A DNA stretch of 64,000 nucleotides, taken from NCBI RefSeq assembly GCF_011806425.1, contig NZ_JAATOV010000002.1, positions 62,001 through 126,000 on the forward strand, read 5' to 3'. Positions 1 to 64,000 of the stretch are shown piece after piece. Made by a program: the position numbers and the translations under genes. This stretch comes from Thalassospira lucentensis. Lineage in GTDB: Bacteria > Pseudomonadota > Alphaproteobacteria > Rhodospirillales > Thalassospiraceae. The notes beneath the pieces are model-generated. The model made no database searches. It was not told the DNA's origin and saw only the letters and a list, made by a program, of their open reading frames with translations. Positions within the stretch are counted from its first letter, which is position 1. Every line of letters starts with the position of its first letter.

Positions 1-4
1 CATG

Positions 5-20
5 TTGCGGGTTCCCGCAA
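5..20. promoter_or_regulatory. Inverted repeat upstream of the first kinase gene
   Basis: A perfect 7-2-7 inverted repeat, TTGCGGG-TT-CCCGCAA, ends about 47 bp before the kinase start codon. It has no T-run after it, so an operator or a leader hairpin is as likely as the end of a gene to the left of the window. The function is unknown. Confidence 0.3.
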
Positions 21-66
21 GACAGGTCATACATGTCGCAATATGATGCCCGACGGAGGAAACAAA

Positions 67-1272
67 ATGTCGGACCTTGCCCATTACCTGCGCATTTCAA
101 ATTTGCTGGCGGGAAACCTAAATATCCATTCTGCATTGGGATCAGTGAAGGCGGAAATCGACAAAATCATTGAATTTGATCACCTTGATATCTGCCTGAT
201 TGATACCGATCCACGCTGGAACACATCCTATGAAGTCGGGATGAAAACCACCTGGAGCACATCACGCACGCTGGTCTGCCAATCGCCGGTGCGCGATATT
301 TTGCTGGGCCATACCGACCATCTTTTGACCGGCAATGCGTTAACCGACGACCGCTATGTTTTCCCGGGTGCCGAAAGCGCGCCGATCCTGCATCACGAGC
401 TGCGCAGCCGGGTGAATGTCGCCATGAAGGTTTTGGGCGAAGTTGTCGGGTCGTTAAATTGTTCGTCAAAAAAAGAAGATTTCTATTCCGAGCGCCATGT
501 CGAACAAATCCGCATTTTGGCCGATATGCTGGCCCCTTATTTTTATGCGCTGCGCGCCAATGAAAAGGCCAATGCCGAGGCCGTCGTGCGCGCCCGCATT
601 CTGGCCCGCGAAGAAGGATTACGGCTGGGCGCGCTGAGCCTGACTGACGCGTTAGAGGCCGAACGTCAACGAATTGGTATGGATTTACATGATCAAACCT
701 TGGCGGATTTAACCCGGATCGCACGCGATATTCGCCCAGGCATTACAAAGACGCAGCACCACCGCCTGCAACAGCAAATCCAAAACATGATCCAGGATTT
801 GCGCGACATAATCGATACATCCATCCCGACCATTCTTGAACTTTTTGGCTTTCAGCATGCGGTTCTGACCCACATGGAACGGGCGGTCAGCTGTGACGAC
901 ACACAAAGCTTTAAGGTCGAAGACCAAACAGGTGGCTGCGTGGATGCGCTGCCTGACACCACCCGAATTGCGGTTTTTCGCATCTGCCAAGAAGCCATCA
1001 ACAATGCCGTGCGCCATTCCGGGGCAAGCTATATCTCGGCCCTGGCGTTTAAGAATGCCGATGGGGATCTGACGATCGAGATTACCGACAATGGCCAGTT
1101 TCAGGTCAAAACACACAAAACCGGCAGTGGTCTGGCGCATATGAAAACGCGGGCCCAGCTGATTGGCGCGACGTTTGACCATAATACCGAGAACGGCACA
1201 CGCGTCACCGTCACATTGCCCAACTCAACACAAGAAGCCGAAAGCGCCGAACATGAAGATATTGCTGGTTGA
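67..1272 (+). CDS. GAF-domain sensor histidine kinase (NarL/DegS type)
   Basis: This is a 401-residue soluble kinase with no membrane segment, so it should sense a cytoplasmic signal. An N-terminal GAF-like domain (about residues 5-175) is followed by a HisKA_3 dimerisation helix with the motif DLHDQ, placing the phospho-accepting His at about 208. A C-terminal HATPase domain shows an N-box (EAINNAVRHS), ITDNG and GSGLAHM. HisKA_3 kinases pair with LuxR-type regulators, and one overlaps this gene's 3' end. I chose the ATG at 67 over an in-frame ATG at 43 because a GGAGGA ribosome site at 55-60 lies just before it. The GAF ligand cannot be read from sequence. Confidence 0.88.
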   Translation: MSDLAHYLRISNLLAGNLNIHSALGSVKAEIDKIIEFDHLDICLIDTDPRWNTSYEVGMKTTWSTSRTLVCQSPVRDILLGHTDHLLTGNALTDDRYVFPGAESAPILHHELRSRVNVAMKVLGEVVGSLNCSSKKEDFYSERHVEQIRILADMLAPYFYALRANEKANAEAVVRARILAREEGLRLGALSLTDALEAERQRIGMDLHDQTLADLTRIARDIRPGITKTQHHRLQQQIQNMIQDLRDIIDTSIPTILELFGFQHAVLTHMERAVSCDDTQSFKVEDQTGGCVDALPDTTRIAVFRICQEAINNAVRHSGASYISALAFKNADGDLTIEITDNGQFQVKTHKTGSGLAHMKTRAQLIGATFDHNTENGTRVTVTLPNSTQEAESAEHEDIAG

Positions 1273-1972
1273 AGACGACAAAATGCACGCCGATTTCCTC
1301 AAGGAAATTGTCGAAAATGCCCTGCCGGAGCTTAATGAAATCCTGATTGCGCGCGACGGTAAAGAGGCCGAAATTCTGGCCCGCCAGCACGAAACCAAGG
1401 CGATTGTCATGGATTTGCGCATGAAGGAACATAATGGCATTGATGCCGCGCGCACCATCTGGGCGGCCCGGCCCGACACCCGTATTTTGTTTTGGTCAAA
1501 CTATTCGGACGAGGCCTATCTCCGCGGGATTGCCCATATCGTCCCGCATCAGGCGGCCTATGGCTATGTGCTTAAAACCGCGACACAGGACCGTATGCAT
1601 CTCGCCCTGCGATCAGTCTTGATCGAAGGCCAAATTGTTGTCGACCGCGAAGTGCATCAAATCCAAAACCAACAAATGCGGTCGCGCAACACCCTGACCG
1701 AATTTGAATATATTATCTTGATTGATATCGCCCTTGGCCTGCCCGACAAGGCCATCGCAACGCGTCGCAAACTATCGCTTCGCACCGTGCAAAACCGCCT
1801 GCTGTCGCTCTATAGCAAGCTGGATGTCGAGGCCCTTGATCAAAACGAACAGGGCATTGCACTCAATAAACGCGCCCGTGCGGTTTCAAGCGCAATAGCG
1901 CGCAAAATTATCAACCGCGAAGGATTGGTGGCCGCGGAAAAAGAACTGCGCAGTTGGCTTAATCAGGCGTAA
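1253..1972 (+). CDS. LuxR/NarL-family response regulator
   Basis: The 239-residue protein starts MKILLVEDD and has a receiver domain with the acidic pair near residues 8-9, the phospho-acceptor Asp54 in VMDLRM, and a Lys near 105 (YVLKT). A LuxR-type helix-turn-helix follows at about 150-200 (KAIATRRKLSLRTVQNRL), with an unusual C-terminal tail of about 40 residues rich in basic and Ala residues. The start codon lies inside the kinase gene (20-bp overlap), so the two are translationally coupled and surely form one two-component system. A longer in-frame reading from 1163 is rejected because it lies wholly within the kinase coding sequence. Targets are unknown. Confidence 0.87.
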   Translation: MKILLVEDDKMHADFLKEIVENALPELNEILIARDGKEAEILARQHETKAIVMDLRMKEHNGIDAARTIWAARPDTRILFWSNYSDEAYLRGIAHIVPHQAAYGYVLKTATQDRMHLALRSVLIEGQIVVDREVHQIQNQQMRSRNTLTEFEYIILIDIALGLPDKAIATRRKLSLRTVQNRLLSLYSKLDVEALDQNEQGIALNKRARAVSSAIARKIINREGLVAAEKELRSWLNQA

Positions 1973-2068
1973 TCACGGGCATCCCATCTGCCACCTTCCT
2001 GCGCGATCTTTGACGATTGGCACTGGCGGTGCCGATGTTTCGGACACCCGCCAAGCATCTTAATCGGT

Positions 2069-2482
2069 CTAAGCCACCTCAAACCGGATCGGCTGCGCCC
2101 CTTCCCACAGCGTCATCTTGCCGAGCTTTTCCAGATCATCAAGATTGCTGGTCACGGTGATGAAATGGTTGCCGGCAAGCTGGCCGACTTTGGACGCGAA
2201 ATGTACCCCGCCATAGGCCAGCAGGATTTCGGTTTCGCTGATGCCACCGGGATACAGGATGATTTGCCCCGGTGCGGGATAGCTGGTGTGGTTTTCATAG
2301 CCAACGCCAAACTGATAATCACCAAGCGGCATCCAAACACCTTCGCCGCTCCATCGGACATGGACGGCTTTGCTTTCAAATGGCATGCGATCCATAAACG
2401 CCTTGCAGGTTTCCGGCGCCTTTTGGGTTTCAAGCACGCCGTCAAAACTGAACGGGCCAGCGGTGATTTTAATCTTGGTCAT
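2069..2482 (-). CDS. DUF3830 family protein (cyclophilin-like fold)
   Basis: A 137-residue protein that I recognise as DUF3830. Family members adopt a cyclophilin-like beta barrel and have no established reaction. Conserved features here are the early PET-CKAFMDRMPF segment, a central W-G-GVWMP stretch and a GDYQFGVGYENHTSYPAPGQI-like core followed by YPGG. It has no signal peptide. It lies 19 bp downstream of an anion permease gene on the same strand, so the two are probably cotranscribed. Elsewhere DUF3830 genes often accompany transporters and amidohydrolases, which suggests small-molecule catabolism, but the substrate is not inferable. Confidence 0.75.
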   Translation of the reverse strand: MTKIKITAGPFSFDGVLETQKAPETCKAFMDRMPFESKAVHVRWSGEGVWMPLGDYQFGVGYENHTSYPAPGQIILYPGGISETEILLAYGGVHFASKVGQLAGNHFITVTSNLDDLEKLGKMTLWEGAQPIRFEVA

Positions 2483-2501
2483 TGTTAGTCCTATGAAAAA
2501 C

Positions 2502-3767
2502 TTACGAAATAAGCGTCATCCAGCCCAATGCCAGTCCCAGACTGATCACTGTAATCGGGATGCCAAGCCGGGCATAATCGGCAAATGAAATCACCGTTCC
2601 GGCTTTGTGGGCCTGTTCGACCGCGATAATATTGGCAACCGATCCGACGATCAGGAAATTGCCTGACAATGTGCTAAACACCGCCAAGCCATGCAACAGT
2701 GTTTCGCTCCATTCCGGGCCCAAAGACAGCAACATCATCACCAACGGCACATTGCCAATCGTGTTCGATCCCAAAAGCGACACGCCCGCCAACACCGCAG
2801 GATGATTGATCTGCACAGAAACCAAAACATCATGAAACAGCTTTGCCAGCACCTCATCCTGCGACATGGCGCCGGTTACAATAAACAACCCGACAAACAG
2901 CGCCAGTAAATGCCAGTCGACCCGGCCCAAAACCTGATCCGTGGTCAAACGGCGACTTAACAGCAGTACCGCCACCACCAAAAGCGACCAAAGTGCTCGG
3001 TCTTCGACAAAGATGAAAATGCCAATCACCGCAACGGTCGCGATCAGGGCCTTAATGAGAATCGGTTTATCAATCGTTGAGGCAGGCTCAGACGCGGATG
3101 TTAACGCTGACGCCGAGATTGATGCTGAGGCGGCAGCCCCGCCCTGCGCCATGTTCGTTACCACACCCGCCCGCATCATAGGGCTTTTGACGATCACGCC
3201 GTAAACCACGCCCAATGCGATGATGGCGGGCACACCGCACACCAAAAGGAACCCGGCGAAATCAAGATGGCCAAATTCGGCAATCATCAAATTCTGTGGA
3301 TTGCCAATCAGGGTCGCGGCCGATCCGGCATTGGCCGCACAGGCCGCGGCAATCACAAACGGTTTTGGATCAAGTCCGCGCGCCAATACCCCGGAAATCA
3401 AAATCGGTGTCACCGCCCACACCACGACGTCATTGGTCATCACCGCCGACAGCACGCCACAAACCGCGATCACCCCGGCCAATAAACCACGCGGCCCGCC
3501 GCCAAGATGGGTGATGCGATGGCCAATCCAGTCAAAGAACCCGCTGGCGGCATATTGCGAGGACAACACCATCAAAGTCAGCAAAACCGAAAGGGTGGCA
3601 AAATCGATTGCCCCCAATGCACCGTCGCCGGTAATCGCCCCGCTGAGCAAAAGGGTTACGGCCCCAATCACGGCAATGCCGGTACGGTTAATCGCAAGCC
3701 CTGGCCAACGCCCCAGCGCCATGCCGATATACACCCCGATAAAGACGACTGCGATCAGCCAGTTCAT
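2502..3767 (-). CDS. SLC13/ArsB-NhaD-like anion permease
   Basis: A 421-residue inner-membrane protein with about 11-12 hydrophobic segments throughout. The ion-transporter (CitMHS/ArsB/NhaD/DASS) signature is visible: a TNDVVVWAVTPI segment near residue 110 and SAATLIGNPQNLMI near 150-165, then a second half with a GSNTIGNVPLVMML motif matching the inverted repeat typical of this superfamily. It should move an anion (dicarboxylate, sulfate, arsenite or similar) or exchange Na+ and H+. The start is supported by an AGGGAAA ribosome site. It is followed at once by the DUF3830 gene and is read divergently from the decarboxylase leader. Confidence 0.8.
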   Translation of the reverse strand: MNWLIAVVFIGVYIGMALGRWPGLAINRTGIAVIGAVTLLLSGAITGDGALGAIDFATLSVLLTLMVLSSQYAASGFFDWIGHRITHLGGGPRGLLAGVIAVCGVLSAVMTNDVVVWAVTPILISGVLARGLDPKPFVIAAACAANAGSAATLIGNPQNLMIAEFGHLDFAGFLLVCGVPAIIALGVVYGVIVKSPMMRAGVVTNMAQGGAAASASISASALTSASEPASTIDKPILIKALIATVAVIGIFIFVEDRALWSLLVVAVLLLSRRLTTDQVLGRVDWHLLALFVGLFIVTGAMSQDEVLAKLFHDVLVSVQINHPAVLAGVSLLGSNTIGNVPLVMMLLSLGPEWSETLLHGLAVFSTLSGNFLIVGSVANIIAVEQAHKAGTVISFADYARLGIPITVISLGLALGWMTLIS

Positions 3768-4030
3768 GCAATTTTCCCTAAATGACCACGGCGATGCGCG
3801 CGGCTTTTGTTATGGCTACCGTGCGGATTTAAGCCGGTCAATTGGCTTTGCATTCATGCACAAATTGCAATGCCCCATACCAAAATACGTTGGGTCGGCG
3901 TGCGACGTGCCAAAACACGGCCATTCGAGCCACTTTTTGCGTTGCGGCATCGGTTCTTCGTCGATCCTGCGATTGTTTCATGACAAATCGGGTGAAAATT
4001 TCACTTGCGCAAAGGTTAGAACGGGCGTAA
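3768..4030. promoter_or_regulatory. Divergent promoter region between permease and decarboxylase leader
   Basis: This stretch has no credible gene. It must contain the promoter of the minus-strand permease operon and that of the plus-strand decarboxylase leader transcript. I could not fix -35/-10 boxes with confidence. Confidence 0.4.
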
Positions 4031-4344
4031 ATCGCGACTTGCCCAAAGTCGCACGTGCCTGTGGTGGTCCCGCTCGGAGAACCCTGTAGGACTTACTTAA
4101 AGCAACGACGGTGTAGGGCTTTTTTGGTCTCAGGTGGCTGTCCAAATCCACCGACACTAAAGAGGCACACCATCATTGCCCACGTGCGGACGGGAAATCC
4201 CGATCCATAGCGAGGCAGACTTCGCAAGTTCCGGTAGGCACCGGAACTTATCAGCATGCAGGTAGTCCGCGTTTTGCGCCTCCACCGCGCCTTAACGCAT
4301 CAGGTGTCTGCAGCTGCCATATTGTGGAATGGGAGAACGCCCCA
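4031..4344 (+). ncRNA. Structured 5' leader, candidate alphaproteobacterial speF RNA motif
   Basis: The roughly 300 nt before the decarboxylase are rich in hairpins. A perfect 10-bp stem with tetraloop AGGC is at 4226-4249 (AAGTTCCGGT / ACCGGAACTT). A CGGGA-AA-TCCCG hairpin is at 4191-4202. A GGTGG/CCACC stem spans 4133-4152. A conserved leader called the speF motif is known upstream of alphaproteobacterial ornithine decarboxylase genes, and position and gene context fit it. I have not aligned it to the Rfam model, so the family name is inference. The left boundary is approximate. A regulatory RNA responding to polyamines or an amino acid is the likely role. Confidence 0.6.
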
Positions 4345-5478
4345 ATGGCAACGCAGCGTATTATTGATTTTTTGGCGCAGAACCGACCAGAAGGCCCGTG
4401 CCTTGTTGTCGATCTTGACGTTATTCAGCGCAATTACGAAACCTTTACCCGTGCCCTGCCTGACTCACGCATTTTCTATGCGGTCAAAGCAAACCCGGCA
4501 CCCGAAGTTTTAAGCCTTCTTGCCAATCTTGGCAGCAATTTTGACACCGCGTCTGTCGCCGAAATCGAAATGGCGATGACCGCAGGTGCGTCGGCTGAAC
4601 GCATTTCATTTGGTAATACCATCAAAAAAGAACGCGACATTGCACGCGCCTATCAACTGGGTGTGCGTCTGTTTGCAGTTGATTGCGTCGAAGAAGTCGA
4701 AAAAATCGCCCGCGTTGCCCCGGCATCGCGCGTGTTCTGCCGCATTCTGACCAATGGCGAAGGTGCCGAATGGCCGCTGTCGCGCAAATTTGGCTGCGCA
4801 CCGGACATGGCGCTTGAGGTGCTTGAACATGCCCATCACATGGGCCTTGATGCGTATGGCGTATCGTTCCATGTCGGATCGCAGCAATGCAACCTTGATG
4901 CCTGGGACACCGCCCTTGCCGAAGCATCGATGATTTTCCGCACCTTGGCCGATAAGGGCATTGTTCTGCGCATGGTCAATATGGGGGGCGGATTCCCGAC
5001 CCGCTATCTGCGCGACATCCCAAAAACCGAGGCCTATGGCACCGCGATTGTCGATGCCCTTCACACCCATTTTGGCAATCATATGCCCGAAACCATCATC
5101 GAACCGGGCCGTGGCATGGTTGGCGATGCGGGCGTGATCAAAGCCGAAGTGGTTCTGATTTCACGCAAACATGCCGATGATCCGGTGCGTTGGGTTTACC
5201 TTGATATCGGTAAATTCGGCGGCCTTGCCGAAACCATGGACGAAGCCATTCGCTATCCGATCACGACCATCCATGATGGTGGCGATGTTGCCCCGTGCGT
5301 TTTGGCCGGTCCGACCTGTGATTCCGCCGATGTGATGTATGAAAAGAAACCCTATGACTTGCCGATTGCCTTGACCATCGGTGACGAGGTCCTGATTGAG
5401 GCCACTGGCGCATACACCACCACCTATGCATCGGTTGCGTTTAACGGCTTTGCGCCGTTGGCGTCCTATATTATCTGA
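4345..5478 (+). CDS. PLP-dependent ornithine/lysine decarboxylase (type III fold)
   Basis: A 377-residue alanine-racemase-fold decarboxylase that converts ornithine to putrescine and/or lysine to cadaverine in the cytoplasm. The PLP-binding Lys is Lys48 in YAVKANP. Other family motifs are FDTASVAE, HVGSQ near 180, NMGGGFP for phosphate binding, EPGR, and the catalytic-Cys segment GPTCDSAD near 330. The length is normal for the bacterial members. The start is MATQR at 4345, as a GGGAG lies upstream; the in-frame ATG at 4324 overlaps that site. The hairpin-rich leader suggests feedback control. Substrate choice between ornithine and lysine cannot be settled by eye. Confidence 0.9.
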   Translation: MATQRIIDFLAQNRPEGPCLVVDLDVIQRNYETFTRALPDSRIFYAVKANPAPEVLSLLANLGSNFDTASVAEIEMAMTAGASAERISFGNTIKKERDIARAYQLGVRLFAVDCVEEVEKIARVAPASRVFCRILTNGEGAEWPLSRKFGCAPDMALEVLEHAHHMGLDAYGVSFHVGSQQCNLDAWDTALAEASMIFRTLADKGIVLRMVNMGGGFPTRYLRDIPKTEAYGTAIVDALHTHFGNHMPETIIEPGRGMVGDAGVIKAEVVLISRKHADDPVRWVYLDIGKFGGLAETMDEAIRYPITTIHDGGDVAPCVLAGPTCDSADVMYEKKPYDLPIALTIGDEVLIEATGAYTTTYASVAFNGFAPLASYII

Positions 5479-5502
5479 CCCCTTTTTGGGAACGATAGGA
5501 CA

Positions 5503-6009
5503 ATGATCACGATTGATCGCGAAGGGCAGTTTGACCACGTCGCACGTGAAATGCTGCTGGATCGCGTCATGGGCCCGGCCCGTTTTACCAAATCGTCCGA
5601 AGTCCTCCGGCGCAATCGGCGCCCGGCGGATGGGCTGGCCTTTGTTGCCTTTGACGGCAACCACATGATCGGCACGGTTCGGTTATGGAATGTCACGGCG
5701 GGCAACGGAGGATCTGCGCTGTTGCTGGGGCCGCTTGCGGTTGAAAAAACCTATAACGGGTCGGGTGTTGGGGCCGGTTTGATGCATGCGGCGCTCAATG
5801 CGGCGCAAACGTCGGGCCACACATCCGTCCTTTTGGTCGGTGACCCGGATTATTACGCCCGGTTCGGCTTTACCGCCGATCCGGCCAACGGTCTTTTGAT
5901 GCCCGGCCACTTTGACCGCCACCGGTTTCTTGGCATCAATATTGGCAATGGTGATGCCCTTACCGGCGCAACCGGCCTTTTGGTTGCCAGTGGTGCGATG
6001 GCCCATTAA
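5503..6009 (+). CDS. GNAT family N-acetyltransferase
   Basis: A 168-residue YhbS-like acetyltransferase. The acetyl-CoA pyrophosphate loop is visible near residues 85-95 as YNGSGVGAGLM, followed by the LLVGDPDYYARFGF segment typical of this subgroup. It lies 24 bp after the decarboxylase on the same strand and ends just before a strong terminator. Cotranscription with the decarboxylase makes a polyamine or related amine a possible acceptor, which is inference only. Confidence 0.85.
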   Translation: MITIDREGQFDHVAREMLLDRVMGPARFTKSSEVLRRNRRPADGLAFVAFDGNHMIGTVRLWNVTAGNGGSALLLGPLAVEKTYNGSGVGAGLMHAALNAAQTSGHTSVLLVGDPDYYARFGFTADPANGLLMPGHFDRHRFLGINIGNGDALTGATGLLVASGAMAH

Positions 6010-6032
6010 GCCCCATCGCAATCACCCAAATC

Positions 6033-6066
6033 AAAAAGCCCCGTAGCAGTGCTGCGGGGCTTTTGT
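6033..6066. terminator. Bidirectional rho-independent terminator
   Basis: A GC-rich stem, GCCCCG against CGGGGC with inner pairs, is flanked by five A on the left and TTTTG on the right, so it can work on both strands. It separates the plus-strand acetyltransferase from the convergent giant RTX gene. A copy differing at about one base of the shared core lies at 12917-12950. Confidence 0.85.
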
Positions 6067-6085
6067 TTCTTGCATGTAATTTTGC

Positions 6086-9000
6086 CTAGCTTTGCCAATT
6101 CGACGCAATAACGACCTGAAGGTTGTTATAATCAGCACTCGTTTGATCAATGCTATCTGTGCTGACATCCTCTACACCAAACACAGACATGGCATCGACA
6201 AGCGATTGAACATTGCCGCCAGCCAAAGACGCCCCATTACCCAATTCAATATGATCAACTTGATGTTGACCTGTCCCATCAAACCAGTCGGCAACGGTCA
6301 GGCGATCATCAGATCCTAAAAGCTGAACAACAAGGTCATCATTTTCTTTGAACAGCCATATGTCTTCCGCCTCAAGACCGGACTTGATTTCGATAACATC
6401 GTCATGATCCGCATCAGTAATTTGATCTGCACCATCATCAACACCGAACACAAAAGTATCGGCACCCTCACCGCCAGAGAGCAAATCATCCCCGCCTGAG
6501 CCTGTCAAAGTATCCGACAAACCACCTCCAGAGATTACATCATTCCCCGAAGTCCCTTCCTCCGTCACACTCCCCTCTAAGGAGGCGTTCGCGATCCAAT
6601 CGACGGACTGCTCTTCGCCCTCACTGGGAACAAACGTTACCTCGCCTATCGTAGTTCCTCCCAAAGCCAAGTAAGCATTCACGGTTATTGGTTTACTGAT
6701 GTCAGAAACATATTCAGAAGTGTAAAGGATATTGCCATTCTGCTTGTAAACGACAGCCCCTGTTTCCAAACGTTCGACACTGAGAACATCCCCAAACTCA
6801 TAGGCACCTACGATACGGTCAGGGATACCGTAATAGGTACCCTCATCTACAGCAGCAAGCTGGTTAAGCGGCGGGTTATGTAGAACTCTGAAACCGTAAT
6901 TAAACATATCATTGGTTATCTCGGCGTCTGAAAAACCGATCATCATAGGCGAATCTGTAACAACGAAAGTTAAAGCACCTGCCCCATTAAAAGTCTGAGA
7001 TGAAGATACAGTTTCCCACTCATCCACTACCGACGTCTTTGTCAGATCGCCCGTTACAATACCAACCGACACATCCATGATTGCCGTCTGGCTTAGTCCA
7101 TGCTCATCGGTTACTCGATAGCTAAAGCTGTCTTCTCCGGCATAGCCCTCATTCGCCGTAAAGCTGTATGTGCCATCCGCATTAATCGTCACACTGCCAT
7201 TCGCAGGGCCGTCGACAAGCTCAAAGTTCAGCCCGTCGCCATCAACGTCAAGCCCATGAAGCTTATGCTCAACCGTGCCTGCCTCAGACAGCACGATACG
7301 GCCCCCTTCAGCACTCGGACCATGGTAGCTCTCATCAACTGTGTAAGTCCCATCCGCAAAGACAAGCTCTTCAACGCCGCTGACTATATCTGAACCGTCA
7401 TCGCCATCTGATGCATTAAGGTCACGTACCGTAAGAGAACCGTCGCCATTATCCTCAATCGCATAGTCGGATAGATTACCCGAAAAGACCGCTTGGTCAT
7501 CACCATTCCCGCCAAGCAGAGTATCATTTCCTGCCCCACTTTTGAGGATGTCATCTCCCGCCCCTGCATTTAAGGTTGACGATCGAGTACCGGCTTCCAA
7601 TACATCATTGCCTTGCGTTCCATCCAACACAGGAGTGCCAGACACGGTAACATTGGCGTCCGGCACCCAATTAATTTGAGAGGGCTCGCTATCTCCTATC
7701 GCTAGTGTCACATCGCCAACCGTCGCTCCTTCCTGATAAAAAGATGCATCGACAAATAGCGGCGCCTCGGTATCGGAAAGCACCTGGCTGGTATAGAATA
7801 TTTCACCATTTTTGCTGTACGTGACATTACCGCTTTCGTTGCGACCAACCGAAAGAATATCCCCCGTTTCGTAGCGACCAACCGCGCCCACACCAAACCC
7901 ATTCTCACAGACACGAAGTAAACCGTTCGGCAGAAGATAAAGTCCATATTCAATTGAGGTATAACTAGCATCGCCAACTGACGAAGACAGGCCGATGATG
8001 ACATCACTATCCGTTTCTGTCGCAACGACACTTAGAATACCTGCGCCGACAAAGTTCTCAGTTGAAGACGCTCCTGCATTCCAAGCCGATCCGCCTCCGG
8101 TTTTAGTTAGAGTATCGCCGAGATCGCTATAATTCCCGACATCCACCGAGACCATACCTTCACGACTTAGCCCATGTTCGTCGGTCACCCGATAGGTGAA
8201 ACTATCTTCCCCAACGTAACCTTCATTTGCAGTAAAGCTATATGTTCCATCTGCGTTTATCGTCACACTGCCGTTCGCAGGACCATCGACAAGCTCGAAG
8301 CTTAGCGCATCACCATCAACGTCAACACCGTGCAGCTTATGCTCAACGGTACCGGCTTTAGTAAGCACGATGCGACCTCCCGCAGCGGTAGGTCCGTGGT
8401 TGCTCTCGTCAACTGTGTAAGTCCCATCCGCAAAAACAAGCTCTTCAACACTGTTGACGACATCTGAACCGTCATCACCATCAGACGCGTTAAGGTCCCG
8501 AATTGTCAGAGAACCGTCGCCATTATCCTCAATCGCATAATCAGACAAAATACCGGAGAAAACAGCCTGATCATAACCTTCTCCACCGTCGATCATGTCA
8601 TCTCCGCCGAGGCCTTTTAGAAGATCATCGCCCGAAGCACCTCTCAAAGTGTCCTCCAAAGCCGTTCCCTCGAGAACATCGTTGCCTTGGGTTCCGTCAA
8701 TATCTGCATAGTCGGTTGAACTATCGTCACCCAGGGGATCGATAGCTACGTTGTCATCTGCCACCCAACTGACAGGTATTTCGGGACTGTCATCGACACT
8801 AAGTGTCACCTCACCAATCGTCGTGCCTGTATTATTGATTGAGACATCGGCGAAAAGTGGAATAGTTGGATCTGCAAGAACGGTACTGGTGTAAAAGACA
8901 GTACCATTCTTGCTGTACCTCACTATTCCCTCAGCATCGCGTTCAACAGAAAAAACATCGCCTGTCTGATAGTAACCTCCAAGCCCACCTAAATAGGCGC

Positions 9001-12000
9001 CGCTCTCGTATAAGTGCAGAACACCGTCCCCACCGGGATAAAGCGCGTATTCAATTGAGGCATAGCTCGAATCTTTAGCCGAAGAAGAAAGCCCAACCAT
9101 TCGATTGGAGTCTGTCTCAGTAGCGACGAGATATAACGAACCAGCTCCGACAAAGCTTTCTGAAGAATATGCACCGGCATTCCAATCTGTACCGCCCGAA
9201 GTTCTGCGCAATTGACCTATCTGCCCGGCTCCGTCTGTCTGGAGAGCATCCCCCAAGTCAGCAATGATTGCGTCAATTCCATACACACCGATCCGGACCG
9301 ACATCATAGCTTCTCGACTCAACCCATGTTCGTCGGTCACACGATAGGTAAAACTATCTTCCCCAACGTAACCTTCATTTGCAGTGAAGCTATATGTTCC
9401 ATCCGCATTTATCGTCACACTGCCGTTCGCAGGACCATCGACAAGCTCGAAGCTCAGCGCATCACCATCAACGTCAATACCGTGAAGCTTATGCTCAACG
9501 GTACCGGCTGCAGAAAGAACGATACGACCACCATAAACATCTGGGCGATTGTCAACCTCGATGGAAGCGACCGCAGAAGATGTCCCTCCTTGGCCATCGC
9601 TGATCTCATAGGTAAAGCTGTCAGTACCGTTAAAACCTTCTGGTGCTTTATAGCTGAAACTGCCATCCGCGTTGACTTCTACTGTAACACCCTGTGCCGT
9701 AACGTAGGAGGATGACGTCACCGCTATCGCGTCACCATCAACATCACTGTCATTCGCCAAAAGATTGAATATGTTCGTGCCGTTGACCTCAACAACAAAG
9801 CTGTCATTCTCTGCAACCGGCGCATCGTTGACCGAGGCAATATCAATGGTGACAATGCCGCTATCTTCGAACTCCCCATCCGATGCCACAAAGCTAATTT
9901 CGACGTTATCACCATGGAAATCAGTTGCGGGCAAGAATGTCCAGCTGCCATCGCCGTTATCCATAATTACGCCAAATTGCGGATCGACCGAAACCGATGT
10001 AATGCTTAACGGGTCACCATCGACATCACTACTATTGCTCAAAAGCTCTTGGGCAGTGAATGTCCGGCTGGTATCTTCGTTAATCGACCCAAAATCGACA
10101 TCGCCAACGACGGGCGCATCATTGGTCCCCTGAACTGTGACATCAAATGTGGACTGAGATACGCCACCGTGGCCATCACTAATGGTATAAGTGAAGCTTT
10201 CAACCACAATTTGCCCTGTTGAAAGCGCCTGTACCGCGGCACTGGCGTTATCAATTTGGTACACGTAGGTGCCATCGGAATTTAACAGAAGGCTGCCATA
10301 TGTTCCGACGATCGCCTGCCCGATAAGCTGCGCTTCGCCGTTTACTGAAACAACCTGCAGCGTATCGCTATCGGCGTCCGTGTCATTATCAAGAACATTA
10401 CCTGTCACCGGGGCTGTCGTGACATCTTCGGTGACTGTCACGACATCAGCTACGGCTGCTGGCGCATCGTTACGTCCCTCAATCGTTACAGTCGCAGATG
10501 CCCCAACAGAAACCCTGCTATCCGAAACCCAATAATCGACGTCAATGGTAACGCTCTCGCCATCGGCAAGATCATTAAACTGGCCAGGGTCTAAAACAAA
10601 AGCCCCCGTTTGAGGATCAATAGAATAATTCAGCGCACGGCCGTCAGATACGTTCACAACGACATTCTCAACACTCAATGCATCGCCATCAACATCTGAT
10701 GCATTTGAAAGGAGATCGACTGTGACAGTCGCTTGGTCTTCGTCACCACCCGCAACAACAACGCCATTAATTACTGGCGCATCATTTGTACCCTTCAGTG
10801 TGACATCTACAGTTGTCGTCGTCACCCCGCCATGGCCATCATCAATGCTGACATCAAAACTCTCGACCACCGTTTCGCCTTCTGCAAGACTATCCAGTGC
10901 GCCGTCAGAAACGACATAGTTCCATTCTATGATGCCCGTGTTACCGCCTATCGAGTCCCGGACTAGCGTTGCTGTCAGAGCGCCCTTATAGCCAGAAGGC
11001 GAGGCAACCGAAACAGTGTGACTGTCACTCAGATCAAGATCAGAAAATTCGATAGTACCTTCTGCAGTATGTTCGGTCACTCCCTCGCTAAGATCGCCCT
11101 CGGCAAGTTCGCTTATGAAGGCGCCGGACGGCGACGCCGAAATCTCGGGCGCATCATTGGTCCCGGTCAGAGTAACATCAACAGTTGTTATCGCTACTCC
11201 ACCATGACCGTCATCAATGCTGATTTCAAAGCTCTCCACCAGCGTTTCGCCTTTGGCAAGCTGCTCCAGTGCACCGTCAGAAACGCTATAGTTCCACTCA
11301 ACAACGCCTGTATTACCGTCCGTCGCAGCTTGCGCAAGTGTTGCGGTCAGTACGCCCTTTTGGCCTGAAGGTGCGGTAACCGAAACAGTGTGATCATCAC
11401 TCAGATCAAGATCAGAAAATTCGACGGTTCCATCTGCTGTGTGCTCTGTCGTTCCTTCAGCCGCATCACCATCGGCAAGCTCACTTATAACGGCACCTGG
11501 CGATGACACCAAAATCTCTGGCGCATCATTTTTACCAGTTATCGTAACGGTTACTTCTTTAGAGACCTCCGACCCTTCGTTATCGGCAAGGACCATCACA
11601 TAGGTTTCTGTAATGCTTTCTCCTACCCCTAAATACTCAATCGCAGCATCATTTACGTAATACTGCCAAAGTGCAGTTCCACTTCCATCACCGTTTGCCG
11701 GATCTAAAACAAAAGCCGTAAATGTTCCCAGAGATGAAGCAGGCTCTATAACCGAAATGCTGTGGGAGTGCTCTATGACTGTATCAGAAAATGAAATCCC
11801 TCCATAAGCCCCATGTGTGTTTTGCGCTTCTCCTGGAGCTCCATCTACCAATTCGTTAATCGTTCCAACATCTACGCCAGCGCCCCAAGCCGCCGTCGCA
11901 TCCCCGGCGCCAGTTAAAGTGATATCGACAGTTGTCGTCGTAACCCCACCATGGCCGTCATCAATACTGACTTCAAAGGTTTCGACCAGCGTTTCGCCTT

Positions 12001-12664
12001 CAGAAAGGTCATCCAGTGCACCGTCAGAAACGACATAGTTCCACTCAATGACACCGGTGCCGTTGGCGGCCAGCGTTGCTGTCAAAATACCCCTATGGTC
12101 AGAAGGCGTCTCAACCGACACAGTGTGATCGTCACTCAGATCAAGATCAGAGAATTCGACAGTCCCGCCAGCGGCATGCTCAGTCGCTCCCTCGCCCGCG
12201 TCGCCATCGGCAAGTTCGCTGATCATGGCGCCGGGCGACGAAACCACAATCTCTGGCGCATCGTTTTTCCCGGTTATTGTGACGGTGACCTCCTTGGATA
12301 TCTCCGCGCCATTGTCATCGGTAAGAACCATCACATAAGTTTCGGTGATACTTTCTCCGGCCCCTAAATACTCAATCGCAGCGTCGTTAACGTGATATTG
12401 CCAAAGTGCACTTCCATTTCCATCACCGTTTGCCGGATCTAGAATAAAAGCGGTAAATGTTCCCAGAGATGAAGTCGGCTCAACAAACGAAAGGCTGTGC
12501 GAATGCTCCAGAACCGTATCATCAAATGAAATCACCCCAGCAGACGCATGAGTATTTTGTGTTTCCCCCGCGGCACCATCTGCGAGTTCGTTAATCTTAC
12601 CGGTATCAGAACCAGCCCCCCAAACCGCAGTTGCATCGATGTTATCGTTCTGTTGATCTGCCAT
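6086..12664 (-). CDS. Giant VCBS/cadherin-like RTX protein, probable type I-secreted adhesin
   Basis: A 2192-residue acidic protein without a classical signal peptide. In order: VCBS-type repeats (about 10-630); further VCBS and tandem-95/cadherin-like domains with the boundary motif NDAP (about 630-1040); three composite units (about 1045-2070), each with a cadherin-like domain (opening GGRIVLS), a SPRY/lectin-like module with a YSKNG-type core (YKQNG in the third), and RTX nonapeptides of the GGDDML/GNDVL kind; then a C-terminal RTX-associated region (LLGSDDRLTVADWFDG). These features mark a calcium-binding protein exported by type I secretion, used for adhesion or biofilm. No type I exporter gene is in the window. 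AGGGGGG precedes the start. Confidence 0.88.
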   Translation of the reverse strand: MADQQNDNIDATAVWGAGSDTGKINELADGAAGETQNTHASAGVISFDDTVLEHSHSLSFVEPTSSLGTFTAFILDPANGDGNGSALWQYHVNDAAIEYLGAGESITETYVMVLTDDNGAEISKEVTVTITGKNDAPEIVVSSPGAMISELADGDAGEGATEHAAGGTVEFSDLDLSDDHTVSVETPSDHRGILTATLAANGTGVIEWNYVVSDGALDDLSEGETLVETFEVSIDDGHGGVTTTTVDITLTGAGDATAAWGAGVDVGTINELVDGAPGEAQNTHGAYGGISFSDTVIEHSHSISVIEPASSLGTFTAFVLDPANGDGSGTALWQYYVNDAAIEYLGVGESITETYVMVLADNEGSEVSKEVTVTITGKNDAPEILVSSPGAVISELADGDAAEGTTEHTADGTVEFSDLDLSDDHTVSVTAPSGQKGVLTATLAQAATDGNTGVVEWNYSVSDGALEQLAKGETLVESFEISIDDGHGGVAITTVDVTLTGTNDAPEISASPSGAFISELAEGDLSEGVTEHTAEGTIEFSDLDLSDSHTVSVASPSGYKGALTATLVRDSIGGNTGIIEWNYVVSDGALDSLAEGETVVESFDVSIDDGHGGVTTTTVDVTLKGTNDAPVINGVVVAGGDEDQATVTVDLLSNASDVDGDALSVENVVVNVSDGRALNYSIDPQTGAFVLDPGQFNDLADGESVTIDVDYWVSDSRVSVGASATVTIEGRNDAPAAVADVVTVTEDVTTAPVTGNVLDNDTDADSDTLQVVSVNGEAQLIGQAIVGTYGSLLLNSDGTYVYQIDNASAAVQALSTGQIVVESFTYTISDGHGGVSQSTFDVTVQGTNDAPVVGDVDFGSINEDTSRTFTAQELLSNSSDVDGDPLSITSVSVDPQFGVIMDNGDGSWTFLPATDFHGDNVEISFVASDGEFEDSGIVTIDIASVNDAPVAENDSFVVEVNGTNIFNLLANDSDVDGDAIAVTSSSYVTAQGVTVEVNADGSFSYKAPEGFNGTDSFTYEISDGQGGTSSAVASIEVDNRPDVYGGRIVLSAAGTVEHKLHGIDVDGDALSFELVDGPANGSVTINADGTYSFTANEGYVGEDSFTYRVTDEHGLSREAMMSVRIGVYGIDAIIADLGDALQTDGAGQIGQLRRTSGGTDWNAGAYSSESFVGAGSLYLVATETDSNRMVGLSSSAKDSSYASIEYALYPGGDGVLHLYESGAYLGGLGGYYQTGDVFSVERDAEGIVRYSKNGTVFYTSTVLADPTIPLFADVSINNTGTTIGEVTLSVDDSPEIPVSWVADDNVAIDPLGDDSSTDYADIDGTQGNDVLEGTALEDTLRGASGDDLLKGLGGDDMIDGGEGYDQAVFSGILSDYAIEDNGDGSLTIRDLNASDGDDGSDVVNSVEELVFADGTYTVDESNHGPTAAGGRIVLTKAGTVEHKLHGVDVDGDALSFELVDGPANGSVTINADGTYSFTANEGYVGEDSFTYRVTDEHGLSREGMVSVDVGNYSDLGDTLTKTGGGSAWNAGASSTENFVGAGILSVVATETDSDVIIGLSSSVGDASYTSIEYGLYLLPNGLLRVCENGFGVGAVGRYETGDILSVGRNESGNVTYSKNGEIFYTSQVLSDTEAPLFVDASFYQEGATVGDVTLAIGDSEPSQINWVPDANVTVSGTPVLDGTQGNDVLEAGTRSSTLNAGAGDDILKSGAGNDTLLGGNGDDQAVFSGNLSDYAIEDNGDGSLTVRDLNASDGDDGSDIVSGVEELVFADGTYTVDESYHGPSAEGGRIVLSEAGTVEHKLHGLDVDGDGLNFELVDGPANGSVTINADGTYSFTANEGYAGEDSFSYRVTDEHGLSQTAIMDVSVGIVTGDLTKTSVVDEWETVSSSQTFNGAGALTFVVTDSPMMIGFSDAEITNDMFNYGFRVLHNPPLNQLAAVDEGTYYGIPDRIVGAYEFGDVLSVERLETGAVVYKQNGNILYTSEYVSDISKPITVNAYLALGGTTIGEVTFVPSEGEEQSVDWIANASLEGSVTEEGTSGNDVISGGGLSDTLTGSGGDDLLSGGEGADTFVFGVDDGADQITDADHDDVIEIKSGLEAEDIWLFKENDDLVVQLLGSDDRLTVADWFDGTGQHQVDHIELGNGASLAGGNVQSLVDAMSVFGVEDVSTDSIDQTSADYNNLQVVIASNWQS
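6440..7307 (-). repeat. RTX gene composite repeat, copy III (last in protein)
   Basis: This is the third copy of the cadherin-like + lectin-like + RTX unit. It is the most diverged: its lectin-like part starts LTKTSVVDEW rather than the SAWNAG form, and it leads into the C-terminal RTX block. The copies share near-identical stretches such as ATCGTCACACTGCC at 7185, 8259 and 9411. Confidence 0.6.
7308..8380 (-). repeat. RTX gene composite repeat, copy II
   Basis: The middle copy of the roughly 1.1-kb unit, 1073 bp long. It encodes a cadherin-like domain (SFELVDGPANGSVTINADG region), a lectin-like module with YSKNGEIFYTS, and an RTX segment ending YTVDES. It is closely similar to copy I at the DNA level. 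Confidence 0.7.
8381..9532 (-). repeat. RTX gene composite repeat, copy I (first in protein)
   Basis: The first copy of the unit in protein order, 1152 bp. It begins at GGRIVLS after the tandem-95-like domains and runs through a lectin-like module (YSKNGTVFYTS) into RTX nonapeptides. The regular spacing of copies I and II argues for unit duplication rather than independent domain gain. Confidence 0.7.
11156..12637 (-). repeat. Tandem duplication of a two-domain VCBS unit at the RTX N-terminus
   Basis: Residues 10-254 and 255-503 are two copies of one unit. Each begins DATAxWGAGxDxGxINELxDG, continues through an SSLGTFTAF segment, and has a second VCBS domain opening APEIxVSSPGA. A third copy of the second half only follows at about residue 504. 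High similarity at both DNA and protein level suggests recent amplification. Confidence 0.75.
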
Positions 12665-12916
12665 GACAGTCCCCCCTGAAGCGCCACTAATTTATGAATG
12701 CAAGTTGCAACACCCCAAACGGAAGCCGCTACCTATCTGAATTTAATGGACATTATTAATACGAACATTGCGAAGTATGTCACGCATTAAACAGCCATCG
12801 CACACTTTAAAGTTTAGTGATACATTTTGATAAAATTAAAAAGATAGCTATAATTAACAGTTTTCAACCAATTTTTTGCTTGTATTCAGACGGGTACAAA
12901 CAAACGCTCCAGATCG
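12665..12916. promoter_or_regulatory. AT-rich region upstream of the RTX gene
   Basis: About 250 bp that is clearly more AT-rich than the surroundings, especially 12720-12900. It holds no gene and should contain the RTX gene promoter and its control sites. AT-rich upstream DNA is a common target for nucleoid proteins that silence adhesin genes. That is inference. Confidence 0.4.
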
Positions 12917-12950
12917 CAAAAGCCCCGCAGCAGTGCTGCGGGGCTTTTGC
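12917..12950. terminator. Terminator nearly identical to the one at 6033
   Basis: The stem GCCCCGCAGC/GCTGCGGGGC is flanked by AAAA and TTTT and matches the 6033-6066 terminator in about 30 of 31 bases. It lies 30 bp past the stop of the minus-strand lipoprotein gene and so ends that transcript. Confidence 0.85.
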
Positions 12951-12979
12951 GTTGTCATTGATGGGCGTCACAGCGTTCG

Positions 12980-14545
12980 CTAGCTTGTGCAGCGATTGTG
13001 CGACAACCACCCGATAAAGACGCCGTCTTTTTCAAGACGCTCGTGTTTAAAGCATTCACCGCTTGGATAGGCACCATTGGCCGGGGTGAAGCGAACGGTG
13101 TTTTCGCCCGGCAAAATGTTTGTCGTCGCCTCGACCATTTCGGTATGGGCTGTGCCCATGCCATCTGTCGGGGCAAGGCAATCATAGCGCCCGCCGGTGC
13201 CATTGATTGTGCGGACTTTGACCATGCCGTGATCGGTCGGCGCTGCTTTGAGGACAGATGTAAAATCACCGGTATTTTCCGCCAGACAGACCGTGATCGC
13301 AGGCCAGATATCATCAAAGTCCCGCGTCCAAACGTCGCCGTTTGCGACCTTTAGGTCCCCGGTTGTTACCAACGGAAAATCGCCCGGTGCCAAGGCCAGC
13401 GAAATTGGATCGGCTGATACCGCACACCGGGTCGAACCCATCGGGGTTTTCAAGGTGAGTTCTTGGCCTTTGCCACGCAAATCATATTGATCATTGGCGT
13501 ATTGATAGCCCGATGCCGTGCGTTTTTGCTTTAACACCATCGGTTCGCGGCCCAAAAACTCGACAACAGCCGTATCGGCCTGCGCATCAAAGCGTACCGA
13601 AAACCGCCCCTTGTCTTCGCAAACAAAAACCTGCGGCCCGGCAAGGGGCATTGCGCTGTTTTCACTCAGCTTGGCGTCGATACGCGAAAGGGCCACCTTG
13701 CTTTGTGCCAGTGCGGCGCTGATTTCATGCTCGTCGGCTTCGCTCGGTTGGCCGTTGACGGTTTTGCTGCCTTCGGAAAAACGCCCCATGGCAAAATCAA
13801 GTTCAACCCGATAGCGCAGAACGTTTTGCGGCGATGTGCCACCAAAATTGGTGCGTTCAGCCTGTTCGACAAAGCGCAGAAGCTTGCCATTGCGATAATA
13901 GAATTTCACATCCGCCTTGCCATAGTCGCCAAGATCACGGTGTTCTTTGACAAAGACCGGCTCGTCATCGGTGGTGACATAGGCCTTGTATTTGACCTTG
14001 TTATCGCCGTCGCGATATTGGCCCGGAATCATGCGCAAATCGCCAAGGCGGCGTTCAATCGCCGCAACATCGCGGGACACGTCCGATCCATCGGATTTGC
14101 GTGCGCCATCGGACATCGGACGCGCCACGGGCTTGACCAGAATATCGACATTGCTTGGCGCATTTTTGGTAATGACCGGATAGGCCTGATCACTGCGAAA
14201 AACGCGATCGCCATTCTGATTGATAATCGATGCTTCGATCACATAGGTGTGGTTTGCCTCGATCTTGGCGGGATCATAAGGCAGGCTAAAGGACATTGGC
14301 GGGCTAGCGACCTGTGTTGTCAGGGACGCGATTACCGTTGCCGGTGCATCGGCGCGCGAAACATCCAAAATCCGTAAAACCAGATCGTTGCTGTCAGGTG
14401 CCAACGCAATGCGTTCGCGGTAGGTTACCGTGCCGGTAACCTTGGTCGTATTAGATTGCAGGATCGCACATCCCGCCATTAGCATAACCATGCCAATGGC
14501 GCAGATCGTCCGAACCGATCCCCATAGAGAAGAAAATCGTGTCAT
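12980..14545 (-). CDS. YbaY-MliC fusion lipoprotein
   Basis: A 521-residue predicted lipoprotein. The start at 14545 gives a signal peptide ending in the lipobox LMAGC near residue 25; the frame is open further up to a TTG at 14650. A YbaY-like domain (about 30-145; VTGTVTYRERIAL, RADAP, SLPYDP) is followed by a linker and a middle domain. An MliC-like lysozyme-inhibitor domain comes next (about 305-375; FVCEDKGRFSVRF, VLKQKRTASGYQY), with an uncharacterised Cys-containing tail. MliC proteins block C-type lysozyme at the outer membrane. It sits 105 bp after the sugar ABC ATPase gene and may have its own promoter. Confidence 0.72.
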   Translation of the reverse strand: MTRFSSLWGSVRTICAIGMVMLMAGCAILQSNTTKVTGTVTYRERIALAPDSNDLVLRILDVSRADAPATVIASLTTQVASPPMSFSLPYDPAKIEANHTYVIEASIINQNGDRVFRSDQAYPVITKNAPSNVDILVKPVARPMSDGARKSDGSDVSRDVAAIERRLGDLRMIPGQYRDGDNKVKYKAYVTTDDEPVFVKEHRDLGDYGKADVKFYYRNGKLLRFVEQAERTNFGGTSPQNVLRYRVELDFAMGRFSEGSKTVNGQPSEADEHEISAALAQSKVALSRIDAKLSENSAMPLAGPQVFVCEDKGRFSVRFDAQADTAVVEFLGREPMVLKQKRTASGYQYANDQYDLRGKGQELTLKTPMGSTRCAVSADPISLALAPGDFPLVTTGDLKVANGDVWTRDFDDIWPAITVCLAENTGDFTSVLKAAPTDHGMVKVRTINGTGGRYDCLAPTDGMGTAHTEMVEATTNILPGENTVRFTPANGAYPSGECFKHERLEKDGVFIGWLSHNRCTS

Positions 14546-14650
14546 TAAGGCCCCGGTTTGCTCGTATTTTAAGGCGACGTTTATGGTACGTCTGTTGATC
14601 GTGCCGCCAAATATACCTGAAACCAAGGCCAAAAATAGGCAAAACCGCAA

Positions 14651-15742
14651 TCAGATGGCGATCTTATTCATCCTTTTGCCGTCTTGGCCAAACAAATGCC
14701 ATGCATTGGCATCCGCATTGGTCAAAGACAGCTGATCGCCAATCGATACCCGCACAATCCCGGCAAGCCGAACATTGATGTCAATCTGATCGGGCGCGCC
14801 GATGCCGCAATGAAGCTGCACAAAGGTATCTGAGCCCAAATGTTCAACCGACAGAACCGTGCCCGTAAGCGCCGCGTCCGCCGCGCTATCGCATAAAACC
14901 AGATGTTCGGGCCGTGCACCAACCGTCACCGATTGGTTTGGCGCACAGCCATCATCGATCAAAACCGCCTGCCCGGTCGGCATGATGACACGACCAGCAT
15001 CATCGGTTTGCGCTGGCCAGAAGTTCATTTTCGGCGATCCGATAAAGCCCGCCACAAACTGATTTACCGGGGCCAAATACAAATCCAGTGGCGATCCAAC
15101 CTGTTCGACAATGCCATCACGCAGAACGACGATCCGATCCGCCATGGTCATGGCTTCGACCTGATCATGGGTGACGTAAATCATGGTGGCGGACAATTGC
15201 CGGTGCAGGCGGGCCAGTTCCATGCGCATATCAACGCGAAGGGCGGCATCAAGGTTCGATAACGGTTCATCAAGCAAAATGATCTTGGGATCACGGGCCA
15301 AAGCCCGGCCAATCGCCACACGTTGGCGTTGCCCACCCGAAAGCTGTTTTGGGGTGCGATCAAACAGTGGCAAAAGCTGCAACACTTCGCCGATTTCGCG
15401 GATTTTGGTTGCGATATCGGCCTTTGACCATCCCGCCATTTTAAGGGGGAAACCAATATTTTCCGCCACCGTCATATGCGGATAAAGCGCATAGGATTGA
15501 AACACCATGGCAATATCGCGATCCGATGCTGGCAGGGGATCAACCCGCTTATCGCCGAGATGAATTTCACCGGCTGTGATTTCTTCAAGCCCGGAGATCA
15601 TGCGCAACAGCGTTGATTTGCCACAGCCCGATGGCCCGACAAACACAACCAATTCGCCGTCTTCGACCTTAAGATCAACACCCTTGATGATGTTGGCCTC
15701 GCCAAATGCCTTGGTCACGTTAAACAAAGATACCGATGACAT
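14651..15742 (-). CDS. Sugar ABC transporter ATPase (MalK/UgpC family)
   Basis: A 363-residue ATPase of a carbohydrate importer. Walker A is GPSGCGKST near residues 36-44; then the Q-loop, the signature LSGGQRQRVAIGRAL, Walker B IILLDEPLSNLD and the switch His (VTHDQ) follow. The C-terminal third is the OB-fold regulatory region with FIGSPKMNF, as in MalK/MsmK. The start is MSSVSLF at 15742, one base past the end of the upstream kinase gene. An upstream in-frame extension lies inside that kinase gene and is rejected. It is the last gene of the importer operon. Confidence 0.92.
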   Translation of the reverse strand: MSSVSLFNVTKAFGEANIIKGVDLKVEDGELVVFVGPSGCGKSTLLRMISGLEEITAGEIHLGDKRVDPLPASDRDIAMVFQSYALYPHMTVAENIGFPLKMAGWSKADIATKIREIGEVLQLLPLFDRTPKQLSGGQRQRVAIGRALARDPKIILLDEPLSNLDAALRVDMRMELARLHRQLSATMIYVTHDQVEAMTMADRIVVLRDGIVEQVGSPLDLYLAPVNQFVAGFIGSPKMNFWPAQTDDAGRVIMPTGQAVLIDDGCAPNQSVTVGARPEHLVLCDSAADAALTGTVLSVEHLGSDTFVQLHCGIGAPDQIDINVRLAGIVRVSIGDQLSLTNADANAWHLFGQDGKRMNKIAI

Positions 15743-15743
15743 T

Positions 15744-16808
15744 TTAGCTGTTCTCCACTTGGTCGAAGGTTTGCGTATGCATTTGTACTGGCGTGTTTTT
15801 GCCACCGGCCAAGGTGGCGGCAACATCGGTGCGAAGATCGGAAAGTTCGGGATATCGGCGCGGTTGGCTTGCGATCGCCTTTCCGGCGACGTCAATTCCA
15901 GCCCGAAGGGCGTTTTCAAGATCGGCATTTTGTTGCAACGCCATCAAGAACCCGGCGTTAAAGCAATCGCCCGCCCCGACCGTATCGACAACATCCACAT
16001 GTTCGGGCACCGGTACATGGGTGATTGCGCCATGGGAAAAGGCCGTCGCACCAGACGCACCGCGTTTAATCACAATGATCGCATCGTCATGCAGCTTGTC
16101 GGCAATCCTGGCCAATGCCCCATCGACATCACCGTCGAAATCGGCAACCGAAATGCCAAGAATGCCCGCGGCCTCTGCATCATTGATCAACAGCACATCC
16201 ACATGTCCAAGCCAGCTTTCAAGATGGGCTTGGACCGCGTTGCTCCAGCCGCCGGTGGGCCATGCGGTATCAAGGGCGACAATCGCGCCAGCTTGGCGCA
16301 GTTCGGCCAGGATATCGGCGCAATCAGGCAAAAGACGCGGCATCAGGAAAGACCCAACCACCAGCGCAATCGCCCCATCAAGCTTAATCCCGCGCAGCAT
16401 CGCGCGCACCATATCGGCATCAAAGACCGAGCTGTGGCCTTCGTTTGACAGGAAGGTACGTTCTTTGTCCGCATGGGTCATACCGATGGTAACGGAAGTA
16501 ACGGTCTGGCTTCTGTGCCAGTGATCGGCCAAGGCACCGAACTGACCTTGCAGCCAATCGCCCATGGCATCATCACCGACATTGACCACCATATGCTGGT
16601 GCGCACCAAGCGCTTTAAGGGCGGCACCAAAATTGCCAAGGCCACCGCCCACCCGCATTTCATAATCGGGATAAACCGTTTCTGTGCCCGGATCGGGCCA
16701 ATGGGTAACCGGGCCCATCAATTGATCGACATTGATCGTGCCAATCGAAATGATCGGGCGTTGCGGGTTGGGGCGCAGGCCGGATTTGAATTTCAACACG
16801 GTGCTCAT
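15744..16808 (-). CDS. PfkB-family sugar kinase
   Basis: A 354-residue ribokinase-fold kinase. N-terminal substrate-binding segment: RVGGGLGNFGAALKALGA (residues about 50-70). C-terminal PfkB signature: DTVGAGDCFNAGF with catalytic Asp281. It overlaps the upstream permease by 4 bp (ATGA), so it is part of the sugar ABC operon and likely phosphorylates the imported sugar or a derivative. Fructose-, ribose- or keto-sugar kinases all share these motifs, so the substrate is open. Confidence 0.88.
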   Translation of the reverse strand: MSTVLKFKSGLRPNPQRPIISIGTINVDQLMGPVTHWPDPGTETVYPDYEMRVGGGLGNFGAALKALGAHQHMVVNVGDDAMGDWLQGQFGALADHWHRSQTVTSVTIGMTHADKERTFLSNEGHSSVFDADMVRAMLRGIKLDGAIALVVGSFLMPRLLPDCADILAELRQAGAIVALDTAWPTGGWSNAVQAHLESWLGHVDVLLINDAEAAGILGISVADFDGDVDGALARIADKLHDDAIIVIKRGASGATAFSHGAITHVPVPEHVDVVDTVGAGDCFNAGFLMALQQNADLENALRAGIDVAGKAIASQPRRYPELSDLRTDVAATLAGGKNTPVQMHTQTFDQVENS

Positions 16809-17653
16809 CCCTTGACACTCCCGCTGGCAAGCCCGGAAACAAGGGTCTTTTGCATAAAGAACGCCAACACAACGGGCGGCACGGCGGCCAAAATACCGGC
16901 TGCTGAAATCAGGCCGTAATCGGCAACGCGTCCAGCCGCCAGATCGGCAATGGCAACGGTGATGGTTTTGGCCCGGATGTCATTGGTAAATAACAGGCCA
17001 TAGAAAAACTCGTCCCACGCCAAAAGCACCGCCATCATGATCGCAGCCCCAAGCGCCGGACGGGCAATTGGCAAAATTACATACCAAATCGCCTGCAACC
17101 GGTTGGCGCCATCAATAATTGGCGCTTCGTCAAGGTCGCCGGGAATGGTGTCGAAGTTGCTTTTTAAAAGCCACGTCGTAAACGGCAACAGGATCGAACA
17201 ATAAACAATGATCAGCGCGAAATGCGTGTTAAGCAATCCAAGCGCGCTCATCACCGTGTAAAGCGGCAAGACAATCGCGACCGGCGGCAACATAAAGATC
17301 GCAATCACCGCAAACAGCAGGTTCTTGCGCCGTGGGCCGGGCAAACGTGAAAAGCTGTAGGCCCCTGGGATGGCCGCCGCAATCGAAACGGCAGTCGCGG
17401 CAAAGGCAATGATGATGCTGTTGCGAATGCCATACAGGAAACTGGCCGACGGGCTGTTTTCGGCATAGACCAGCAGGCTTTTGTAATTCTCAAGTGTCGG
17501 CGCATCGGGCCACCATTGCAGCGGCAAGGTGGTCAGGTGGGTGGATGAACTGATGCTCATGATAAACAGCCACAAGACCGGCACGGCAATCACGAGTGCG
17601 AGCAAAGCCGCGCCCACATAAATAAAGATTTTCTTGGTCAGAGACGGCTGCAT
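16805..17653 (-). CDS. Sugar ABC transporter permease, MalG family
   Basis: A 282-residue inner-membrane permease with six predicted membrane helices and the cytoplasmic EAA loop (EAPIIDGANRLQAIWYVILP) that contacts the ATPase. It ends in the short hydrophobic QKTLVSGLASGSVKG tail typical of MalG-type subunits. It starts 2 bp after the other permease gene and overlaps the kinase gene by 4 bp. Confidence 0.92.
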   Translation of the reverse strand: MQPSLTKKIFIYVGAALLALVIAVPVLWLFIMSISSSTHLTTLPLQWWPDAPTLENYKSLLVYAENSPSASFLYGIRNSIIIAFAATAVSIAAAIPGAYSFSRLPGPRRKNLLFAVIAIFMLPPVAIVLPLYTVMSALGLLNTHFALIIVYCSILLPFTTWLLKSNFDTIPGDLDEAPIIDGANRLQAIWYVILPIARPALGAAIMMAVLLAWDEFFYGLLFTNDIRAKTITVAIADLAAGRVADYGLISAAGILAAVPPVVLAFFMQKTLVSGLASGSVKG

Positions 17654-17655
17654 GA

Positions 17656-18540
17656 TCAGACCTCTCCCTGTTTGCGGATCAGATACATGTAGCCTGCGAT
17701 CAGGCAGGAACTGATCAAGACAACGATCAAGGCATATGACGCACCCGACCCAACGCGCATATAGGCAAATGCTTCTTGATAGACATAAAAACTGACGGTT
17801 TTTGTGCTGCTGGCCGGGCCACCGCGCGTCATGACATAGATGATGTCAAACACCTTAAAGGCCTCGATCGTGCGCAAAACAAGCGCCACACTGAGCGGCC
17901 CCATAATGGCGGGCAAGGTGATGCGCCAAAAACGGTTCCACACACCAGCCCCATCCAAAGTGGCGGCCTCATACAAATCTTTGGGAACGGTTTGAAGGGC
18001 GGCCAGTGCAATCAGGGCCACCAACGGGAAGTTTTTCCACACATCGGCCAAGATCACCATATCAAGTGCGCTTGCCGGGTCCCCCAGCCATGAGCGATAA
18101 GCATCCAGCATGCCGATCTGCACTAAAAGCGCATTCAAGGCGCCAAAATCGGGGTTATAAACCAGCCGCCACATCATGGCATTCACCACGGTCGGCAAGG
18201 CCAGTGGCAAAATCAGCATGGCGCGCAAAACGGTACGCCCGGCAAAGGCTTCGTTCAGCAAAAGTGCGACCAGAACACCAATCACCATTTCCGCCCCGAC
18301 CGAAATCACCGCGAAATATGTGGTGTGCCAGATCGCCTCAAGGAACTTGCCCGACGACAAGGCACGAACATAGTTATCCAACCCGACCCAAACACTTGTC
18401 AGATCGGGCGCGATCAGTTTGGCACCGGTCAGGCTGTAATAAATTGTTTTGATCAACGGGTATCCGCTGACACCTAGGATGATCACAATCATCGGGGTCA
18501 GCAAAAGCCACGCCGTCACCGTTTTACGCTGGGAAATCAT
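17656..18540 (-). CDS. Sugar ABC transporter permease, MalF family
   Basis: A 294-residue membrane protein with six predicted helices and the EAA motif EAATLDGAGVWNRFWRITLP at about 190-210. I start it at the ATG at 18540 (MISQRKTVTAW); the longer in-frame reading adds a non-hydrophobic, unconserved leader. It partners the MalG-type subunit directly downstream. Confidence 0.92.
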   Translation of the reverse strand: MISQRKTVTAWLLLTPMIVIILGVSGYPLIKTIYYSLTGAKLIAPDLTSVWVGLDNYVRALSSGKFLEAIWHTTYFAVISVGAEMVIGVLVALLLNEAFAGRTVLRAMLILPLALPTVVNAMMWRLVYNPDFGALNALLVQIGMLDAYRSWLGDPASALDMVILADVWKNFPLVALIALAALQTVPKDLYEAATLDGAGVWNRFWRITLPAIMGPLSVALVLRTIEAFKVFDIIYVMTRGGPASSTKTVSFYVYQEAFAYMRVGSGASYALIVVLISSCLIAGYMYLIRKQGEV

Positions 18541-18658
18541 AGCGGTGCACTTGGCTCCGGTAGTGGGGTCAGGACATGCGACATCGGGTGGAAAACGCAG
18601 GGGAAATCGCGAAAAGATCACCGAAAAATCACAGCGTCCTGACCCTAGCTCAAAAGGA

Positions 18659-18692
18659 CTTGGGGCCGTTCGTTTTACCGTACGGCCCCAAG
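18659..18692. terminator. Intercistronic hairpin after the binding-protein gene
   Basis: An 11-bp perfect stem (CTTGGGGCCGT / ACGGCCCCAAG, 12-nt loop) lies 14 bp past the binding-protein stop. It lacks a strong T-run on the minus strand. Such hairpins usually stabilise the upstream message or attenuate read-through, so the binding protein is made in excess of the permeases. Confidence 0.7.
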
Positions 18693-18705
18693 AACGCTTT
18701 GGTCG

Positions 18706-19947
18706 TTACTGCATGTCCGAAATGGTTTCGGCGGCTTCATCCAGTGCTTCTTTGGGCGTGCTTGCACCCAGCATCGCATTCTGCAGGGCTTCTTGCAGGG
18801 CAGCGGATGCTTCCTGATAGGATGCCATGGTCGGGCGCGGTGCCATTACGGCAAGGCTGGTTTTGGCCGCTTCGACAAACGGTTCCTGACCTTTGATCAC
18901 GTCCGGGTTGGAATAGGATGCTTCCCAGACCGGCAGGCTCAGCTTGGCAAATTTGTCCTGAACTTTTTCAGATGTCAGGAACTCGATATATTTCCAAGCT
19001 TCTTCCTTGTGATCACTTTTGGTCGGGATCCCAAGCCCCATCGAACCATTTACAGCCGATGCTTTGGAAACGCCGTCCGTACCTGGTGCGGGTGCAATAC
19101 CAACATTGCCGGCAACCTGGCTTTCGGCCGGGTCATTGGCAAGGTTATACATATAGCCCCAGTTCAGCGCGAACGCGGCCTGCCCGCTTGAGAATACACG
19201 ACGTACGTCTTCTTCAAGATATTCGCGGGAATTTGGATTGGTCAGCCCGTCATCAAGGGTGCTGACCATATATTCAAGCGCGTCTAAACCGCCCCCCGAA
19301 TTAAAGGCCGGTTTGCCATCGGCATCAAGAAACTGACCGCCCATGCCAGACAGGATGGTGGTGTAATCACAAATGGCGGCTTCGGACTGCGACCACGACC
19401 AGACCAGCGGGTATTCGACAATGCCCTTATCCTTGATCGCCTTGGCCTGTGTTTTCAGCTCTTCCCAAGTTGCGGGCGGCGCGTCAAAACCGGCTTCTTT
19501 AAGCATTTCGGTGTTATAGAACAGGAACTTGGTATCGGCGATCCACGGCATGCCATAAAACGCGCCGTCATATTTCACCGTGGTCCATGCGCCATCAAGA
19601 ACGCCTGCACGGGTCTTGTCGTCAATGCGGCTGCTGACATCTTCAAGCAGCTGATACTGCGCGAATTCAGCCGGCCAAACCACGTCATACAACACAACGT
19701 CATAGCCGTTTGCGCTTTGCGACAGCACGATTTTATCGTGCAGGGCTTCGTAGGGCACCAGTTCGGCATTGACCTTAATGCCGGGATTGGCGGCCTCGAA
19801 CTGGGCGGTCATGTCGCGAATGTTTTCTTCGCTATAGGCCGCTTGTGCCATGAACAGGGCATTAAGCGTAACATCGGCATGTGCCGCCCCGGACGCGGCA
19901 AGCACCCCCATGGCAACCGCACCGGTTACGATATTCTTGATATTCAT
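18706..19947 (-). CDS. Sugar ABC transporter periplasmic binding protein (family 1)
   Basis: A 413-residue secreted binding protein. The start at 19947 gives a clear signal peptide (MNIKNIVTGAVAMGVL...AHA) and follows an AGGGAGA ribosome site. The mature part shows family-1 features: a DVTLNALFMAQ-like first strand, FEAANPGIKV, and an SGQAAFALNWG segment near 270. It heads the importer operon and is divergent from a ROK regulator. The ligand is probably a mono- or oligosaccharide or polyol. Confidence 0.92.
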   Translation of the reverse strand: MNIKNIVTGAVAMGVLAASGAAHADVTLNALFMAQAAYSEENIRDMTAQFEAANPGIKVNAELVPYEALHDKIVLSQSANGYDVVLYDVVWPAEFAQYQLLEDVSSRIDDKTRAGVLDGAWTTVKYDGAFYGMPWIADTKFLFYNTEMLKEAGFDAPPATWEELKTQAKAIKDKGIVEYPLVWSWSQSEAAICDYTTILSGMGGQFLDADGKPAFNSGGGLDALEYMVSTLDDGLTNPNSREYLEEDVRRVFSSGQAAFALNWGYMYNLANDPAESQVAGNVGIAPAPGTDGVSKASAVNGSMGLGIPTKSDHKEEAWKYIEFLTSEKVQDKFAKLSLPVWEASYSNPDVIKGQEPFVEAAKTSLAVMAPRPTMASYQEASAALQEALQNAMLGASTPKEALDEAAETISDMQ

Positions 19948-20015
19948 AGTGCATATCTCCCTGATATCTAGGATATGTTTGATGAAACAACAGACCTGCT
20001 TCAAGGCAGGCTTTA

Positions 20016-20044
20016 TTATTAATTCAATTTGATATAATTAATAA
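20016..20044. promoter_or_regulatory. Probable operator of the ROK regulator
   Basis: A perfect inverted repeat, TTATTAATT and AATTAATAA separated by 11 bp, lies in the 118-bp gap between the divergent sugar importer and ROK genes. A direct repeat AATTCAA (20021 and 20043) overlaps it. Location and symmetry suggest that one repressor controls both directions. Confidence 0.6.
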
Positions 20045-20065
20045 TTCAAAATAAGATGGGCGGCA

Positions 20066-21289
20066 ATGGTCAAGATGAAAAAACACCCTAAAAGCGTCAC
20101 GGGCACCAACCTTTTGCACGCCAAGAACCACAATATGCGTGCGGTTCTTGATGCGGTACGGCGCAACGATGGCCTGTCGCGTGCCGACATTACCCGGATT
20201 ACAAACCTGTCGGCCCAGACGATTTCAAATCTGGTGGCGGAGCTTGAAGACTCTGGTCTTTTGCTTGCGGGCGAACCGGTGCGCCAAAAACGCGGACAGC
20301 CCGCCCGCCCCTATCGGCTTAATCCAGACGGTGGCTATGCCATTGGGTTTCAGCTTAGCGGGACGCAATTTGATGCGGTGTTGGTGAATTTGCTTGGCGA
20401 AGAACGCCACCGCCTTAGTCGGCAGTTCAACCATCCTGACCCGCAACACGCCATCGAACTTTTGGTCGATGCGACAAACCAAATCATTACCGATGCCGGG
20501 CTGGACCCGGCGCGCAATATCGGGATTGGCATTGCCATGCCAGGCCCGGTTGGGATTGCAGGCCCCACCGGCATTGCCCCGGGATGGGAAGATTTCGATA
20601 TCGCCACCGCCATGACGGAAATGGCGGGCTGCCCGGTTTTTGTGGAAAACGATGCAGATGCCGCCGCGGTATCAGAAAAGCTGTATGGCAATGCCAAGGC
20701 GCTCGATAATTTTGTCTATATCTTTATCGGCTATGGGCTTGGAGCCGGGCTGTTTATGGACGGTCATGTCATTCATGGCGCCAATGGGGCGGCGGGTGAA
20801 ATTGGCCATCTTCCGGTCGAGCCGGGCGGGCGTGAATGCACCTGCGGACGCCGCGGGTGCCTTGAATGTTATGTGTCGTTGCTGGCCCTTTATGCCGAAT
20901 TTGACGCAACAGAGCGCGAAAGCCTGATGAACGACACATCGCTTGGCCGACTGGCCCAGCTTTCACCATCCGATGCCCCCGTGGCACGCTGGATCAAACG
21001 TGCGGCACCACATTTGGCAACCACGCTTCAGATATTGGGCAGTATGCTTGATCCGCAGGCGGTGATCATGGGCGGTTTGCTGCCTGCGCCAATCCGCGAT
21101 GCATTATTGTTGGAAATTTCCAAACTTGAACATACCGGCAACCGGACCCCGCTGGGTAAGGCATTGCCGATCCATGCCGGGGCGGGCAATACCCTTTCTG
21201 CGGCCATGGGTGCGGCAGCCTTGCCGATTTATCAGGAAATGGTGCCTGATTTTCAGAACATGCTGAAAATCCGCAGTCCGAAATCTTAA
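20066..21289 (+). CDS. ROK-family transcriptional regulator (NagC/XylR type)
   Basis: A 407-residue regulator with an N-terminal winged helix (about 25-85; SRADITRITNLSAQTISNLV) and a ROK sugar-kinase-like domain. The ROK part has GIGIAMPGPVG, the ENDADAAAVSE segment, GYGLGAGLF, and the zinc motif CTCGRRGCLE near 270. It is divergent from the sugar ABC-PfkB operon and is the likely sugar-responsive repressor of it. Confidence 0.9.
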   Translation: MVKMKKHPKSVTGTNLLHAKNHNMRAVLDAVRRNDGLSRADITRITNLSAQTISNLVAELEDSGLLLAGEPVRQKRGQPARPYRLNPDGGYAIGFQLSGTQFDAVLVNLLGEERHRLSRQFNHPDPQHAIELLVDATNQIITDAGLDPARNIGIGIAMPGPVGIAGPTGIAPGWEDFDIATAMTEMAGCPVFVENDADAAAVSEKLYGNAKALDNFVYIFIGYGLGAGLFMDGHVIHGANGAAGEIGHLPVEPGGRECTCGRRGCLECYVSLLALYAEFDATERESLMNDTSLGRLAQLSPSDAPVARWIKRAAPHLATTLQILGSMLDPQAVIMGGLLPAPIRDALLLEISKLEHTGNRTPLGKALPIHAGAGNTLSAAMGAAALPIYQEMVPDFQNMLKIRSPKS

Positions 21290-21364
21290 GTGCCCAAAAC
21301 ATAAAGCGGAAACCGGGATATGTAATCCTCATACAATTTCCCGGCTTTCCCCGGCAGGTCGCTT

Positions 21365-22267
21365 TTACCCGGCAAAACGTGTGCAAGGCTGGCCCGCAAC
21401 GTCGGTCTGGATCGACAAAAGCGCACCTTCAAGCGGATTGCCGTTATCTTCCAACCCGACCGCGGCCGAGGTGATATAAAGCGTTTTCATATCCGGCCCG
21501 CCAAAGACGCAACTGGTTGGCTGCGTGACCGGCAATTCAATAATCCGGTCCACCGCGCCGGACGGGTTAAACCGGATCAAGCAGCCCCCACCCCACCGCG
21601 CGTTCCAGATATAGCCATCCGCATCCATCGCGGAGCCATCCATATTGCCGCGATCCTGCGGGCCAAAGAATTCACGTGGGTTGGATGGCACACCGGTTTT
21701 CATGTCAAAGTCATAGACATTGAGCGTATTTTTGATGGTATCGCCAAAGAACATCTTGGTCCCATCTGCCGACCACAACAGGGTGTTTGAAATCCCGACA
21801 TAAGATTCAAACCGTGTGACATCGCCATCCGCGTTCACCCGGTTTAGCGTGCCAGTCGAAACCGTAACCGGCAAATCTTCGCCGTTGGGGCCGATATTGT
21901 TTTGCATGGTCCCGTGCCAAAACCGGCCCACCGGATCAACCCGGCTTTCATTGGATCGATTGCCCGCATGATCGGAATCCGGGGCAACAAATGGGGTCGT
22001 TTCCCCACTTTCGGCATCCAGAAATGCCAGGCCATCGGCCAAGGCCACCAACAAACCGTCATTTTCACGCGGGACAATCGCCGCAACCGGCTGATCAAAC
22101 GTCCAACTGCGCGATCCGCCGTCACTCGGGCGCAGGGCATAGGCGGTTTTCCCGACAATATCGACCCAATACAGCATGCCATCCTTGGCATCCCAATGCG
22201 GGCCTTCGCCCAAGGTGCAGCGTAAATTTGGCAAGACGGTTTTTACGTCGAATTTTGCGTCGGACAT
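21365..22267 (-). CDS. SMP-30/gluconolactonase-family sugar lactonase
   Basis: A 300-residue six-bladed beta-propeller hydrolase. Family markers: LGEGPHWD near residue 18 with the metal-ligand Glu, GTMQNN near 130, ISNTLLWSADG near 175 and a MDGSAMDADGYIW segment. The start MSDAKFDVK at 22267 follows an AGGGGA site; an in-frame extension to 22531 would cover the promoter region and is rejected. It is convergent with the ROK gene and divergent from the siderophore importer. It probably hydrolyses an aldonolactone formed from the sugar imported next door. Confidence 0.85.
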   Translation of the reverse strand: MSDAKFDVKTVLPNLRCTLGEGPHWDAKDGMLYWVDIVGKTAYALRPSDGGSRSWTFDQPVAAIVPRENDGLLVALADGLAFLDAESGETTPFVAPDSDHAGNRSNESRVDPVGRFWHGTMQNNIGPNGEDLPVTVSTGTLNRVNADGDVTRFESYVGISNTLLWSADGTKMFFGDTIKNTLNVYDFDMKTGVPSNPREFFGPQDRGNMDGSAMDADGYIWNARWGGGCLIRFNPSGAVDRIIELPVTQPTSCVFGGPDMKTLYITSAAVGLEDNGNPLEGALLSIQTDVAGQPCTRFAG

Positions 22268-22458
22268 GGTTTTCCCCTGATCGTTCGATGCGGTTTTCCG
22301 CTTTGTTTTATCGCCTAAAGCACATGCCCAAAGGCACGGCAACAGGATCGAATATCGCCTCCCCATATTGCTACTAGGAATGAGAATTTCTGAAAAGTCA
22401 TTTTGTATGATGATTAGAATTTTGCCCCTTTTAACGCAGTGCAATCGCAACTCGGTTG

Positions 22459-22477
22459 CAATTACGTCACGTAATTG
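22459..22477. promoter_or_regulatory. Perfect 8-3-8 palindrome upstream of the siderophore importer
   Basis: CAATTACG-TCA-CGTAATTG is a perfect inverted repeat. It overlaps the left part of the Fur-like site by seven bases, so two regulators could compete here. The cognate regulator is unknown. Confidence 0.6.
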
Positions 22478-22489
22478 ATAGGCATTCTC
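22471..22489 (+). promoter_or_regulatory. Fur-box-like site, siderophore importer promoter
   Basis: By eye this 19-mer matches the Fur consensus GATAATGATAATCATTATC at 13 of 19 positions. It lies about 75 bp before the importer ATPase start. Related Fur-like sites occur at 48109 and 49993 before other iron genes in this window. Confidence 0.55.
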
Positions 22490-22563
22490 ATATTGGGCGG
22501 GCTGTTTTGATTCTTCATCATAAACAGCCATATCCCATTTCCGATTTTGCGAGTTTCCAGCAT

Positions 22564-23340
22564 ATGTTCGATCTAAAAGACGTCAGCTTTCAAAGTGATG
22601 GCAAACATCCCAAGACGCTGCTTGATGACATCACGGTCAGCTTTCCGACCGGCGCATTTAGCGCGATTGTCGGCCATAACGGATCGGGTAAAAGTACGCT
22701 TTTGAAATTGCTGGCGCGTAAAAACAAACCGGCATCGGGGGATATCGCCCTTGATCACACCCCGCTGTCTGATCACGGCACACGCGATTTTGCGCGCAAG
22801 GTTGCCTATTTACCGCAGAACCCAGTTGTGCCGCCGCATTTAAGTGTGCGCGAATTGGTGGCGTTTGGCCGGTATCCTTGGCGCGGTGCGTTTGGACGAT
22901 ACCGGGCCGAGGATCACGCGCAAATCGATCGGGCGATGGATATGACCCACGTCACCGAATTCAAAGACCGCTTGGTCGCCAGCCTGTCAGGTGGGGAGCG
23001 CCAGCGCGTTTGGCTGTCGATGTTGTTAGCCCAAGATGCGCCGGTCTTGTTACTCGACGAACCGACATCGGCCTTGGATGTTGGCCATCAGCGCGACATT
23101 CTGCAATTGGTGGCTGATCTGAAAGACAAAATCGGCTTAACCGTGATTGCGGTGTTGCATGACATCGACATGGTCGGGCGATTTGCCGATCACATTCTGG
23201 CCCTGCGCGGCGGGCGGACCTGCTGGCAGGGGGATGCCACGCACTTCATGGACGGCGCAACATTGCGCGACATTTTCCAAACTGAAATCGACGTCATCGC
23301 AGTGCCCGGCAGCACGCGTTCCGTCAGCTATGTCAAATAG
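22564..23340 (+). CDS. Iron-siderophore ABC transporter ATPase (FhuC/FepC type)
   Basis: A 258-residue ATPase with Walker A GHNGSGKST near residue 40, the Q-loop YLPQ, the family signature ELVAFGRYPWRG, LSGGERQRVWLSMLLAQ and Walker B VLLLDEPTSALD. The start MFDLKDVSF at 22564 is chosen because the longer frame runs through the operator region. It is first in a four-gene importer operon likely repressed by iron. Confidence 0.9.
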   Translation: MFDLKDVSFQSDGKHPKTLLDDITVSFPTGAFSAIVGHNGSGKSTLLKLLARKNKPASGDIALDHTPLSDHGTRDFARKVAYLPQNPVVPPHLSVRELVAFGRYPWRGAFGRYRAEDHAQIDRAMDMTHVTEFKDRLVASLSGGERQRVWLSMLLAQDAPVLLLDEPTSALDVGHQRDILQLVADLKDKIGLTVIAVLHDIDMVGRFADHILALRGGRTCWQGDATHFMDGATLRDIFQTEIDVIAVPGSTRSVSYVK

Positions 23341-23349
23341 GATATAACG

Positions 23350-24291
23350 ATGAAATCTGTGTCGATGGGCCGCATTGCGGCTGGTTTCCTGATGGCGGCA
23401 AGCACGTTAGCGGCTGGGTTTGGGGCCGCGTCCGCGCAAACCTTTACCCATGAAATGGGCAAAGCGACATTCGCGCAAACACCGACCCGTTTTGCCGCAT
23501 CGAACTGGTCGCTGACCGAAAGCCTGCTGGCCCTTGGCGTTGAACCGGTCGCAATCCCCGAAGCAGATGGCTATCGCATGTGGGTGGTGGAACCCAAACT
23601 GCCCGATACCTTTGCCGATCTTGGCAATCGCCGCGAACCCAACTTAGAAGCCCTTCGCGAAGCCAAGCCGGACGCCATCCTGATCGGGTCTGAAATTGCG
23701 ATGGCCTATGACAAATTGTCGGCCTTTGCCCCGACGCTGGTGTATTCGATTTACAATATTGAATCTGACAAACCCGCTCTTGCCCGGGCTGAGGATTTGA
23801 TGCGTAAACTGGGCGAGCTGACCGGAAAATCTGATAAGGCCGAAGACGTCATTGCATCGGCCGATGCCCGCATTAAAGCAGCCGGTGATCGCATTCGCAA
23901 AGCAGTCGGTGATGATGCCAAATTTGCCGTGGTGCGTATTCTGGACGAAGCACATTTCCGTATTCACGGCAAAACATCACTGTTTGGATCGACCTTGGCC
24001 CGCATGGGGTTTGAGGATGCCTGGACCGGGGATGTGAATGGCTGGGAATTCCATAACGGGGATATTTCAGATCTGGCGAAAATGGGCGATGTCCAACTTG
24101 CCTATGTCGCCCCCATCGCACCCACCACGCGTACCAAGTTGCTGGAATCCGGTATTTGGAAAGCATTGCCATTTACGCGCAACAACCACGTTTATGAAGT
24201 CCCATCAAGTTGGACTTTTGGCGGGGTTCTTTCGGCGGCGCGCTTTGCCGAAAAACTGGCCGATGCTGTGACCCAAGCCAACGGATCGTAA
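23350..24291 (+). CDS. Siderophore ABC periplasmic binding protein, copy 1
   Basis: A 313-residue class III (FhuD/FepB-like) binding protein with a signal peptide ending ASAQ near residue 30. Two lobes are joined by a long helix. Segments such as VEPVAIPE, FADLGNRREPNLEALREAKPDAILIG and AYDKLSAFAPTLVYS are classic for this family. It lies 9 bp after the ATPase gene. An adjacent, equal-length paralogue follows. Confidence 0.9.
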   Translation: MKSVSMGRIAAGFLMAASTLAAGFGAASAQTFTHEMGKATFAQTPTRFAASNWSLTESLLALGVEPVAIPEADGYRMWVVEPKLPDTFADLGNRREPNLEALREAKPDAILIGSEIAMAYDKLSAFAPTLVYSIYNIESDKPALARAEDLMRKLGELTGKSDKAEDVIASADARIKAAGDRIRKAVGDDAKFAVVRILDEAHFRIHGKTSLFGSTLARMGFEDAWTGDVNGWEFHNGDISDLAKMGDVQLAYVAPIAPTTRTKLLESGIWKALPFTRNNHVYEVPSSWTFGGVLSAARFAEKLADAVTQANGS

Positions 24292-24294
24292 TTC

Positions 24295-25236
24295 ATGACG
24301 TTTTTCCGCCTGTTTGTATTGGCCGTGGTGATGACGGCTGTATCAGCAATTTCTGGCCTTGGCATTCATTCTGCCACAGCATCCCCGATTGTGATTAACG
24401 ATGACCGCGGCACCGTGACCCTCGACGCCGCGGCAACGCGCGTTGCTGTGATCAATTGGGGACTGGCCGAGAGCGTTCTGGCCTTGGGACTTGATCCAGT
24501 GGCGATTGCCGATCCGCAAGATTATCAAAAATGGGTTGGAAAACCCGACTTGCCGCAAAGCTTTGTCGATCTTGGCGCGCGTGCCGCCCCCAATATCGAG
24601 GCGCTGCGCAATGCAAAGCCCGACCTGATTTTGATCAGTCAGGAACTGGACATTGCCTATGACAAACTGTCTGACATCGCACCGGTCATGGTTTTTTCGA
24701 TCTATGCCGATGGCAATATTGCCTTTGACAGTGCGACTGACGCATTTCGCAAAATTGCCAAGGCCACCGGGCGCGAAAAAGAAGGCGAAGCGTATTTAAA
24801 GCAGGTCGATGACAAGCTTGCCGCATATGGTGACCGTATTCGCGCCGTGCTTGGCCCGGATCAGGAAATCGCCGTGGCGAATTTCTATTCCCCGACCAAT
24901 ATCGCGGTTTTTGGATCCCCGTCCCTGCCCGGATCGGTCATGAAGCAGATGAATGTGCCGCTTGCCTATGACGGCCCGGTATCAAAATGGGGTTTTGCGC
25001 GCGGCGGGTTGGAAATCCTGGCCCCGCTTGCCAAAAACACGCTGGTCTATACCAATCCGATCCCCGATACCGTGCGCCAAAAAACATGGGCGTCACCACT
25101 TTGGAAAAGCATGGATTTTGTGCGTAACAACCGGGTATATGAATTGCCCGTGGTTTGGGGCTATGGCGGGGTGCCATCGGGGCTTCGCTTTGCCGAACTT
25201 CTGACCAAAAGCCTTGAAAACGGTCCGACACAATGA
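24295..25236 (+). CDS. Siderophore ABC periplasmic binding protein, copy 2
   Basis: A second 313-residue FhuD-like protein 3 bp after the first. It keeps the same framework (LALGLDPVAIAD, FVDLGARAAPNIEALRNAKPDLILIS, AYDKLSDIAPVMVFS) but is clearly diverged, mainly in the signal peptide and the second lobe. It overlaps the permease start by 4 bp (ATGA). Both copies presumably feed the one permease and may bind different ferric siderophores. Confidence 0.9.
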   Translation: MTFFRLFVLAVVMTAVSAISGLGIHSATASPIVINDDRGTVTLDAAATRVAVINWGLAESVLALGLDPVAIADPQDYQKWVGKPDLPQSFVDLGARAAPNIEALRNAKPDLILISQELDIAYDKLSDIAPVMVFSIYADGNIAFDSATDAFRKIAKATGREKEGEAYLKQVDDKLAAYGDRIRAVLGPDQEIAVANFYSPTNIAVFGSPSLPGSVMKQMNVPLAYDGPVSKWGFARGGLEILAPLAKNTLVYTNPIPDTVRQKTWASPLWKSMDFVRNNRVYELPVVWGYGGVPSGLRFAELLTKSLENGPTQ

Positions 25237-27254
25237 GCACGCAGGCCAGCCTTTCCACGCCACGTACCACCGCAAACATCCCCTTGATCCTGGTGGCTGT
25301 TCTTGGCGTGTGTGGTGTTGGGGTTTTGCTGGTTGATTTTTGGCCGTTTCTAAGTAACGGAATGGCCGCTCAGGTGATGTTTTCGCCCGATGAAACCGAC
25401 TTTCAGCAGCTTTTATTTCATTACAGCACCCTGCCCCGGCTTTCGATGGCATTTTTATGCGGGGCGGGCTTGGCCCTTGCGGGGGCGGCAATCCAAACCG
25501 TGTTGCGCAATCCGCTGGCATCGCCGACCACCCTTGGCGTTGGGGCGGGTGTTGAATTTGCCCTGACGGTTTTCATCCTGATCGCACCGGCGTCCTTGGC
25601 ACTGTTTCAAGAAGCCTTTGCCCTTGCCGGGGGCATGATTGCGTTGGGGGCGGTTTACCTGATCGCGGCCAAGCGCGGCAATGCGACCCTTTGGCTTATT
25701 CTGGCCGGTATGATTGTGAACCTGCTTTTGCAATCAGGTACACAGATTTTCCTGCTGTTTAACGAACAATATTTGCAATCGGTCTTTATGTGGGGGGCCG
25801 GTGATCTGGCCCAGAACGGCTGGGACGCAGCGCTTTTTGTGCTGCCCCGTGTGGTGATTGGCATGATTGCAGTGTTGGCCCTGTCGCGCCCGCTTGATTT
25901 GCTGGCCCTTGGCGATGACACGGCCAATTCATTGGGGGCGAAAGTCACAGTTTTGCGGCTGTTGATTTTGGGCTTTGCCGTTTTCATTACTGCATCTGTG
26001 ATTTCAGCAGCCGGCATGATTGGCTTTGTCGGTTTGGCCGTGCCCGCCGCCCTTCGCATTGCCGGGCTGACGCGGTCGCGTGATTTAATGATCTATTCCG
26101 TGCTGACCGGTGGGTTGGCCCTGTTGGTGATTGATTTCATTGTCCGCCAGTTTAACGGGCTGGGCGGGGATGTGTTGCCAACCGGGGCGGCAACCGCATT
26201 GTTTGGCGCACCGTTCATCATTCTAATCCTGCGCAAAGCCCGGATTATGCCCGGCGCGCAAAGCAACGACCATCCAAACGATCAGCACATCATATCCAAA
26301 ACCGGCCTTAGCCTCCTTTTGATGGCTGTGCTGATCGTTGGTGTGGTGTTCTCGCTGTTTACATCGCTTGATGGCACCGGCTTTGCCGTTCTGGGATGGA
26401 CGACACCATGGCAGGATAGCAGCCTTGATGTCCTAACCGGCCGGGCGGAACGCACCTTTGCCGCGATGATTTGTGGTGCGGCCCTTGCGGTGTCTGGCAC
26501 GCTTATTCAACGCGTTGGGCGCAATCCGCTGGCCAGCCCGGAAATCACAGGGGTTAGTTCAGCCACCGCCCTTGCGATTATCATTGCACTTGCGATTTTC
26601 GGGGTTGGGCAGCGGGCCGATTTGATGGTGATCGGGGCGGCTGGCGGCGTGGTGTCGCTGATTGTGTTGCTGGCGCTTTGTCGCAAATTCACCCATGCGC
26701 CGCATTACATGTTGCTAAATGGCTTGGCCCTGACCGCGATTTTGGGGGCGATTGTGCGCATTGTCCTAACGCGCAGCGGCACGCAAACATCGATGTTGAT
26801 GTCGTGGCTGGCCGGGACAACCTATTTCACCAATATGGATGAAGTGATGATTGTCGCCGCCGTGACCGCGGTGCTGTTGATCACCGCCATTGCGCTGCGC
26901 CGCCCATTGGAATTGGCGTCACTGGGCACGGATCAGGCGGTGTCGCTGGGGCTTGGCATTTCGGTGTTTCAGTTTGCCATGATGTTACTGGCCGCTATTT
27001 TGGCCGCCGCCGCCACCCTTTTGGTCGGGCCGCTGAGCTTTGTGGGCCTTATGGCGCCCCATCTGGCCCGGGTTGCCGGATACCGCCTTGCAGGGGGGCA
27101 TTTACTCGGTGCAGTGTTAATCGGGGTGAATGTGATGATGGTGGCCGAATGGCTGGCCAGAAACCTGCTGTATCCGCAGCAATTGCCAACCGGCCTAATC
27201 GCCGCCTTGATCGGCACGAGTTACTTCCTGATTTTGGCGGTGCGCAACCGTTAA
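25233..27254 (+). CDS. Fused FecCD-type siderophore permease (FhuB-like)
   Basis: A 673-residue permease made of two tandem FecCD domains (about 1-335 and 345-673), each with about ten membrane helices. Duplicated landmarks are the RNPLASPTTLGV and RNPLASPEITGV loops, and GMIGFVGLAVP and GPLSFVGLMAPHLAR near the coupling region. Such fusion is typical of FhuB, which imports hydroxamate siderophores. It ends shortly before a strong terminator. Confidence 0.9.
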   Translation: MSTQASLSTPRTTANIPLILVAVLGVCGVGVLLVDFWPFLSNGMAAQVMFSPDETDFQQLLFHYSTLPRLSMAFLCGAGLALAGAAIQTVLRNPLASPTTLGVGAGVEFALTVFILIAPASLALFQEAFALAGGMIALGAVYLIAAKRGNATLWLILAGMIVNLLLQSGTQIFLLFNEQYLQSVFMWGAGDLAQNGWDAALFVLPRVVIGMIAVLALSRPLDLLALGDDTANSLGAKVTVLRLLILGFAVFITASVISAAGMIGFVGLAVPAALRIAGLTRSRDLMIYSVLTGGLALLVIDFIVRQFNGLGGDVLPTGAATALFGAPFIILILRKARIMPGAQSNDHPNDQHIISKTGLSLLLMAVLIVGVVFSLFTSLDGTGFAVLGWTTPWQDSSLDVLTGRAERTFAAMICGAALAVSGTLIQRVGRNPLASPEITGVSSATALAIIIALAIFGVGQRADLMVIGAAGGVVSLIVLLALCRKFTHAPHYMLLNGLALTAILGAIVRIVLTRSGTQTSMLMSWLAGTTYFTNMDEVMIVAAVTAVLLITAIALRRPLELASLGTDQAVSLGLGISVFQFAMMLLAAILAAAATLLVGPLSFVGLMAPHLARVAGYRLAGGHLLGAVLIGVNVMMVAEWLARNLLYPQQLPTGLIAALIGTSYFLILAVRNR

Positions 27255-27274
27255 AACGCCCAGGCATTAAAATG

Positions 27275-27302
27275 AAAAAGGCCCGCGATTGCGGGCCTTT
27301 TT
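27275..27302. terminator. Bidirectional terminator after the siderophore operon
   Basis: AAAAAGGCCCGC and GCGGGCCTTTTT form a perfect stem around a GATT loop. It separates the plus-strand importer from the convergent uronate dehydrogenase gene. Confidence 0.9.
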
Positions 27303-27334
27303 GATATGCGGTTTCTGGTTGGGTTACCCAAACA

Positions 27335-28129
27335 TCAGTCTTCGAAATGGCCATTGGCGGCAAACGGCCCGCCTTGATAAATCACGGCCCTGTCGTGCCG
27401 GTCTTCGGGATCAGACGCGGCTTCGATTTCAGCGCGGAACTGTTCAGAGCTGTCTTGTGGCTGCCAGCCCAAGAAGGACGCGTGGTCGTTGCTCCACCAG
27501 GTCGATGTGTTGTTCGACACACCATACATCACAAGATGGCCGGTCATTGGTGCATCAAATATCGCCTTCATCAGGGAGACAAAGTCACGCGGGCTCATCC
27601 AGGTGGACAGCATCCGACGGTTCAGCGGCTTTTCAAAGCAGGACCCAATGCGAAGCGACACGGTTTCAACATCGAACTTGTCGTAATAATAACTCGCCAG
27701 TGCCTCGCCATAGCATTTGGTCACGCCATAGAGGCTATCGGGGCGCTGTTCGGAAGTGTCATCAAGTTTGGTTGTGCGTTTGTGAAACCCGATTGCGTGG
27801 TTTGAGCTGGCAAACAGGATGCGGGGTTTGTTGTTATTACGCGCCCCTTCATAGAGGTTATAGGTGCCCAGCAAGTTGGCCTGCAGCAAATCATCAAAGG
27901 CGGCCTCAACCGAAATACCGCCAAGATGGATGATGCCATCCACATCCTTGGTCAGTTCATGCACAGCCGCCCGATCAGCAAGATCGCACTGAACGACTTC
28001 TTCGTTCGGACCGGCTGGGTCCATTGGCGACAGGTCCGACAGGCGCAAAACATCGGCATAGCCTTTAAGGCCTTCGCGGCAGATTTTACCAAGGTTGCCG
28101 GCGGCACCGGTAATCAACAAACGTTTCAT
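27335..28129 (-). CDS. udh: Uronate dehydrogenase
   Basis: A 264-residue short-chain-type NAD-dependent dehydrogenase that oxidises D-galacturonate or D-glucuronate to the aldarolactone (EC 1.1.1.203). The N-terminal NAD loop GAAGNLGK, ADLSP-like LSDLSPMDPAGPNEEVVQCDLAD stretch, HLGGISVE, ASSNHAIGF and the catalytic YGVTK are very close to the characterised Agrobacterium-type enzyme as I know it. It has a GAGGACG ribosome site. It is the last gene of a TRAP importer operon and starts the oxidative uronate pathway. Confidence 0.88.
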   Translation of the reverse strand: MKRLLITGAAGNLGKICREGLKGYADVLRLSDLSPMDPAGPNEEVVQCDLADRAAVHELTKDVDGIIHLGGISVEAAFDDLLQANLLGTYNLYEGARNNNKPRILFASSNHAIGFHKRTTKLDDTSEQRPDSLYGVTKCYGEALASYYYDKFDVETVSLRIGSCFEKPLNRRMLSTWMSPRDFVSLMKAIFDAPMTGHLVMYGVSNNTSTWWSNDHASFLGWQPQDSSEQFRAEIEAASDPEDRHDRAVIYQGGPFAANGHFED

Positions 28130-28163
28130 CTTCGTCCTCTTTGAAATGCGTCTTTAACCGCGA

Positions 28164-29453
28164 TCAATTGGTGCCAAATACAAGGTTGGGCAGCGTCATT
28201 GAGACCGCGGGAATATAGGTTGTCAAAAGAAGTGCTGTCAGGATCGCCAAATAGAACGGCCAGATCGTGCGCACCGCATGTTCGATCCTCACCCCGCCAA
28301 TCGCACAGCCGACAAACAAGCATGATCCCACCGGCGGCGTGCACAGGCCAAGGCCCAAATTCATCATCAGCACCATGCCAAACTGGATCGGGTCCATGCC
28401 AAACTGGGCGGCCAAGGGCAAAAAGATCGGCGTACAAATCAGGATCAAGGCCGCCATATCCATGATCATACCGGCAATCAGCAACATGACATTGATCAGC
28501 AACAGCACCATGATCGGGTTGTCGGTAATCGATGTGATCGCCATGGCCAATTCATCGGGCACGCGGTAAAAGGCCAGCATATAACCATAGGCCGATGCAC
28601 AGCCCACCAGTAGCATCACAAGCGACGTTGTCTTGGCCGATTGTTTGACCGCGGCAACAAAGCCCGCCCAACTAAGTTCCCGATAAACAAGCCCGGTAAT
28701 GATCAGCGCGTAGGCCACACCAATCGCACCAGATTCCGTCACCGTGAACACGCCACTGAGCACCCCACCAACGATGATCACAGCGGTAAAGAACCCCGGA
28801 AGTGCGCGCACAGCGGTCCGCCACACAACACCCCACCCCGGAAATGGTTCCGCCGGATAGCCATGCTTGATTGCCACCAACCAGGTCGCCAGACCAAGCA
28901 ACAAGCACATGATAATGCCCGGCACCACACCAGCCATAAACAGCTTGGAAATCGAAATGCCGCCACCAGCCGCCACCGCATACAGGATCATATTATGGCT
29001 GGGCGGGATCATGATCCCGGCGATGGATGACGTCACCGTGACATTAACCGCGTAATCGGGCCGGTAGCCTTCCTTTTTCATCACCGGAATAAGGATCGAA
29101 CCAAGGGCAGATGTATCAGCCACCGCAGACCCGGAAATACCGCCAAACAGCATGGATGAAAACACGTTCACAATGCCAAGACCGCCCCGGCGACTGCCGA
29201 CCAGTGCTGTGGCAAATTGCACCAGCCGGTTCGCAATCCCGCCATGAAGCATCAATTCACCGGCAAAGATAAAGAACGGGATCGCCAAAAGGGAAAAGGC
29301 ACTAACGCCTGATCCGACCCGCTGAAAAGCGATCAGGGTTGGCAGACCTTCGTAGAAAAAGGCGCCAAGGGCCGCAATACCAAGCGAAACGGCAACGGGC
29401 ATGCCAATGACAATACCAATGGCAAACAGGCCCAGAAGAATGGTCATGCCCAT
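28164..29453 (-). CDS. TRAP transporter large permease (DctM)
   Basis: A 429-residue membrane protein with about 12 helices. DctM marks include VNVFSSMLFGGISGSAVADTSALG near 95-120, IPPSHNMILYAVAAGG, and GLCTPPVGSCLFVGCAIGG near 365. Its start codon overlaps the stop of the small subunit gene by one base (TAATG). It carries the Na+-driven uptake of the substrate captured by the TRAP binding protein, here probably a hexuronate. Confidence 0.92.
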   Translation of the reverse strand: MGMTILLGLFAIGIVIGMPVAVSLGIAALGAFFYEGLPTLIAFQRVGSGVSAFSLLAIPFFIFAGELMLHGGIANRLVQFATALVGSRRGGLGIVNVFSSMLFGGISGSAVADTSALGSILIPVMKKEGYRPDYAVNVTVTSSIAGIMIPPSHNMILYAVAAGGGISISKLFMAGVVPGIIMCLLLGLATWLVAIKHGYPAEPFPGWGVVWRTAVRALPGFFTAVIIVGGVLSGVFTVTESGAIGVAYALIITGLVYRELSWAGFVAAVKQSAKTTSLVMLLVGCASAYGYMLAFYRVPDELAMAITSITDNPIMVLLLINVMLLIAGMIMDMAALILICTPIFLPLAAQFGMDPIQFGMVLMMNLGLGLCTPPVGSCLFVGCAIGGVRIEHAVRTIWPFYLAILTALLLTTYIPAVSMTLPNLVFGTN

Positions 29454-29998
29454 TAGTCAGCGTCCTTATTTAGCAAATCGTCGTGGTAAAATTTGGCTTT
29501 GGAAATGGTGTTCCAGCGCGCAATGATTTTGAGAATATTGACCACACTGTAAAAGGCGATCCCGGCCCCACACACCGCCATTGGCACAGAACGCCACCCA
29601 TCAGAAATATGAATGATCGGCATTTGTTTGCCCCAGTTAAAGGCAACCAAATCCATCCCGCCCATCAGCATCCAATACCCAAACCACGCCATTGCGGCGT
29701 AGCTGATCATCGCGACGACGGCGGCAACTTTTGACGGCAAGGCATCGCGAAAAAACGACACCGCAAGGTGGCTGTTATCGCGCATGCCAGCGGCGGCCAC
29801 CGGAAAGGTGATCAGGACAATCAGGATAAGCGAAAATTGTTCGACCCAAGTGGGCGTTTCGTTCAGCACATAGCGCCCGAAAACAAGCCAGGCAAAACTT
29901 GGGATCAACGCCACAAGGGCCAAGCCGCCGATCAGGTTTAAAACCCCGGCAATGCCACCGCCCAGACGGTCCATCAATTTGGTGAAACGGGAAAACAT
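29453..29998 (-). CDS. TRAP transporter small permease (DctQ)
   Basis: A 181-residue inner-membrane protein with four predicted helices and the family WVEQFSLILIVLITFPVAAAGMR segment near residue 55-78. It lies between the TRAP binding-protein and large-permease genes and overlaps the latter by one base. Its role is structural, as it forms the membrane unit with DctM. Confidence 0.9.
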   Translation of the reverse strand: MFSRFTKLMDRLGGGIAGVLNLIGGLALVALIPSFAWLVFGRYVLNETPTWVEQFSLILIVLITFPVAAAGMRDNSHLAVSFFRDALPSKVAAVVAMISYAAMAWFGYWMLMGGMDLVAFNWGKQMPIIHISDGWRSVPMAVCGAGIAFYSVVNILKIIARWNTISKAKFYHDDLLNKDAD

Positions 29999-30102
29999 GT
30001 ATGCGCCGCCAGAATGTGATTAATCAGAAATAGAAAAACCAAAAAACAATAACACAAAGAAGGGCGACGAAATGATCGCCGCCCCTGTTTTAGATGATGT
30101 GT

Positions 30103-31095
30103 TTATTTCTGCGCATCCTGGATGGCTTTGACCAGATCGGCCAGATCCGGGTTTGCTTTGGAAAACTCGTCATAGACCGGCTGCATTGCATTCTGGAAGG
30201 CGTCTTTGTCAGCGATTTCGTTGACTTCGATGCCAGCAGCGATGACTTTTTCCTTGGATTTTTCGGCACGGTCGGCCCATGCAGCGCGCTGAACTTTAAC
30301 CGATTCATCGGCGGCTTCTTGGACGATTTTCTTTTCGTCGTCTGACAGGCCGTCATAAAGTTCTTTGTTGATGCACAGGCATTCCGGCAGGATCAAGTGC
30401 TGGGTCACGGAATAGTATTTTGCCGCTTCAAAGTGGCCGGAGCTGTCATAAGACGGATAGTTGTTTTCCGCCCCGTCAATCACACCGGTTTTCAGCGACT
30501 GATACACTTCGCTATAGGCCATCGGGGTAGCGTTACCGCCAAGGGCCGCGACCATCTGAACATAGAGATCGTTGCTCATGACGCGGAATTTCATGCCTTT
30601 AAGGTCGGCTGGCGTGTTGATCGGGTGTTTGGAGTTATAGAACGAACGCGCACCAGAATCGTACCAACCAAGCGGCTGAAGACCGGCTTCTTTCAGACCA
30701 TCGGCGATCTGCTGACCGGCGGGACCGTCCATGACTTTGTGCATGGAATCAACGCTTTTGAAGATGAAAGGCAGCGAAACAACGTTTGCTTCGGGGGCGA
30801 CTTCACCCAGCGGGCCGAGGTTGAAAACAGCCCAGTCCAAACCACCAAGGCGGACCTGCTGGATCGCATCAGGCTGATCGCCCAAAACGCCGCCGTGGTA
30901 AACCTTGGCTTCAAGTTCGCCACCCGATTTTTCGTTGATCAGCTTGGCAAATTCTTCCATGCCGGTCGATACCGGATATTCTGGCGGATGGATGTTCCAG
31001 CCGCGCCATTCGCTGGCCTGTGCGCCCGATGCCAAGGCAACCGATACCGCCGCAGCGGCAAGCGTTAAGGTGGTATTTTTCAAAAAGGTGTTCAT
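30103..31095 (-). CDS. TRAP transporter periplasmic binding protein (DctP)
   Basis: A 330-residue secreted protein with a signal peptide ending QASEW near residue 28. It has the DctP signature GMKFRVMSND...ALGG.ATPMAYSEVYQSLKTGVIDGAEN at about 170-215; the Arg in KFRVM is the usual carboxylate-binding residue. A GGGAGGA ribosome site precedes it. Genomic context with udh, kdgD and a lactonase points to galacturonate or glucuronate as ligand. Confidence 0.92.
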   Translation of the reverse strand: MNTFLKNTTLTLAAAAVSVALASGAQASEWRGWNIHPPEYPVSTGMEEFAKLINEKSGGELEAKVYHGGVLGDQPDAIQQVRLGGLDWAVFNLGPLGEVAPEANVVSLPFIFKSVDSMHKVMDGPAGQQIADGLKEAGLQPLGWYDSGARSFYNSKHPINTPADLKGMKFRVMSNDLYVQMVAALGGNATPMAYSEVYQSLKTGVIDGAENNYPSYDSSGHFEAAKYYSVTQHLILPECLCINKELYDGLSDDEKKIVQEAADESVKVQRAAWADRAEKSKEKVIAAGIEVNEIADKDAFQNAMQPVYDEFSKANPDLADLVKAIQDAQK

Positions 31096-31190
31096 TGGAG
31101 TCCTCCCGTGACTTTTTGTCGTCTTACGTATAAAGCCTTGTTTTCCCTGATAGGAACTTGTTGTTGTCAGGAAACCTTACATATTGTCAC

Positions 31191-31202
31191 TTGTAAATAC
31201 AA
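31191..31202. promoter_or_regulatory. Candidate GntR operator before the TRAP operon
   Basis: TTGTA-AA-TACAA is a perfect inverted repeat, preceded by CAC so that the site begins CACTTGTAA. The same CACTTGTAA word recurs in the promoter of the GntR gene at 35255-35263. It lies about 100 bp before the DctP gene. Confidence 0.5.
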
Positions 31203-31301
31203 CTAAAAGGTTCTTTGACAACTGGTCTTTGATGTGCCGATTTTTCCGACCTCATCACATCTTAGGCTTCCCGGCACGCCTACCCGCCGGGATTGCAAAG
31301 G

Positions 31302-32282
<981 letters not shown>

Positions 32283-32380
32283 TCATAATATTACTTTGTC
32301 AAACATATTACAAAACCGATAGGCGCGGCGCATTTTCGCGTGAAAATTCGCGGTTTTCTGGGAATTTTGGGCATTAAACT

Positions 32381-32397
32381 TTGGTATGATGACTTTG
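32381..32397 (+). promoter_or_regulatory. Uronate-locus motif, site 1 (TTGGTATGATGACTTTG)
   Basis: The first of two identical 17-bp direct repeats in the kdgD/hydratase divergent promoter. The TTGGTAT half resembles operators of UxuR/ExuR-type GntR repressors. Related sites are at 34326-34338 and 36368-36380. Confidence 0.6.
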
Positions 32398-32429
32398 TTT
32401 TATTGGCATTATTTAGGGATTAGGTGGAA

Positions 32430-32446
32430 TTGGTATGATGACTTTG
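32430..32446 (+). promoter_or_regulatory. Uronate-locus motif, site 2 (exact repeat)
   Basis: An exact copy of the 32381-32397 site, 49 bp further on and about 75 bp before the hydratase start. A spacing near five helical turns would place two bound dimers on the same face of the DNA. Confidence 0.6.
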
Positions 32447-32519
32447 ACCCCGATTCCCGATACGGTCGCCCATCAAACAAAGCAAACCAAAACCACCAAA
32501 ATCAACGAGACCGCAAGGC

Positions 32520-33284
32520 ATGACAAACATCACCGAGGCAAGCCGGATCCTTGCCGCCGCCTTTACCGACCACACCCTGATTGATCCCCTGCCAACGGAC
32601 ATTGCCCCCGACAGTTTTGACGCGGCCTATGACGTTCAGGATGCCACGTTAAAACGAACCGGCGCCAAACAGGCGGGCTGGAAGATTGCCGTGGCAACCC
32701 GTGCCGCGCAGGAAAAGATCGGCAGTGACGGTCCGCTGATTGGCCCGCTGCTGGATGGTCGCATCTTAGAAGACGGCGCGCATCTGACGACGAATGACCT
32801 GCATTTCCCCAATATCGAGGCGGAAATTGCCGTGGTGATGGCAAGCACGCCCCCATCAGGCGCCACCCCCGAAAGCATCCTTGATCATATCCAAAGCATG
32901 CATTTGGCGATTGAGATTGCCGACCGGCGTTACCACGAAAAACAAAACCCGATCCAAACCTTGGCCGACCTGAACTCCACCGGGTATTTTGTGCTAGGGC
33001 AGCAAATTGAAAATTGGCGGAACCTGATCTTTATCGGTGGCACCGTCACGACCAAAAGTGATGGCGCGGTTCTGGCCACCAACAGCGATCCCAATGCATG
33101 GCCGGAAATCTTTATCGGCCTGGCGTATCTTGTGAACTTCCTTGCCAAACGCGGGGCTGCGTTAAAGCCCGGTGACGTTGTGACAACCGGCGCCTGCGCC
33201 ACACCAACCATTACCCCGCATGGCAAGATCGAAGCGATCTTTGACGGGTTGGGCAGTGTAACAGCGACGATCGAAAAGGTCTGA
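32520..33284 (+). CDS. FAH-superfamily 2-keto-4-pentenoate hydratase-like protein
   Basis: A 254-residue member of the fumarylacetoacetase superfamily, closest in layout to MhpD-type 2-keto-4-pentenoate hydratases. The acidic metal-binding pattern is visible as PNIEAEIAVVM near 100 and IEIADRRY near 125, with a VVTTGACATP segment near 220. It has no signal peptide. It is divergent from kdgD and shares the two 17-bp motifs, so it belongs to the uronate regulon. Its reaction there is unclear: a hydratase or decarboxylase on a 2-keto acid is the family expectation. Confidence 0.78.
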   Translation: MTNITEASRILAAAFTDHTLIDPLPTDIAPDSFDAAYDVQDATLKRTGAKQAGWKIAVATRAAQEKIGSDGPLIGPLLDGRILEDGAHLTTNDLHFPNIEAEIAVVMASTPPSGATPESILDHIQSMHLAIEIADRRYHEKQNPIQTLADLNSTGYFVLGQQIENWRNLIFIGGTVTTKSDGAVLATNSDPNAWPEIFIGLAYLVNFLAKRGAALKPGDVVTTGACATPTITPHGKIEAIFDGLGSVTATIEKV

Positions 33285-33336
33285 TTGCACCCTGCCCCGT
33301 GGCCGAGACAGGCCCAACACACCGCTTATCCATATG

Positions 33337-33372
33337 CAAAAGGCCATGCAGAATTGTCTGCATGGCCTTTTG
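33337..33372. terminator. Bidirectional terminator between convergent genes
   Basis: AAAAGGCCATGCAGA and TCTGCATGGCCTTTT form a perfect 15-bp stem with an ATTG loop. It serves both the hydratase gene (plus) and the lactonase gene (minus). Confidence 0.92.
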
Positions 33373-33409
33373 ATTTATAGATCACGTTGCGGCAAGCAAG
33401 TGCGCGGGC

Positions 33410-34312
33410 TTAGCGGCGACCTTCAACAAAGCGATGAACAGGCACGCCCGGCACATCGACGCGCAAGGAAACGAGCTTACCGGCATCGGGGAAGGTCGCG
33501 CATTTTTCGGCGCTGTAATTTTCCTGATGGCTGGTGACATAAAGGGTTTTCATATCTTCACCGCCAAAGCATGGCATGGTCGGATTGGGCATGGGCATCG
33601 GGATCGACAGCAGCAACTTTCCATCCGGGGCAAAGCGGTTCAGGTTGCCCGCCGACACGCCCGCAGACCAATAGCAGCCTTCAACATCGACCGCGCCACC
33701 ATCTGGCCGCCCCAACCGATCATCCAGATCAAGGTAGCGTTGGCAATTGGAAACTGCCCCGGTTGCGACATCAAAGTCCCACCGATTGACCCACGGGCCA
33801 CGGGAATCAGAATGGTACATTTTGCGACCATCGGGGGACCATGCCAAACCGTTGGAAATCTTAAACCCTGTGACTTTCTCGTCGATTTTGCCATCGGCGG
33901 TGATGCGATACAACGACGCGATAGGTTGCTTATCGGCATCATCATCCATCGTCCCGACCCAGAACGCACCATCCGGGCCGATTTTGCCATCGTTGGTGCG
34001 GCTGTTAATGCCATCATCAATCGTGGCGATTTTGGTCCGGGCATCCGTATTGGGATCGAAATAGATGATGTCTTTGCGAAGCGCGACAATCAGGCGTCCC
34101 TGATCGGTCAGGCCAAAACACCCCAGTTCGCTGTCAAACGTCCATGTTTTGCGTGCACCCGTTGCAACATCCAGCGCATGAAGCTGACAATTGAGGATAT
34201 CGGTCCAATAAAGCCGGTTATTCTGGGCATCCCAGTTTGGGCATTCGCCCAGTGTGAAGGTCTCATCTAGCAGAACTTTCGGCTCATAGAGCCCGCCCGA
34301 CATATCCGACAT
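33410..34312 (-). CDS. SMP-30/gluconolactonase-family lactonase, probable uronate pathway lactonase
   Basis: A 300-residue beta-propeller lactonase with TLGECPNWD (metal Glu) near residue 21, RTNDGKIGPDGAFWVGTMDDDAD near 105-125, ISNGLAWSPDGRKMYHSDS and a GRPDGGAVDVEGCYW segment. GGAGG precedes the start. Its place between kdgD and two GntR genes, and the shared motif at 34326, fit the aldarolactone hydrolysis step (UxuL-like) that follows uronate dehydrogenase. It is a diverged paralogue of the lactonase at 21365. Confidence 0.85.
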   Translation of the reverse strand: MSDMSGGLYEPKVLLDETFTLGECPNWDAQNNRLYWTDILNCQLHALDVATGARKTWTFDSELGCFGLTDQGRLIVALRKDIIYFDPNTDARTKIATIDDGINSRTNDGKIGPDGAFWVGTMDDDADKQPIASLYRITADGKIDEKVTGFKISNGLAWSPDGRKMYHSDSRGPWVNRWDFDVATGAVSNCQRYLDLDDRLGRPDGGAVDVEGCYWSAGVSAGNLNRFAPDGKLLLSIPMPMPNPTMPCFGGEDMKTLYVTSHQENYSAEKCATFPDAGKLVSLRVDVPGVPVHRFVEGRR

Positions 34313-34325
34313 TTATTGCCTCCGA

Positions 34326-34338
34326 AAATTCATCATAT
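34326..34338 (-). promoter_or_regulatory. Uronate-locus motif, site 3 (lactonase promoter)
   Basis: On the minus strand this reads ATATGATGAATTT and matches 11 of 13 bases of GTATGATGACTTT. It sits 14 bp before the lactonase start codon, so bound protein would block transcription or early elongation. Confidence 0.45.
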
Positions 34339-34498
34339 CACTTTGATTATTCTTCGGTTTGCCGGTGTGGCCGAAACTTGTCAACATAATTAACAATTTT
34401 TACGGTCGGATGTCGGCCCCGAACCATACCGGAAATAGCCATCTGCCGCGCGGCAATCTGGGGCCATCACGGGTGAATTTCGGCCCCCAATCCGCCGA

Positions 34499-35215
34499 TT
34501 ACATATCGCGGGCGTGGTCGGTGACGCGCTGGCGGGCTTGATGCAGGTGATAGCGCATCAGAAGTTCCGCACTGTCGGCATCGCCGCTGACAATCGCATC
34601 ATAAATCTGGCGATGTTCGGTCAGTACTTTCTGCCCGCGCCCGGCCGATCCACTGCGGGTAATGTTTAGGGCGACGATCATGCTTTTGCTCATGACGTCA
34701 TGCAGCGATGTCAGGATGGTGACAAAGATTTCATTACCGCTGGCACGCGCAATCGCCATGTGAAAATCCAGATCGGCCTTATCGGCGATATCGCCCGCCG
34801 CGATGCCGTCTTCAAGCATTTTCAACGCGTTCTGGATATCGCGATGGTGCCGCAGGCTGGCGCGATTGGCGGCCATGCGCGCCGTCGCACCTTCAATCGC
34901 GATGCGGGCTTCAAAGCAACGCAAAAGCCCGGCAACATCACTGACACCGCCAAACTCAATCAGCCCTTGTGGGGGGCGGCGTTTTACAAACGATCCCACC
35001 CCTTGGCGGGCATAGACCAAGCCATCCGATTGCAGTTTGCGCAATGCTTCACGGACAACAGGGCGCGACACGCCAAAGGATGCGCAAATCTCATTTTCCG
35101 AGGGCAGCTTTGTCCCTTCGCCAAGCTTTCCGGACACAATCTGCTCTAGGATCTGACCATAAAGCTGATCCGCCAGTTTTTCGCGTTTTTGAAGCTTCAG
35201 CTGAAACCCGGTCAT
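34499..35215 (-). CDS. GntR-family regulator, FadR/FCD subgroup
   Basis: A 238-residue regulator with an N-terminal winged helix (about 10-75; GTKLPSENEICASFGVSRPVVREALRKL) and an all-helical FCD ligand domain with DLDFHMAIARASGN near 145 and an EHRQIYDAI segment near 200, which supplies metal-binding His residues. I use the ATG at 35215, after AAAGGG; two GTG codons just upstream are possible alternatives. CTTGTAA repeats upstream suggest autoregulation and control of the TRAP operon. Confidence 0.88.
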   Translation of the reverse strand: MTGFQLKLQKREKLADQLYGQILEQIVSGKLGEGTKLPSENEICASFGVSRPVVREALRKLQSDGLVYARQGVGSFVKRRPPQGLIEFGGVSDVAGLLRCFEARIAIEGATARMAANRASLRHHRDIQNALKMLEDGIAAGDIADKADLDFHMAIARASGNEIFVTILTSLHDVMSKSMIVALNITRSGSAGRGQKVLTEHRQIYDAIVSGDADSAELLMRYHLHQARQRVTDHARDM

Positions 35216-35234
35216 GGCGCGCACCACCCTTTGA

Positions 35235-35263
35235 ACTTGTTATCTTGTAAATGCCACTTGTAA
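35235..35263. promoter_or_regulatory. CTTGTAA repeats in the GntR promoter
   Basis: CTTGTAA occurs at 35244-35250 and 35257-35263, with a related ACTTGTTA at 35235. CACTTGTAA is shared with the TRAP operon site at 31188-31196. This suggests one regulator for both promoters. Confidence 0.5.
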
Positions 35264-35316
35264 GTTTTATCGGCAAATGACAATCGGGTAAAGGGTGCTG
35301 CACGCAGATTACCAGA

Positions 35317-36339
35317 TCAATCGACCAATAACCTATCGCGCTTGTCCGCGCGCAAGATATCGTCCTCGGCCTCCGCACCATTCACATCGTCAATATCATC
35401 ATGCGCAACAAGGCCCTGATTGGTCGGTTCAATCAAGCGCGGGGTTAAGGTCATGCTGCCCGTCAGGATGTCATTTTGATCTAGCACGGTCAGGTCACCG
35501 AAATCCTTGAACTCCGGGTGATTATGCACATTCGGGACATGGGAAACCGGCTCAACACAAAATGTTTGACCGTCTTCAGGGATATAGAACTGAAGGTTCG
35601 CTAAGCTGTCACTTGCCGACATATGCAAGCCATACCCGGCATCGCCCCAAATCATGTCTGCTTCGCCCTGCCACCCGGCATAATGCACATCAAGACCGCG
35701 ATGATGGCGGATCAGCTTGCCATCGGCAAAATCGCGACCAAGGTCAATAACGGTATGGGCGGTCGGCAACATATCCGCATCCGTCGCAAAACAATCACTG
35801 GCAACAAACGAAACCGATGTATCCGGCGTTGCCGGGAACCAAGGATGAAGCCCAATCCCATAGGGCATCGGGTCGCGGCCCATATGCTGCACACCGATTT
35901 CAATCGTGACATCGTCCTGGGTGACTTTGAATTCCTGCCACGCGGCATAGGAAAACCCGGTATCGGGATCATCGTGGGTGTGGTTGATGCGCAATGTATC
36001 ATCGGTTGGCCGTTCGATTTTCCAAACCGCCCCCCGGCCAAAGCCATGGATCGCATGCGGGCTGGGCGGACGATTGGCCGGGACATTGACAAGACGGCCA
36101 TCAAATTCAAACTGCGCAAATGCCAACCGATTGGCAAACGGCACCATCGGGAAGCAGCCCAAAGACGACGGATTGCCGGACGCAAGGGCCTGTGCAGTCA
36201 CGGGACGCAAAAGGTTGATCGTGCCAGTGCCATCGGGGCGCAGCCAATCAATCCGCGATATCGCCCCACCATTGGCAACGATCCCGATCTGGAATGGTCC
36301 ACTGTTCCAACGATATTCTGCCGCGTCCTTTTTGGGCAT
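35317..36339 (-). CDS. Aldose 1-epimerase family protein (galactose mutarotase-like)
   Basis: A 340-residue beta-sandwich epimerase. Active-site segments: GNPSSLGCFPMVPFANRL near 55-72, HAIHGFGRGAVW near 95, GLHPWFP near 165 with the catalytic His, and FCVEPVSHVPNVHN near 265 with the catalytic Glu. It interconverts sugar anomers. A long acidic C-terminal tail (DDIDDVNGAEAEDDI) is unusual. It is convergent in location with, but on the same strand as, the first GntR gene, and divergent from the second; it probably feeds the correct anomer to uronate dehydrogenase. Confidence 0.85.
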   Translation of the reverse strand: MPKKDAAEYRWNSGPFQIGIVANGGAISRIDWLRPDGTGTINLLRPVTAQALASGNPSSLGCFPMVPFANRLAFAQFEFDGRLVNVPANRPPSPHAIHGFGRGAVWKIERPTDDTLRINHTHDDPDTGFSYAAWQEFKVTQDDVTIEIGVQHMGRDPMPYGIGLHPWFPATPDTSVSFVASDCFATDADMLPTAHTVIDLGRDFADGKLIRHHRGLDVHYAGWQGEADMIWGDAGYGLHMSASDSLANLQFYIPEDGQTFCVEPVSHVPNVHNHPEFKDFGDLTVLDQNDILTGSMTLTPRLIEPTNQGLVAHDDIDDVNGAEAEDDILRADKRDRLLVD

Positions 36340-36367
36340 GATAGATGCCTTTATTCTGTTTAAAATC

Positions 36368-36380
36368 GTATGATGACTTT
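36368..36380 (+). promoter_or_regulatory. Uronate-locus motif, site 4 (epimerase/GntR divergent promoter)
   Basis: An exact 13-bp match, GTATGATGACTTT, to the core of sites 1 and 2. A weaker copy in reverse orientation (GGTATGATAAGT on the minus strand) is at 36472-36483. The GntR gene at 36502 lies just downstream and is the natural candidate for the binding protein. Confidence 0.55.
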
Positions 36381-36501
36381 ACATCACCATGGGCGTTCGA
36401 TTATTTCAAGATGCTAACGCTGATCACATGTCATAAAGACGATCGTCGGGCAGTCACCTTATATCGGGTACTTATCATACCGGATTTACCGGACAGGCAA
36501 C

Positions 36502-37245
36502 ATGAACAAGACCAATGCGTCAACCGCGGCCAAAAACACACCACGCAAAGTTTCGCTGACCGAAAAGGTCATCGCCAGCCTGCGCCAGGAAATCGAAAGC
36601 GGGCAGCGCGAACCGGGCAGCAAATTGCCAACCGAGCCGGTCCTGACCCAAACATTTGGCGTAAGCCGCACGGTCATCCGCGAGGCCATCGCCGCCCTGA
36701 AAGCCGATGGATTGCTTGAACCGCGCCAAGGGGCTGGTGTTTTTGTCCTGTCGCCCGAGCCCCGCAATAGCGATGCATCGATCTTTGCCGTCGATTACGC
36801 GCAAATATCGGATGTTTTGGAAGTTCTTGAACTGCGCATGGCGGTCGAGATTGAGGCCGCCGGCCTTGCCTGCACGCGAAGCTCCGCCGCCCAGCAGGCA
36901 AAAATCTATGAAGCCATGCAAAAGATGGAAGATGCCGCCACACGTGGGGATGCGACCGAACTGGCCGATTTTGAATTTCATAGTGCCATCGCAGCCGCCA
37001 CCAACAACCGCCGCTATGCCGAGTTTTTGCAGCATCTTGGCGATAAAACCATCCCGCGTGCGCAATTGCGCCGCCGCCCGCCCGAAGTCGAAGATCAAAA
37101 AAACTATCTGCAAATGATCCTTGGCGAACATCGGGGTATCTATGATGCGATTGCCGCGCGCGATGAAGACAGCGCACGCAAAGCCATGCGCACGCATCTG
37201 AGCAAAAGCCAAACCCGCTATCAGAAACTTCTGACGGAACGCTAA
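36502..37245 (+). CDS. GntR-family regulator, FadR/FCD subgroup (candidate uronate repressor)
   Basis: A 247-residue regulator with a winged helix (about 18-85; GSKLPTEPVLTQTFGVSRTVIREAIAALKADGLLEPRQGAGVFV) and an FCD domain with DFEFHSAIAAATNNRRYAEFL near 155 and GEHRGIYDAI near 210. It resembles ExuR/UxuR/KdgR-like FadR-family repressors. It is divergent from the aldose epimerase, and the shared GTATGATGACTTT core lies in its own promoter. It is therefore the best candidate to control the uronate locus. Confidence 0.88.
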   Translation: MNKTNASTAAKNTPRKVSLTEKVIASLRQEIESGQREPGSKLPTEPVLTQTFGVSRTVIREAIAALKADGLLEPRQGAGVFVLSPEPRNSDASIFAVDYAQISDVLEVLELRMAVEIEAAGLACTRSSAAQQAKIYEAMQKMEDAATRGDATELADFEFHSAIAAATNNRRYAEFLQHLGDKTIPRAQLRRRPPEVEDQKNYLQMILGEHRGIYDAIAARDEDSARKAMRTHLSKSQTRYQKLLTER

Positions 37246-37374
37246 GTTCTGTGCCCCCTTTGGTGGGCACCTCACCTAAGGGCTGTGCGCATCGCGAAAG
37301 TTGTTAGGGGCATAAACCGCGGCTGTTCGGAGTCTAGGTTACGGTTGCAATTAAGCCGCCTGCCGCCTGCCCCG

Positions 37375-38085
37375 TTAAAGGCTTAGCGCTGCCGAAAGCA
37401 CCGCCATATCCGTTATCACATGATCAGCCCCGGCGTCGTACAAACGCGCCGCCGCACCGTCTTGATCACCGTCGTAATGGGCACCGCCGACAAAGCCGAT
37501 GCATTTCATCCCCGCGGCCACCGCGGCGGTGACGCCGGCAACGGAATCCTCGATCACAATGGCCTGTTTTGGGGCGTATCCCATCTGATCGGCGGCATAT
37601 AAAAACAGGTCGGGTGCCGGTTTGCCATTGGCGACGAAATCGGCACTGTAAATCCGCCCCGCGAACCACGGGCCAAGCCCGGTGACCTCCATGGTCTTTT
37701 GCAGCCGATCAAGCGAACTGCTTGATGAAATGCAAAAGGCAATGCCGCGTTTTTGAAGGGCGGCCAACACGCCATTGTCACCATCGAGACCATCAATCTT
37801 GGTCAATTCGCGGTCATAACGCGCAAACAGCAAATTATTGTAGTAAGCTTTGAATTGATCGCGCACATCCCTGCCCGTTACCGTACGGATGTGATCGATC
37901 GGTGCGGCACTTGATCGGCCGGTAAAGCGTGCCGCGACCTCAGACAATGTTAGCGGTGCGCCAAAATGGTCCAGCACATCAACCAGCGTCGCAAGCGAAA
38001 TTGGTTCGCTGTTTACAAGAACGCCGTCACAGTCGAAAAGGACGATATCACAGGTTTCAAACAGCTTTTGGATGGTATCTGGCAA
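37375..38085 (-). CDS. HAD-IA family phosphatase
   Basis: A 236-residue haloacid-dehalogenase-fold phosphatase, probably acting on a sugar phosphate. Motif I is LFDCDGVLVNSEP with the nucleophilic Asp and the general-acid Asp; motif II is ISSSSS; motif III is NGKPAPDLF with Lys; motif IV is VIEDSVAG. The start is uncertain. I use a TTG at 38085 because it gives the usual family length, while the frame stays open to a TTG at 38217. It is divergent from an FGGY kinase gene, which suggests pentose or polyol phosphate metabolism. Confidence 0.8.
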   Translation of the reverse strand: MPDTIQKLFETCDIVLFDCDGVLVNSEPISLATLVDVLDHFGAPLTLSEVAARFTGRSSAAPIDHIRTVTGRDVRDQFKAYYNNLLFARYDRELTKIDGLDGDNGVLAALQKRGIAFCISSSSSLDRLQKTMEVTGLGPWFAGRIYSADFVANGKPAPDLFLYAADQMGYAPKQAIVIEDSVAGVTAAVAAGMKCIGFVGGAHYDGDQDGAAARLYDAGADHVITDMAVLSAALSL

Positions 38086-38343
38086 AACAGTTTCTCGATC
38101 ATTTCCTACGGCAGTTCCAGCAGCATTTCCTGCGCTTTGTGGATGGCCATGTTGAACCTGGCTTGATGACGTGAAGGTCTGGAAATCACCGTATCGAATA
38201 TGATGATTAAGCGTCAATCAGAATGAGTATTTGACCATTCAGTGAACTTTTGATCAATTTAGCATCCAGAACACCAATTAAAAGACCACCCGGCGATCAG
38301 ACATGATCCAGACCAGTTGGCGAAAGTGGAGGAAGAAACAATC

Positions 38344-39942
38344 ATGAGCCCCAAGAACACCTTTTTCATCGGCGTGGATGTCGGCACCGGAAGTGCGCGC
38401 GCGGGCGTGTTTGACGCCAATGGCGCGCTGCTTGGCAGTGCCGCCCACCCGATTGCCATGAACCGGCCCAAACCCGATTTCGTCGAACAAGATTCCGAAA
38501 ACATCTGGCAATCGGTTTGCCAATCGGTGCGTGATGCCTTGGCGCAATCAGGTACCCCCGCCGATCAAGTTGCCGCCATCGGGTTTGATGCCACCTGTTC
38601 GCTTGTCATCCGTGATCAGGACAATCGGCCACTGGGCGTCACACCGGATGGTGATGATAATTGGGATGTGATTGTCTGGATGGATCACCGGGCCGTACGC
38701 GAAGCCGAGGAATGCACCGCCACCGGCGCGCAGGTTCTGAAATATATCGGCGGCACCATGTCACCGGAAATGGAAGTACCGAAATTAATGTGGTTGAAGC
38801 GCCACCATCCGGACCATTGGAACAAGATGGGGGCGGCCTATGATCTGGCCGATTTCCTGTCCTTCCGCGCGACGGGCAATACAGCACGATCCTGCTGCTC
38901 GCTGACCTGTAAATGGACCCACCTTGCCCATCAAGATGACCCGTGGGATCGTGATTTCCTGTCGCAAATCGGACTGGAAGATTTCAACGCCAAAACCGGA
39001 ATTGATGCCAAGGCACTCGCCGTTGGCGATCTGATCGGCACCCTTTCAGAACAAGGGGCCGCTGACCTTGGCCTGACCACCGATTGTGTGGTGGGGGCTG
39101 GGTTGATTGATGCCCATGCCGGTGCGCTTGGCACCTTGGGCGAATATCTTGATGGCAACCTTGATCAGCATTTTGCGATGATTGCTGGCACATCCACCTG
39201 CCACATGGCGCTGTCATCTGAACCGCGCTTTATCAAAGGTGTTTGGGGTCCGTATTTTGGCGCGATTGCCCCGGGACTTTGGCTTAACGAAGGGGGTCAG
39301 TCGGCAACTGGGGCGTTGCTTGATCACGTGGTTGCCATGCACCCGTTTTCCCATGGGATGGGCCGGGATGCGCATAAACTGGCCGGTGAAAAACTGCTGC
39401 CGATGATGCAGGAAAAAGCCGATCTGGCCCCGCGCCTGCATGTGCTGCCTGATTTTCATGGCAACCGATCCCCGTTGGCCGATCCCGAGGCCCTTGGCGT
39501 GATTTCGGGTCTGACACTGGATCAAAGCGAAGAAAGCTTTTTGAAGCTGTATTGGGCAACGGCCTGTGCGATTGCCTATGGCACGCGCCACATTATCGAT
39601 GCCCTGAACGATACCGGATATGACATCACCCACATTCATCTAAGTGGCGGCCATACCGCCAGTGCGGTTTTGGTCAAACTATATGCCGATATCACCGGAT
39701 GCACGGTTGTGATGTCTGATTGCGAAGAACCTGTTTTGTTGGGATCGGCCATGCTGGCCGCGGGTGCACTTGATGCATCAAACGGATCTGGCGGGCTTGC
39801 CAATGCCGCACGCAAAATGGCTGGCAAGGAAACATCGCATGCGCCAGACACCTCGGCCAAGGCAGATCACGACCGTCGATATGCCGTGTTCCATATGATG
39901 CACGCCCATCGCAAGGCCCTTGACGCCGTCAGCAAACCTTAA
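38344..39942 (+). CDS. FGGY-family carbohydrate kinase (ribulokinase-like)
   Basis: A 532-residue two-domain kinase of the ASKHA fold. The N-terminal phosphate loop is DVGTGSARAGVFD; then comes the EQDSENIWQSV segment and WMDHRA; the C-terminal ATP site shows HLSGGHTASAVLVKLYADITG and EEPVLLGSAMLAAGA. This layout is that of the D-ribulokinase/YDR109C-like subgroup that phosphorylates ketopentoses. The start at 38344 follows GGAGGA. A strong terminator lies 91 bp past the stop. The exact pentulose is not determined. Confidence 0.88.
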   Translation: MSPKNTFFIGVDVGTGSARAGVFDANGALLGSAAHPIAMNRPKPDFVEQDSENIWQSVCQSVRDALAQSGTPADQVAAIGFDATCSLVIRDQDNRPLGVTPDGDDNWDVIVWMDHRAVREAEECTATGAQVLKYIGGTMSPEMEVPKLMWLKRHHPDHWNKMGAAYDLADFLSFRATGNTARSCCSLTCKWTHLAHQDDPWDRDFLSQIGLEDFNAKTGIDAKALAVGDLIGTLSEQGAADLGLTTDCVVGAGLIDAHAGALGTLGEYLDGNLDQHFAMIAGTSTCHMALSSEPRFIKGVWGPYFGAIAPGLWLNEGGQSATGALLDHVVAMHPFSHGMGRDAHKLAGEKLLPMMQEKADLAPRLHVLPDFHGNRSPLADPEALGVISGLTLDQSEESFLKLYWATACAIAYGTRHIIDALNDTGYDITHIHLSGGHTASAVLVKLYADITGCTVVMSDCEEPVLLGSAMLAAGALDASNGSGGLANAARKMAGKETSHAPDTSAKADHDRRYAVFHMMHAHRKALDAVSKP

Positions 39943-40032
39943 AAAAACGCGGTTTTGTGCCGTAAAACACGATACGGATCGCCTGCGCGCTGCCAAAAGC
40001 TGCTTGACGACACATAGCGATAAGGTCAAAAC

Positions 40033-40064
40033 AAAAGGGCCGATGCAAACGCATCGGCCCTTTC
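40033..40064. terminator. Terminator after the FGGY kinase
   Basis: AAAGGGCCGATGC and GCATCGGCCCTTT form a perfect 13-bp stem with an AAAC loop, followed by CTAC. It ends the kinase transcript. Confidence 0.88.
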
Positions 40065-40096
40065 TACGCACGCGCAACGGCGGGGTCGGGGGATCA

Positions 40097-40116
40097 TGCA
40101 GATTTAAATATCTGCA
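40097..40116. promoter_or_regulatory. Isolated 7-6-7 inverted repeat between two terminators
   Basis: TGCAGAT-TTAAAT-ATCTGCA lies in the convergent gap between the FGGY and RND genes, flanked on each side by a terminator. It is not followed by a T-run. Its role is unknown. Confidence 0.25.
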
Positions 40117-40139
40117 CCGTCACGAGCACGATGCCGATC

Positions 40140-40172
40140 AAAGCCGGTCCGGTTTCGGACCGGCTTTGTTTG
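40140..40172. terminator. Terminator after the RND efflux operon
   Basis: AAAGCCGGTCCG and CGGACCGGCTTT form a perfect stem with a GTTT loop. The flanking A-run gives the T-run for the minus-strand efflux transcript; a weaker T-run serves the plus strand. Confidence 0.88.
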
Positions 40173-40177
40173 TTTTA

Positions 40178-43100
40178 TCATTCGCTGGGCTGTTCTTTCG
40201 CCTGACCATTTGACTGATCATCTGGGTGTTCGTGGGCTGCTTTGACATCACCGCGTTTTGAACGGCTTTTGGCAAAGGTCCCAACGATCAACGCAAAGAA
40301 CAACGGCACGAAGAAGATCGCAAGGAAGGTTGCAGCGATCATCCCGCCAATCACCCCGGTACCAACAGCTACACGTGCAGCTGCACCAGCACCGCTACTG
40401 ATTGCCAACGGCACAACACCAAGGGTGAAGGCCATCGACGTCATGACAATTGGACGCAGACGTTGACGGGCGGCCTCGATGGTTGCCTCAAGAAGCCCCA
40501 TGCCTTGGTCGTAAAGTTCGCGAGCGAACTCGACAATCAGGATGGCGTTCTTGGCTGACAGACCAATCGTGGTCAGGATCGCGACCTGGAAATAGACGTC
40601 ATCTGGAAGGCCCCGCAAATGGGCGGCAATCACCGCACCAAGAACCCCCAGCGGCACGACCATCATCACCGAAATCGGGATCGCCCAGCTTTCATACAAC
40701 GCTGCCAGACACAAGAAGACGACAATCATGGACAGCGTATAAAGCGCTGGCCCCTGTTCACCGGCTTCACGTTCCTCGTAAGACAGACCCTGCCATTCAA
40801 GACCAATGCCGTCTGGAAGTTTGCTTACCATTTCTTCCATCGCGGCCATCGCATCACCGGATGCAACGCCCTCGGCGTTTGACCCTTGAATGTTCAGCGA
40901 CGACAACCCGTTAAAGCGTTCCAGTCGCGGCGATCCAAACGTCCAATCGGTTTTGGTAAAGGCCGAGATCGGCACCATTTCGCCTTGGGTGTTGCGGACG
41001 TACCAGAAATTAAGGTCGCTCGGCATCATGCGGTATTCCGCATCTGACTGCATATAGACCTTTTTGATACGGCCGTTTTCGATGAAGTCGTTGACGTAGC
41101 TTGACCCCCACGCCGCAGCCAAGGTTTGGTTCACATCTGCCAGTCTAACGCCAAGCGCACTTGCCTTTTCCTGGTCGATGTCAATTTTGAACTGCGGGGT
41201 GTCATTCAAGCCATTCGGACGAACACCGACAACACGCGGATCTTGTGCGGCCATACCCAGAAGCTGGTTACGTGCGGCAACCAATGCGTCATGGCCAATG
41301 CCACCGCGATCCACAAGCTGCAAGTCAAAGCCGTTTGCCGTGCCAAGTTCAACAATGGCTGGCGGGGCAAAGGCATACACCATTGCTTCGCGGATTTTGG
41401 CAAACGCACCATAGGCACGCCCAATCACCGCACTGACGGTCTGATCAGGACGCGTACGTTCCGACCAATCCTTCATGTTCACAAAGGCAAGACCAGCGTT
41501 CTGACCGCTCCCGGCAAAGGAGAAACCTGCGACGGTAAAGATACCATCCACATTTTCCTTTTCGGCCTCCATGAAGTGTTTTTCCAACTTCTTCAGAACC
41601 TTAACCGTGCGCTCCTGTGACGCGCCAGCAGGCAGCTGCACCATCGAGAACATGATGCCCTGATCTTCTTCTGGCAGGAACGAGCCCGGCAGGCGGAACA
41701 TCAGTGCCGCCAAGGCACCCACCATGATCACATAGACAAACAGGTAACGCCATTTGCGATGCACAACATGGTCAACACTGCCCTGATAGAACTTGTTGGT
41801 GCGTTCAAAGCCACGGTTAAACCAGCCAAACGGACCCTTCTTTTTAAGCGGGTCGGTATGGGTTGGCTTGAGCATGGTGGCACACAACGCCGGGGTCAGC
41901 ACGATCGCCACCAGAACCGAAAGCGCCATCGCAGACACAATCGTGATCGAGAATTGGCGATAAATCGCGCCCGTAGACCCGGCAAAGAACGCCATCGGCA
42001 CAAACACCGCCGACAGAACCAAGGCAATACCGATCAAGGCACCGGTAATTTGGCCCATGGATTTGCGGGTTGCTTCGCGGGGTGGAAGACCGTCTTCTTC
42101 CATCACACGTTCGACGTTTTCGACCACAACGATGGCATCATCAACCAAAAGGCCGATGGCCAAAACCATGGCGAACATGGTCAGGGTGTTAATCGAGTAA
42201 CCAAAGGCAGCAAGAATGCCAAACGTCCCCAAAAGAACCACCGGCACCGCGATCGTCGGGATCAGGGTTGCACGCCAGTTCTGCAGGAACAGGAACATCA
42301 CCAAGAACACGAGGACAATGGCCTCAAACAAGGTGTGAACCACTTCGGTGATCGAAACTTCGACGAATGGCGTGGTGTCATACGGATAGACAATTTCCAC
42401 ACCGTCCGGGAAGAACGGCTGAAGTTCTGCCAAACGGTTCTTAACAGCTTCTGCCGTATCAAGCGCGTTGGCACCGGTTGCAAGGTTGATACCAATACCG
42501 GTTGCGGCCTGCGCGTTGTAACGTGCGACCACAGAATAGCTTTCGCCACCGATTTCAATGCGGGCCACGTCGCCAAGACGCACCTGCGAGCCATCGGTAT
42601 TGACCTTCAGCAGAATGTTGGAGAATTCATCAACGGTCTGAAGTTTGCTTTGTGCGGTAATCGTTGCGTTGATCTGTTGCCCCGGAACCGATGGTGCCCC
42701 ACCGATCTGACCGGCGGTGACTTCGGTATTCTGTGCCTGGATCGCTGAACTGACATCGGAAACCGTCAGGTTATAAGAAACCATCTTGTTCGGATCGAGC
42801 CAGATGCGCATTGCGTGCTGCGCACCAAACACCTGAACCGACCCAACACCATTCACACGTGCCAGCGGATCTTCGACCGACGACACCACGAAGTCAGACA
42901 GATCTTCTGCCGTCAGCGAACCATCGCCAGACACGAAACCAACCACCATCAGGAACGACCCCGATGATTTGGTCACGGTCACACCTTGCTGCTGCACTTC
43001 GGCAGGCAAGGACGACATGGCCGCTTGCAGTTTGTTCTGAACCTGAACCTGCGCGATATCGGCATTGGCTTCGGGCTCAAACGTCAGCGTGATCGACGCC

Positions 43101-43360
43101 TGACCATTGGCCGACGAGTTAGAAGACATATAGCGCAGATAATCGATACCGTTCATCTGCTGCTCGATCACCTGCGTGACCGTGTTTTCGACTGTCTCGG
43201 CCGAGGCACCCGGATAGTTTGCCGAAATCTCAACAGATGGCGGCGCGATAGACGGGTACTGTTCCACCGGCAACTGCCAAAGTGAAAGTCCCCCCGCCAA
43301 CATAATCACAAGGGCAATAACCCAAGCGAATACGGGGCGGTCAATAAAGAATTTTGCCAT
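40178..43360 (-). CDS. RND multidrug efflux pump inner-membrane subunit (AcrB/MexB-like, HAE1)
   Basis: A 1060-residue proton-driven drug exporter. It starts [17 protein letters not shown] as in AcrB and has two large periplasmic loops between TM1-2 and TM7-8. The proton-relay pair is visible in TM4 as [18 protein letters not shown] near 405, with the TM10 Lys region further on. [19 protein letters not shown] and [16 protein letters not shown] are conserved porter-domain segments. It lies 20 bp after the adaptor gene. No TolC-like channel gene is in the window, so it must use one encoded elsewhere. Confidence 0.95.
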
Positions 43361-43380
43361 TGAATACGTTCCTGTTGGGC

Positions 43381-44580
43381 CTATTCGGCGGCTTTTTCGG
43401 CGGTGTCAGCTTTGGCCTTATCGGCGTTCGCTTCTTCGACCGGTTCCGGCGCGACATCCGCATCCGGGGCAATCTTTTGGATATTGCTGACGATCACTTG
43501 ATCGCCATCGCTCAACCCATCAGAAACCAGCCAGTCTTGGCCCTTGGACCGTTCGATCTCGACATCCTTGGAAACGACTTTGCCGTCCGCTGCAACAAAC
43601 ACATATGCTGACCCGTCCGGGCGGCGCATCACGGCTTTTTGCGGGACCATAAAGGCACTATCCAAACGGCCCTGACGGACCTGTCCGCGGACAAACATGC
43701 CCGGCAACAAGGTACCATCCGGGTTCGGGAAGGATGCGCGCAACCGCACGGTGCCCGTGGTTTCATTCACCGTCACGTCGGAAAATTCCAGCTTCCCTTT
43801 GTGGGGGTATTCTTCGCCGGTTGCGTCAATGATCAGGGAAACTTCGATGTTATCGGCATCTATGCCCTGTACACGACCGGTTTTCACAGCGTGTTTGAGT
43901 TCAAGCAAACGGCCACCGGCCTGAGTCACATCGACATAAATCGGATCAAGCTGGGTAATGGTGGTCAACTTGTCGGCTTGATTGGCTGTGACCAGCGCCC
44001 CTTCGGAATAATCAGATGAACTGATCTGACCGGAAATCGGGGCGGTGACAGTTGTGTAGGCAAGATTGATACGCGCCTGTTCAAGCTCTGCACGGGCGGA
44101 CGCAACAGCGGCCTTGCCTTGTGCTTCTTGCGACACGGCATCGTCATAGGTCTGACGGCTGACCGCCTGGGATTTTACCAGCGGGTCATAGCGTTTGCGG
44201 TTTTTTACCGCCTGATCAAGGTTGGCACGCTGACGCGAAAGTTCTGCCTGTGCGGCATCAACTTTGGCCAGATAGACATCCTGATCAATCATATAAAGCT
44301 GCTGACCAGCTTCGACAAACGCGCCTTCGGTAAAGTTGCGTTCCTTAATGATGCCATCGACCTGCGGGCGGATATCCGCCTTACGGAACGCAACAGTACG
44401 CCCGGGCATTTCTTCGATCAGCCCGACGCTTTGTGCGTTAACGGTGACAACATTGACCGGCGTCGCTTGCGACTGCTGCTGGGCACCCGCTTGCTGTTTG
44501 TCGCCATCACTTTGCTCGCTGCAGGCTGCTACCATAATGGCAAGGGCTGCGACGCCAGCAAATTTTAAACAAGATCGCAT
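43381..44580 (-). CDS. RND efflux periplasmic adaptor lipoprotein (AcrA/MexA-like)
   Basis: A 399-residue membrane-fusion protein. The signal peptide ends in lipobox VAAC near residue 20. It has a barrel-sandwich half with [16 protein letters not shown], an alpha-helical hairpin (about 100-160) and the other half [24 protein letters not shown], then a beta-barrel domain with [11 protein letters not shown]. The C-terminal tail is Ala/Lys/Glu rich. An in-frame TTG two codons upstream has better spacing to AAGGA and could be the true start. It is divergent from the TetR gene. Confidence 0.93.
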
Positions 44581-44651
44581 GGACAAATTGCTTATTCCTT
44601 CTAAGTCCTGGCAACAAAGCTCACTTGGTGCTTTGCCATTGCATTTCTAGA

Positions 44652-44668
44652 TACTGTACGGTACAGTA
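44652..44668. promoter_or_regulatory. TetR operator, perfect 17-bp palindrome
   Basis: TACTGTAC-G-GTACAGTA is a perfect 8-1-8 inverted repeat in the 138-bp gap between the efflux operon and its divergent TetR gene. It closely resembles known operators of efflux-linked TetR repressors. One site could repress both directions. Confidence 0.8.
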
Positions 44669-44718
44669 CACATTGTGCGCTGCACGATCAAGAGACAATA
44701 AAAAACGATTTGGAAACG

Positions 44719-45378
44719 ATGAAAGAAACGTTGGAAAAGCACGAAACTCAGACCTCAAGGGGCTCTGCCCGCCGCCGCGCCATGATGGATGCGGCATGGG
44801 AACTCCTGCTTGAAAAAGGATTCTCTGGCGTTACGCTTAACGACGTTATTTCTCGTTCCGGTGGCTCCCGAACCACATTGTACGACGCGTTTGGCGGAAA
44901 AGATGGCTTGCTCGCGGCGAGCATGGAAGAACGGTGCACTGAATTCTGCGCCGAACTTCATATTTCGCTGGAATCCGACCTCCCCCCGCGCGAGGCATTG
45001 ACCGAATTTGGCATCAGGCTCTCCAAAAAGATATTAACCGAGGAAGCCGTTCGCTTCACGCAAATTCTATTTTCCGAAGGTCACCATTTTATACCCTTGG
45101 TTGAGAGTTTCATGCATATGGGGCCAGATGCCACCCGATCACGCCTGACCAACTACCTCAAACGTCAACGCGATCTTGGCAATCTGGTGATTGATGATCC
45201 GGACCATCATGCCGAATTGTTCCATTCCATGATCATTGGTGACTGGCAAAAGCAGGTCCTTAAAGTTGTTCCCCCGACGTTACATAGTGACGCGGAAATC
45301 GAAAAACGCGTTTTGCGCGCCGTCGATGTTTTCTTATGTGGTGTCGCAAGCCACAATTACCGCAACACGACGGACTAA
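44719..45378 (+). CDS. TetR/AcrR-family repressor of the RND pump
   Basis: A 219-residue regulator with an N-terminal TetR helix-turn-helix (about 18-65; AWELLLEKGFSGVTLNDVISRSGGSRTTLYDAFGGKDGLL) and a C-terminal TetR_C-type ligand domain. It is divergent from the RND pump and adjacent to a perfect palindrome, so drug-relieved repression of the pump is the likely function. The ATG at 44719 is preferred over a TTG nine bases upstream. Confidence 0.9.
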   Translation: MKETLEKHETQTSRGSARRRAMMDAAWELLLEKGFSGVTLNDVISRSGGSRTTLYDAFGGKDGLLAASMEERCTEFCAELHISLESDLPPREALTEFGIRLSKKILTEEAVRFTQILFSEGHHFIPLVESFMHMGPDATRSRLTNYLKRQRDLGNLVIDDPDHHAELFHSMIIGDWQKQVLKVVPPTLHSDAEIEKRVLRAVDVFLCGVASHNYRNTTD

Positions 45379-45554
45379 CACCGCCGTTACCGCGTAATTT
45401 CTTCGTTGAACGCATGGGGGGCATCCTAATGCGCCCCTCCTGACAGCATCCTGTCAGTTATTCTGCCCTTTCCGAACAAACACACCTTTTTTCAAGGCAT
45501 TCCGACAACGACGCCACGACGGACGTTATGTGTCGCCAAGTGACCTCGAACACA

Positions 45555-45585
45555 AAAACGGTCGCCCATGTGGGACGCCCGTTTT
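45555..45585. terminator. Hairpin between TetR and TonB receptor genes
   Basis: AAAACGG and CCGTTTT pair at the base, with an inner CCCA/TGGG stem, giving a bidirectional terminator shape between the convergent TetR (plus) and TonB-receptor (minus) genes. A smaller CTGACAG/CTGTCAG hairpin is at 45440-45457. The rest of the 271-bp gap shows nothing else. Confidence 0.6.
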
Positions 45586-45649
45586 CATGTTTGCAAATTT
45601 GTCGCGGGCTTTTGGCACGTCTGCGGCTAGGCCTTTAACGTCAGGCCGC

Positions 45650-48067
45650 TTACCAAGTGTATTTCACGGTTGCCAAAACGGTCCGGCCATCGCCATAGAA
45701 ACGGCTGCCGAACGAGTTGGACGCGACATATTCCCGGTCAAACAGGTTGGTCGCATTGACCGCCAAACTGACGTTTTCCGTCACGGCATAATTCACCGCC
45801 GCATCAAACACGGTATGCGATCCCAGCAAATCACCATTTGCGTTGTTATTATAGCGTGCCCCGACAAAGCGCGCGCCAGCCCCCAACGTCAAATCACCAA
45901 ACACACCATGTTCCGGGATCGTGTAATCGACCCAGGCCGATGCGGTATGTTCAGGAATAAGTTCCGGACGGTTGCCGATATTTGATCGGATCGCATCATC
46001 TTCGATTTCGGCATCAAGATAGCTATAGGCAACGGTCAGGTTGGTACGATCCCCTAGTGACATCTTACCCTCCAGCTCAAGCCCCTGCGTATTGATGCGC
46101 CCAACCTGAACATACGTATTGGTCGCCCCGTCATATTGCGAAACGTTTTCCTGTGTCAGGTCAAACAAAGCAGCGGTAAACAGCGCATCAATATTGGTCG
46201 GCTGATATTTAAACCCGACTTCGTATTGGGTGCCCGTTTGCGGCTTGCTGCCGCCCGGCGTAATCGACGAGCTGGTATTGATCGGCTGGAAGGATTCGGA
46301 ATAATTCCCGTAGACCGACATTTCATCGGTGACTTTATAAGTCAGGCCAAGACGGGATGTGAATTCCTGATCATCGCGTTCGTCAAGCGTGTTGCTTGAA
46401 AGCGTATCCGTATCGGTCTGCACATAATCATACCGCCCGCCAAAGGTCGCGATCCAGTCATTGGCAATCGTCAGCTGTTCTTGCGCATACAAACCATACG
46501 CTGTCTGGGTGATTTCCGTGTCAGACGTAAAATTCAGATCAATACAAGACCGTCCGCAATAAGACGGATTGTAGGGATTAATCGGCGATGCGCTGCCGTC
46601 AAAGCGCCTTTCGCGGTTCTTGTCACGGTTAAAATCAACCCCGACCAGCGTTTTGCTGTCAAACTGTTCCCACGCGGTGTCATATTGCAGTTGGTTATCA
46701 AGGCTAAGCCGGTCTTGTTCCCCATACACAGCAAAGGCGGTGCGGTCGCCAAGCGGGGCTGTGTTAGCAAGCGAGATGGCCTCGTAATCAAGGTTCAGCT
46801 TGGTATAGCGTGCGTTCTGGCGAAAGGTCAGCGCATCGGAAAGATCGTGGGAAAACTGATAGCCGATTTCGGTTTGTTCGGTGTCGTAATTGTTAAAATC
46901 AGGCTCCCCGAAAAAGGCATTGCGGCTGGTTTCAATCCCGATGGGGAAACCATAGCCAAGGCCACTTTCGCGATTGTTATAACTGGTCAGGATCGTTAGT
47001 TCCGTGCCGTCTTTGGGCTTATAGGTAAAAGCCGGCGCGATATAGACGCGGTCATCTTGCGAATAATCCTGTTCTTGCTCCGCATCTTGCCAAAGCCCGG
47101 TCAGGCGATAGGACCATTTACCATCGGCATCAATCGGGCCGCCAAAATCCGTCCCGGTGGTCAGGTGATCTTCGCCAAAGGTTGTGAAAACTTCGGCGTG
47201 GAAGTCATCTTGGGGCCGTTTGGTCGTCATGTTAACCAACCCGCCCGGACCATTTAAGCCAAACAGGCTGGATGTTGATCCCTTAAGCACATCAATCTGC
47301 TGCACGCCATAAGGTTCCTGACGCGCACCAACGAAGTTATAAATGCGCGACGGCAAACCATCGCGGTACATGCCAAGCGATTGCGATCCAAAACCACGAA
47401 TACGGACATATTCATACCGGTTGTCCGAACCATATTCCGAAACAGTTACACCCGATGTATATCCCACCGCCTGTGAGATATCCTGAACGTTGCGCGTTTC
47501 CATTTCCTTTTGGGTGATCACCGATACAGACGTCGGATCATCCAAGATCGGCGTATCGGTTTTCGACGCGGTTGTTGTGCGTCCGGCAACGAAACTGTTG
47601 GTGATGGCATCATTTGGCCCGCTATAGCCGCCCGCATTGGCCTCCACCCGGACCGGATCAAGAACGGTGGTGGTGGCATCCACATTGCCGGTGTTAAGGG
47701 CCGTGATCACCACGGTGTCATCCCCGGCAACGGAATAGGTCAGGCCCGTACCGCGCAACAACTGATCCAACGCCCGGTCAGAGGGCAACGCCCCCGACAC
47801 CGCCTGCCCGGTCAAACCGCGCGCAAGCGCACCATCGACCGTTACCTGCAATCCCGACTGAAGACCAAATTGCGCAAGCGCACTGGTTAAAGGCTGTGCG
47901 GGGATATCAAAGGCGTGTTTCGCCAAAATGCTGGCATCGCTTGTTTGCTGTGCCCATGCGGCCCCCGCCCCCATGATCGGCACCAAAGCCGTCGTCATCA
48001 TAAGCGCGCTTGCAATCATTGCCGCGCGGCCCCGATGGCGTATCGCTGTTGCTTCCCCAATTTTCAT
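45650..48067 (-). CDS. TonB-dependent siderophore receptor with STN signalling domain (FecA/FpvA type)
   Basis: An 805-residue outer-membrane receptor. A signal peptide ends AWAQQ near 41. An STN domain follows (about 50-120; FDIPAQPLTSALAQFGLQSGLQVTV), which talks to FecR in the periplasm. A plug domain comes next (TSVSVITQKEMETRNVQDISQAVGY near 180-205), then a 22-strand barrel ending in the aromatic TVKYTW. It binds a ferric siderophore and uses TonB energy. The gene is downstream of fecI/fecR-like genes with a 193-bp gap that has a Fur-like site. Confidence 0.93.
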   Translation of the reverse strand: MKIGEATAIRHRGRAAMIASALMMTTALVPIMGAGAAWAQQTSDASILAKHAFDIPAQPLTSALAQFGLQSGLQVTVDGALARGLTGQAVSGALPSDRALDQLLRGTGLTYSVAGDDTVVITALNTGNVDATTTVLDPVRVEANAGGYSGPNDAITNSFVAGRTTTASKTDTPILDDPTSVSVITQKEMETRNVQDISQAVGYTSGVTVSEYGSDNRYEYVRIRGFGSQSLGMYRDGLPSRIYNFVGARQEPYGVQQIDVLKGSTSSLFGLNGPGGLVNMTTKRPQDDFHAEVFTTFGEDHLTTGTDFGGPIDADGKWSYRLTGLWQDAEQEQDYSQDDRVYIAPAFTYKPKDGTELTILTSYNNRESGLGYGFPIGIETSRNAFFGEPDFNNYDTEQTEIGYQFSHDLSDALTFRQNARYTKLNLDYEAISLANTAPLGDRTAFAVYGEQDRLSLDNQLQYDTAWEQFDSKTLVGVDFNRDKNRERRFDGSASPINPYNPSYCGRSCIDLNFTSDTEITQTAYGLYAQEQLTIANDWIATFGGRYDYVQTDTDTLSSNTLDERDDQEFTSRLGLTYKVTDEMSVYGNYSESFQPINTSSSITPGGSKPQTGTQYEVGFKYQPTNIDALFTAALFDLTQENVSQYDGATNTYVQVGRINTQGLELEGKMSLGDRTNLTVAYSYLDAEIEDDAIRSNIGNRPELIPEHTASAWVDYTIPEHGVFGDLTLGAGARFVGARYNNNANGDLLGSHTVFDAAVNYAVTENVSLAVNATNLFDREYVASNSFGSRFYGDGRTVLATVKYTW

Positions 48068-48108
48068 CTGGCTGTTCTCCGTTTGACGTCATATGCCCGA
48101 ACCGACTT

Positions 48109-48127
48109 GAGAATGCAAATGCTTCTC
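48109..48127. promoter_or_regulatory. Fur-box-like site, TonB receptor promoter
   Basis: The 19-mer GAGAATGCAAATGCTTCTC matches the Fur consensus at about 13 of 19 positions and forms the inverted repeat TGAGAA-N9-TTCTCA. It lies about 45 bp before the receptor start. Confidence 0.6.
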
Positions 48128-48260
48128 AGTGGCGCATAGAAGACAAAACGATGGGGCAGCGCTGTTTTTCAAAAAAACTTTCGAAAAATCAGAACTTTCT
48201 GAAAAATTCGCGGAAAACGGACATTTTTGAGGTCGGATTAAATGCACCAACCAAAACCGG

Positions 48261-49412
48261 TCAGGATGGCGAGACCACCAAAACCCACGGGGTGATTTCA
48301 CGCACGACGGCATTTTGCGCCTTGGCAATTGCGCGCAAGGCCGGGACGGGATCACTTAGGCGATATACGCCGGTCACGGACCGCTTTGCCAAGGCATCAT
48401 CGGTAATCAGGATAGTCCCGTTAAAATACCGACGCAACCGATCAACAACATCGCCCAATGGCTGATCCTGTGCGATCAATTGACGGGTACGCCACGACGC
48501 GATCTGATCGGTGGGCACGGTGCCGCGCACCACCTGCCCGGCGTCATCAACCCGCACATTCTGCCCCGGTTCAAGCCGTTCGGAATGGGTGGTCAGATGA
48601 TCTGCATTATCGACCCGGACCAAGCCATGCGCGACGGCAACCCGGGTTTGCCCTGCCCCGTCAGAAACATCAAACCCTGTGCCAAGAACAGTGACATTGA
48701 CGTTGCGCGCCGCCACGGTAAACGGGCGGCTGGCATCGGGGGTCACTTCAAAAAAGGCTTCGCCCGTCAAAAGCGAAATGGCGCGCACATCCGCCTCATA
48801 AGTCACACGAAGTGCAGTTTCCGGCGCAAGCGTAACCTGGCTGTTATCGGCCAAGGTGATGGTGGTCATCTGGCCGGTGTCGGTAACGTAATCGGCCCGA
48901 AGGCGCGTGCTGATTTCGGGCCCGACAATCGCAACCACAAGGCTGGCCGCAACCGCAAACGCGCCAAGCCCAATTGCCCGCCATGAACCATTCGCCCGAC
49001 GGGCGCGGTTACGTGATCGCAAATCACCACGACGCTCGGCAAATCGCGCATCAGCGGCAACAACGTTGCCATCCGCGCCGTCACTCGGTGTGTCCGCCAA
49101 ATCATTGGCAACCTCATGCGCGGGAACCTGATGGGGTTCGGGGGAATTTTCCTGTGCACGACGGTCGCGCAGAAACGCTTGCCAGTCGGCCGTGCCCGTC
49201 GCTGTGTGTGCGGACGGCGCAACCTGCGCCATCAAGGCAGATGCCTTTTGCGTCGCACGCCATGCATCGCGGTTGGTGTTATTGCCCGCGTACCAAGCGT
49301 CAAACTGGACTTTCAGATCGGCATTGTCGGGGTCTTCTTGCAGTCGGATCAGCCAATCGGTTGCGTCCGCTGCGGCCTGTTTCATGACAGGATCTTTTAT
49401 CTGTGATGTCAT
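48261..49412 (-). CDS. FecR-family anti-sigma/sigma-regulator
   Basis: A 383-residue inner-membrane regulator. A cytoplasmic N-terminal FecR domain (WLIRLQEDPDNADLKVQFDAWYAG near 20-45) is followed by one membrane helix at about 145-165 (GLGAFAVAASLVVAIVG) and a periplasmic FecR domain with TDTGQMTTITLADNSQVTLAPET and FDVSDGAGQTRVAVAHGLV. The C-terminal part (PLGDVVDRLRRYF...GVYRL.DP) matches the STN-interacting region. Its ATG overlaps the sigma gene stop (ATGA). It relays the receptor signal to the sigma factor. Confidence 0.9.
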   Translation of the reverse strand: MTSQIKDPVMKQAAADATDWLIRLQEDPDNADLKVQFDAWYAGNNTNRDAWRATQKASALMAQVAPSAHTATGTADWQAFLRDRRAQENSPEPHQVPAHEVANDLADTPSDGADGNVVAADARFAERRGDLRSRNRARRANGSWRAIGLGAFAVAASLVVAIVGPEISTRLRADYVTDTGQMTTITLADNSQVTLAPETALRVTYEADVRAISLLTGEAFFEVTPDASRPFTVAARNVNVTVLGTGFDVSDGAGQTRVAVAHGLVRVDNADHLTTHSERLEPGQNVRVDDAGQVVRGTVPTDQIASWRTRQLIAQDQPLGDVVDRLRRYFNGTILITDDALAKRSVTGVYRLSDPVPALRAIAKAQNAVVREITPWVLVVSPS

Positions 49413-49951
49413 GGCCATCCCCCAACCCGTTGACGGCAATGATCTATGCCTTCTGCGACCAGTTTGTGGGCCAAGGGAACAGAAATATCAAGAAAGTCGG
49501 CAATTTCGCGCAACTTTGCCCCGCCAAAGCGATGCATTTCGCAGGCAATTCGGGTGCGTTCAGGGAGTTCGCCCATGGCCTGCATGACCTTGGCATAGTC
49601 ATCTTTATACAGGATCACGGTTTCCGGATCGGCGATGTCCGACGCCGATGTTTCCATGGCAACGTCATAATCCAACCCGCCGCTGACCGCACCTTCGCGT
49701 TGGGCGCGGCGTTTGCTATCAAGAGCCAGATTGCGCACCACCCGATAAAGATACCCCGTCGCGTCGTCTAAAAAGCGCCCGTTCGAGGCCGCGTCAAAGC
49801 GCAACCATGCCTCTTGCACCAGATCTTCGGCCTGAACACGGTTGCCGATGATGCTGCTGGCATAGCTAACAAGTGCCGAGCGCTGGCGCATGAACAAGGT
49901 TAAAGAGGATGAATTTCCGGGCAAGCCGCAGCTTCCTTTTGGACAAGACAC
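49409..49951 (-). CDS. ECF sigma factor, FecI-like
   Basis: A 180-residue sigma factor with region 2 at about 18-85 (AEDLVQEAWLRFD; YLYRVVRNLALDSKRR) and region 4 at about 115-175 (LPERTRIACEMHRFGGAKLREIADFLDISVPLAHKLVAEGIDHC). It should activate the receptor gene downstream when FecR signals. The start is a TTG and somewhat uncertain; an internal ATG at residue 21 lacks a ribosome site. A Fur-like site lies upstream, so iron would repress the cascade. Confidence 0.88.
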   Translation of the reverse strand: MSCPKGSCGLPGNSSSLTLFMRQRSALVSYASSIIGNRVQAEDLVQEAWLRFDAASNGRFLDDATGYLYRVVRNLALDSKRRAQREGAVSGGLDYDVAMETSASDIADPETVILYKDDYAKVMQAMGELPERTRIACEMHRFGGAKLREIADFLDISVPLAHKLVAEGIDHCRQRVGGWP

Positions 49952-49992
49952 GCACTGTCGACCATGACAGCCTGCAAAGGCTTACCGAAGTT

Positions 49993-50011
49993 AAGACTGA
50001 TTATCAATATC
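49993..50011 (+). promoter_or_regulatory. Fur-box-like site, fecI promoter
   Basis: The 19-mer with core TGATTATCAATATC matches the Fur consensus at 14 of 19 positions by eye. It lies about 45 bp before the sigma factor start. Confidence 0.6.
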
Positions 50012-50156
50012 TTTTAAAAACGCCTGCGCAACAGCTTTGCATTCCTACATATATTGACTGCCTAAACTTCACCAAAATTAAGATGCATAGTCAAAACTGC
50101 ACGGTTTGGGTCACATGGCCCACGCCGGTCATCATTAAAGGTTTAAGGGGTACTTT

Positions 50157-51320
50157 ATGCAGATGCGCCGCGGTTTTATGGGTCTTGGATATTGTGCGTT
50201 GGTCGTTTTTGGCCTGAGCAATGGCGCACAGGCAATCACCCCTGAAAAAGCGCGAAACGTCATTGATGCGATCCTGATGCAAAGTGGTGCGACCGCCGAA
50301 CTGATCCGCGCCAAGGCCGCCCCGGACGGGGCTGTTGACCTGACTTATGACAATGTGTCGCTGCATCTAAGCGGCTATGCCACCCCGCGTTCGCTTGCCC
50401 TTGATGGGGTAAACGTCACCGTGCGCGATACCGATCAGGCCAATCAGGTCGATCTGGATATCAAGCTGCCAGAACATGGCAAAGTTCTGGCTGAGGCAAC
50501 ATCCGATCAGCGCGATCTGACGATGCGCAATGCCGGTGGATATATCCGTTGGGATATTGCCCAAAATGCGCCCGTCACCGTTGATGCATCGGCCGACTTT
50601 CTGATCGGGGATGAACCGATCACACGCAAACATTGGCTGATCAACGGGCTTGTTCTGCAATGGTTGCCCGAAATGGCGCGCGTTGCGTGGCAAGATGCCG
50701 AATGGACCGGCCCAAACCGCGAAAAGCGCGGCGCCACCAAGGCAGCCAACCTCACCCTTTATCCCGGCGAAAACGGCGGAACCCATCTTGATTACGCCCA
50801 TGATGGATTGTGGCTGCCAAGTTTGATCCAGCCGCGCACCGTACGGGTCAAAAGCCATAGCGACGGCCTGCCCTGGAGCGAGGCCAAACCGATCGTTGAA
50901 AAAGGCATCATTGATATGCTGACCGGGACCGCACCGCGCGTTGCCCGCCGCCAGATCGGCGATGCCTTGTGGCTAAAGGCCGAACAAAACGGCGCACCGA
51001 TCAAAGTAGATGAGTTTTATGTCCAGGCACGGGGCTTAGAAGCCCTTGGATCGGGCGAGTTTTATGCGCAAACGGCAGCCCGTTATGGCTTTACCGGTGA
51101 TTTTGATTTCAAATTGCTGGGTCAGGATAAGCTGGTTGCGTTGCTGGGCACCCCCGAAAGCCCAACATTGCTTGGCGCACTTGTGCCCTATGCGGTGAAC
51201 GGTTTGGCAACCGGGCGTCCCGGCCCACAAGGCACGACCGAATATGATGGTGAATTACTTGCCGATGGGCGGTTGATTATCAATGGGCTGACCTTATTTC
51301 AAACAGCAGATGGCCGTTAA
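50157..51320 (+). CDS. Secreted protein of unknown function (possible DUF2125-like)
   Basis: A 387-residue protein with a clear signal peptide (MQMRRGFMGLGYCALVVFGLSNGAQA-like, cut near residue 26). I do not recognise a catalytic motif. The body is beta-rich, with repeated VDL-type strands and a LDGVNVTVRD segment, reminiscent of DUF2125 proteins from alphaproteobacteria; that is a weak resemblance. It is likely periplasmic. It lies 110 bp before a histidine kinase on the same strand and could be a partner of that signalling module. Confidence 0.6.
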   Translation: MQMRRGFMGLGYCALVVFGLSNGAQAITPEKARNVIDAILMQSGATAELIRAKAAPDGAVDLTYDNVSLHLSGYATPRSLALDGVNVTVRDTDQANQVDLDIKLPEHGKVLAEATSDQRDLTMRNAGGYIRWDIAQNAPVTVDASADFLIGDEPITRKHWLINGLVLQWLPEMARVAWQDAEWTGPNREKRGATKAANLTLYPGENGGTHLDYAHDGLWLPSLIQPRTVRVKSHSDGLPWSEAKPIVEKGIIDMLTGTAPRVARRQIGDALWLKAEQNGAPIKVDEFYVQARGLEALGSGEFYAQTAARYGFTGDFDFKLLGQDKLVALLGTPESPTLLGALVPYAVNGLATGRPGPQGTTEYDGELLADGRLIINGLTLFQTADGR

Positions 51321-51430
51321 AACGTTTCTGCGGTTTTAAGGCGCGCGGGTCTGCCCGTGATCTATATATCGCGTCCACCGCCGTGGTGATTGGATGCCTT
51401 TTGCTCCGTTAAAAAAGGAAGACACCACCC

Positions 51431-52894
51431 GTGGGAAGATCAACGCCGCCATTTGCTGCCAGCAAAACACTGTTGCAGCCCTTACGGCTTTCGGTATTGC
51501 TGGCAACAATTGTCCTGATCCTTTCGCTTGGATTTCTGGCCTATACGGCGTGGCGGTCGGCCAACAGCCTGCACCCGCTCGAAGAAACCGGCCATCAGAT
51601 ATACATGCTGCAACAAGCCGATCTTGCGATTACCAAGATACTGGCCAGCACATTTGATCATGATATCTCGCCCGATGATCCGGCCATTGCCAAGGTCCGC
51701 GATACCCTTAATGAAGTTATCCAAGACGGCGGCAACCTTGATCCGACAACCCCCAAGAAAGTCGCACTGGCCCAGCAATACCTAACAGCCCCCATGGCCC
51801 AGCCGCGTATTGATCTGGTGCAGGCCCTGTCCTTGACCCGCCAGGTGGTCGCACTTGAAAGTGGGCTGCAACATGCCGCGATCAAAGACGCCCGCAATTC
51901 AGCCCAAACTGAATTCACCGTGGCGGCCAGTGCGCTGGTTATCACCCCGTTTGCCTTTATCATTTTGATGTTCTGGATCAACAAGCGGTCTTTCCAGTCG
52001 ATAAAACGCCTGTCGGCACTTTTGAACAATGTCGGCACATCCCAGTTTACCGAGGTCAAAAGCCCCCCGCAAAACGATCCCTTCGCGCTTTTTTACACCC
52101 ACTATAACGAAATGGTGCGCCGCCTAAACGATCTGGCGGCCGAGGCCCAAAACCACACCGACAATCTTGAAGGCCAAATTCGCACCGCGTCTGAAACCTT
52201 GCTGCGTCAACAGGCGGAATTGGAAAATGGCGCAAAGCTGGCGGCGATTGGCGAATTTTCCGCCCGCCTCGCCCACGAATTGCGCAATCCGATTTCGGGC
52301 ATATCCGCCGCCCTGCATAATATGGAAGTCGAACTTTCCGATCCCGAGCAACAAGAACGCGTCACCCTGATTACCGAGGAACTTGATCGCGTTACCCGGC
52401 TTTTGAACTCGCTGTTGGCACATGCCCCGCACGATCATGAAGTGCCGGTTGAAACCTCTACCCAGCGGTTGTTTGGCGATATTTTGCGGTTATTTGCCTA
52501 TCGATTGCCCGACAGCATTACGCTGACCTCAGACATCCATGACGCGACTGTGTCATTACCGCGCGATACCACACGCCAAATTTTGCTAAACCTTCTGAAA
52601 AACTCGGCCGAGGCCATCGCAGATCAGGACGCCACGATCACTGTCACGGTAACGACCACGGACGATACGGTCACCCTGATCGTGACCGATACCGGCCCGG
52701 GATACCCCGATGCATTACTTGAAAGCGGCATTCGCCCGTTTAGAACCTATAAGCCCAGCGGCACGGGGCTTGGGCTTTCGGTTGTTCAGCGCATGGTTGA
52801 GGCAATTGGCGGCGAGATTTATATTGATCGCGCACAACAGGGCGGCGCACTGACCAAAGTGATAATTCCGGCACACACCCCGGCAAACAAATAG
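51431..52894 (+). CDS. Membrane sensor histidine kinase with periplasmic domain
   Basis: A 487-residue kinase. TM1 is about 17-40, TM2 about 158-178, with a 117-residue mostly helical periplasmic sensor between them. A coiled linker (LDDLAAEAQN..TLLRQQAELENG) leads to a HisKA helix with His282 in LAHELRNPISG. The HATPase domain has LLNLLKNSAEAI, VTDTGPGYPDALL and GTGLGLSVVQRMV. The start is a GTG after AAGGAAG. It lies 9 bp from a sigma-54 activator gene, its certain partner; NtrB/DctB-like kinases pair with such regulators. Confidence 0.9.
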   Translation: MGRSTPPFAASKTLLQPLRLSVLLATIVLILSLGFLAYTAWRSANSLHPLEETGHQIYMLQQADLAITKILASTFDHDISPDDPAIAKVRDTLNEVIQDGGNLDPTTPKKVALAQQYLTAPMAQPRIDLVQALSLTRQVVALESGLQHAAIKDARNSAQTEFTVAASALVITPFAFIILMFWINKRSFQSIKRLSALLNNVGTSQFTEVKSPPQNDPFALFYTHYNEMVRRLNDLAAEAQNHTDNLEGQIRTASETLLRQQAELENGAKLAAIGEFSARLAHELRNPISGISAALHNMEVELSDPEQQERVTLITEELDRVTRLLNSLLAHAPHDHEVPVETSTQRLFGDILRLFAYRLPDSITLTSDIHDATVSLPRDTTRQILLNLLKNSAEAIADQDATITVTVTTTDDTVTLIVTDTGPGYPDALLESGIRPFRTYKPSGTGLGLSVVQRMVEAIGGEIYIDRAQQGGALTKVIIPAHTPANK

Positions 52895-52903
52895 GATCGA
52901 CCG

Positions 52904-54382
52904 ATGCGTTCAATGACCATCATTGAAGATGAAAGACTTTTGGGCAGCGAGCTTAAACGCCGGTTCGAACGCGAAGGATGGCAAGTTACCTTATCGCCCA
53001 ACTTGGCCGATGCGCGCCGTTTGATCCTTGAAATAGGGCATCGCCCGGCCATTGTGTTGTCCGATATGAATCTGCCTGATGGCAATGGCTTGGATTTCCT
53101 GGCCGAAGCACGGCAAGCCGACTGCAAGTCGGAATGGATTTTCCTGTCGGGCTATGGCACCAAACATGATGTGAAGCGGGCATTGGAACTGGGCGCGCTT
53201 GATTTTCTGGCCAAGCCGCTTGATTACCATAAACTTGATCTGACCATTGCCGCGGCCAGTCGCGGGGCCAAGGCCAGCCAGCGTATTGAAGACACCACCA
53301 ATTCCCAAGCCCGTAAATATCACCCCGATAGCTACCTTGGCAGCAGCCCCGCCGCCGAGCAGGTGCGCAAGATGCTGTCCCAACTGGTGCAAATCCCCCT
53401 ATCAAGCATTCTGATCGGCGGGGAAACCGGTACGGGCAAGGGACTGGTTGCCAAAATCCTGCATTATTCGGGCACCTGCCGCGAAGGCCCATTTATTGAC
53501 ATCAACTGTGCCGCCATCCCCAAGGACATGCTGGAATCAGAACTTTTTGGTCATGAACCCGGCGCGTTTACCGGGGCCAAAGGCAAACATCGTGGCCTGA
53601 TGGAACAGGCCGATGGCGGGACGCTGTTTCTTGATGAAATCGGCGAAATGGACATTGGCCTTCAGGCAAAACTTCTGACCGCGATTGAAGAACAAAGCTT
53701 TCGCCGGGTTGGCGGAGAGCAAAAAATATCGGTCAATATTCAGCTGATCGCCGCATCCAACCGGGATTTGCGCGGTGCATCGGATCGCGGCGAATTTCGC
53801 AGCGACCTGTATCACCGTATTTCGGTGTTTGAACTTAGCCTGCCCAGCCTGCATGACCGCAAAGACGACATCAAACTGATCGTCGAAAGCCTGATGTCGG
53901 AATTTAGCCGGCGCATCGGCAAGAATGTGCATATCTTACCAGGTGACGTGTTGGACCGTCTTTGTGCCTATCGCTGGCCGGGGAATGTGCGTGAACTGCG
54001 CAACGTTATTGAACGGTCCGTGATGCTGGCAACCGGGCCGGAACTGACCGCCGAGTGGCTGGGGCTTCCGGGCGGTCCCGCGTCTGCGCCATCCACGCCC
54101 TCCGCGTCCTCCTCAGCAGCAACAACATCCGTGACATCGCCTACGCCGACCGCGCGCCCCGATGCTGCGTCTGCGACCGACGAAGAAGATGTGATCAAAT
54201 TGCCGCTGGATGGGTCACTGACCCTTGAGGGCATGGAAGAACAGATCATCCGAACCGCATTGGAACGGCAAAACTACAATGTCATGGGCGCGGTGCGTAT
54301 TTTGGGCACGACGCGCGAAACCCTGCGCTATCGCATTCGCAAATATAATCTGGATCGCCTGATCGAACAAAATCAGTCGTAA
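52904..54382 (+). CDS. NtrC-family sigma-54-dependent response regulator
   Basis: A 492-residue activator. The receiver domain has Asp54 in LSDMNLPDG. The AAA+ domain carries Walker A GETGTGKG (173-180), the sigma-54 contact loop GAFTGA (220-225), Walker B GGTLFLDEIGE and the arginine-finger region; WPGNVRELRNVIERS is near 365. A 35-residue Ser/Thr/Ala/Pro linker (about 393-425) leads to a Fis-type helix-turn-helix (NVMGAVRILGTTRETLRYRIRK). It follows its kinase directly. Two promoters with sigma-54 signatures and a shared upstream palindrome lie just downstream. Confidence 0.93.
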   Translation: MRSMTIIEDERLLGSELKRRFEREGWQVTLSPNLADARRLILEIGHRPAIVLSDMNLPDGNGLDFLAEARQADCKSEWIFLSGYGTKHDVKRALELGALDFLAKPLDYHKLDLTIAAASRGAKASQRIEDTTNSQARKYHPDSYLGSSPAAEQVRKMLSQLVQIPLSSILIGGETGTGKGLVAKILHYSGTCREGPFIDINCAAIPKDMLESELFGHEPGAFTGAKGKHRGLMEQADGGTLFLDEIGEMDIGLQAKLLTAIEEQSFRRVGGEQKISVNIQLIAASNRDLRGASDRGEFRSDLYHRISVFELSLPSLHDRKDDIKLIVESLMSEFSRRIGKNVHILPGDVLDRLCAYRWPGNVRELRNVIERSVMLATGPELTAEWLGLPGGPASAPSTPSASSSAATTSVTSPTPTARPDAASATDEEDVIKLPLDGSLTLEGMEEQIIRTALERQNYNVMGAVRILGTTRETLRYRIRKYNLDRLIEQNQS

Positions 54383-54430
54383 CATCCGGCCCCAAACGCC
54401 ATCCCCCAACGACCAACAGCCAATTTTTAC

Positions 54431-54467
54431 AACGTGCCAGACATTCCCCATCTGGCACGTTTTGTTT
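54431..54467. terminator. Terminator after the sigma-54 activator
   Basis: AACGTGCCAGA and TCTGGCACGTT form an 11-bp stem with a 9-nt loop, then TTGTTTG. It isolates the regulator operon from the first yfdX-like gene. Confidence 0.85.
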
Positions 54468-54581
54468 GTGGGCCACACTGGCACGCAAATGTCTTAGCGC
54501 GCCAATTCCGACATAACGCAATTCCCCAGCATGCCAGTTTGGGCAAACCCCGTGCACCACCCTGGTCCTATGCCCCCAACC

Positions 54582-54602
54582 ATGGTGGGAATAACCACCA
54601 CT
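54582..54602. promoter_or_regulatory. Upstream activator site 1
   Basis: TGGTGG-GAATAA-CCACCA is a perfect inverted repeat. Read in reverse complement, its 20-bp form agrees with the site at 55612-55633 at 17 of 20 positions. Its right edge (CCACT) ends 59 bp before the -24 element. It fits an enhancer for the NtrC-type activator encoded upstream. Confidence 0.7.
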
Positions 54603-54660
54603 GCGTCCTCATCCCCGTGCCAGAATTTTACTTATTTGTTTATTTTCAATGACTTATGAA

Positions 54661-54677
54661 TTGGCATGCCAAGTGCA
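54661..54677 (+). promoter_or_regulatory. Sigma-54 promoter of yfdX-like gene 1
   Basis: TTGGCATG-CCAA-GTGCA matches the consensus TTGGCACG-N4-TTGCA with the invariant GG and GC 12 bp apart. The block TCAA-N-GACTTATGA just upstream is identical at the second promoter. Transcription should begin near 54688, leaving a roughly 100-nt leader. Confidence 0.8.
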
Positions 54678-54786
54678 ATGATTATGACAGTTGCCGTTAA
54701 GACAACGCCGGAACGGACCACCGACCAACACACTGTCACGGACCTTCTGGGAATCTTTCATCGAGTGTCTTTAAAGGAACGGAAAA

Positions 54787-55425
54787 ATGCAAAACTTTAC
54801 AAACAAATTCGCTGCTGCAGTACTGGCTTTGGGCGTATCTGGCGCAGTTTTGTCCCCTGTCATCGCAAACGCTGCCGAAACGCAAGCGCCCGCAGCGCAG
54901 ACCGAGTTTGTTCCAAACAACACCAACGGCCACAGCGCACGCAAAGAATATGACATCTGGAAAGCACACCAGACCCCAGTCAAAGCGGCGCCGAAGGACT
55001 CCCAGCAATTTGCCGCCCAGGGTTCGATCATCATGGCAAAAGCCCATGAAGCCCGCGTTGCCCTTGACCGCAATGATATTGTCACCGCCAAAAAAGCGCT
55101 GAACGAAGCCCGCGCCCTTGCCAGTGACATCTACAATAAAGGTGGTGCCGGCAACCTCATCATCGCCAAACAAATGACGGTCAATCAGGACGTCCTTGAA
55201 TCGCAGGTTAAAAACAGCGCTGGCGACCCTGAAACTGTCCTTCAGCCGGTTATCACCGACATCGGCGTGACCAACGTGAATATGTCATTTGGCACCGCCA
55301 AAAGTTTGCTCAACCTCGCTCACCAGGAACTGATCAACAGCAACCGGAACGCCGCAAAACACGCTCTTGCCAACCTTGAACATGGGCTGAGCCTGCAAAC
55401 CGTGACCTTCGTACCTGACGTCTAA
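54787..55425 (+). CDS. YfdX-family periplasmic protein 1
   Basis: A 212-residue secreted protein with a signal peptide ending ANAAE near residue 31. The mature part fits the YfdX family: an AAQGSIIMAKAHEARVALDRNDIVTAKKALNEARAL helical segment near 75-110 and a C-terminal helix pair NLAHQELINSNRNAAKHALANLEHGL. YfdX proteins in E. coli are periplasmic and act chaperone-like at low pH under EvgA control. The residues 31-70 are a low-complexity spacer. A sigma-54 promoter and activator site lie upstream. Confidence 0.78.
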   Translation: MQNFTNKFAAAVLALGVSGAVLSPVIANAAETQAPAAQTEFVPNNTNGHSARKEYDIWKAHQTPVKAAPKDSQQFAAQGSIIMAKAHEARVALDRNDIVTAKKALNEARALASDIYNKGGAGNLIIAKQMTVNQDVLESQVKNSAGDPETVLQPVITDIGVTNVNMSFGTAKSLLNLAHQELINSNRNAAKHALANLEHGLSLQTVTFVPDV

Positions 55426-55473
55426 TACCCCCTCTGCTCCCTAGACTTTTTTGTCTGTCCCTTGTCAAACTTC

Positions 55474-55503
55474 ACCGGGTGCCTTTGCACCCGGTTTTTT
55501 TTT
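55474..55503 (+). terminator. Rho-independent terminator after yfdX-like gene 1
   Basis: ACCGGGTGC and GCACCCGGT form a perfect 9-bp stem with a CTTT loop followed by eight T. It separates the two yfdX-like transcription units. Confidence 0.92.
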
Positions 55504-55610
55504 GCGTCAAAGGCGGGCTCACGCCGCCATCTGGGGCAACCGCCCATCCGCCAGATTTAGCCACCGCGCCACCTCGCCACCTCGCCAACATCCCAAAATC
55601 AACAACCACC

Positions 55611-55634
55611 AAGTGGGGGAAATAACCCCCACTT
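55611..55634. promoter_or_regulatory. Upstream activator site 2
   Basis: AAGTGGGGG-AAATAA-CCCCCACTT is a perfect 9-6-9 inverted repeat. Its CCACT edge ends exactly 59 bp before the -24 element, the same distance as at site 1. The repeat of sequence and spacing strongly implies one activator for both promoters. Confidence 0.75.
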
Positions 55635-55691
55635 TGCCCGACCAGCCAAGCGACCACCAACCAAAATCCCTATAAATCAAAGACTTATGAC

Positions 55692-55708
55692 TTGGCACGG
55701 CTGATGCA
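55692..55708 (+). promoter_or_regulatory. Sigma-54 promoter of yfdX-like gene 2
   Basis: TTGGCACG-GCTG-ATGCA has a perfect -24 element and a -12 element one base from consensus. GACTTATGA abuts it upstream, as at 54651. Transcription should begin near 55719, again about 100 nt before the start codon. Confidence 0.85.
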
Positions 55709-55818
55709 AAGATCACAGCAGCCAACAACAAATTGGCCCCCGCCGATCCCCATAAACGATTTCCGAGGACCGAACGGGCGAAAACAGATCTTTCCGTGTT
55801 TCGCAAAGGATAAGAACC

Positions 55819-56529
55819 ATGAAAAACCCTATTCGCAAAGTCGCCATGGTCACATTGATTGCCGGGATTGCTGCAACAACCATGACCCCGATTATCGCCA
55901 ATGCCGCAAGCAACGATAACGCCCGCGAAGCCAAACGCGCACAGGACCTTAATCAAATCAAAGCCAAGGCCGCGCATAAACAAGATGAAAAACAAGCCGC
56001 GATAAACGCCAAATACAGCGAACAAGCGTTTCAGGCGATCCAGAAAGTGCGCGCCGCACGCATCGCCATCGCCGCCGAAGACATCGACCACGCGACCACG
56101 CTGATCAATCAAGCGCAGAAGTCGCTGTCTGATATCAAAAAAGACGGTGCCAAAGGCATCCTGACCATCAATGTCGAGCAAATCGTGGATGAAAACGTGC
56201 TTGTGCCCGCATCCGCCTCAGCCGATCAAACCAGCGCAGCAGCATCGAAAGCAACCGCAACCAAGGCATCGGACACGACCCAAAAGGCCGATAAAGCTGC
56301 CCCGGAAATGGCGCAAACAAGTTTGGGCACCATTCAGGTTCTGATGCCCCTTGATGCCACCATTCAACAGCTTAACATCGCGGCCAACTTTATGAAGGAT
56401 ACCAAGCCCTTTGATGCCAGCCGCGCCCTTGCCACCGCCGAGGCCGGATTGGCGGTCCAAAGCTTCTATGTGGTTGGCCAGCCCCAGCCGATCAATCCGG
56501 ATCAAAATAACACGTCTGCTTCATCATAA
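55819..56529 (+). CDS. YfdX-family periplasmic protein 2
   Basis: A 236-residue secreted protein with a signal peptide ending ANAAS near 32. It has the YfdX core AFQAIQKVRAARIAIAAEDIDHATTLINQAQKSL near 75-110 and a C-terminal LNIAANFMKDTKPFDASRALATAEAGLAVQS helix pair. A central Ala/Thr/Lys/Ser-rich stretch (about 135-170) is an insert compared with protein 1. Signal peptides, promoters and family agree with protein 1, so they form a pair controlled together but transcribed separately. Confidence 0.75.
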   Translation: MKNPIRKVAMVTLIAGIAATTMTPIIANAASNDNAREAKRAQDLNQIKAKAAHKQDEKQAAINAKYSEQAFQAIQKVRAARIAIAAEDIDHATTLINQAQKSLSDIKKDGAKGILTINVEQIVDENVLVPASASADQTSAAASKATATKASDTTQKADKAAPEMAQTSLGTIQVLMPLDATIQQLNIAANFMKDTKPFDASRALATAEAGLAVQSFYVVGQPQPINPDQNNTSASS

Positions 56530-56550
56530 TGGCAGCGTTATCTTTGCCCC

Positions 56551-56588
56551 AAAAGGCGATCCCAGATCACGCGACTTGGGATCGCCTT
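56551..56588. terminator. Terminator after yfdX-like gene 2
   Basis: AAAGGCGATCCCA and TGGGATCGCCTTT form a perfect 13-bp stem with a 12-nt loop. Confidence 0.85.
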
Positions 56589-56721
56589 TGGCATGTCAGG
56601 GCGCCGCAAAGCCCCCTGCCCCAGAAACCTCCGCTCCCAAAAACGGACATAACAATTGGCACGCCCAAACTGCCGGTCTAACATTGCGGTGTTTTGATTA
56701 TCGCGGAATTTAGGGCCCCAA

Positions 56722-57123
56722 ATGATGGCAAAAACCGATCCCGACATGCGCCCTGTTTCCACCGGTCCGTGCAGCCGCATTGTGATCTATTGCAAGAATA
56801 TCGATGCAATGGTGCAGTTTTATACCGATCACTTTGGCTATCACGCCGATCAGAAAGACGGTGACCGCATTGTTGAACTCACCCCCGCACATGGCGGCCT
56901 GATCTTGATGCTTCATCCCGCAAGCAAGGGACAACGCGCCGGGCAGTCCCTGATAAAGTTGGTGTTTGATGTCCGTGACGTTGAACACACGCGCAGCCAA
57001 TTGATCGAACGCGGCATTAAGGTTGGGGCGCTGCATCAGGCGGATGGGTATGGCTTTGCCAATATGAAAGACCCGGCTGGCAATTCGGTTTCGATCTCAA
57101 GCCGGGCTTTTTCTGCGCTTTAA
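56722..57123 (+). CDS. VOC-superfamily (glyoxalase/dioxygenase-like) protein
   Basis: A 133-residue single VOC domain made of two beta-alpha-beta units (RIVIYCKNIDAMVQFYTDHFGY near 20-41; VFDVRDVEHTRSQLIERGI near 77-98) and the C-terminal FANMKDPAGNSVSIS segment. Metal ligands usual in glyoxalases (early His, terminal Glu) are not evident, so a non-enzymatic binding role is possible. It appears to be transcribed on its own. Confidence 0.78.
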   Translation: MMAKTDPDMRPVSTGPCSRIVIYCKNIDAMVQFYTDHFGYHADQKDGDRIVELTPAHGGLILMLHPASKGQRAGQSLIKLVFDVRDVEHTRSQLIERGIKVGALHQADGYGFANMKDPAGNSVSISSRAFSAL

Positions 57124-57234
57124 GGGCATTTCACCCATACATCTTATTGACGCCCCTGTCGGAACTTCGCATGATCCGCGACACGATTGGCAGTTCAAAC
57201 ATGCCGGTTCAAAAAAATGAGGGAGTTTCTGACA

Positions 57235-58221
57235 ATGAAAATCAACAAATCGGGTCTTTTGTCCGGCTTGGTCGTCGCAGGCAGCCTTTTTGCCGCCATG
57301 AGCAGCGCGTCGGCGGACACCATCAAGGTTGGCATCGCCAATTTTGGCGAACATCCGCAGCTGAACGCCGCGATTGCGGGCTTTAAGGAAGGCATGAGCG
57401 AAAACGGCTTTGTCGACGGAACCGACGTTACCTATTCCGAAAGCCACACCAACTTTGATGCATCTTTGGTCCCCCAAATGATCACGAAGTTGCAGGCTGA
57501 AAGTCCCAAACTGATCTATACCGTCACCACCCCGGTGTCCCAGATCGCCAAACAACTTTTGGCTGGATCGGGCATTCCAATCGTCTTTTCCGCTGTCACC
57601 GATCCGGTTGCCGCCAAACTGGTCCCGTCTTGGGATGAAGGCGATAAAAACATGACCGGCGCATCGGATTTGCAAGACATCGCAGCGGTTCTGGAATTCA
57701 CACGTAAATTCCTGCCCGATGCCAAACGTCTTGCTGTGCCCTATAACCCGGGCGAAGCAAACGATGTCGCCTTGCTTGAAAAAGTCGAAGAATTGGCCCC
57801 GGCGGCTGGTTTCTCGGTCGTGCCGGTGGGCATTGATAACGTCAATGACATCTTGCAGCGCATCACATCCGTCGCCGGTAAGGCCGACGTCATTTATACC
57901 CCGGCATCCAACCTGATCCAGCCGGCAATTGCCGCTGTGTCGGCGGCCGCACGCCAGATCGGTGTGCCGATTGTCAATTCCGATAGCTCAGCCGTTGCCG
58001 ATGGCACCGTCCCGGCCAGTTTCTCGGTCGATTATAAGCAGGTTGGCCTGAATGCCGGTAAAATCGCCGCAGAAATCCTGAACGGCAAATCACCGGCAGA
58101 TATTCCGCCGTCTGCGCCGACCTATGAAACCCATGCGCCGCTGATTTCAAAATCGGCTTCTGCGGCCTTTGGTGTTGAAATCCCGGCATCCTTTGACGAT
58201 TGCGGCTGCATTGTCGACTAA
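57235..58221 (+). CDS. ABC transporter binding protein (ABC_sub_bind, TrpX type)
   Basis: A 328-residue secreted binding protein with a signal peptide ending ASAD near residue 25. The fold is the Leu-binding-like ABC_sub_bind family: VGIANFGEHPQLNAAIAGFKEGMSENGFVDG near 30-60, IPIVFSAVTDPVAAKLV near 110, TPASNLIQPAIAAVSAAARQIGVPIVNSDSSAV near 220-252. It starts at 57235 after GAGGGAG. With the next two genes it forms a complete importer of the type that takes up tryptophan in streptococci. The ligand here is unknown. Confidence 0.88.
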   Translation: MKINKSGLLSGLVVAGSLFAAMSSASADTIKVGIANFGEHPQLNAAIAGFKEGMSENGFVDGTDVTYSESHTNFDASLVPQMITKLQAESPKLIYTVTTPVSQIAKQLLAGSGIPIVFSAVTDPVAAKLVPSWDEGDKNMTGASDLQDIAAVLEFTRKFLPDAKRLAVPYNPGEANDVALLEKVEELAPAAGFSVVPVGIDNVNDILQRITSVAGKADVIYTPASNLIQPAIAAVSAAARQIGVPIVNSDSSAVADGTVPASFSVDYKQVGLNAGKIAAEILNGKSPADIPPSAPTYETHAPLISKSASAAFGVEIPASFDDCGCIVD

Positions 58222-58347
58222 CTTCGCCCGACCCTAAACACAGATTGGCGCCGCGCGGGTCCCCCCGTCGGCGCCAATGCCATTCGGGCAGGTGCCAAAT
58301 ATCTTTTGCTTTTTTGTCATTGGCATCATGCCCCAAGGAGAAGACGG

Positions 58348-59127
58348 ATGCTTGAAATCCGATCTGCACGAAAAGTCTTTTATGCCGGTCAGCCGGATGA
58401 AAAAGTCGCACTTGATAACCTTGACCTGACGCTTCAAACCGGCGAATTCGGCGTTGTCATCGGATCAAACGGTGCGGGCAAAAGTACCATGCTCAATGCC
58501 GTATCAGGGGCCCTTCCCCTTGATAGCGGCCAAATCGCCATTAACGGCGATGACGTCACCAACACCCCGGTCCATCTGCGCGCCAAGCGTATCGCACGCG
58601 TGTTTCAGGACCCGATGCTTGGCACCGCGGCCAGCATGACCGTTGCGGAAAATATGCTACTTGCCGATTTGCGCAGTTCCAAACGCACCCTGTCGCGCGG
58701 GCTAAATGCCAAACGTCTGGCCGACTATAAGGACCGCCTTTCGGCCCTTGGTCTTGGCCTTGAAAACCGCCTTGATACCAAGGTTGAATTGCTGTCTGGC
58801 GGGCAGCGCCAATCCTTATCGCTGATCATGGCGGTCGGCGGATCGCCGGATTTATTGTTGCTTGATGAACATACCGCGGCCCTTGATCCGCGCACAGCCG
58901 ACCTTGTCATGCAGGCCACCGTGCGTGCGGTCGATACACTAAAACTGACGACATTGATGGTGACCCATAACATGGCCCATGCGGTTGATTTTGGTCACCG
59001 GGTCATCATGCTGGATGCCGGTCGGGTCAAATTGGAAATTGGCGGCGAAGATAAGGCCAATGTCACGGTGGCAAAACTGGTGGACCATTTCGCGGTCAAA
59101 ACCGATGCCATGATGTTGGGCGCGTAG
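58348..59127 (+). CDS. ABC transporter ATPase (TrpZ type)
   Basis: A 259-residue ATPase with Walker A GSNGAGKST near residue 46, the Q-loop VFQDPMLGTAASMTVAENM, signature LSGGQRQSLSLIMA, Walker B LLLLDEHTAALDPRT (His replaces the usual Pro after Glu, typical for this subgroup) and the switch His in VTHNM. The start follows AAGGAG. It lies 127 bp after the binding-protein gene. Confidence 0.9.
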   Translation: MLEIRSARKVFYAGQPDEKVALDNLDLTLQTGEFGVVIGSNGAGKSTMLNAVSGALPLDSGQIAINGDDVTNTPVHLRAKRIARVFQDPMLGTAASMTVAENMLLADLRSSKRTLSRGLNAKRLADYKDRLSALGLGLENRLDTKVELLSGGQRQSLSLIMAVGGSPDLLLLDEHTAALDPRTADLVMQATVRAVDTLKLTTLMVTHNMAHAVDFGHRVIMLDAGRVKLEIGGEDKANVTVAKLVDHFAVKTDAMMLGA

Positions 59128-59143
59128 GGGCGGATAAACTATT

Positions 59144-60076
59144 ATGATGGAATTCATTTCTTCGACCTTCACAAGCTATGTGGCACTCGTGCCCGTCACA
59201 CTTGCCCAAAGTTTCATTCTGGCATTTGTCGTGATGGGGATCATGATCCCGTTTCGCACCCTGCAATTCCCCGATTTAACCAGCGAAGGCGCCTATCCGC
59301 TGGGCGGTTGTATCTGTGGGGTTTTGATTGCCGCCGGGGTCAACCCGGCCCTTGCGATTTTGGCCGCTCTTGCCTGTGGCTTTTTGGCGGGCTGCTGTAC
59401 CGCCCTTATTCATCTGCGGTTTCGCATTCATACATTGCTTGCCGGGATCTTGATGATGACGATGCTTTACAGCATCAATCTGCGGATCATGGGCAAATCG
59501 AACCTGTCGATCTTTGGATCAGACAGCGTCTATAACTGGGCACCGTTTGTCACCCCGGGCTTCCCGGTCAGCAAGATCATCGTCGCCGGGCTGATTGGTG
59601 CGGCGGTATTTTTGGCCCTGAACTGGTTCTTTAAAACCGAAAAGGGAACGGCCCTTCGTGCGGTTGGCTCCAACCCGGCCATGGCAGAGGCACAAGGCAT
59701 TTCTGTCTGGGTATCGACCATTGTCGGTGTCGGCCTTGCCAGTGCCTTTTCCGCCACCAGTGGCGCGCTGATGGTCCAGTCACAGGGCTTTGCCGATGTG
59801 AATATGGGGCTTGGCATTCTGATTAACGGCCTTGCCGCCCTTATGATTGGCGAGGCGGTTGTCGGCAAAAAATCAGTCTGGCGGCAATTGCTCGCACCGT
59901 TTGTCGGGGCGATCATTTACTACCAACTGGTTTCGCTGTGCTTGGCGGCGGGCATGCCCCCGCCCGACCTGAAACTGGCGACCGGATTGTTCGTTTTGGC
60001 GATGCTGGCCTTGCCCAGCCTTAAACGCGGTCGTGGCGCAGGCGGCAGCCCAGCCCGCGAAAAGTTCCGCGAATAG
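59144..60076 (+). CDS. ABC transporter permease (BPD_transp_2, TrpY type)
   Basis: A 310-residue membrane protein with eight or nine helices of the branched-chain permease family. Features are TLQFPDLTSEGAYPLGG near 40-55, RFRIHTLLAGILMMTMLYSINLRIMG near 95-120 and the coupling segment KTEKGTALRAVGSNPAMAEAQGI near 160-182. It completes the importer whose ATPase gene ends 16 bp upstream. A strong terminator follows. Confidence 0.9.
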   Translation: MMEFISSTFTSYVALVPVTLAQSFILAFVVMGIMIPFRTLQFPDLTSEGAYPLGGCICGVLIAAGVNPALAILAALACGFLAGCCTALIHLRFRIHTLLAGILMMTMLYSINLRIMGKSNLSIFGSDSVYNWAPFVTPGFPVSKIIVAGLIGAAVFLALNWFFKTEKGTALRAVGSNPAMAEAQGISVWVSTIVGVGLASAFSATSGALMVQSQGFADVNMGLGILINGLAALMIGEAVVGKKSVWRQLLAPFVGAIIYYQLVSLCLAAGMPPPDLKLATGLFVLAMLALPSLKRGRGAGGSPAREKFRE

Positions 60077-60107
60077 GGAATGGCCGCACAAACATCATCT
60101 AAAACTC

Positions 60108-60136
60108 AAAGGGCGGGGGAAACTCCGCCCTTTTTT
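60108..60136 (+). terminator. Terminator after the TrpXYZ-type importer
   Basis: AAAGGGCGG and CCGCCCTTT pair around an 8-nt loop, followed by further T. It closes the three-gene importer operon. Confidence 0.88.
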
Positions 60137-60240
60137 GTGCCGCCGATATGGTTTTAGGAAATTCGTTACCATGCCCCGATACAGTGCAAACCAACACCGC
60201 AAACCAATAATGCAAACCAACCGTTTAAGGGAGATCACCT

Positions 60241-60627
60241 TTGCAAAAAATTAGCCTTGTCATTCTTGCCACCGGCGTTGTCGCGGCGGGCCTGTGGGGC
60301 ATTGGTGATTACATGTCACGCAAGGGCGAAGAACACGGTGATGTCACGCGCGGCCAAGCCATTGCCGAACAGACCTGCCTGCGCTGTCACACCAAATTTG
60401 CCGGTGATCCCCTGCCCAATCCCGATGTGACAAGTGCCCCGCCCTTGGCAAGTTTCGGGCAACGCTGGCCGCTTGAAAACCTGGAAGAAGCCCTGGCCGA
60501 AGGTATTTCGGTTTCCCATGATGACATGACCATGCCGGAATTCACCTTAACACCGCAAAGCATCGCCGATCTTTTGGTCTATCTTGGCGAACTGACCCGC
60601 CAAGCAAATGCCAAGGCCGATGGTTAA
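60241..60627 (+). CDS. Membrane-anchored or secreted monoheme cytochrome c
   Basis: A 128-residue protein with an N-terminal hydrophobic segment (residues 5-21) that is either a signal peptide or an anchor. It has one heme-binding motif, CLRCH, near residue 46. The Met ligand is probably in DDMTMPEF near 95. It resembles class I cytochromes of about 100 residues. The TTG start is supported by AAGGGAG with ideal spacing. It lies between the importer and a periplasmic binding protein and may be monocistronic. Redox partner unknown. Confidence 0.85.
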   Translation: MQKISLVILATGVVAAGLWGIGDYMSRKGEEHGDVTRGQAIAEQTCLRCHTKFAGDPLPNPDVTSAPPLASFGQRWPLENLEEALAEGISVSHDDMTMPEFTLTPQSIADLLVYLGELTRQANAKADG

Positions 60628-60645
60628 TCCGCCATAAACGGCCCC

Positions 60646-60696
60646 GGCGGCAACAGCCGCAACAGCAACAGTGGCAACAACTGCAACAGCAGCCAC
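60646..60696. repeat. CAACAG-rich low-complexity stretch
   Basis: About 50 bp made of imperfect GCAACA/CAACAG units (caacagccgcaacagcaac and similar) downstream of the cytochrome gene. It is a simple-sequence tract without spacers. It could expand or contract. Confidence 0.5.
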
Positions 60697-60786
60697 ACCA
60701 TCCGATAAATTCATGCGACGTGATGTAAATGCGCAACAAACGCCCCATCTGAAAAGACTGCGTTTGTTCGCTTACATGAGGTCCAC

Positions 60787-61554
60787 ATGCACCGTATCGT
60801 ACAGATTGTTGCATTTGTCTGCCTGATGCTTATTGGCAGCATGGGTGCAAAGGCACAGCAATCCCTTGTGGTGGTCAGCAACATCTATCCGCCCTATGTG
60901 ACCGAGGATGTGCAAAACAGTTTCCTGCCCGCCCTGTTTGACGAAATTGGCAAGGAAATGGGCGTTCGGTTTGAATTCAAAATTCTGCCGTGGCTGCGCT
61001 GTGAAAAACAGGTCGAAAATCACGATGCCTGGGGCGCAATTCCCTATCGCAAGACCGAAGACCGCGAAAAGACCTTTGCCTTTTCCGAACCGATCTATTT
61101 GCAGGATTCCCACTTTTTTGGTTATGACGCCGACGGGCACAAACCCCGCGCCACGTTTGATGAACTGACCGATCTGCGCGGCTATCGGATTGGTGGCATC
61201 AATGGCTATTACTATGAACCGTGGTTTGAACAGGCCGGGCTTGATGTCGATTATGCCAATTCCGAAGAACAGAATTTCCGCCGCCTCAAAGCCGGGCGCA
61301 TCGATCTGTTTTCCACCGCCACCACCATGGGCTGGCATCAAATCAAAACCCTGTTCCCGCCTGAGGAAGTCGCCCATTTCTATACGCTCGACAAACCATT
61401 GGTCGAAGGGGCTGGGCTATATTTAATGACCGCGCAAACCTTCCCCCAAAACGACGTCCTGCTCAAACGCTTTAACGTCGCACTCAACACCGTCAAAACG
61501 ACCGGCACCTATGGCGAGTTGGTCGAAAAATTTGGCCTGAAGCTGCGCTATTGA
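60787..61554 (+). CDS. Periplasmic solute-binding protein, family 3-like
   Basis: A 255-residue secreted protein with a signal peptide ending AKAQQ near residue 23. The mature part opens LVVVSNIYPPYVTED, then FLPALFDEIGKEMGVRFEFKILPWLRCEKQV, as in amino-acid-type (SBP_bac_3) proteins; LTDLRGYRIGGINGYYY and LKAGRIDLF follow. No permease or ATPase gene is adjacent, so it may serve a transporter elsewhere or act as a sensor domain. A CAACAG-rich tract lies upstream. Confidence 0.82.
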   Translation: MHRIVQIVAFVCLMLIGSMGAKAQQSLVVVSNIYPPYVTEDVQNSFLPALFDEIGKEMGVRFEFKILPWLRCEKQVENHDAWGAIPYRKTEDREKTFAFSEPIYLQDSHFFGYDADGHKPRATFDELTDLRGYRIGGINGYYYEPWFEQAGLDVDYANSEEQNFRRLKAGRIDLFSTATTMGWHQIKTLFPPEEVAHFYTLDKPLVEGAGLYLMTAQTFPQNDVLLKRFNVALNTVKTTGTYGELVEKFGLKLRY

Positions 61555-61878
61555 CCGTTAAATCGGGACGCGGTTAAAGAAAGCCCTAAAGTAGCCCCGA
61601 CTTTCTGGCGTTCAAACGCCAAAAGCGCAGTTCCGTTTCAGCCCCCAACACCCCATTTTCATGCCGTCGACTCTAACGGCAATTCAACCATCCACATCTT
61701 TGACCACGGATTACACGCTGTTTTCGGCAGCTTAAAGTTCAGGTAATTACGCATCTGCAGGCCACCTTCCAATTCGGCCAGACAGCGCACACCCTTGCCG
61801 ATTTTCAGGGCAAAGGTAACGACCACCACCTCCATTCTTGATTGCACGTTGCAAGGCGATTTTAAATTTTTGCTTGAC

Positions 61879-61892
61879 TTGAACCGGTTCAA
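61879..61892. promoter_or_regulatory. Palindrome TTGAACCGGTTCAA before the GntR gene
   Basis: A perfect 14-bp palindrome about 90 bp upstream of the GntR start. It is a good candidate operator for the FCD-type regulator. Confidence 0.55.
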
Positions 61893-61900
61893 AACAAAAA

Positions 61901-61927
61901 TTGGTCTGACGTCTGATGGCTGACCAA
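61901..61927. promoter_or_regulatory. TTGGTC/GACCAA inverted repeat before the GntR gene
   Basis: TTGGTC and GACCAA are separated by 15 bp. FadR-family operators commonly contain TGGT and ACCA half-sites, so this may be a second site for the adjacent regulator. Confidence 0.4.
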
Positions 61928-61981
61928 AAATGAATGATTTCAGCTTCCTCAGACCCGTTGTGACAAGCAAATAGGTGTGAT

Positions 61982-62704
61982 GTGCCGCAAGCGGATGGGG
62001 CTACAATTCGACCAATACAAACATCTGGGCGTCGCGATGCGATCCTGGAATCCCTGACCGATTTTATCGTCCGTTCCAATCTGGTCCCCGGCGACCAATT
62101 GCCGCCAGAACGTGAATTAATGGCGGGCCTGAAAGTCGGCAGATCAAGCATCCGCGAAGCCATCGGCCATCTACAGGCCTTGGGCATTGTTGAAATCAAA
62201 CGCGGATCAGGCACCTATCTGAAACGGCAGGTCTCGGAAAAGACCCTGTTCATGCCCCTTTCCATCGCCACCCAGCGTGATGGCCTGCTTCAAACCCTTG
62301 AAGTTCGCCGCGGGCTTGAGGTTGAGGCCAGCATGCTGGCCGCCAAACGCGCCACCGCCGATGACATCGACAAAATGCGCGCCGCCCTTGATGCGATGGA
62401 GGCCGAACATCTTGAATTTGGCACCGCCGGTCAGGCCGACCTTGTCTTTCACCTGTCGATTTACAACGCATCGGGCAACCCCCTGTTTGAGCAACTTCTC
62501 AGCCAGATGCGCGAAGCCTTTGAAAGCTTCTTTGCCCAACCGTTTAACCGTCCTGATTTCGCGCGTGAATCCTTTGAATTTCACCGCATGCTGTTTGACG
62601 CAATTGTTGCCGGAAACCCCGAACAAGCCCGCCAGCATACCCTTGCCATCCTTGAAATCGTCGAACGCGATATCGTGAGAATGTCTGATGAAGAACAACA
62701 ATAA
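61982..62704 (+). CDS. GntR-family regulator, FadR/FCD subgroup, of the lyase gene
   Basis: A 240-residue regulator with a GTG start, a winged helix (about 18-85; PPERELMAGLKVGRSSIREAIGHLQALGIVEIKRGSGTYL) and an FCD domain with DLVFHLSIYNASGNPLFEQLL near 150 and FHRMLFDAIVAGN near 200. Its last 17 bp overlap the PLP-lyase gene, so the two are expressed together. It probably controls its own operon through the palindromes upstream. Confidence 0.88.
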   Translation: MPQADGATIRPIQTSGRRDAILESLTDFIVRSNLVPGDQLPPERELMAGLKVGRSSIREAIGHLQALGIVEIKRGSGTYLKRQVSEKTLFMPLSIATQRDGLLQTLEVRRGLEVEASMLAAKRATADDIDKMRAALDAMEAEHLEFGTAGQADLVFHLSIYNASGNPLFEQLLSQMREAFESFFAQPFNRPDFARESFEFHRMLFDAIVAGNPEQARQHTLAILEIVERDIVRMSDEEQQ

Positions 62705-63875
62705 ATCCCAAGCCCCCAAAGCCCCGATTACCGCCCCCGAAAGCATCGTCGCCTATGACGCAAGCCACTTTGGCAATGCGGTTGTGCCACCGATTTTTCA
62801 GAACTCGTTATTTACCTTTGATGATTTCGACGACATGGTCGAAACCTATTCCGGGCGTAAAGTCCGCCCGGTTTATTCACGCGGGCTAAACCCGACCGTG
62901 CGCGCATTCGAAGAAAAAATTGCCCAACTTGAAAAAACCGAAGACGCCCTTGGCCTTGCCAGTGGCATGGCCGCGATTTCATCGGCGGTGCTATCGGTTG
63001 TTAAACCCGGCGACCGGATTGTATCGGTCGAACATTGCTATCCCGATGCCTACCGTTTTTTCGAAATGTTCCTGCGCGACATGAATGTGTCGGTCGACTA
63101 TGTCGATGGTCGCGATATTGATGCGGTGCGTGCCGCCCTGCCCGGCGCCAAGATTTTATATCTTGAAACCCCCACCAGTTGGACGTTTCACACCCACGAC
63201 ATTGCCGCCCTCTGTGCGATCGCGCGCGAACATGGCGCCGTTTCCATGATCGACAACAGTTGGGCATCGCCAATCTTTTGCCAGCCCGCAACACTTGGCT
63301 GCGACGTGGTCATTCATTCCGCGTCGAAATATCTTGGCGGGCATAGCGATGTCGTCGCCGGGGTGATTGCCGGGACGAAGGAATTTGTTGGCAATGTGCG
63401 GTCCAACATCTTGCCCTATCTGGGGTCAAAGCTGTCGGCGTTTGATAGTTGGTTGTTGCTGCGCGGCTTGCGCACCCTTCCGGCGCGCATGCGCGAACAT
63501 CAACGTTCGGCCATGATCATTGCCCAAAACCTTGCGAACCACGCCCATGTCACCGCGGTTCATTACCCCGGCCTGATGTCATCGGCCGCACCGGGGTTAA
63601 GTGGATCGTCTGGGCTTTTCTCATTCGAATTTTCACCCGAAATCGACATTCCGACCTTTGTCGATGCGCTACGGTTTTTCAAAATCGGCGTGTCCTGGGG
63701 CGGACATGAAAGCCTGATTGTCCCCGCGCTGGTAACGCGGGCGCAAGTGGGCGGACCAAATTCGGCGATACGCTTTGGCGTGCCCGAAAATCTGGTGCGT
63801 CTGCATATCGGCCTCGAAAGTGCCGACGACCTTTGGTCTGATCTGGCCTCTGCAATCGAGGCAAGCCTGAAGTAA
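62688..63875 (+). CDS. PLP-dependent cystathionine beta-lyase-like enzyme (Cys/Met metabolism family)
   Basis: A 395-residue enzyme of the MetB/MetC family. The PLP Lys is Lys214 in SASKYLGGHSDVV; upstream are YSRGLNPTVRAFEEKIAQLE near 63, ASGMAAISSAVLSVVKPGD, and the DNSWASP segment with the PLP Asp. The C-terminal domain has GLFSFEFSPEIDIPTFVDAL and the substrate-carboxylate Arg region GGPNSAIRFGVP. It may cleave cystathionine or a related thio-amino acid. The start overlaps the GntR gene and is followed 32 bp later by a secreted binding protein, so an uptake-and-cleavage operon is likely. Confidence 0.87.
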   Translation: MKNNNKSQAPKAPITAPESIVAYDASHFGNAVVPPIFQNSLFTFDDFDDMVETYSGRKVRPVYSRGLNPTVRAFEEKIAQLEKTEDALGLASGMAAISSAVLSVVKPGDRIVSVEHCYPDAYRFFEMFLRDMNVSVDYVDGRDIDAVRAALPGAKILYLETPTSWTFHTHDIAALCAIAREHGAVSMIDNSWASPIFCQPATLGCDVVIHSASKYLGGHSDVVAGVIAGTKEFVGNVRSNILPYLGSKLSAFDSWLLLRGLRTLPARMREHQRSAMIIAQNLANHAHVTAVHYPGLMSSAAPGLSGSSGLFSFEFSPEIDIPTFVDALRFFKIGVSWGGHESLIVPALVTRAQVGGPNSAIRFGVPENLVRLHIGLESADDLWSDLASAIEASLK

Positions 63876-63907
63876 AAAACCATCGTTAAAAAACAGGGAA
63901 CTTCACA

Positions 63908-64000
63908 ATGAACTGGAAAACAACGCTACTGGCAGGTGTGACCTCTATTGTACTCACAGGGCAGGCTTATGCCGACACCACCTTAAAGCTGGTCGAAGTC
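63908..64000 (+). CDS. Secreted ABC binding protein, N-terminal part only
   Basis: The window ends 31 codons into this gene. It begins with a signal peptide (MNWKTTLLAGVTSIVLTGQAYA-like) and continues DTTLKLVEV, a common first strand of ABC solute-binding proteins. GGGA lies upstream. It follows the lyase gene and is probably in the same operon. The family cannot be fixed from so little sequence. Confidence 0.7.
   Translation, partial: MNWKTTLLAGVTSIVLTGQAYADTTLKLVEV

Follow-up and report, generated by a model that had tools for sequence, protein, structure and literature searches.

The analysed window, a stretch of 64,000 nucleotides of a Thalassospira genome, contains a uronate gene cluster in which two regulators of the GntR family are encoded. 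The genes of the cluster were assigned as follows.

27335-28129, minus strand: NAD-dependent epimerase/dehydratase-family protein (PF01370), uronate dehydrogenase-like (udh), named from the kdgD context
28164-31095, minus strand: TRAP transporter genes dctM, dctQ and dctP (DctM, DctQ and DctP Pfam families)
31302-32225, minus strand: kdgD, 5-dehydro-4-deoxyglucarate dehydratase (TIGR03249, 425.4 bits, above the cut-off of 373.95)
32520-33284, plus strand: FAA-hydrolase-family hydratase-like enzyme (PF01557)
33410-34312, minus strand: SMP-30/gluconolactonase-family lactonase (PF08450)
34499-35215, minus strand: GntA, second GntR/FCD regulator (Pfam)
35317-36339, minus strand: aldose-1-epimerase family protein (PF01263)
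36502-37245, plus strand: GntB, FadR-type GntR regulator (Pfam GntR 70.9 bits and FCD 94.2 bits, both above cut-off)

GntB is 91% identical to proteins of T. lohafexi and T. lucentensis. In one congener (G009) dctM was found in two matching pieces (L053, about 8182-8196), which suggests a frameshift. Between the genes of a HAD phosphatase and an FGGY kinase, at 38230-38275, there is a block ATGAACATTTGACCA...TGAACTTTTGATCAA that is conserved in the Thalassospira loci examined.

The initial annotation had taken a repeated motif as the mark of a uronate regulon. The two exact 17-bp repeats that it described between kdgD and the hydratase gene were found at 32381-32397 and 32430-32446 (TTGGTATGATGACTTTG), and the 11/13 match before the lactonase gene was located at 34326-34338 on the minus strand, 14 bp upstream of the start. 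Exact copies of the underlying 13-mer, GTATGATGACTTT, begin at 32384, 32433 and 36368, that is, three in the window against 0.01 expected. A pattern search of the whole 4.5-Mb genome, which the annotation had called for, returned three exact copies, all of them inside the uronate cluster. The copy at 36368, claimed for the GntR gene at 36502, is indeed exact, but it belongs at least equally to the divergent epimerase gene: its centre lies 32 bp from the epimerase start codon and 131 bp from that of GntB.

As a unit, the 13-mer had to be ruled out. With up to three mismatches it occurs 16 times in the window (12.6 expected), which is not above chance, and with two mismatches almost all of its 106 places in the genome fall outside the cluster. 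Because the three-mismatch count is at chance level, the 13-mer by itself describes the sites poorly; its strength is in the exact copies and, more so, in their conservation.

Comparison of the promoters of 28 congeners revealed a 19-bp dyad, AAAKTSAT-NNN-ATSAMTTT, of which the 13-mer comprises the right half and the spacer. In most species the epimerase site reads AAAGTCAT-CAT-ATGATTTT, and in G010, G026 and G027 it reads AAAGTCAT-AGT-ATGATTTA. The spacer has thus changed while both half-sites were kept, which identifies the element as a dyad. The half-sites are mostly TSAT/ATSA, with a TGGT half only at the hydratase sites. The recurrence noted initially stood, but the unit is the dyad, and the best-placed site, in the kdgD promoter, had been missed. 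Five dyad sites are present in the window; they are given here with the kdgD promoter-like element.

32274-32302, minus strand: kdgD promoter-like element, -35 TTGACA (32297-32302), 17 bp, -10 TATAGA (32274-32279), read from the sequence and conserved in relatives
32279-32297, minus strand: candidate operator at kdgD, AAAGTAATATTATGAATTT, zero mismatches to the IUPAC dyad
32378-32396, plus strand: upstream hydratase site, ACTTTGGTATGATGACTTT, with an exact 13-mer (the first of the two repeats), lineage-specific
32427-32445, plus strand: candidate operator at the hydratase gene, GAATTGGTATGATGACTTT, present in 23 of 23 aligned species and weakest in L060
34326-34344, minus strand: candidate operator at the lactonase gene, AAAGTGATATGATGAATTT, zero mismatches to the dyad
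36362-36380, plus strand: candidate operator between the epimerase gene and GntB, AAAATCGTATGATGACTTT, first in conservation among the 19-bp windows of this intergenic region

In the genome-wide pattern searches, only the kdgD and lactonase sites matched the dyad with zero mismatches. The epimerase site has one mismatch, a level shared by one unrelated place in the genome. Three places elsewhere (C6:281436, C6:43688 and C5:872726) were inspected as further regulon members and none was convincing. A tentative site of hybrid form (TTGT-ATG-ATGATT) was seen at 22399-22417 on the plus strand, upstream of a second SMP-30 lactonase gene (21365-22273) that adjoins a sugar ABC transporter cluster. In the congeners inspected it is kept at a distance of about 130 bp before the lactonase gene, and it is lost in G019, G023 and G026; this gene is a possible extra member of the regulon.

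The placement of the sites was examined against promoter hexamers read from the sequence. The kdgD site fills the 17-bp spacer together with one base of each hexamer; this promoter is absent from the automatic scan because TATAGA fails the last-base rule of the scan. The second hydratase site overlaps a -35-like hexamer, TGACTT (32439-32444), which stands 16 bp before TACGGT, a hexamer that reads TAGGCT in many relatives. The lactonase site lies just upstream of the ribosome site, shortly before the start codon. Such positions on promoter-like elements would suit a repressor.

Conservation was evaluated in 29 Thalassospira species, of which 24 have the full cluster including the hydratase gene. 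The kdgD, second hydratase and epimerase/GntB sites were found in all 24, and the lactonase site in 23 (L062 is without it). The kdgD site occurs in each of the 23 aligned kdgD-hydratase regions, and G020 has it too. Among 276 windows of 19 bp it ranks 15th in conservation, the second hydratase site 31st and the first hydratase site 135th; of the two repeats reported initially, both are exact, but the first is not conserved in the genus. The epimerase/GntB site ranks first of 144 windows in 27 species. In G010, G026 and G027, where the hydratase gene is absent, it is the only site kept at full strength. The proposed link between the motif and the uronate genes was thus upheld, the exact form being specific to the cluster in the genome and conserved across the genus. 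In G020 the cluster is split between two contigs, one with the epimerase gene and GntB, the other with GntA, kdgD, the hydratase and the lactonase genes; sites are found on both, suggesting a trans-acting regulator.

Two species, G019 and G023, keep GntB and lack GntA and the kdgD cluster. No dyad was found near their GntB gene and no convincing one in the rest of their genomes. Their GntB proteins are 64-67% identical, and the recognition helix differs at one or two positions only. A palindrome, AAATTCATCAGACGAATTT, seen in G019, G023, G026 and G027, stands between hemE and housekeeping genes (about 1501-1519 in L092, L093 and L094, an origin-like neighbourhood); it was set aside and is probably unrelated.

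The initial annotation had pointed to the GntR protein at 36502 as the regulator, and this protein is favoured by the comparison with distant homologues. The upstream DNA of 28 GntB homologues of other genera (38-52% identical) was scanned without bias for 9,216 palindromes, made up of all 1,024 half-sites of five bases at each of nine spacings. For exact matches GTCAT-N3-ATGAC ranked first, with five loci against 0.0 expected and a z of 10; shuffled sets gave no z above 2.9. The five loci (of 28) belong to three genera of three families, three of them to one genus, and are therefore not five independent cases. When one mismatch was allowed, GTTGT-N3-ACAAC, a classical FadR form, led the scan. 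Other distant upstream regions carry a TTGT-type half-site instead, and mixed half-sites were also seen, for instance TTGTATGATGAC in locus L126. Genes resembling udh, kdgD or TRAP components lie near the GntB homologues in 17 of 19 regions, and udh or kdgD in 11; the latter weigh most since TRAP genes are common. Autoregulation as the sole evidence for GntB was ruled out, as the site at 36362 is nearer to the epimerase gene and the GntB genes of G019 and G023 have no site.

GntB consists of an N-terminal GntR winged helix and a C-terminal FCD domain, the domain composition of the FadR subfamily. The inverted-repeat spacing of this subfamily, 3 bp (or 2 bp), is found as N3 both in the Thalassospira dyad and in the top distant palindrome, and a 3-bp spacer is known from operators of the PdhR/LldR group (PMC4494728). 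FadR-subfamily operators have conserved TKGT/ACMA boxes (PMC4494728), which are not found at most of the dyad sites; as this consensus has published exceptions (BioR, NanR), GntB was classified from its domains alone. UxuR and ExuR of Gammaproteobacteria are, like GntB, FCD-type members of the GntR family and FadR subfamily (PMC9369180, PMC4494728), and they regulate hexuronate genes. In contrast, the pathway of the GntB cluster is of the oxidative udh/kdgD type, and most half-sites of the dyad end in AT, not in GT. The left half of the hydratase site, AATTGGT, resembles the UxuR half-site. PdhR and LldR have the domain architecture of GntB but a different gene context; by sequence, the solved structure nearest to GntB is that of PdhR (9jpj, E 6.7e-29). 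NanR is likewise an FCD regulator of a sugar-acid pathway; it binds direct TGGTATA repeats (PMC4494728), whereas the Thalassospira dyad is an inverted repeat. GntB was not filed under any of these names because it falls far below the curated NCBIfam cut-offs: 80.4 versus 442 bits for UxuR, 83.3 versus 396 for ExuR, 85.2 versus 330 for PdhR, 112.2 versus 311 for LldR and 105.7 versus 260 for NanR. No paper describing the dyad operator was found by title or abstract, in a search that covered mainly papers open without subscription. A sequence-based literature search matched 38 papers, and the 15 listed were on unrelated subjects.

GntB remains the favoured protein, but the second GntR protein (34499), which had not been weighed, has a conserved element of its own.

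31176-31204, minus strand: motif 2-like element, ACTTGT/TTACAAG, before dctP, conserved in congeners
35235-35266, minus strand: motif 2, TTACAAG repeats, before GntA, conserved in congeners

Since motif 2 precedes both genes, control by GntA of uptake and of itself is suggested. It is unlikely that GntA instead binds the dyad and controls the uronate genes, with GntB serving its neighbours, the HAD phosphatase and the FGGY kinase. The gene of GntA does sit among the target genes, and GntA and the motif are present together in 27 species and absent together from G019 and G023, with GntB in all 29; as those two species keep GntB without a site, the phyletic pattern alone fits GntA equally. The missing sites may be explained by loss of the pathway, and control by GntA would explain them just as well. 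However, GntA and the TRAP operon have a different conserved element, and at the HAD/FGGY promoters the conserved block is a different one, not the dyad. Moreover, GTCAT-N3-ATGAC is absent upstream of five GntA-family homologues of other genera, while GntB homologues of other genera have it and adjoin udh or kdgD.

Binding of the motif by an unlinked transcription factor, with both local GntR proteins binding other DNA, appears very improbable. The regulator is identified by inference and GntB occurs without the motif in G019 and G023, which would leave room for such a factor, but the recurrence of the dyad before gntB homologues in other genera is the usual signature of a local self-regulator. 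It is hardly credible that the repeats are promoter elements or chance repeats with no regulator: the overlap of the second hydratase site with a -35-like hexamer and the chance-level count of the 13-mer at three mismatches could be read in this way, but not so easily the dyad symmetry, the exchange of a spacer between preserved half-sites, a conservation above that of most flanks, and exact matches confined to the cluster.

The preferred reading, to which a probability of about 0.8 is given, is that GntB is a FadR/FCD-type repressor of the uronate regulon, acting through the 19-bp dyad, with a pathway acid as the releasing signal. FCD domains sense small acids, and the residues of the usual metal site (D156, H160, H210 and H232) are present in GntB. 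Without substrate, a GntB dimer would bind directly to the operators at the kdgD, hydratase, lactonase and epimerase/gntB promoters and block RNA polymerase; at kdgD the whole -35/-10 spacer would be covered. An accumulating uronate or pathway acid would bind to the FCD domain, upon which GntB would leave the operators and the genes would be expressed. GntB may also control its own gene.

Judged from the sequence, this would be a local sugar-acid regulon of an ordinary kind, whose operator is mildly unusual. A broader and more tentative idea, held at somewhat under even odds, is that GntB belongs to a clade of FadR-type uronate regulators that is widespread in Alphaproteobacteria and uses GTCAT-N3-ATGAC as its operator, with half-sites that can combine with those of the classical TTGT/TTGGT type. 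If true, hybrid sites such as TTGGT-ATG-ATGAC would reflect one regulator lineage with an operator in transition. The analysis offers a concrete regulon, open to testing, for the oxidative use of uronates by marine Thalassospira. It also gives a candidate operator to a clade of regulators whose genes stand next to udh/kdgD/TRAP clusters in other Alphaproteobacteria. With two GntR proteins and a different candidate operator for each, the cluster would moreover be a tractable case of how related regulators keep their sites separate.
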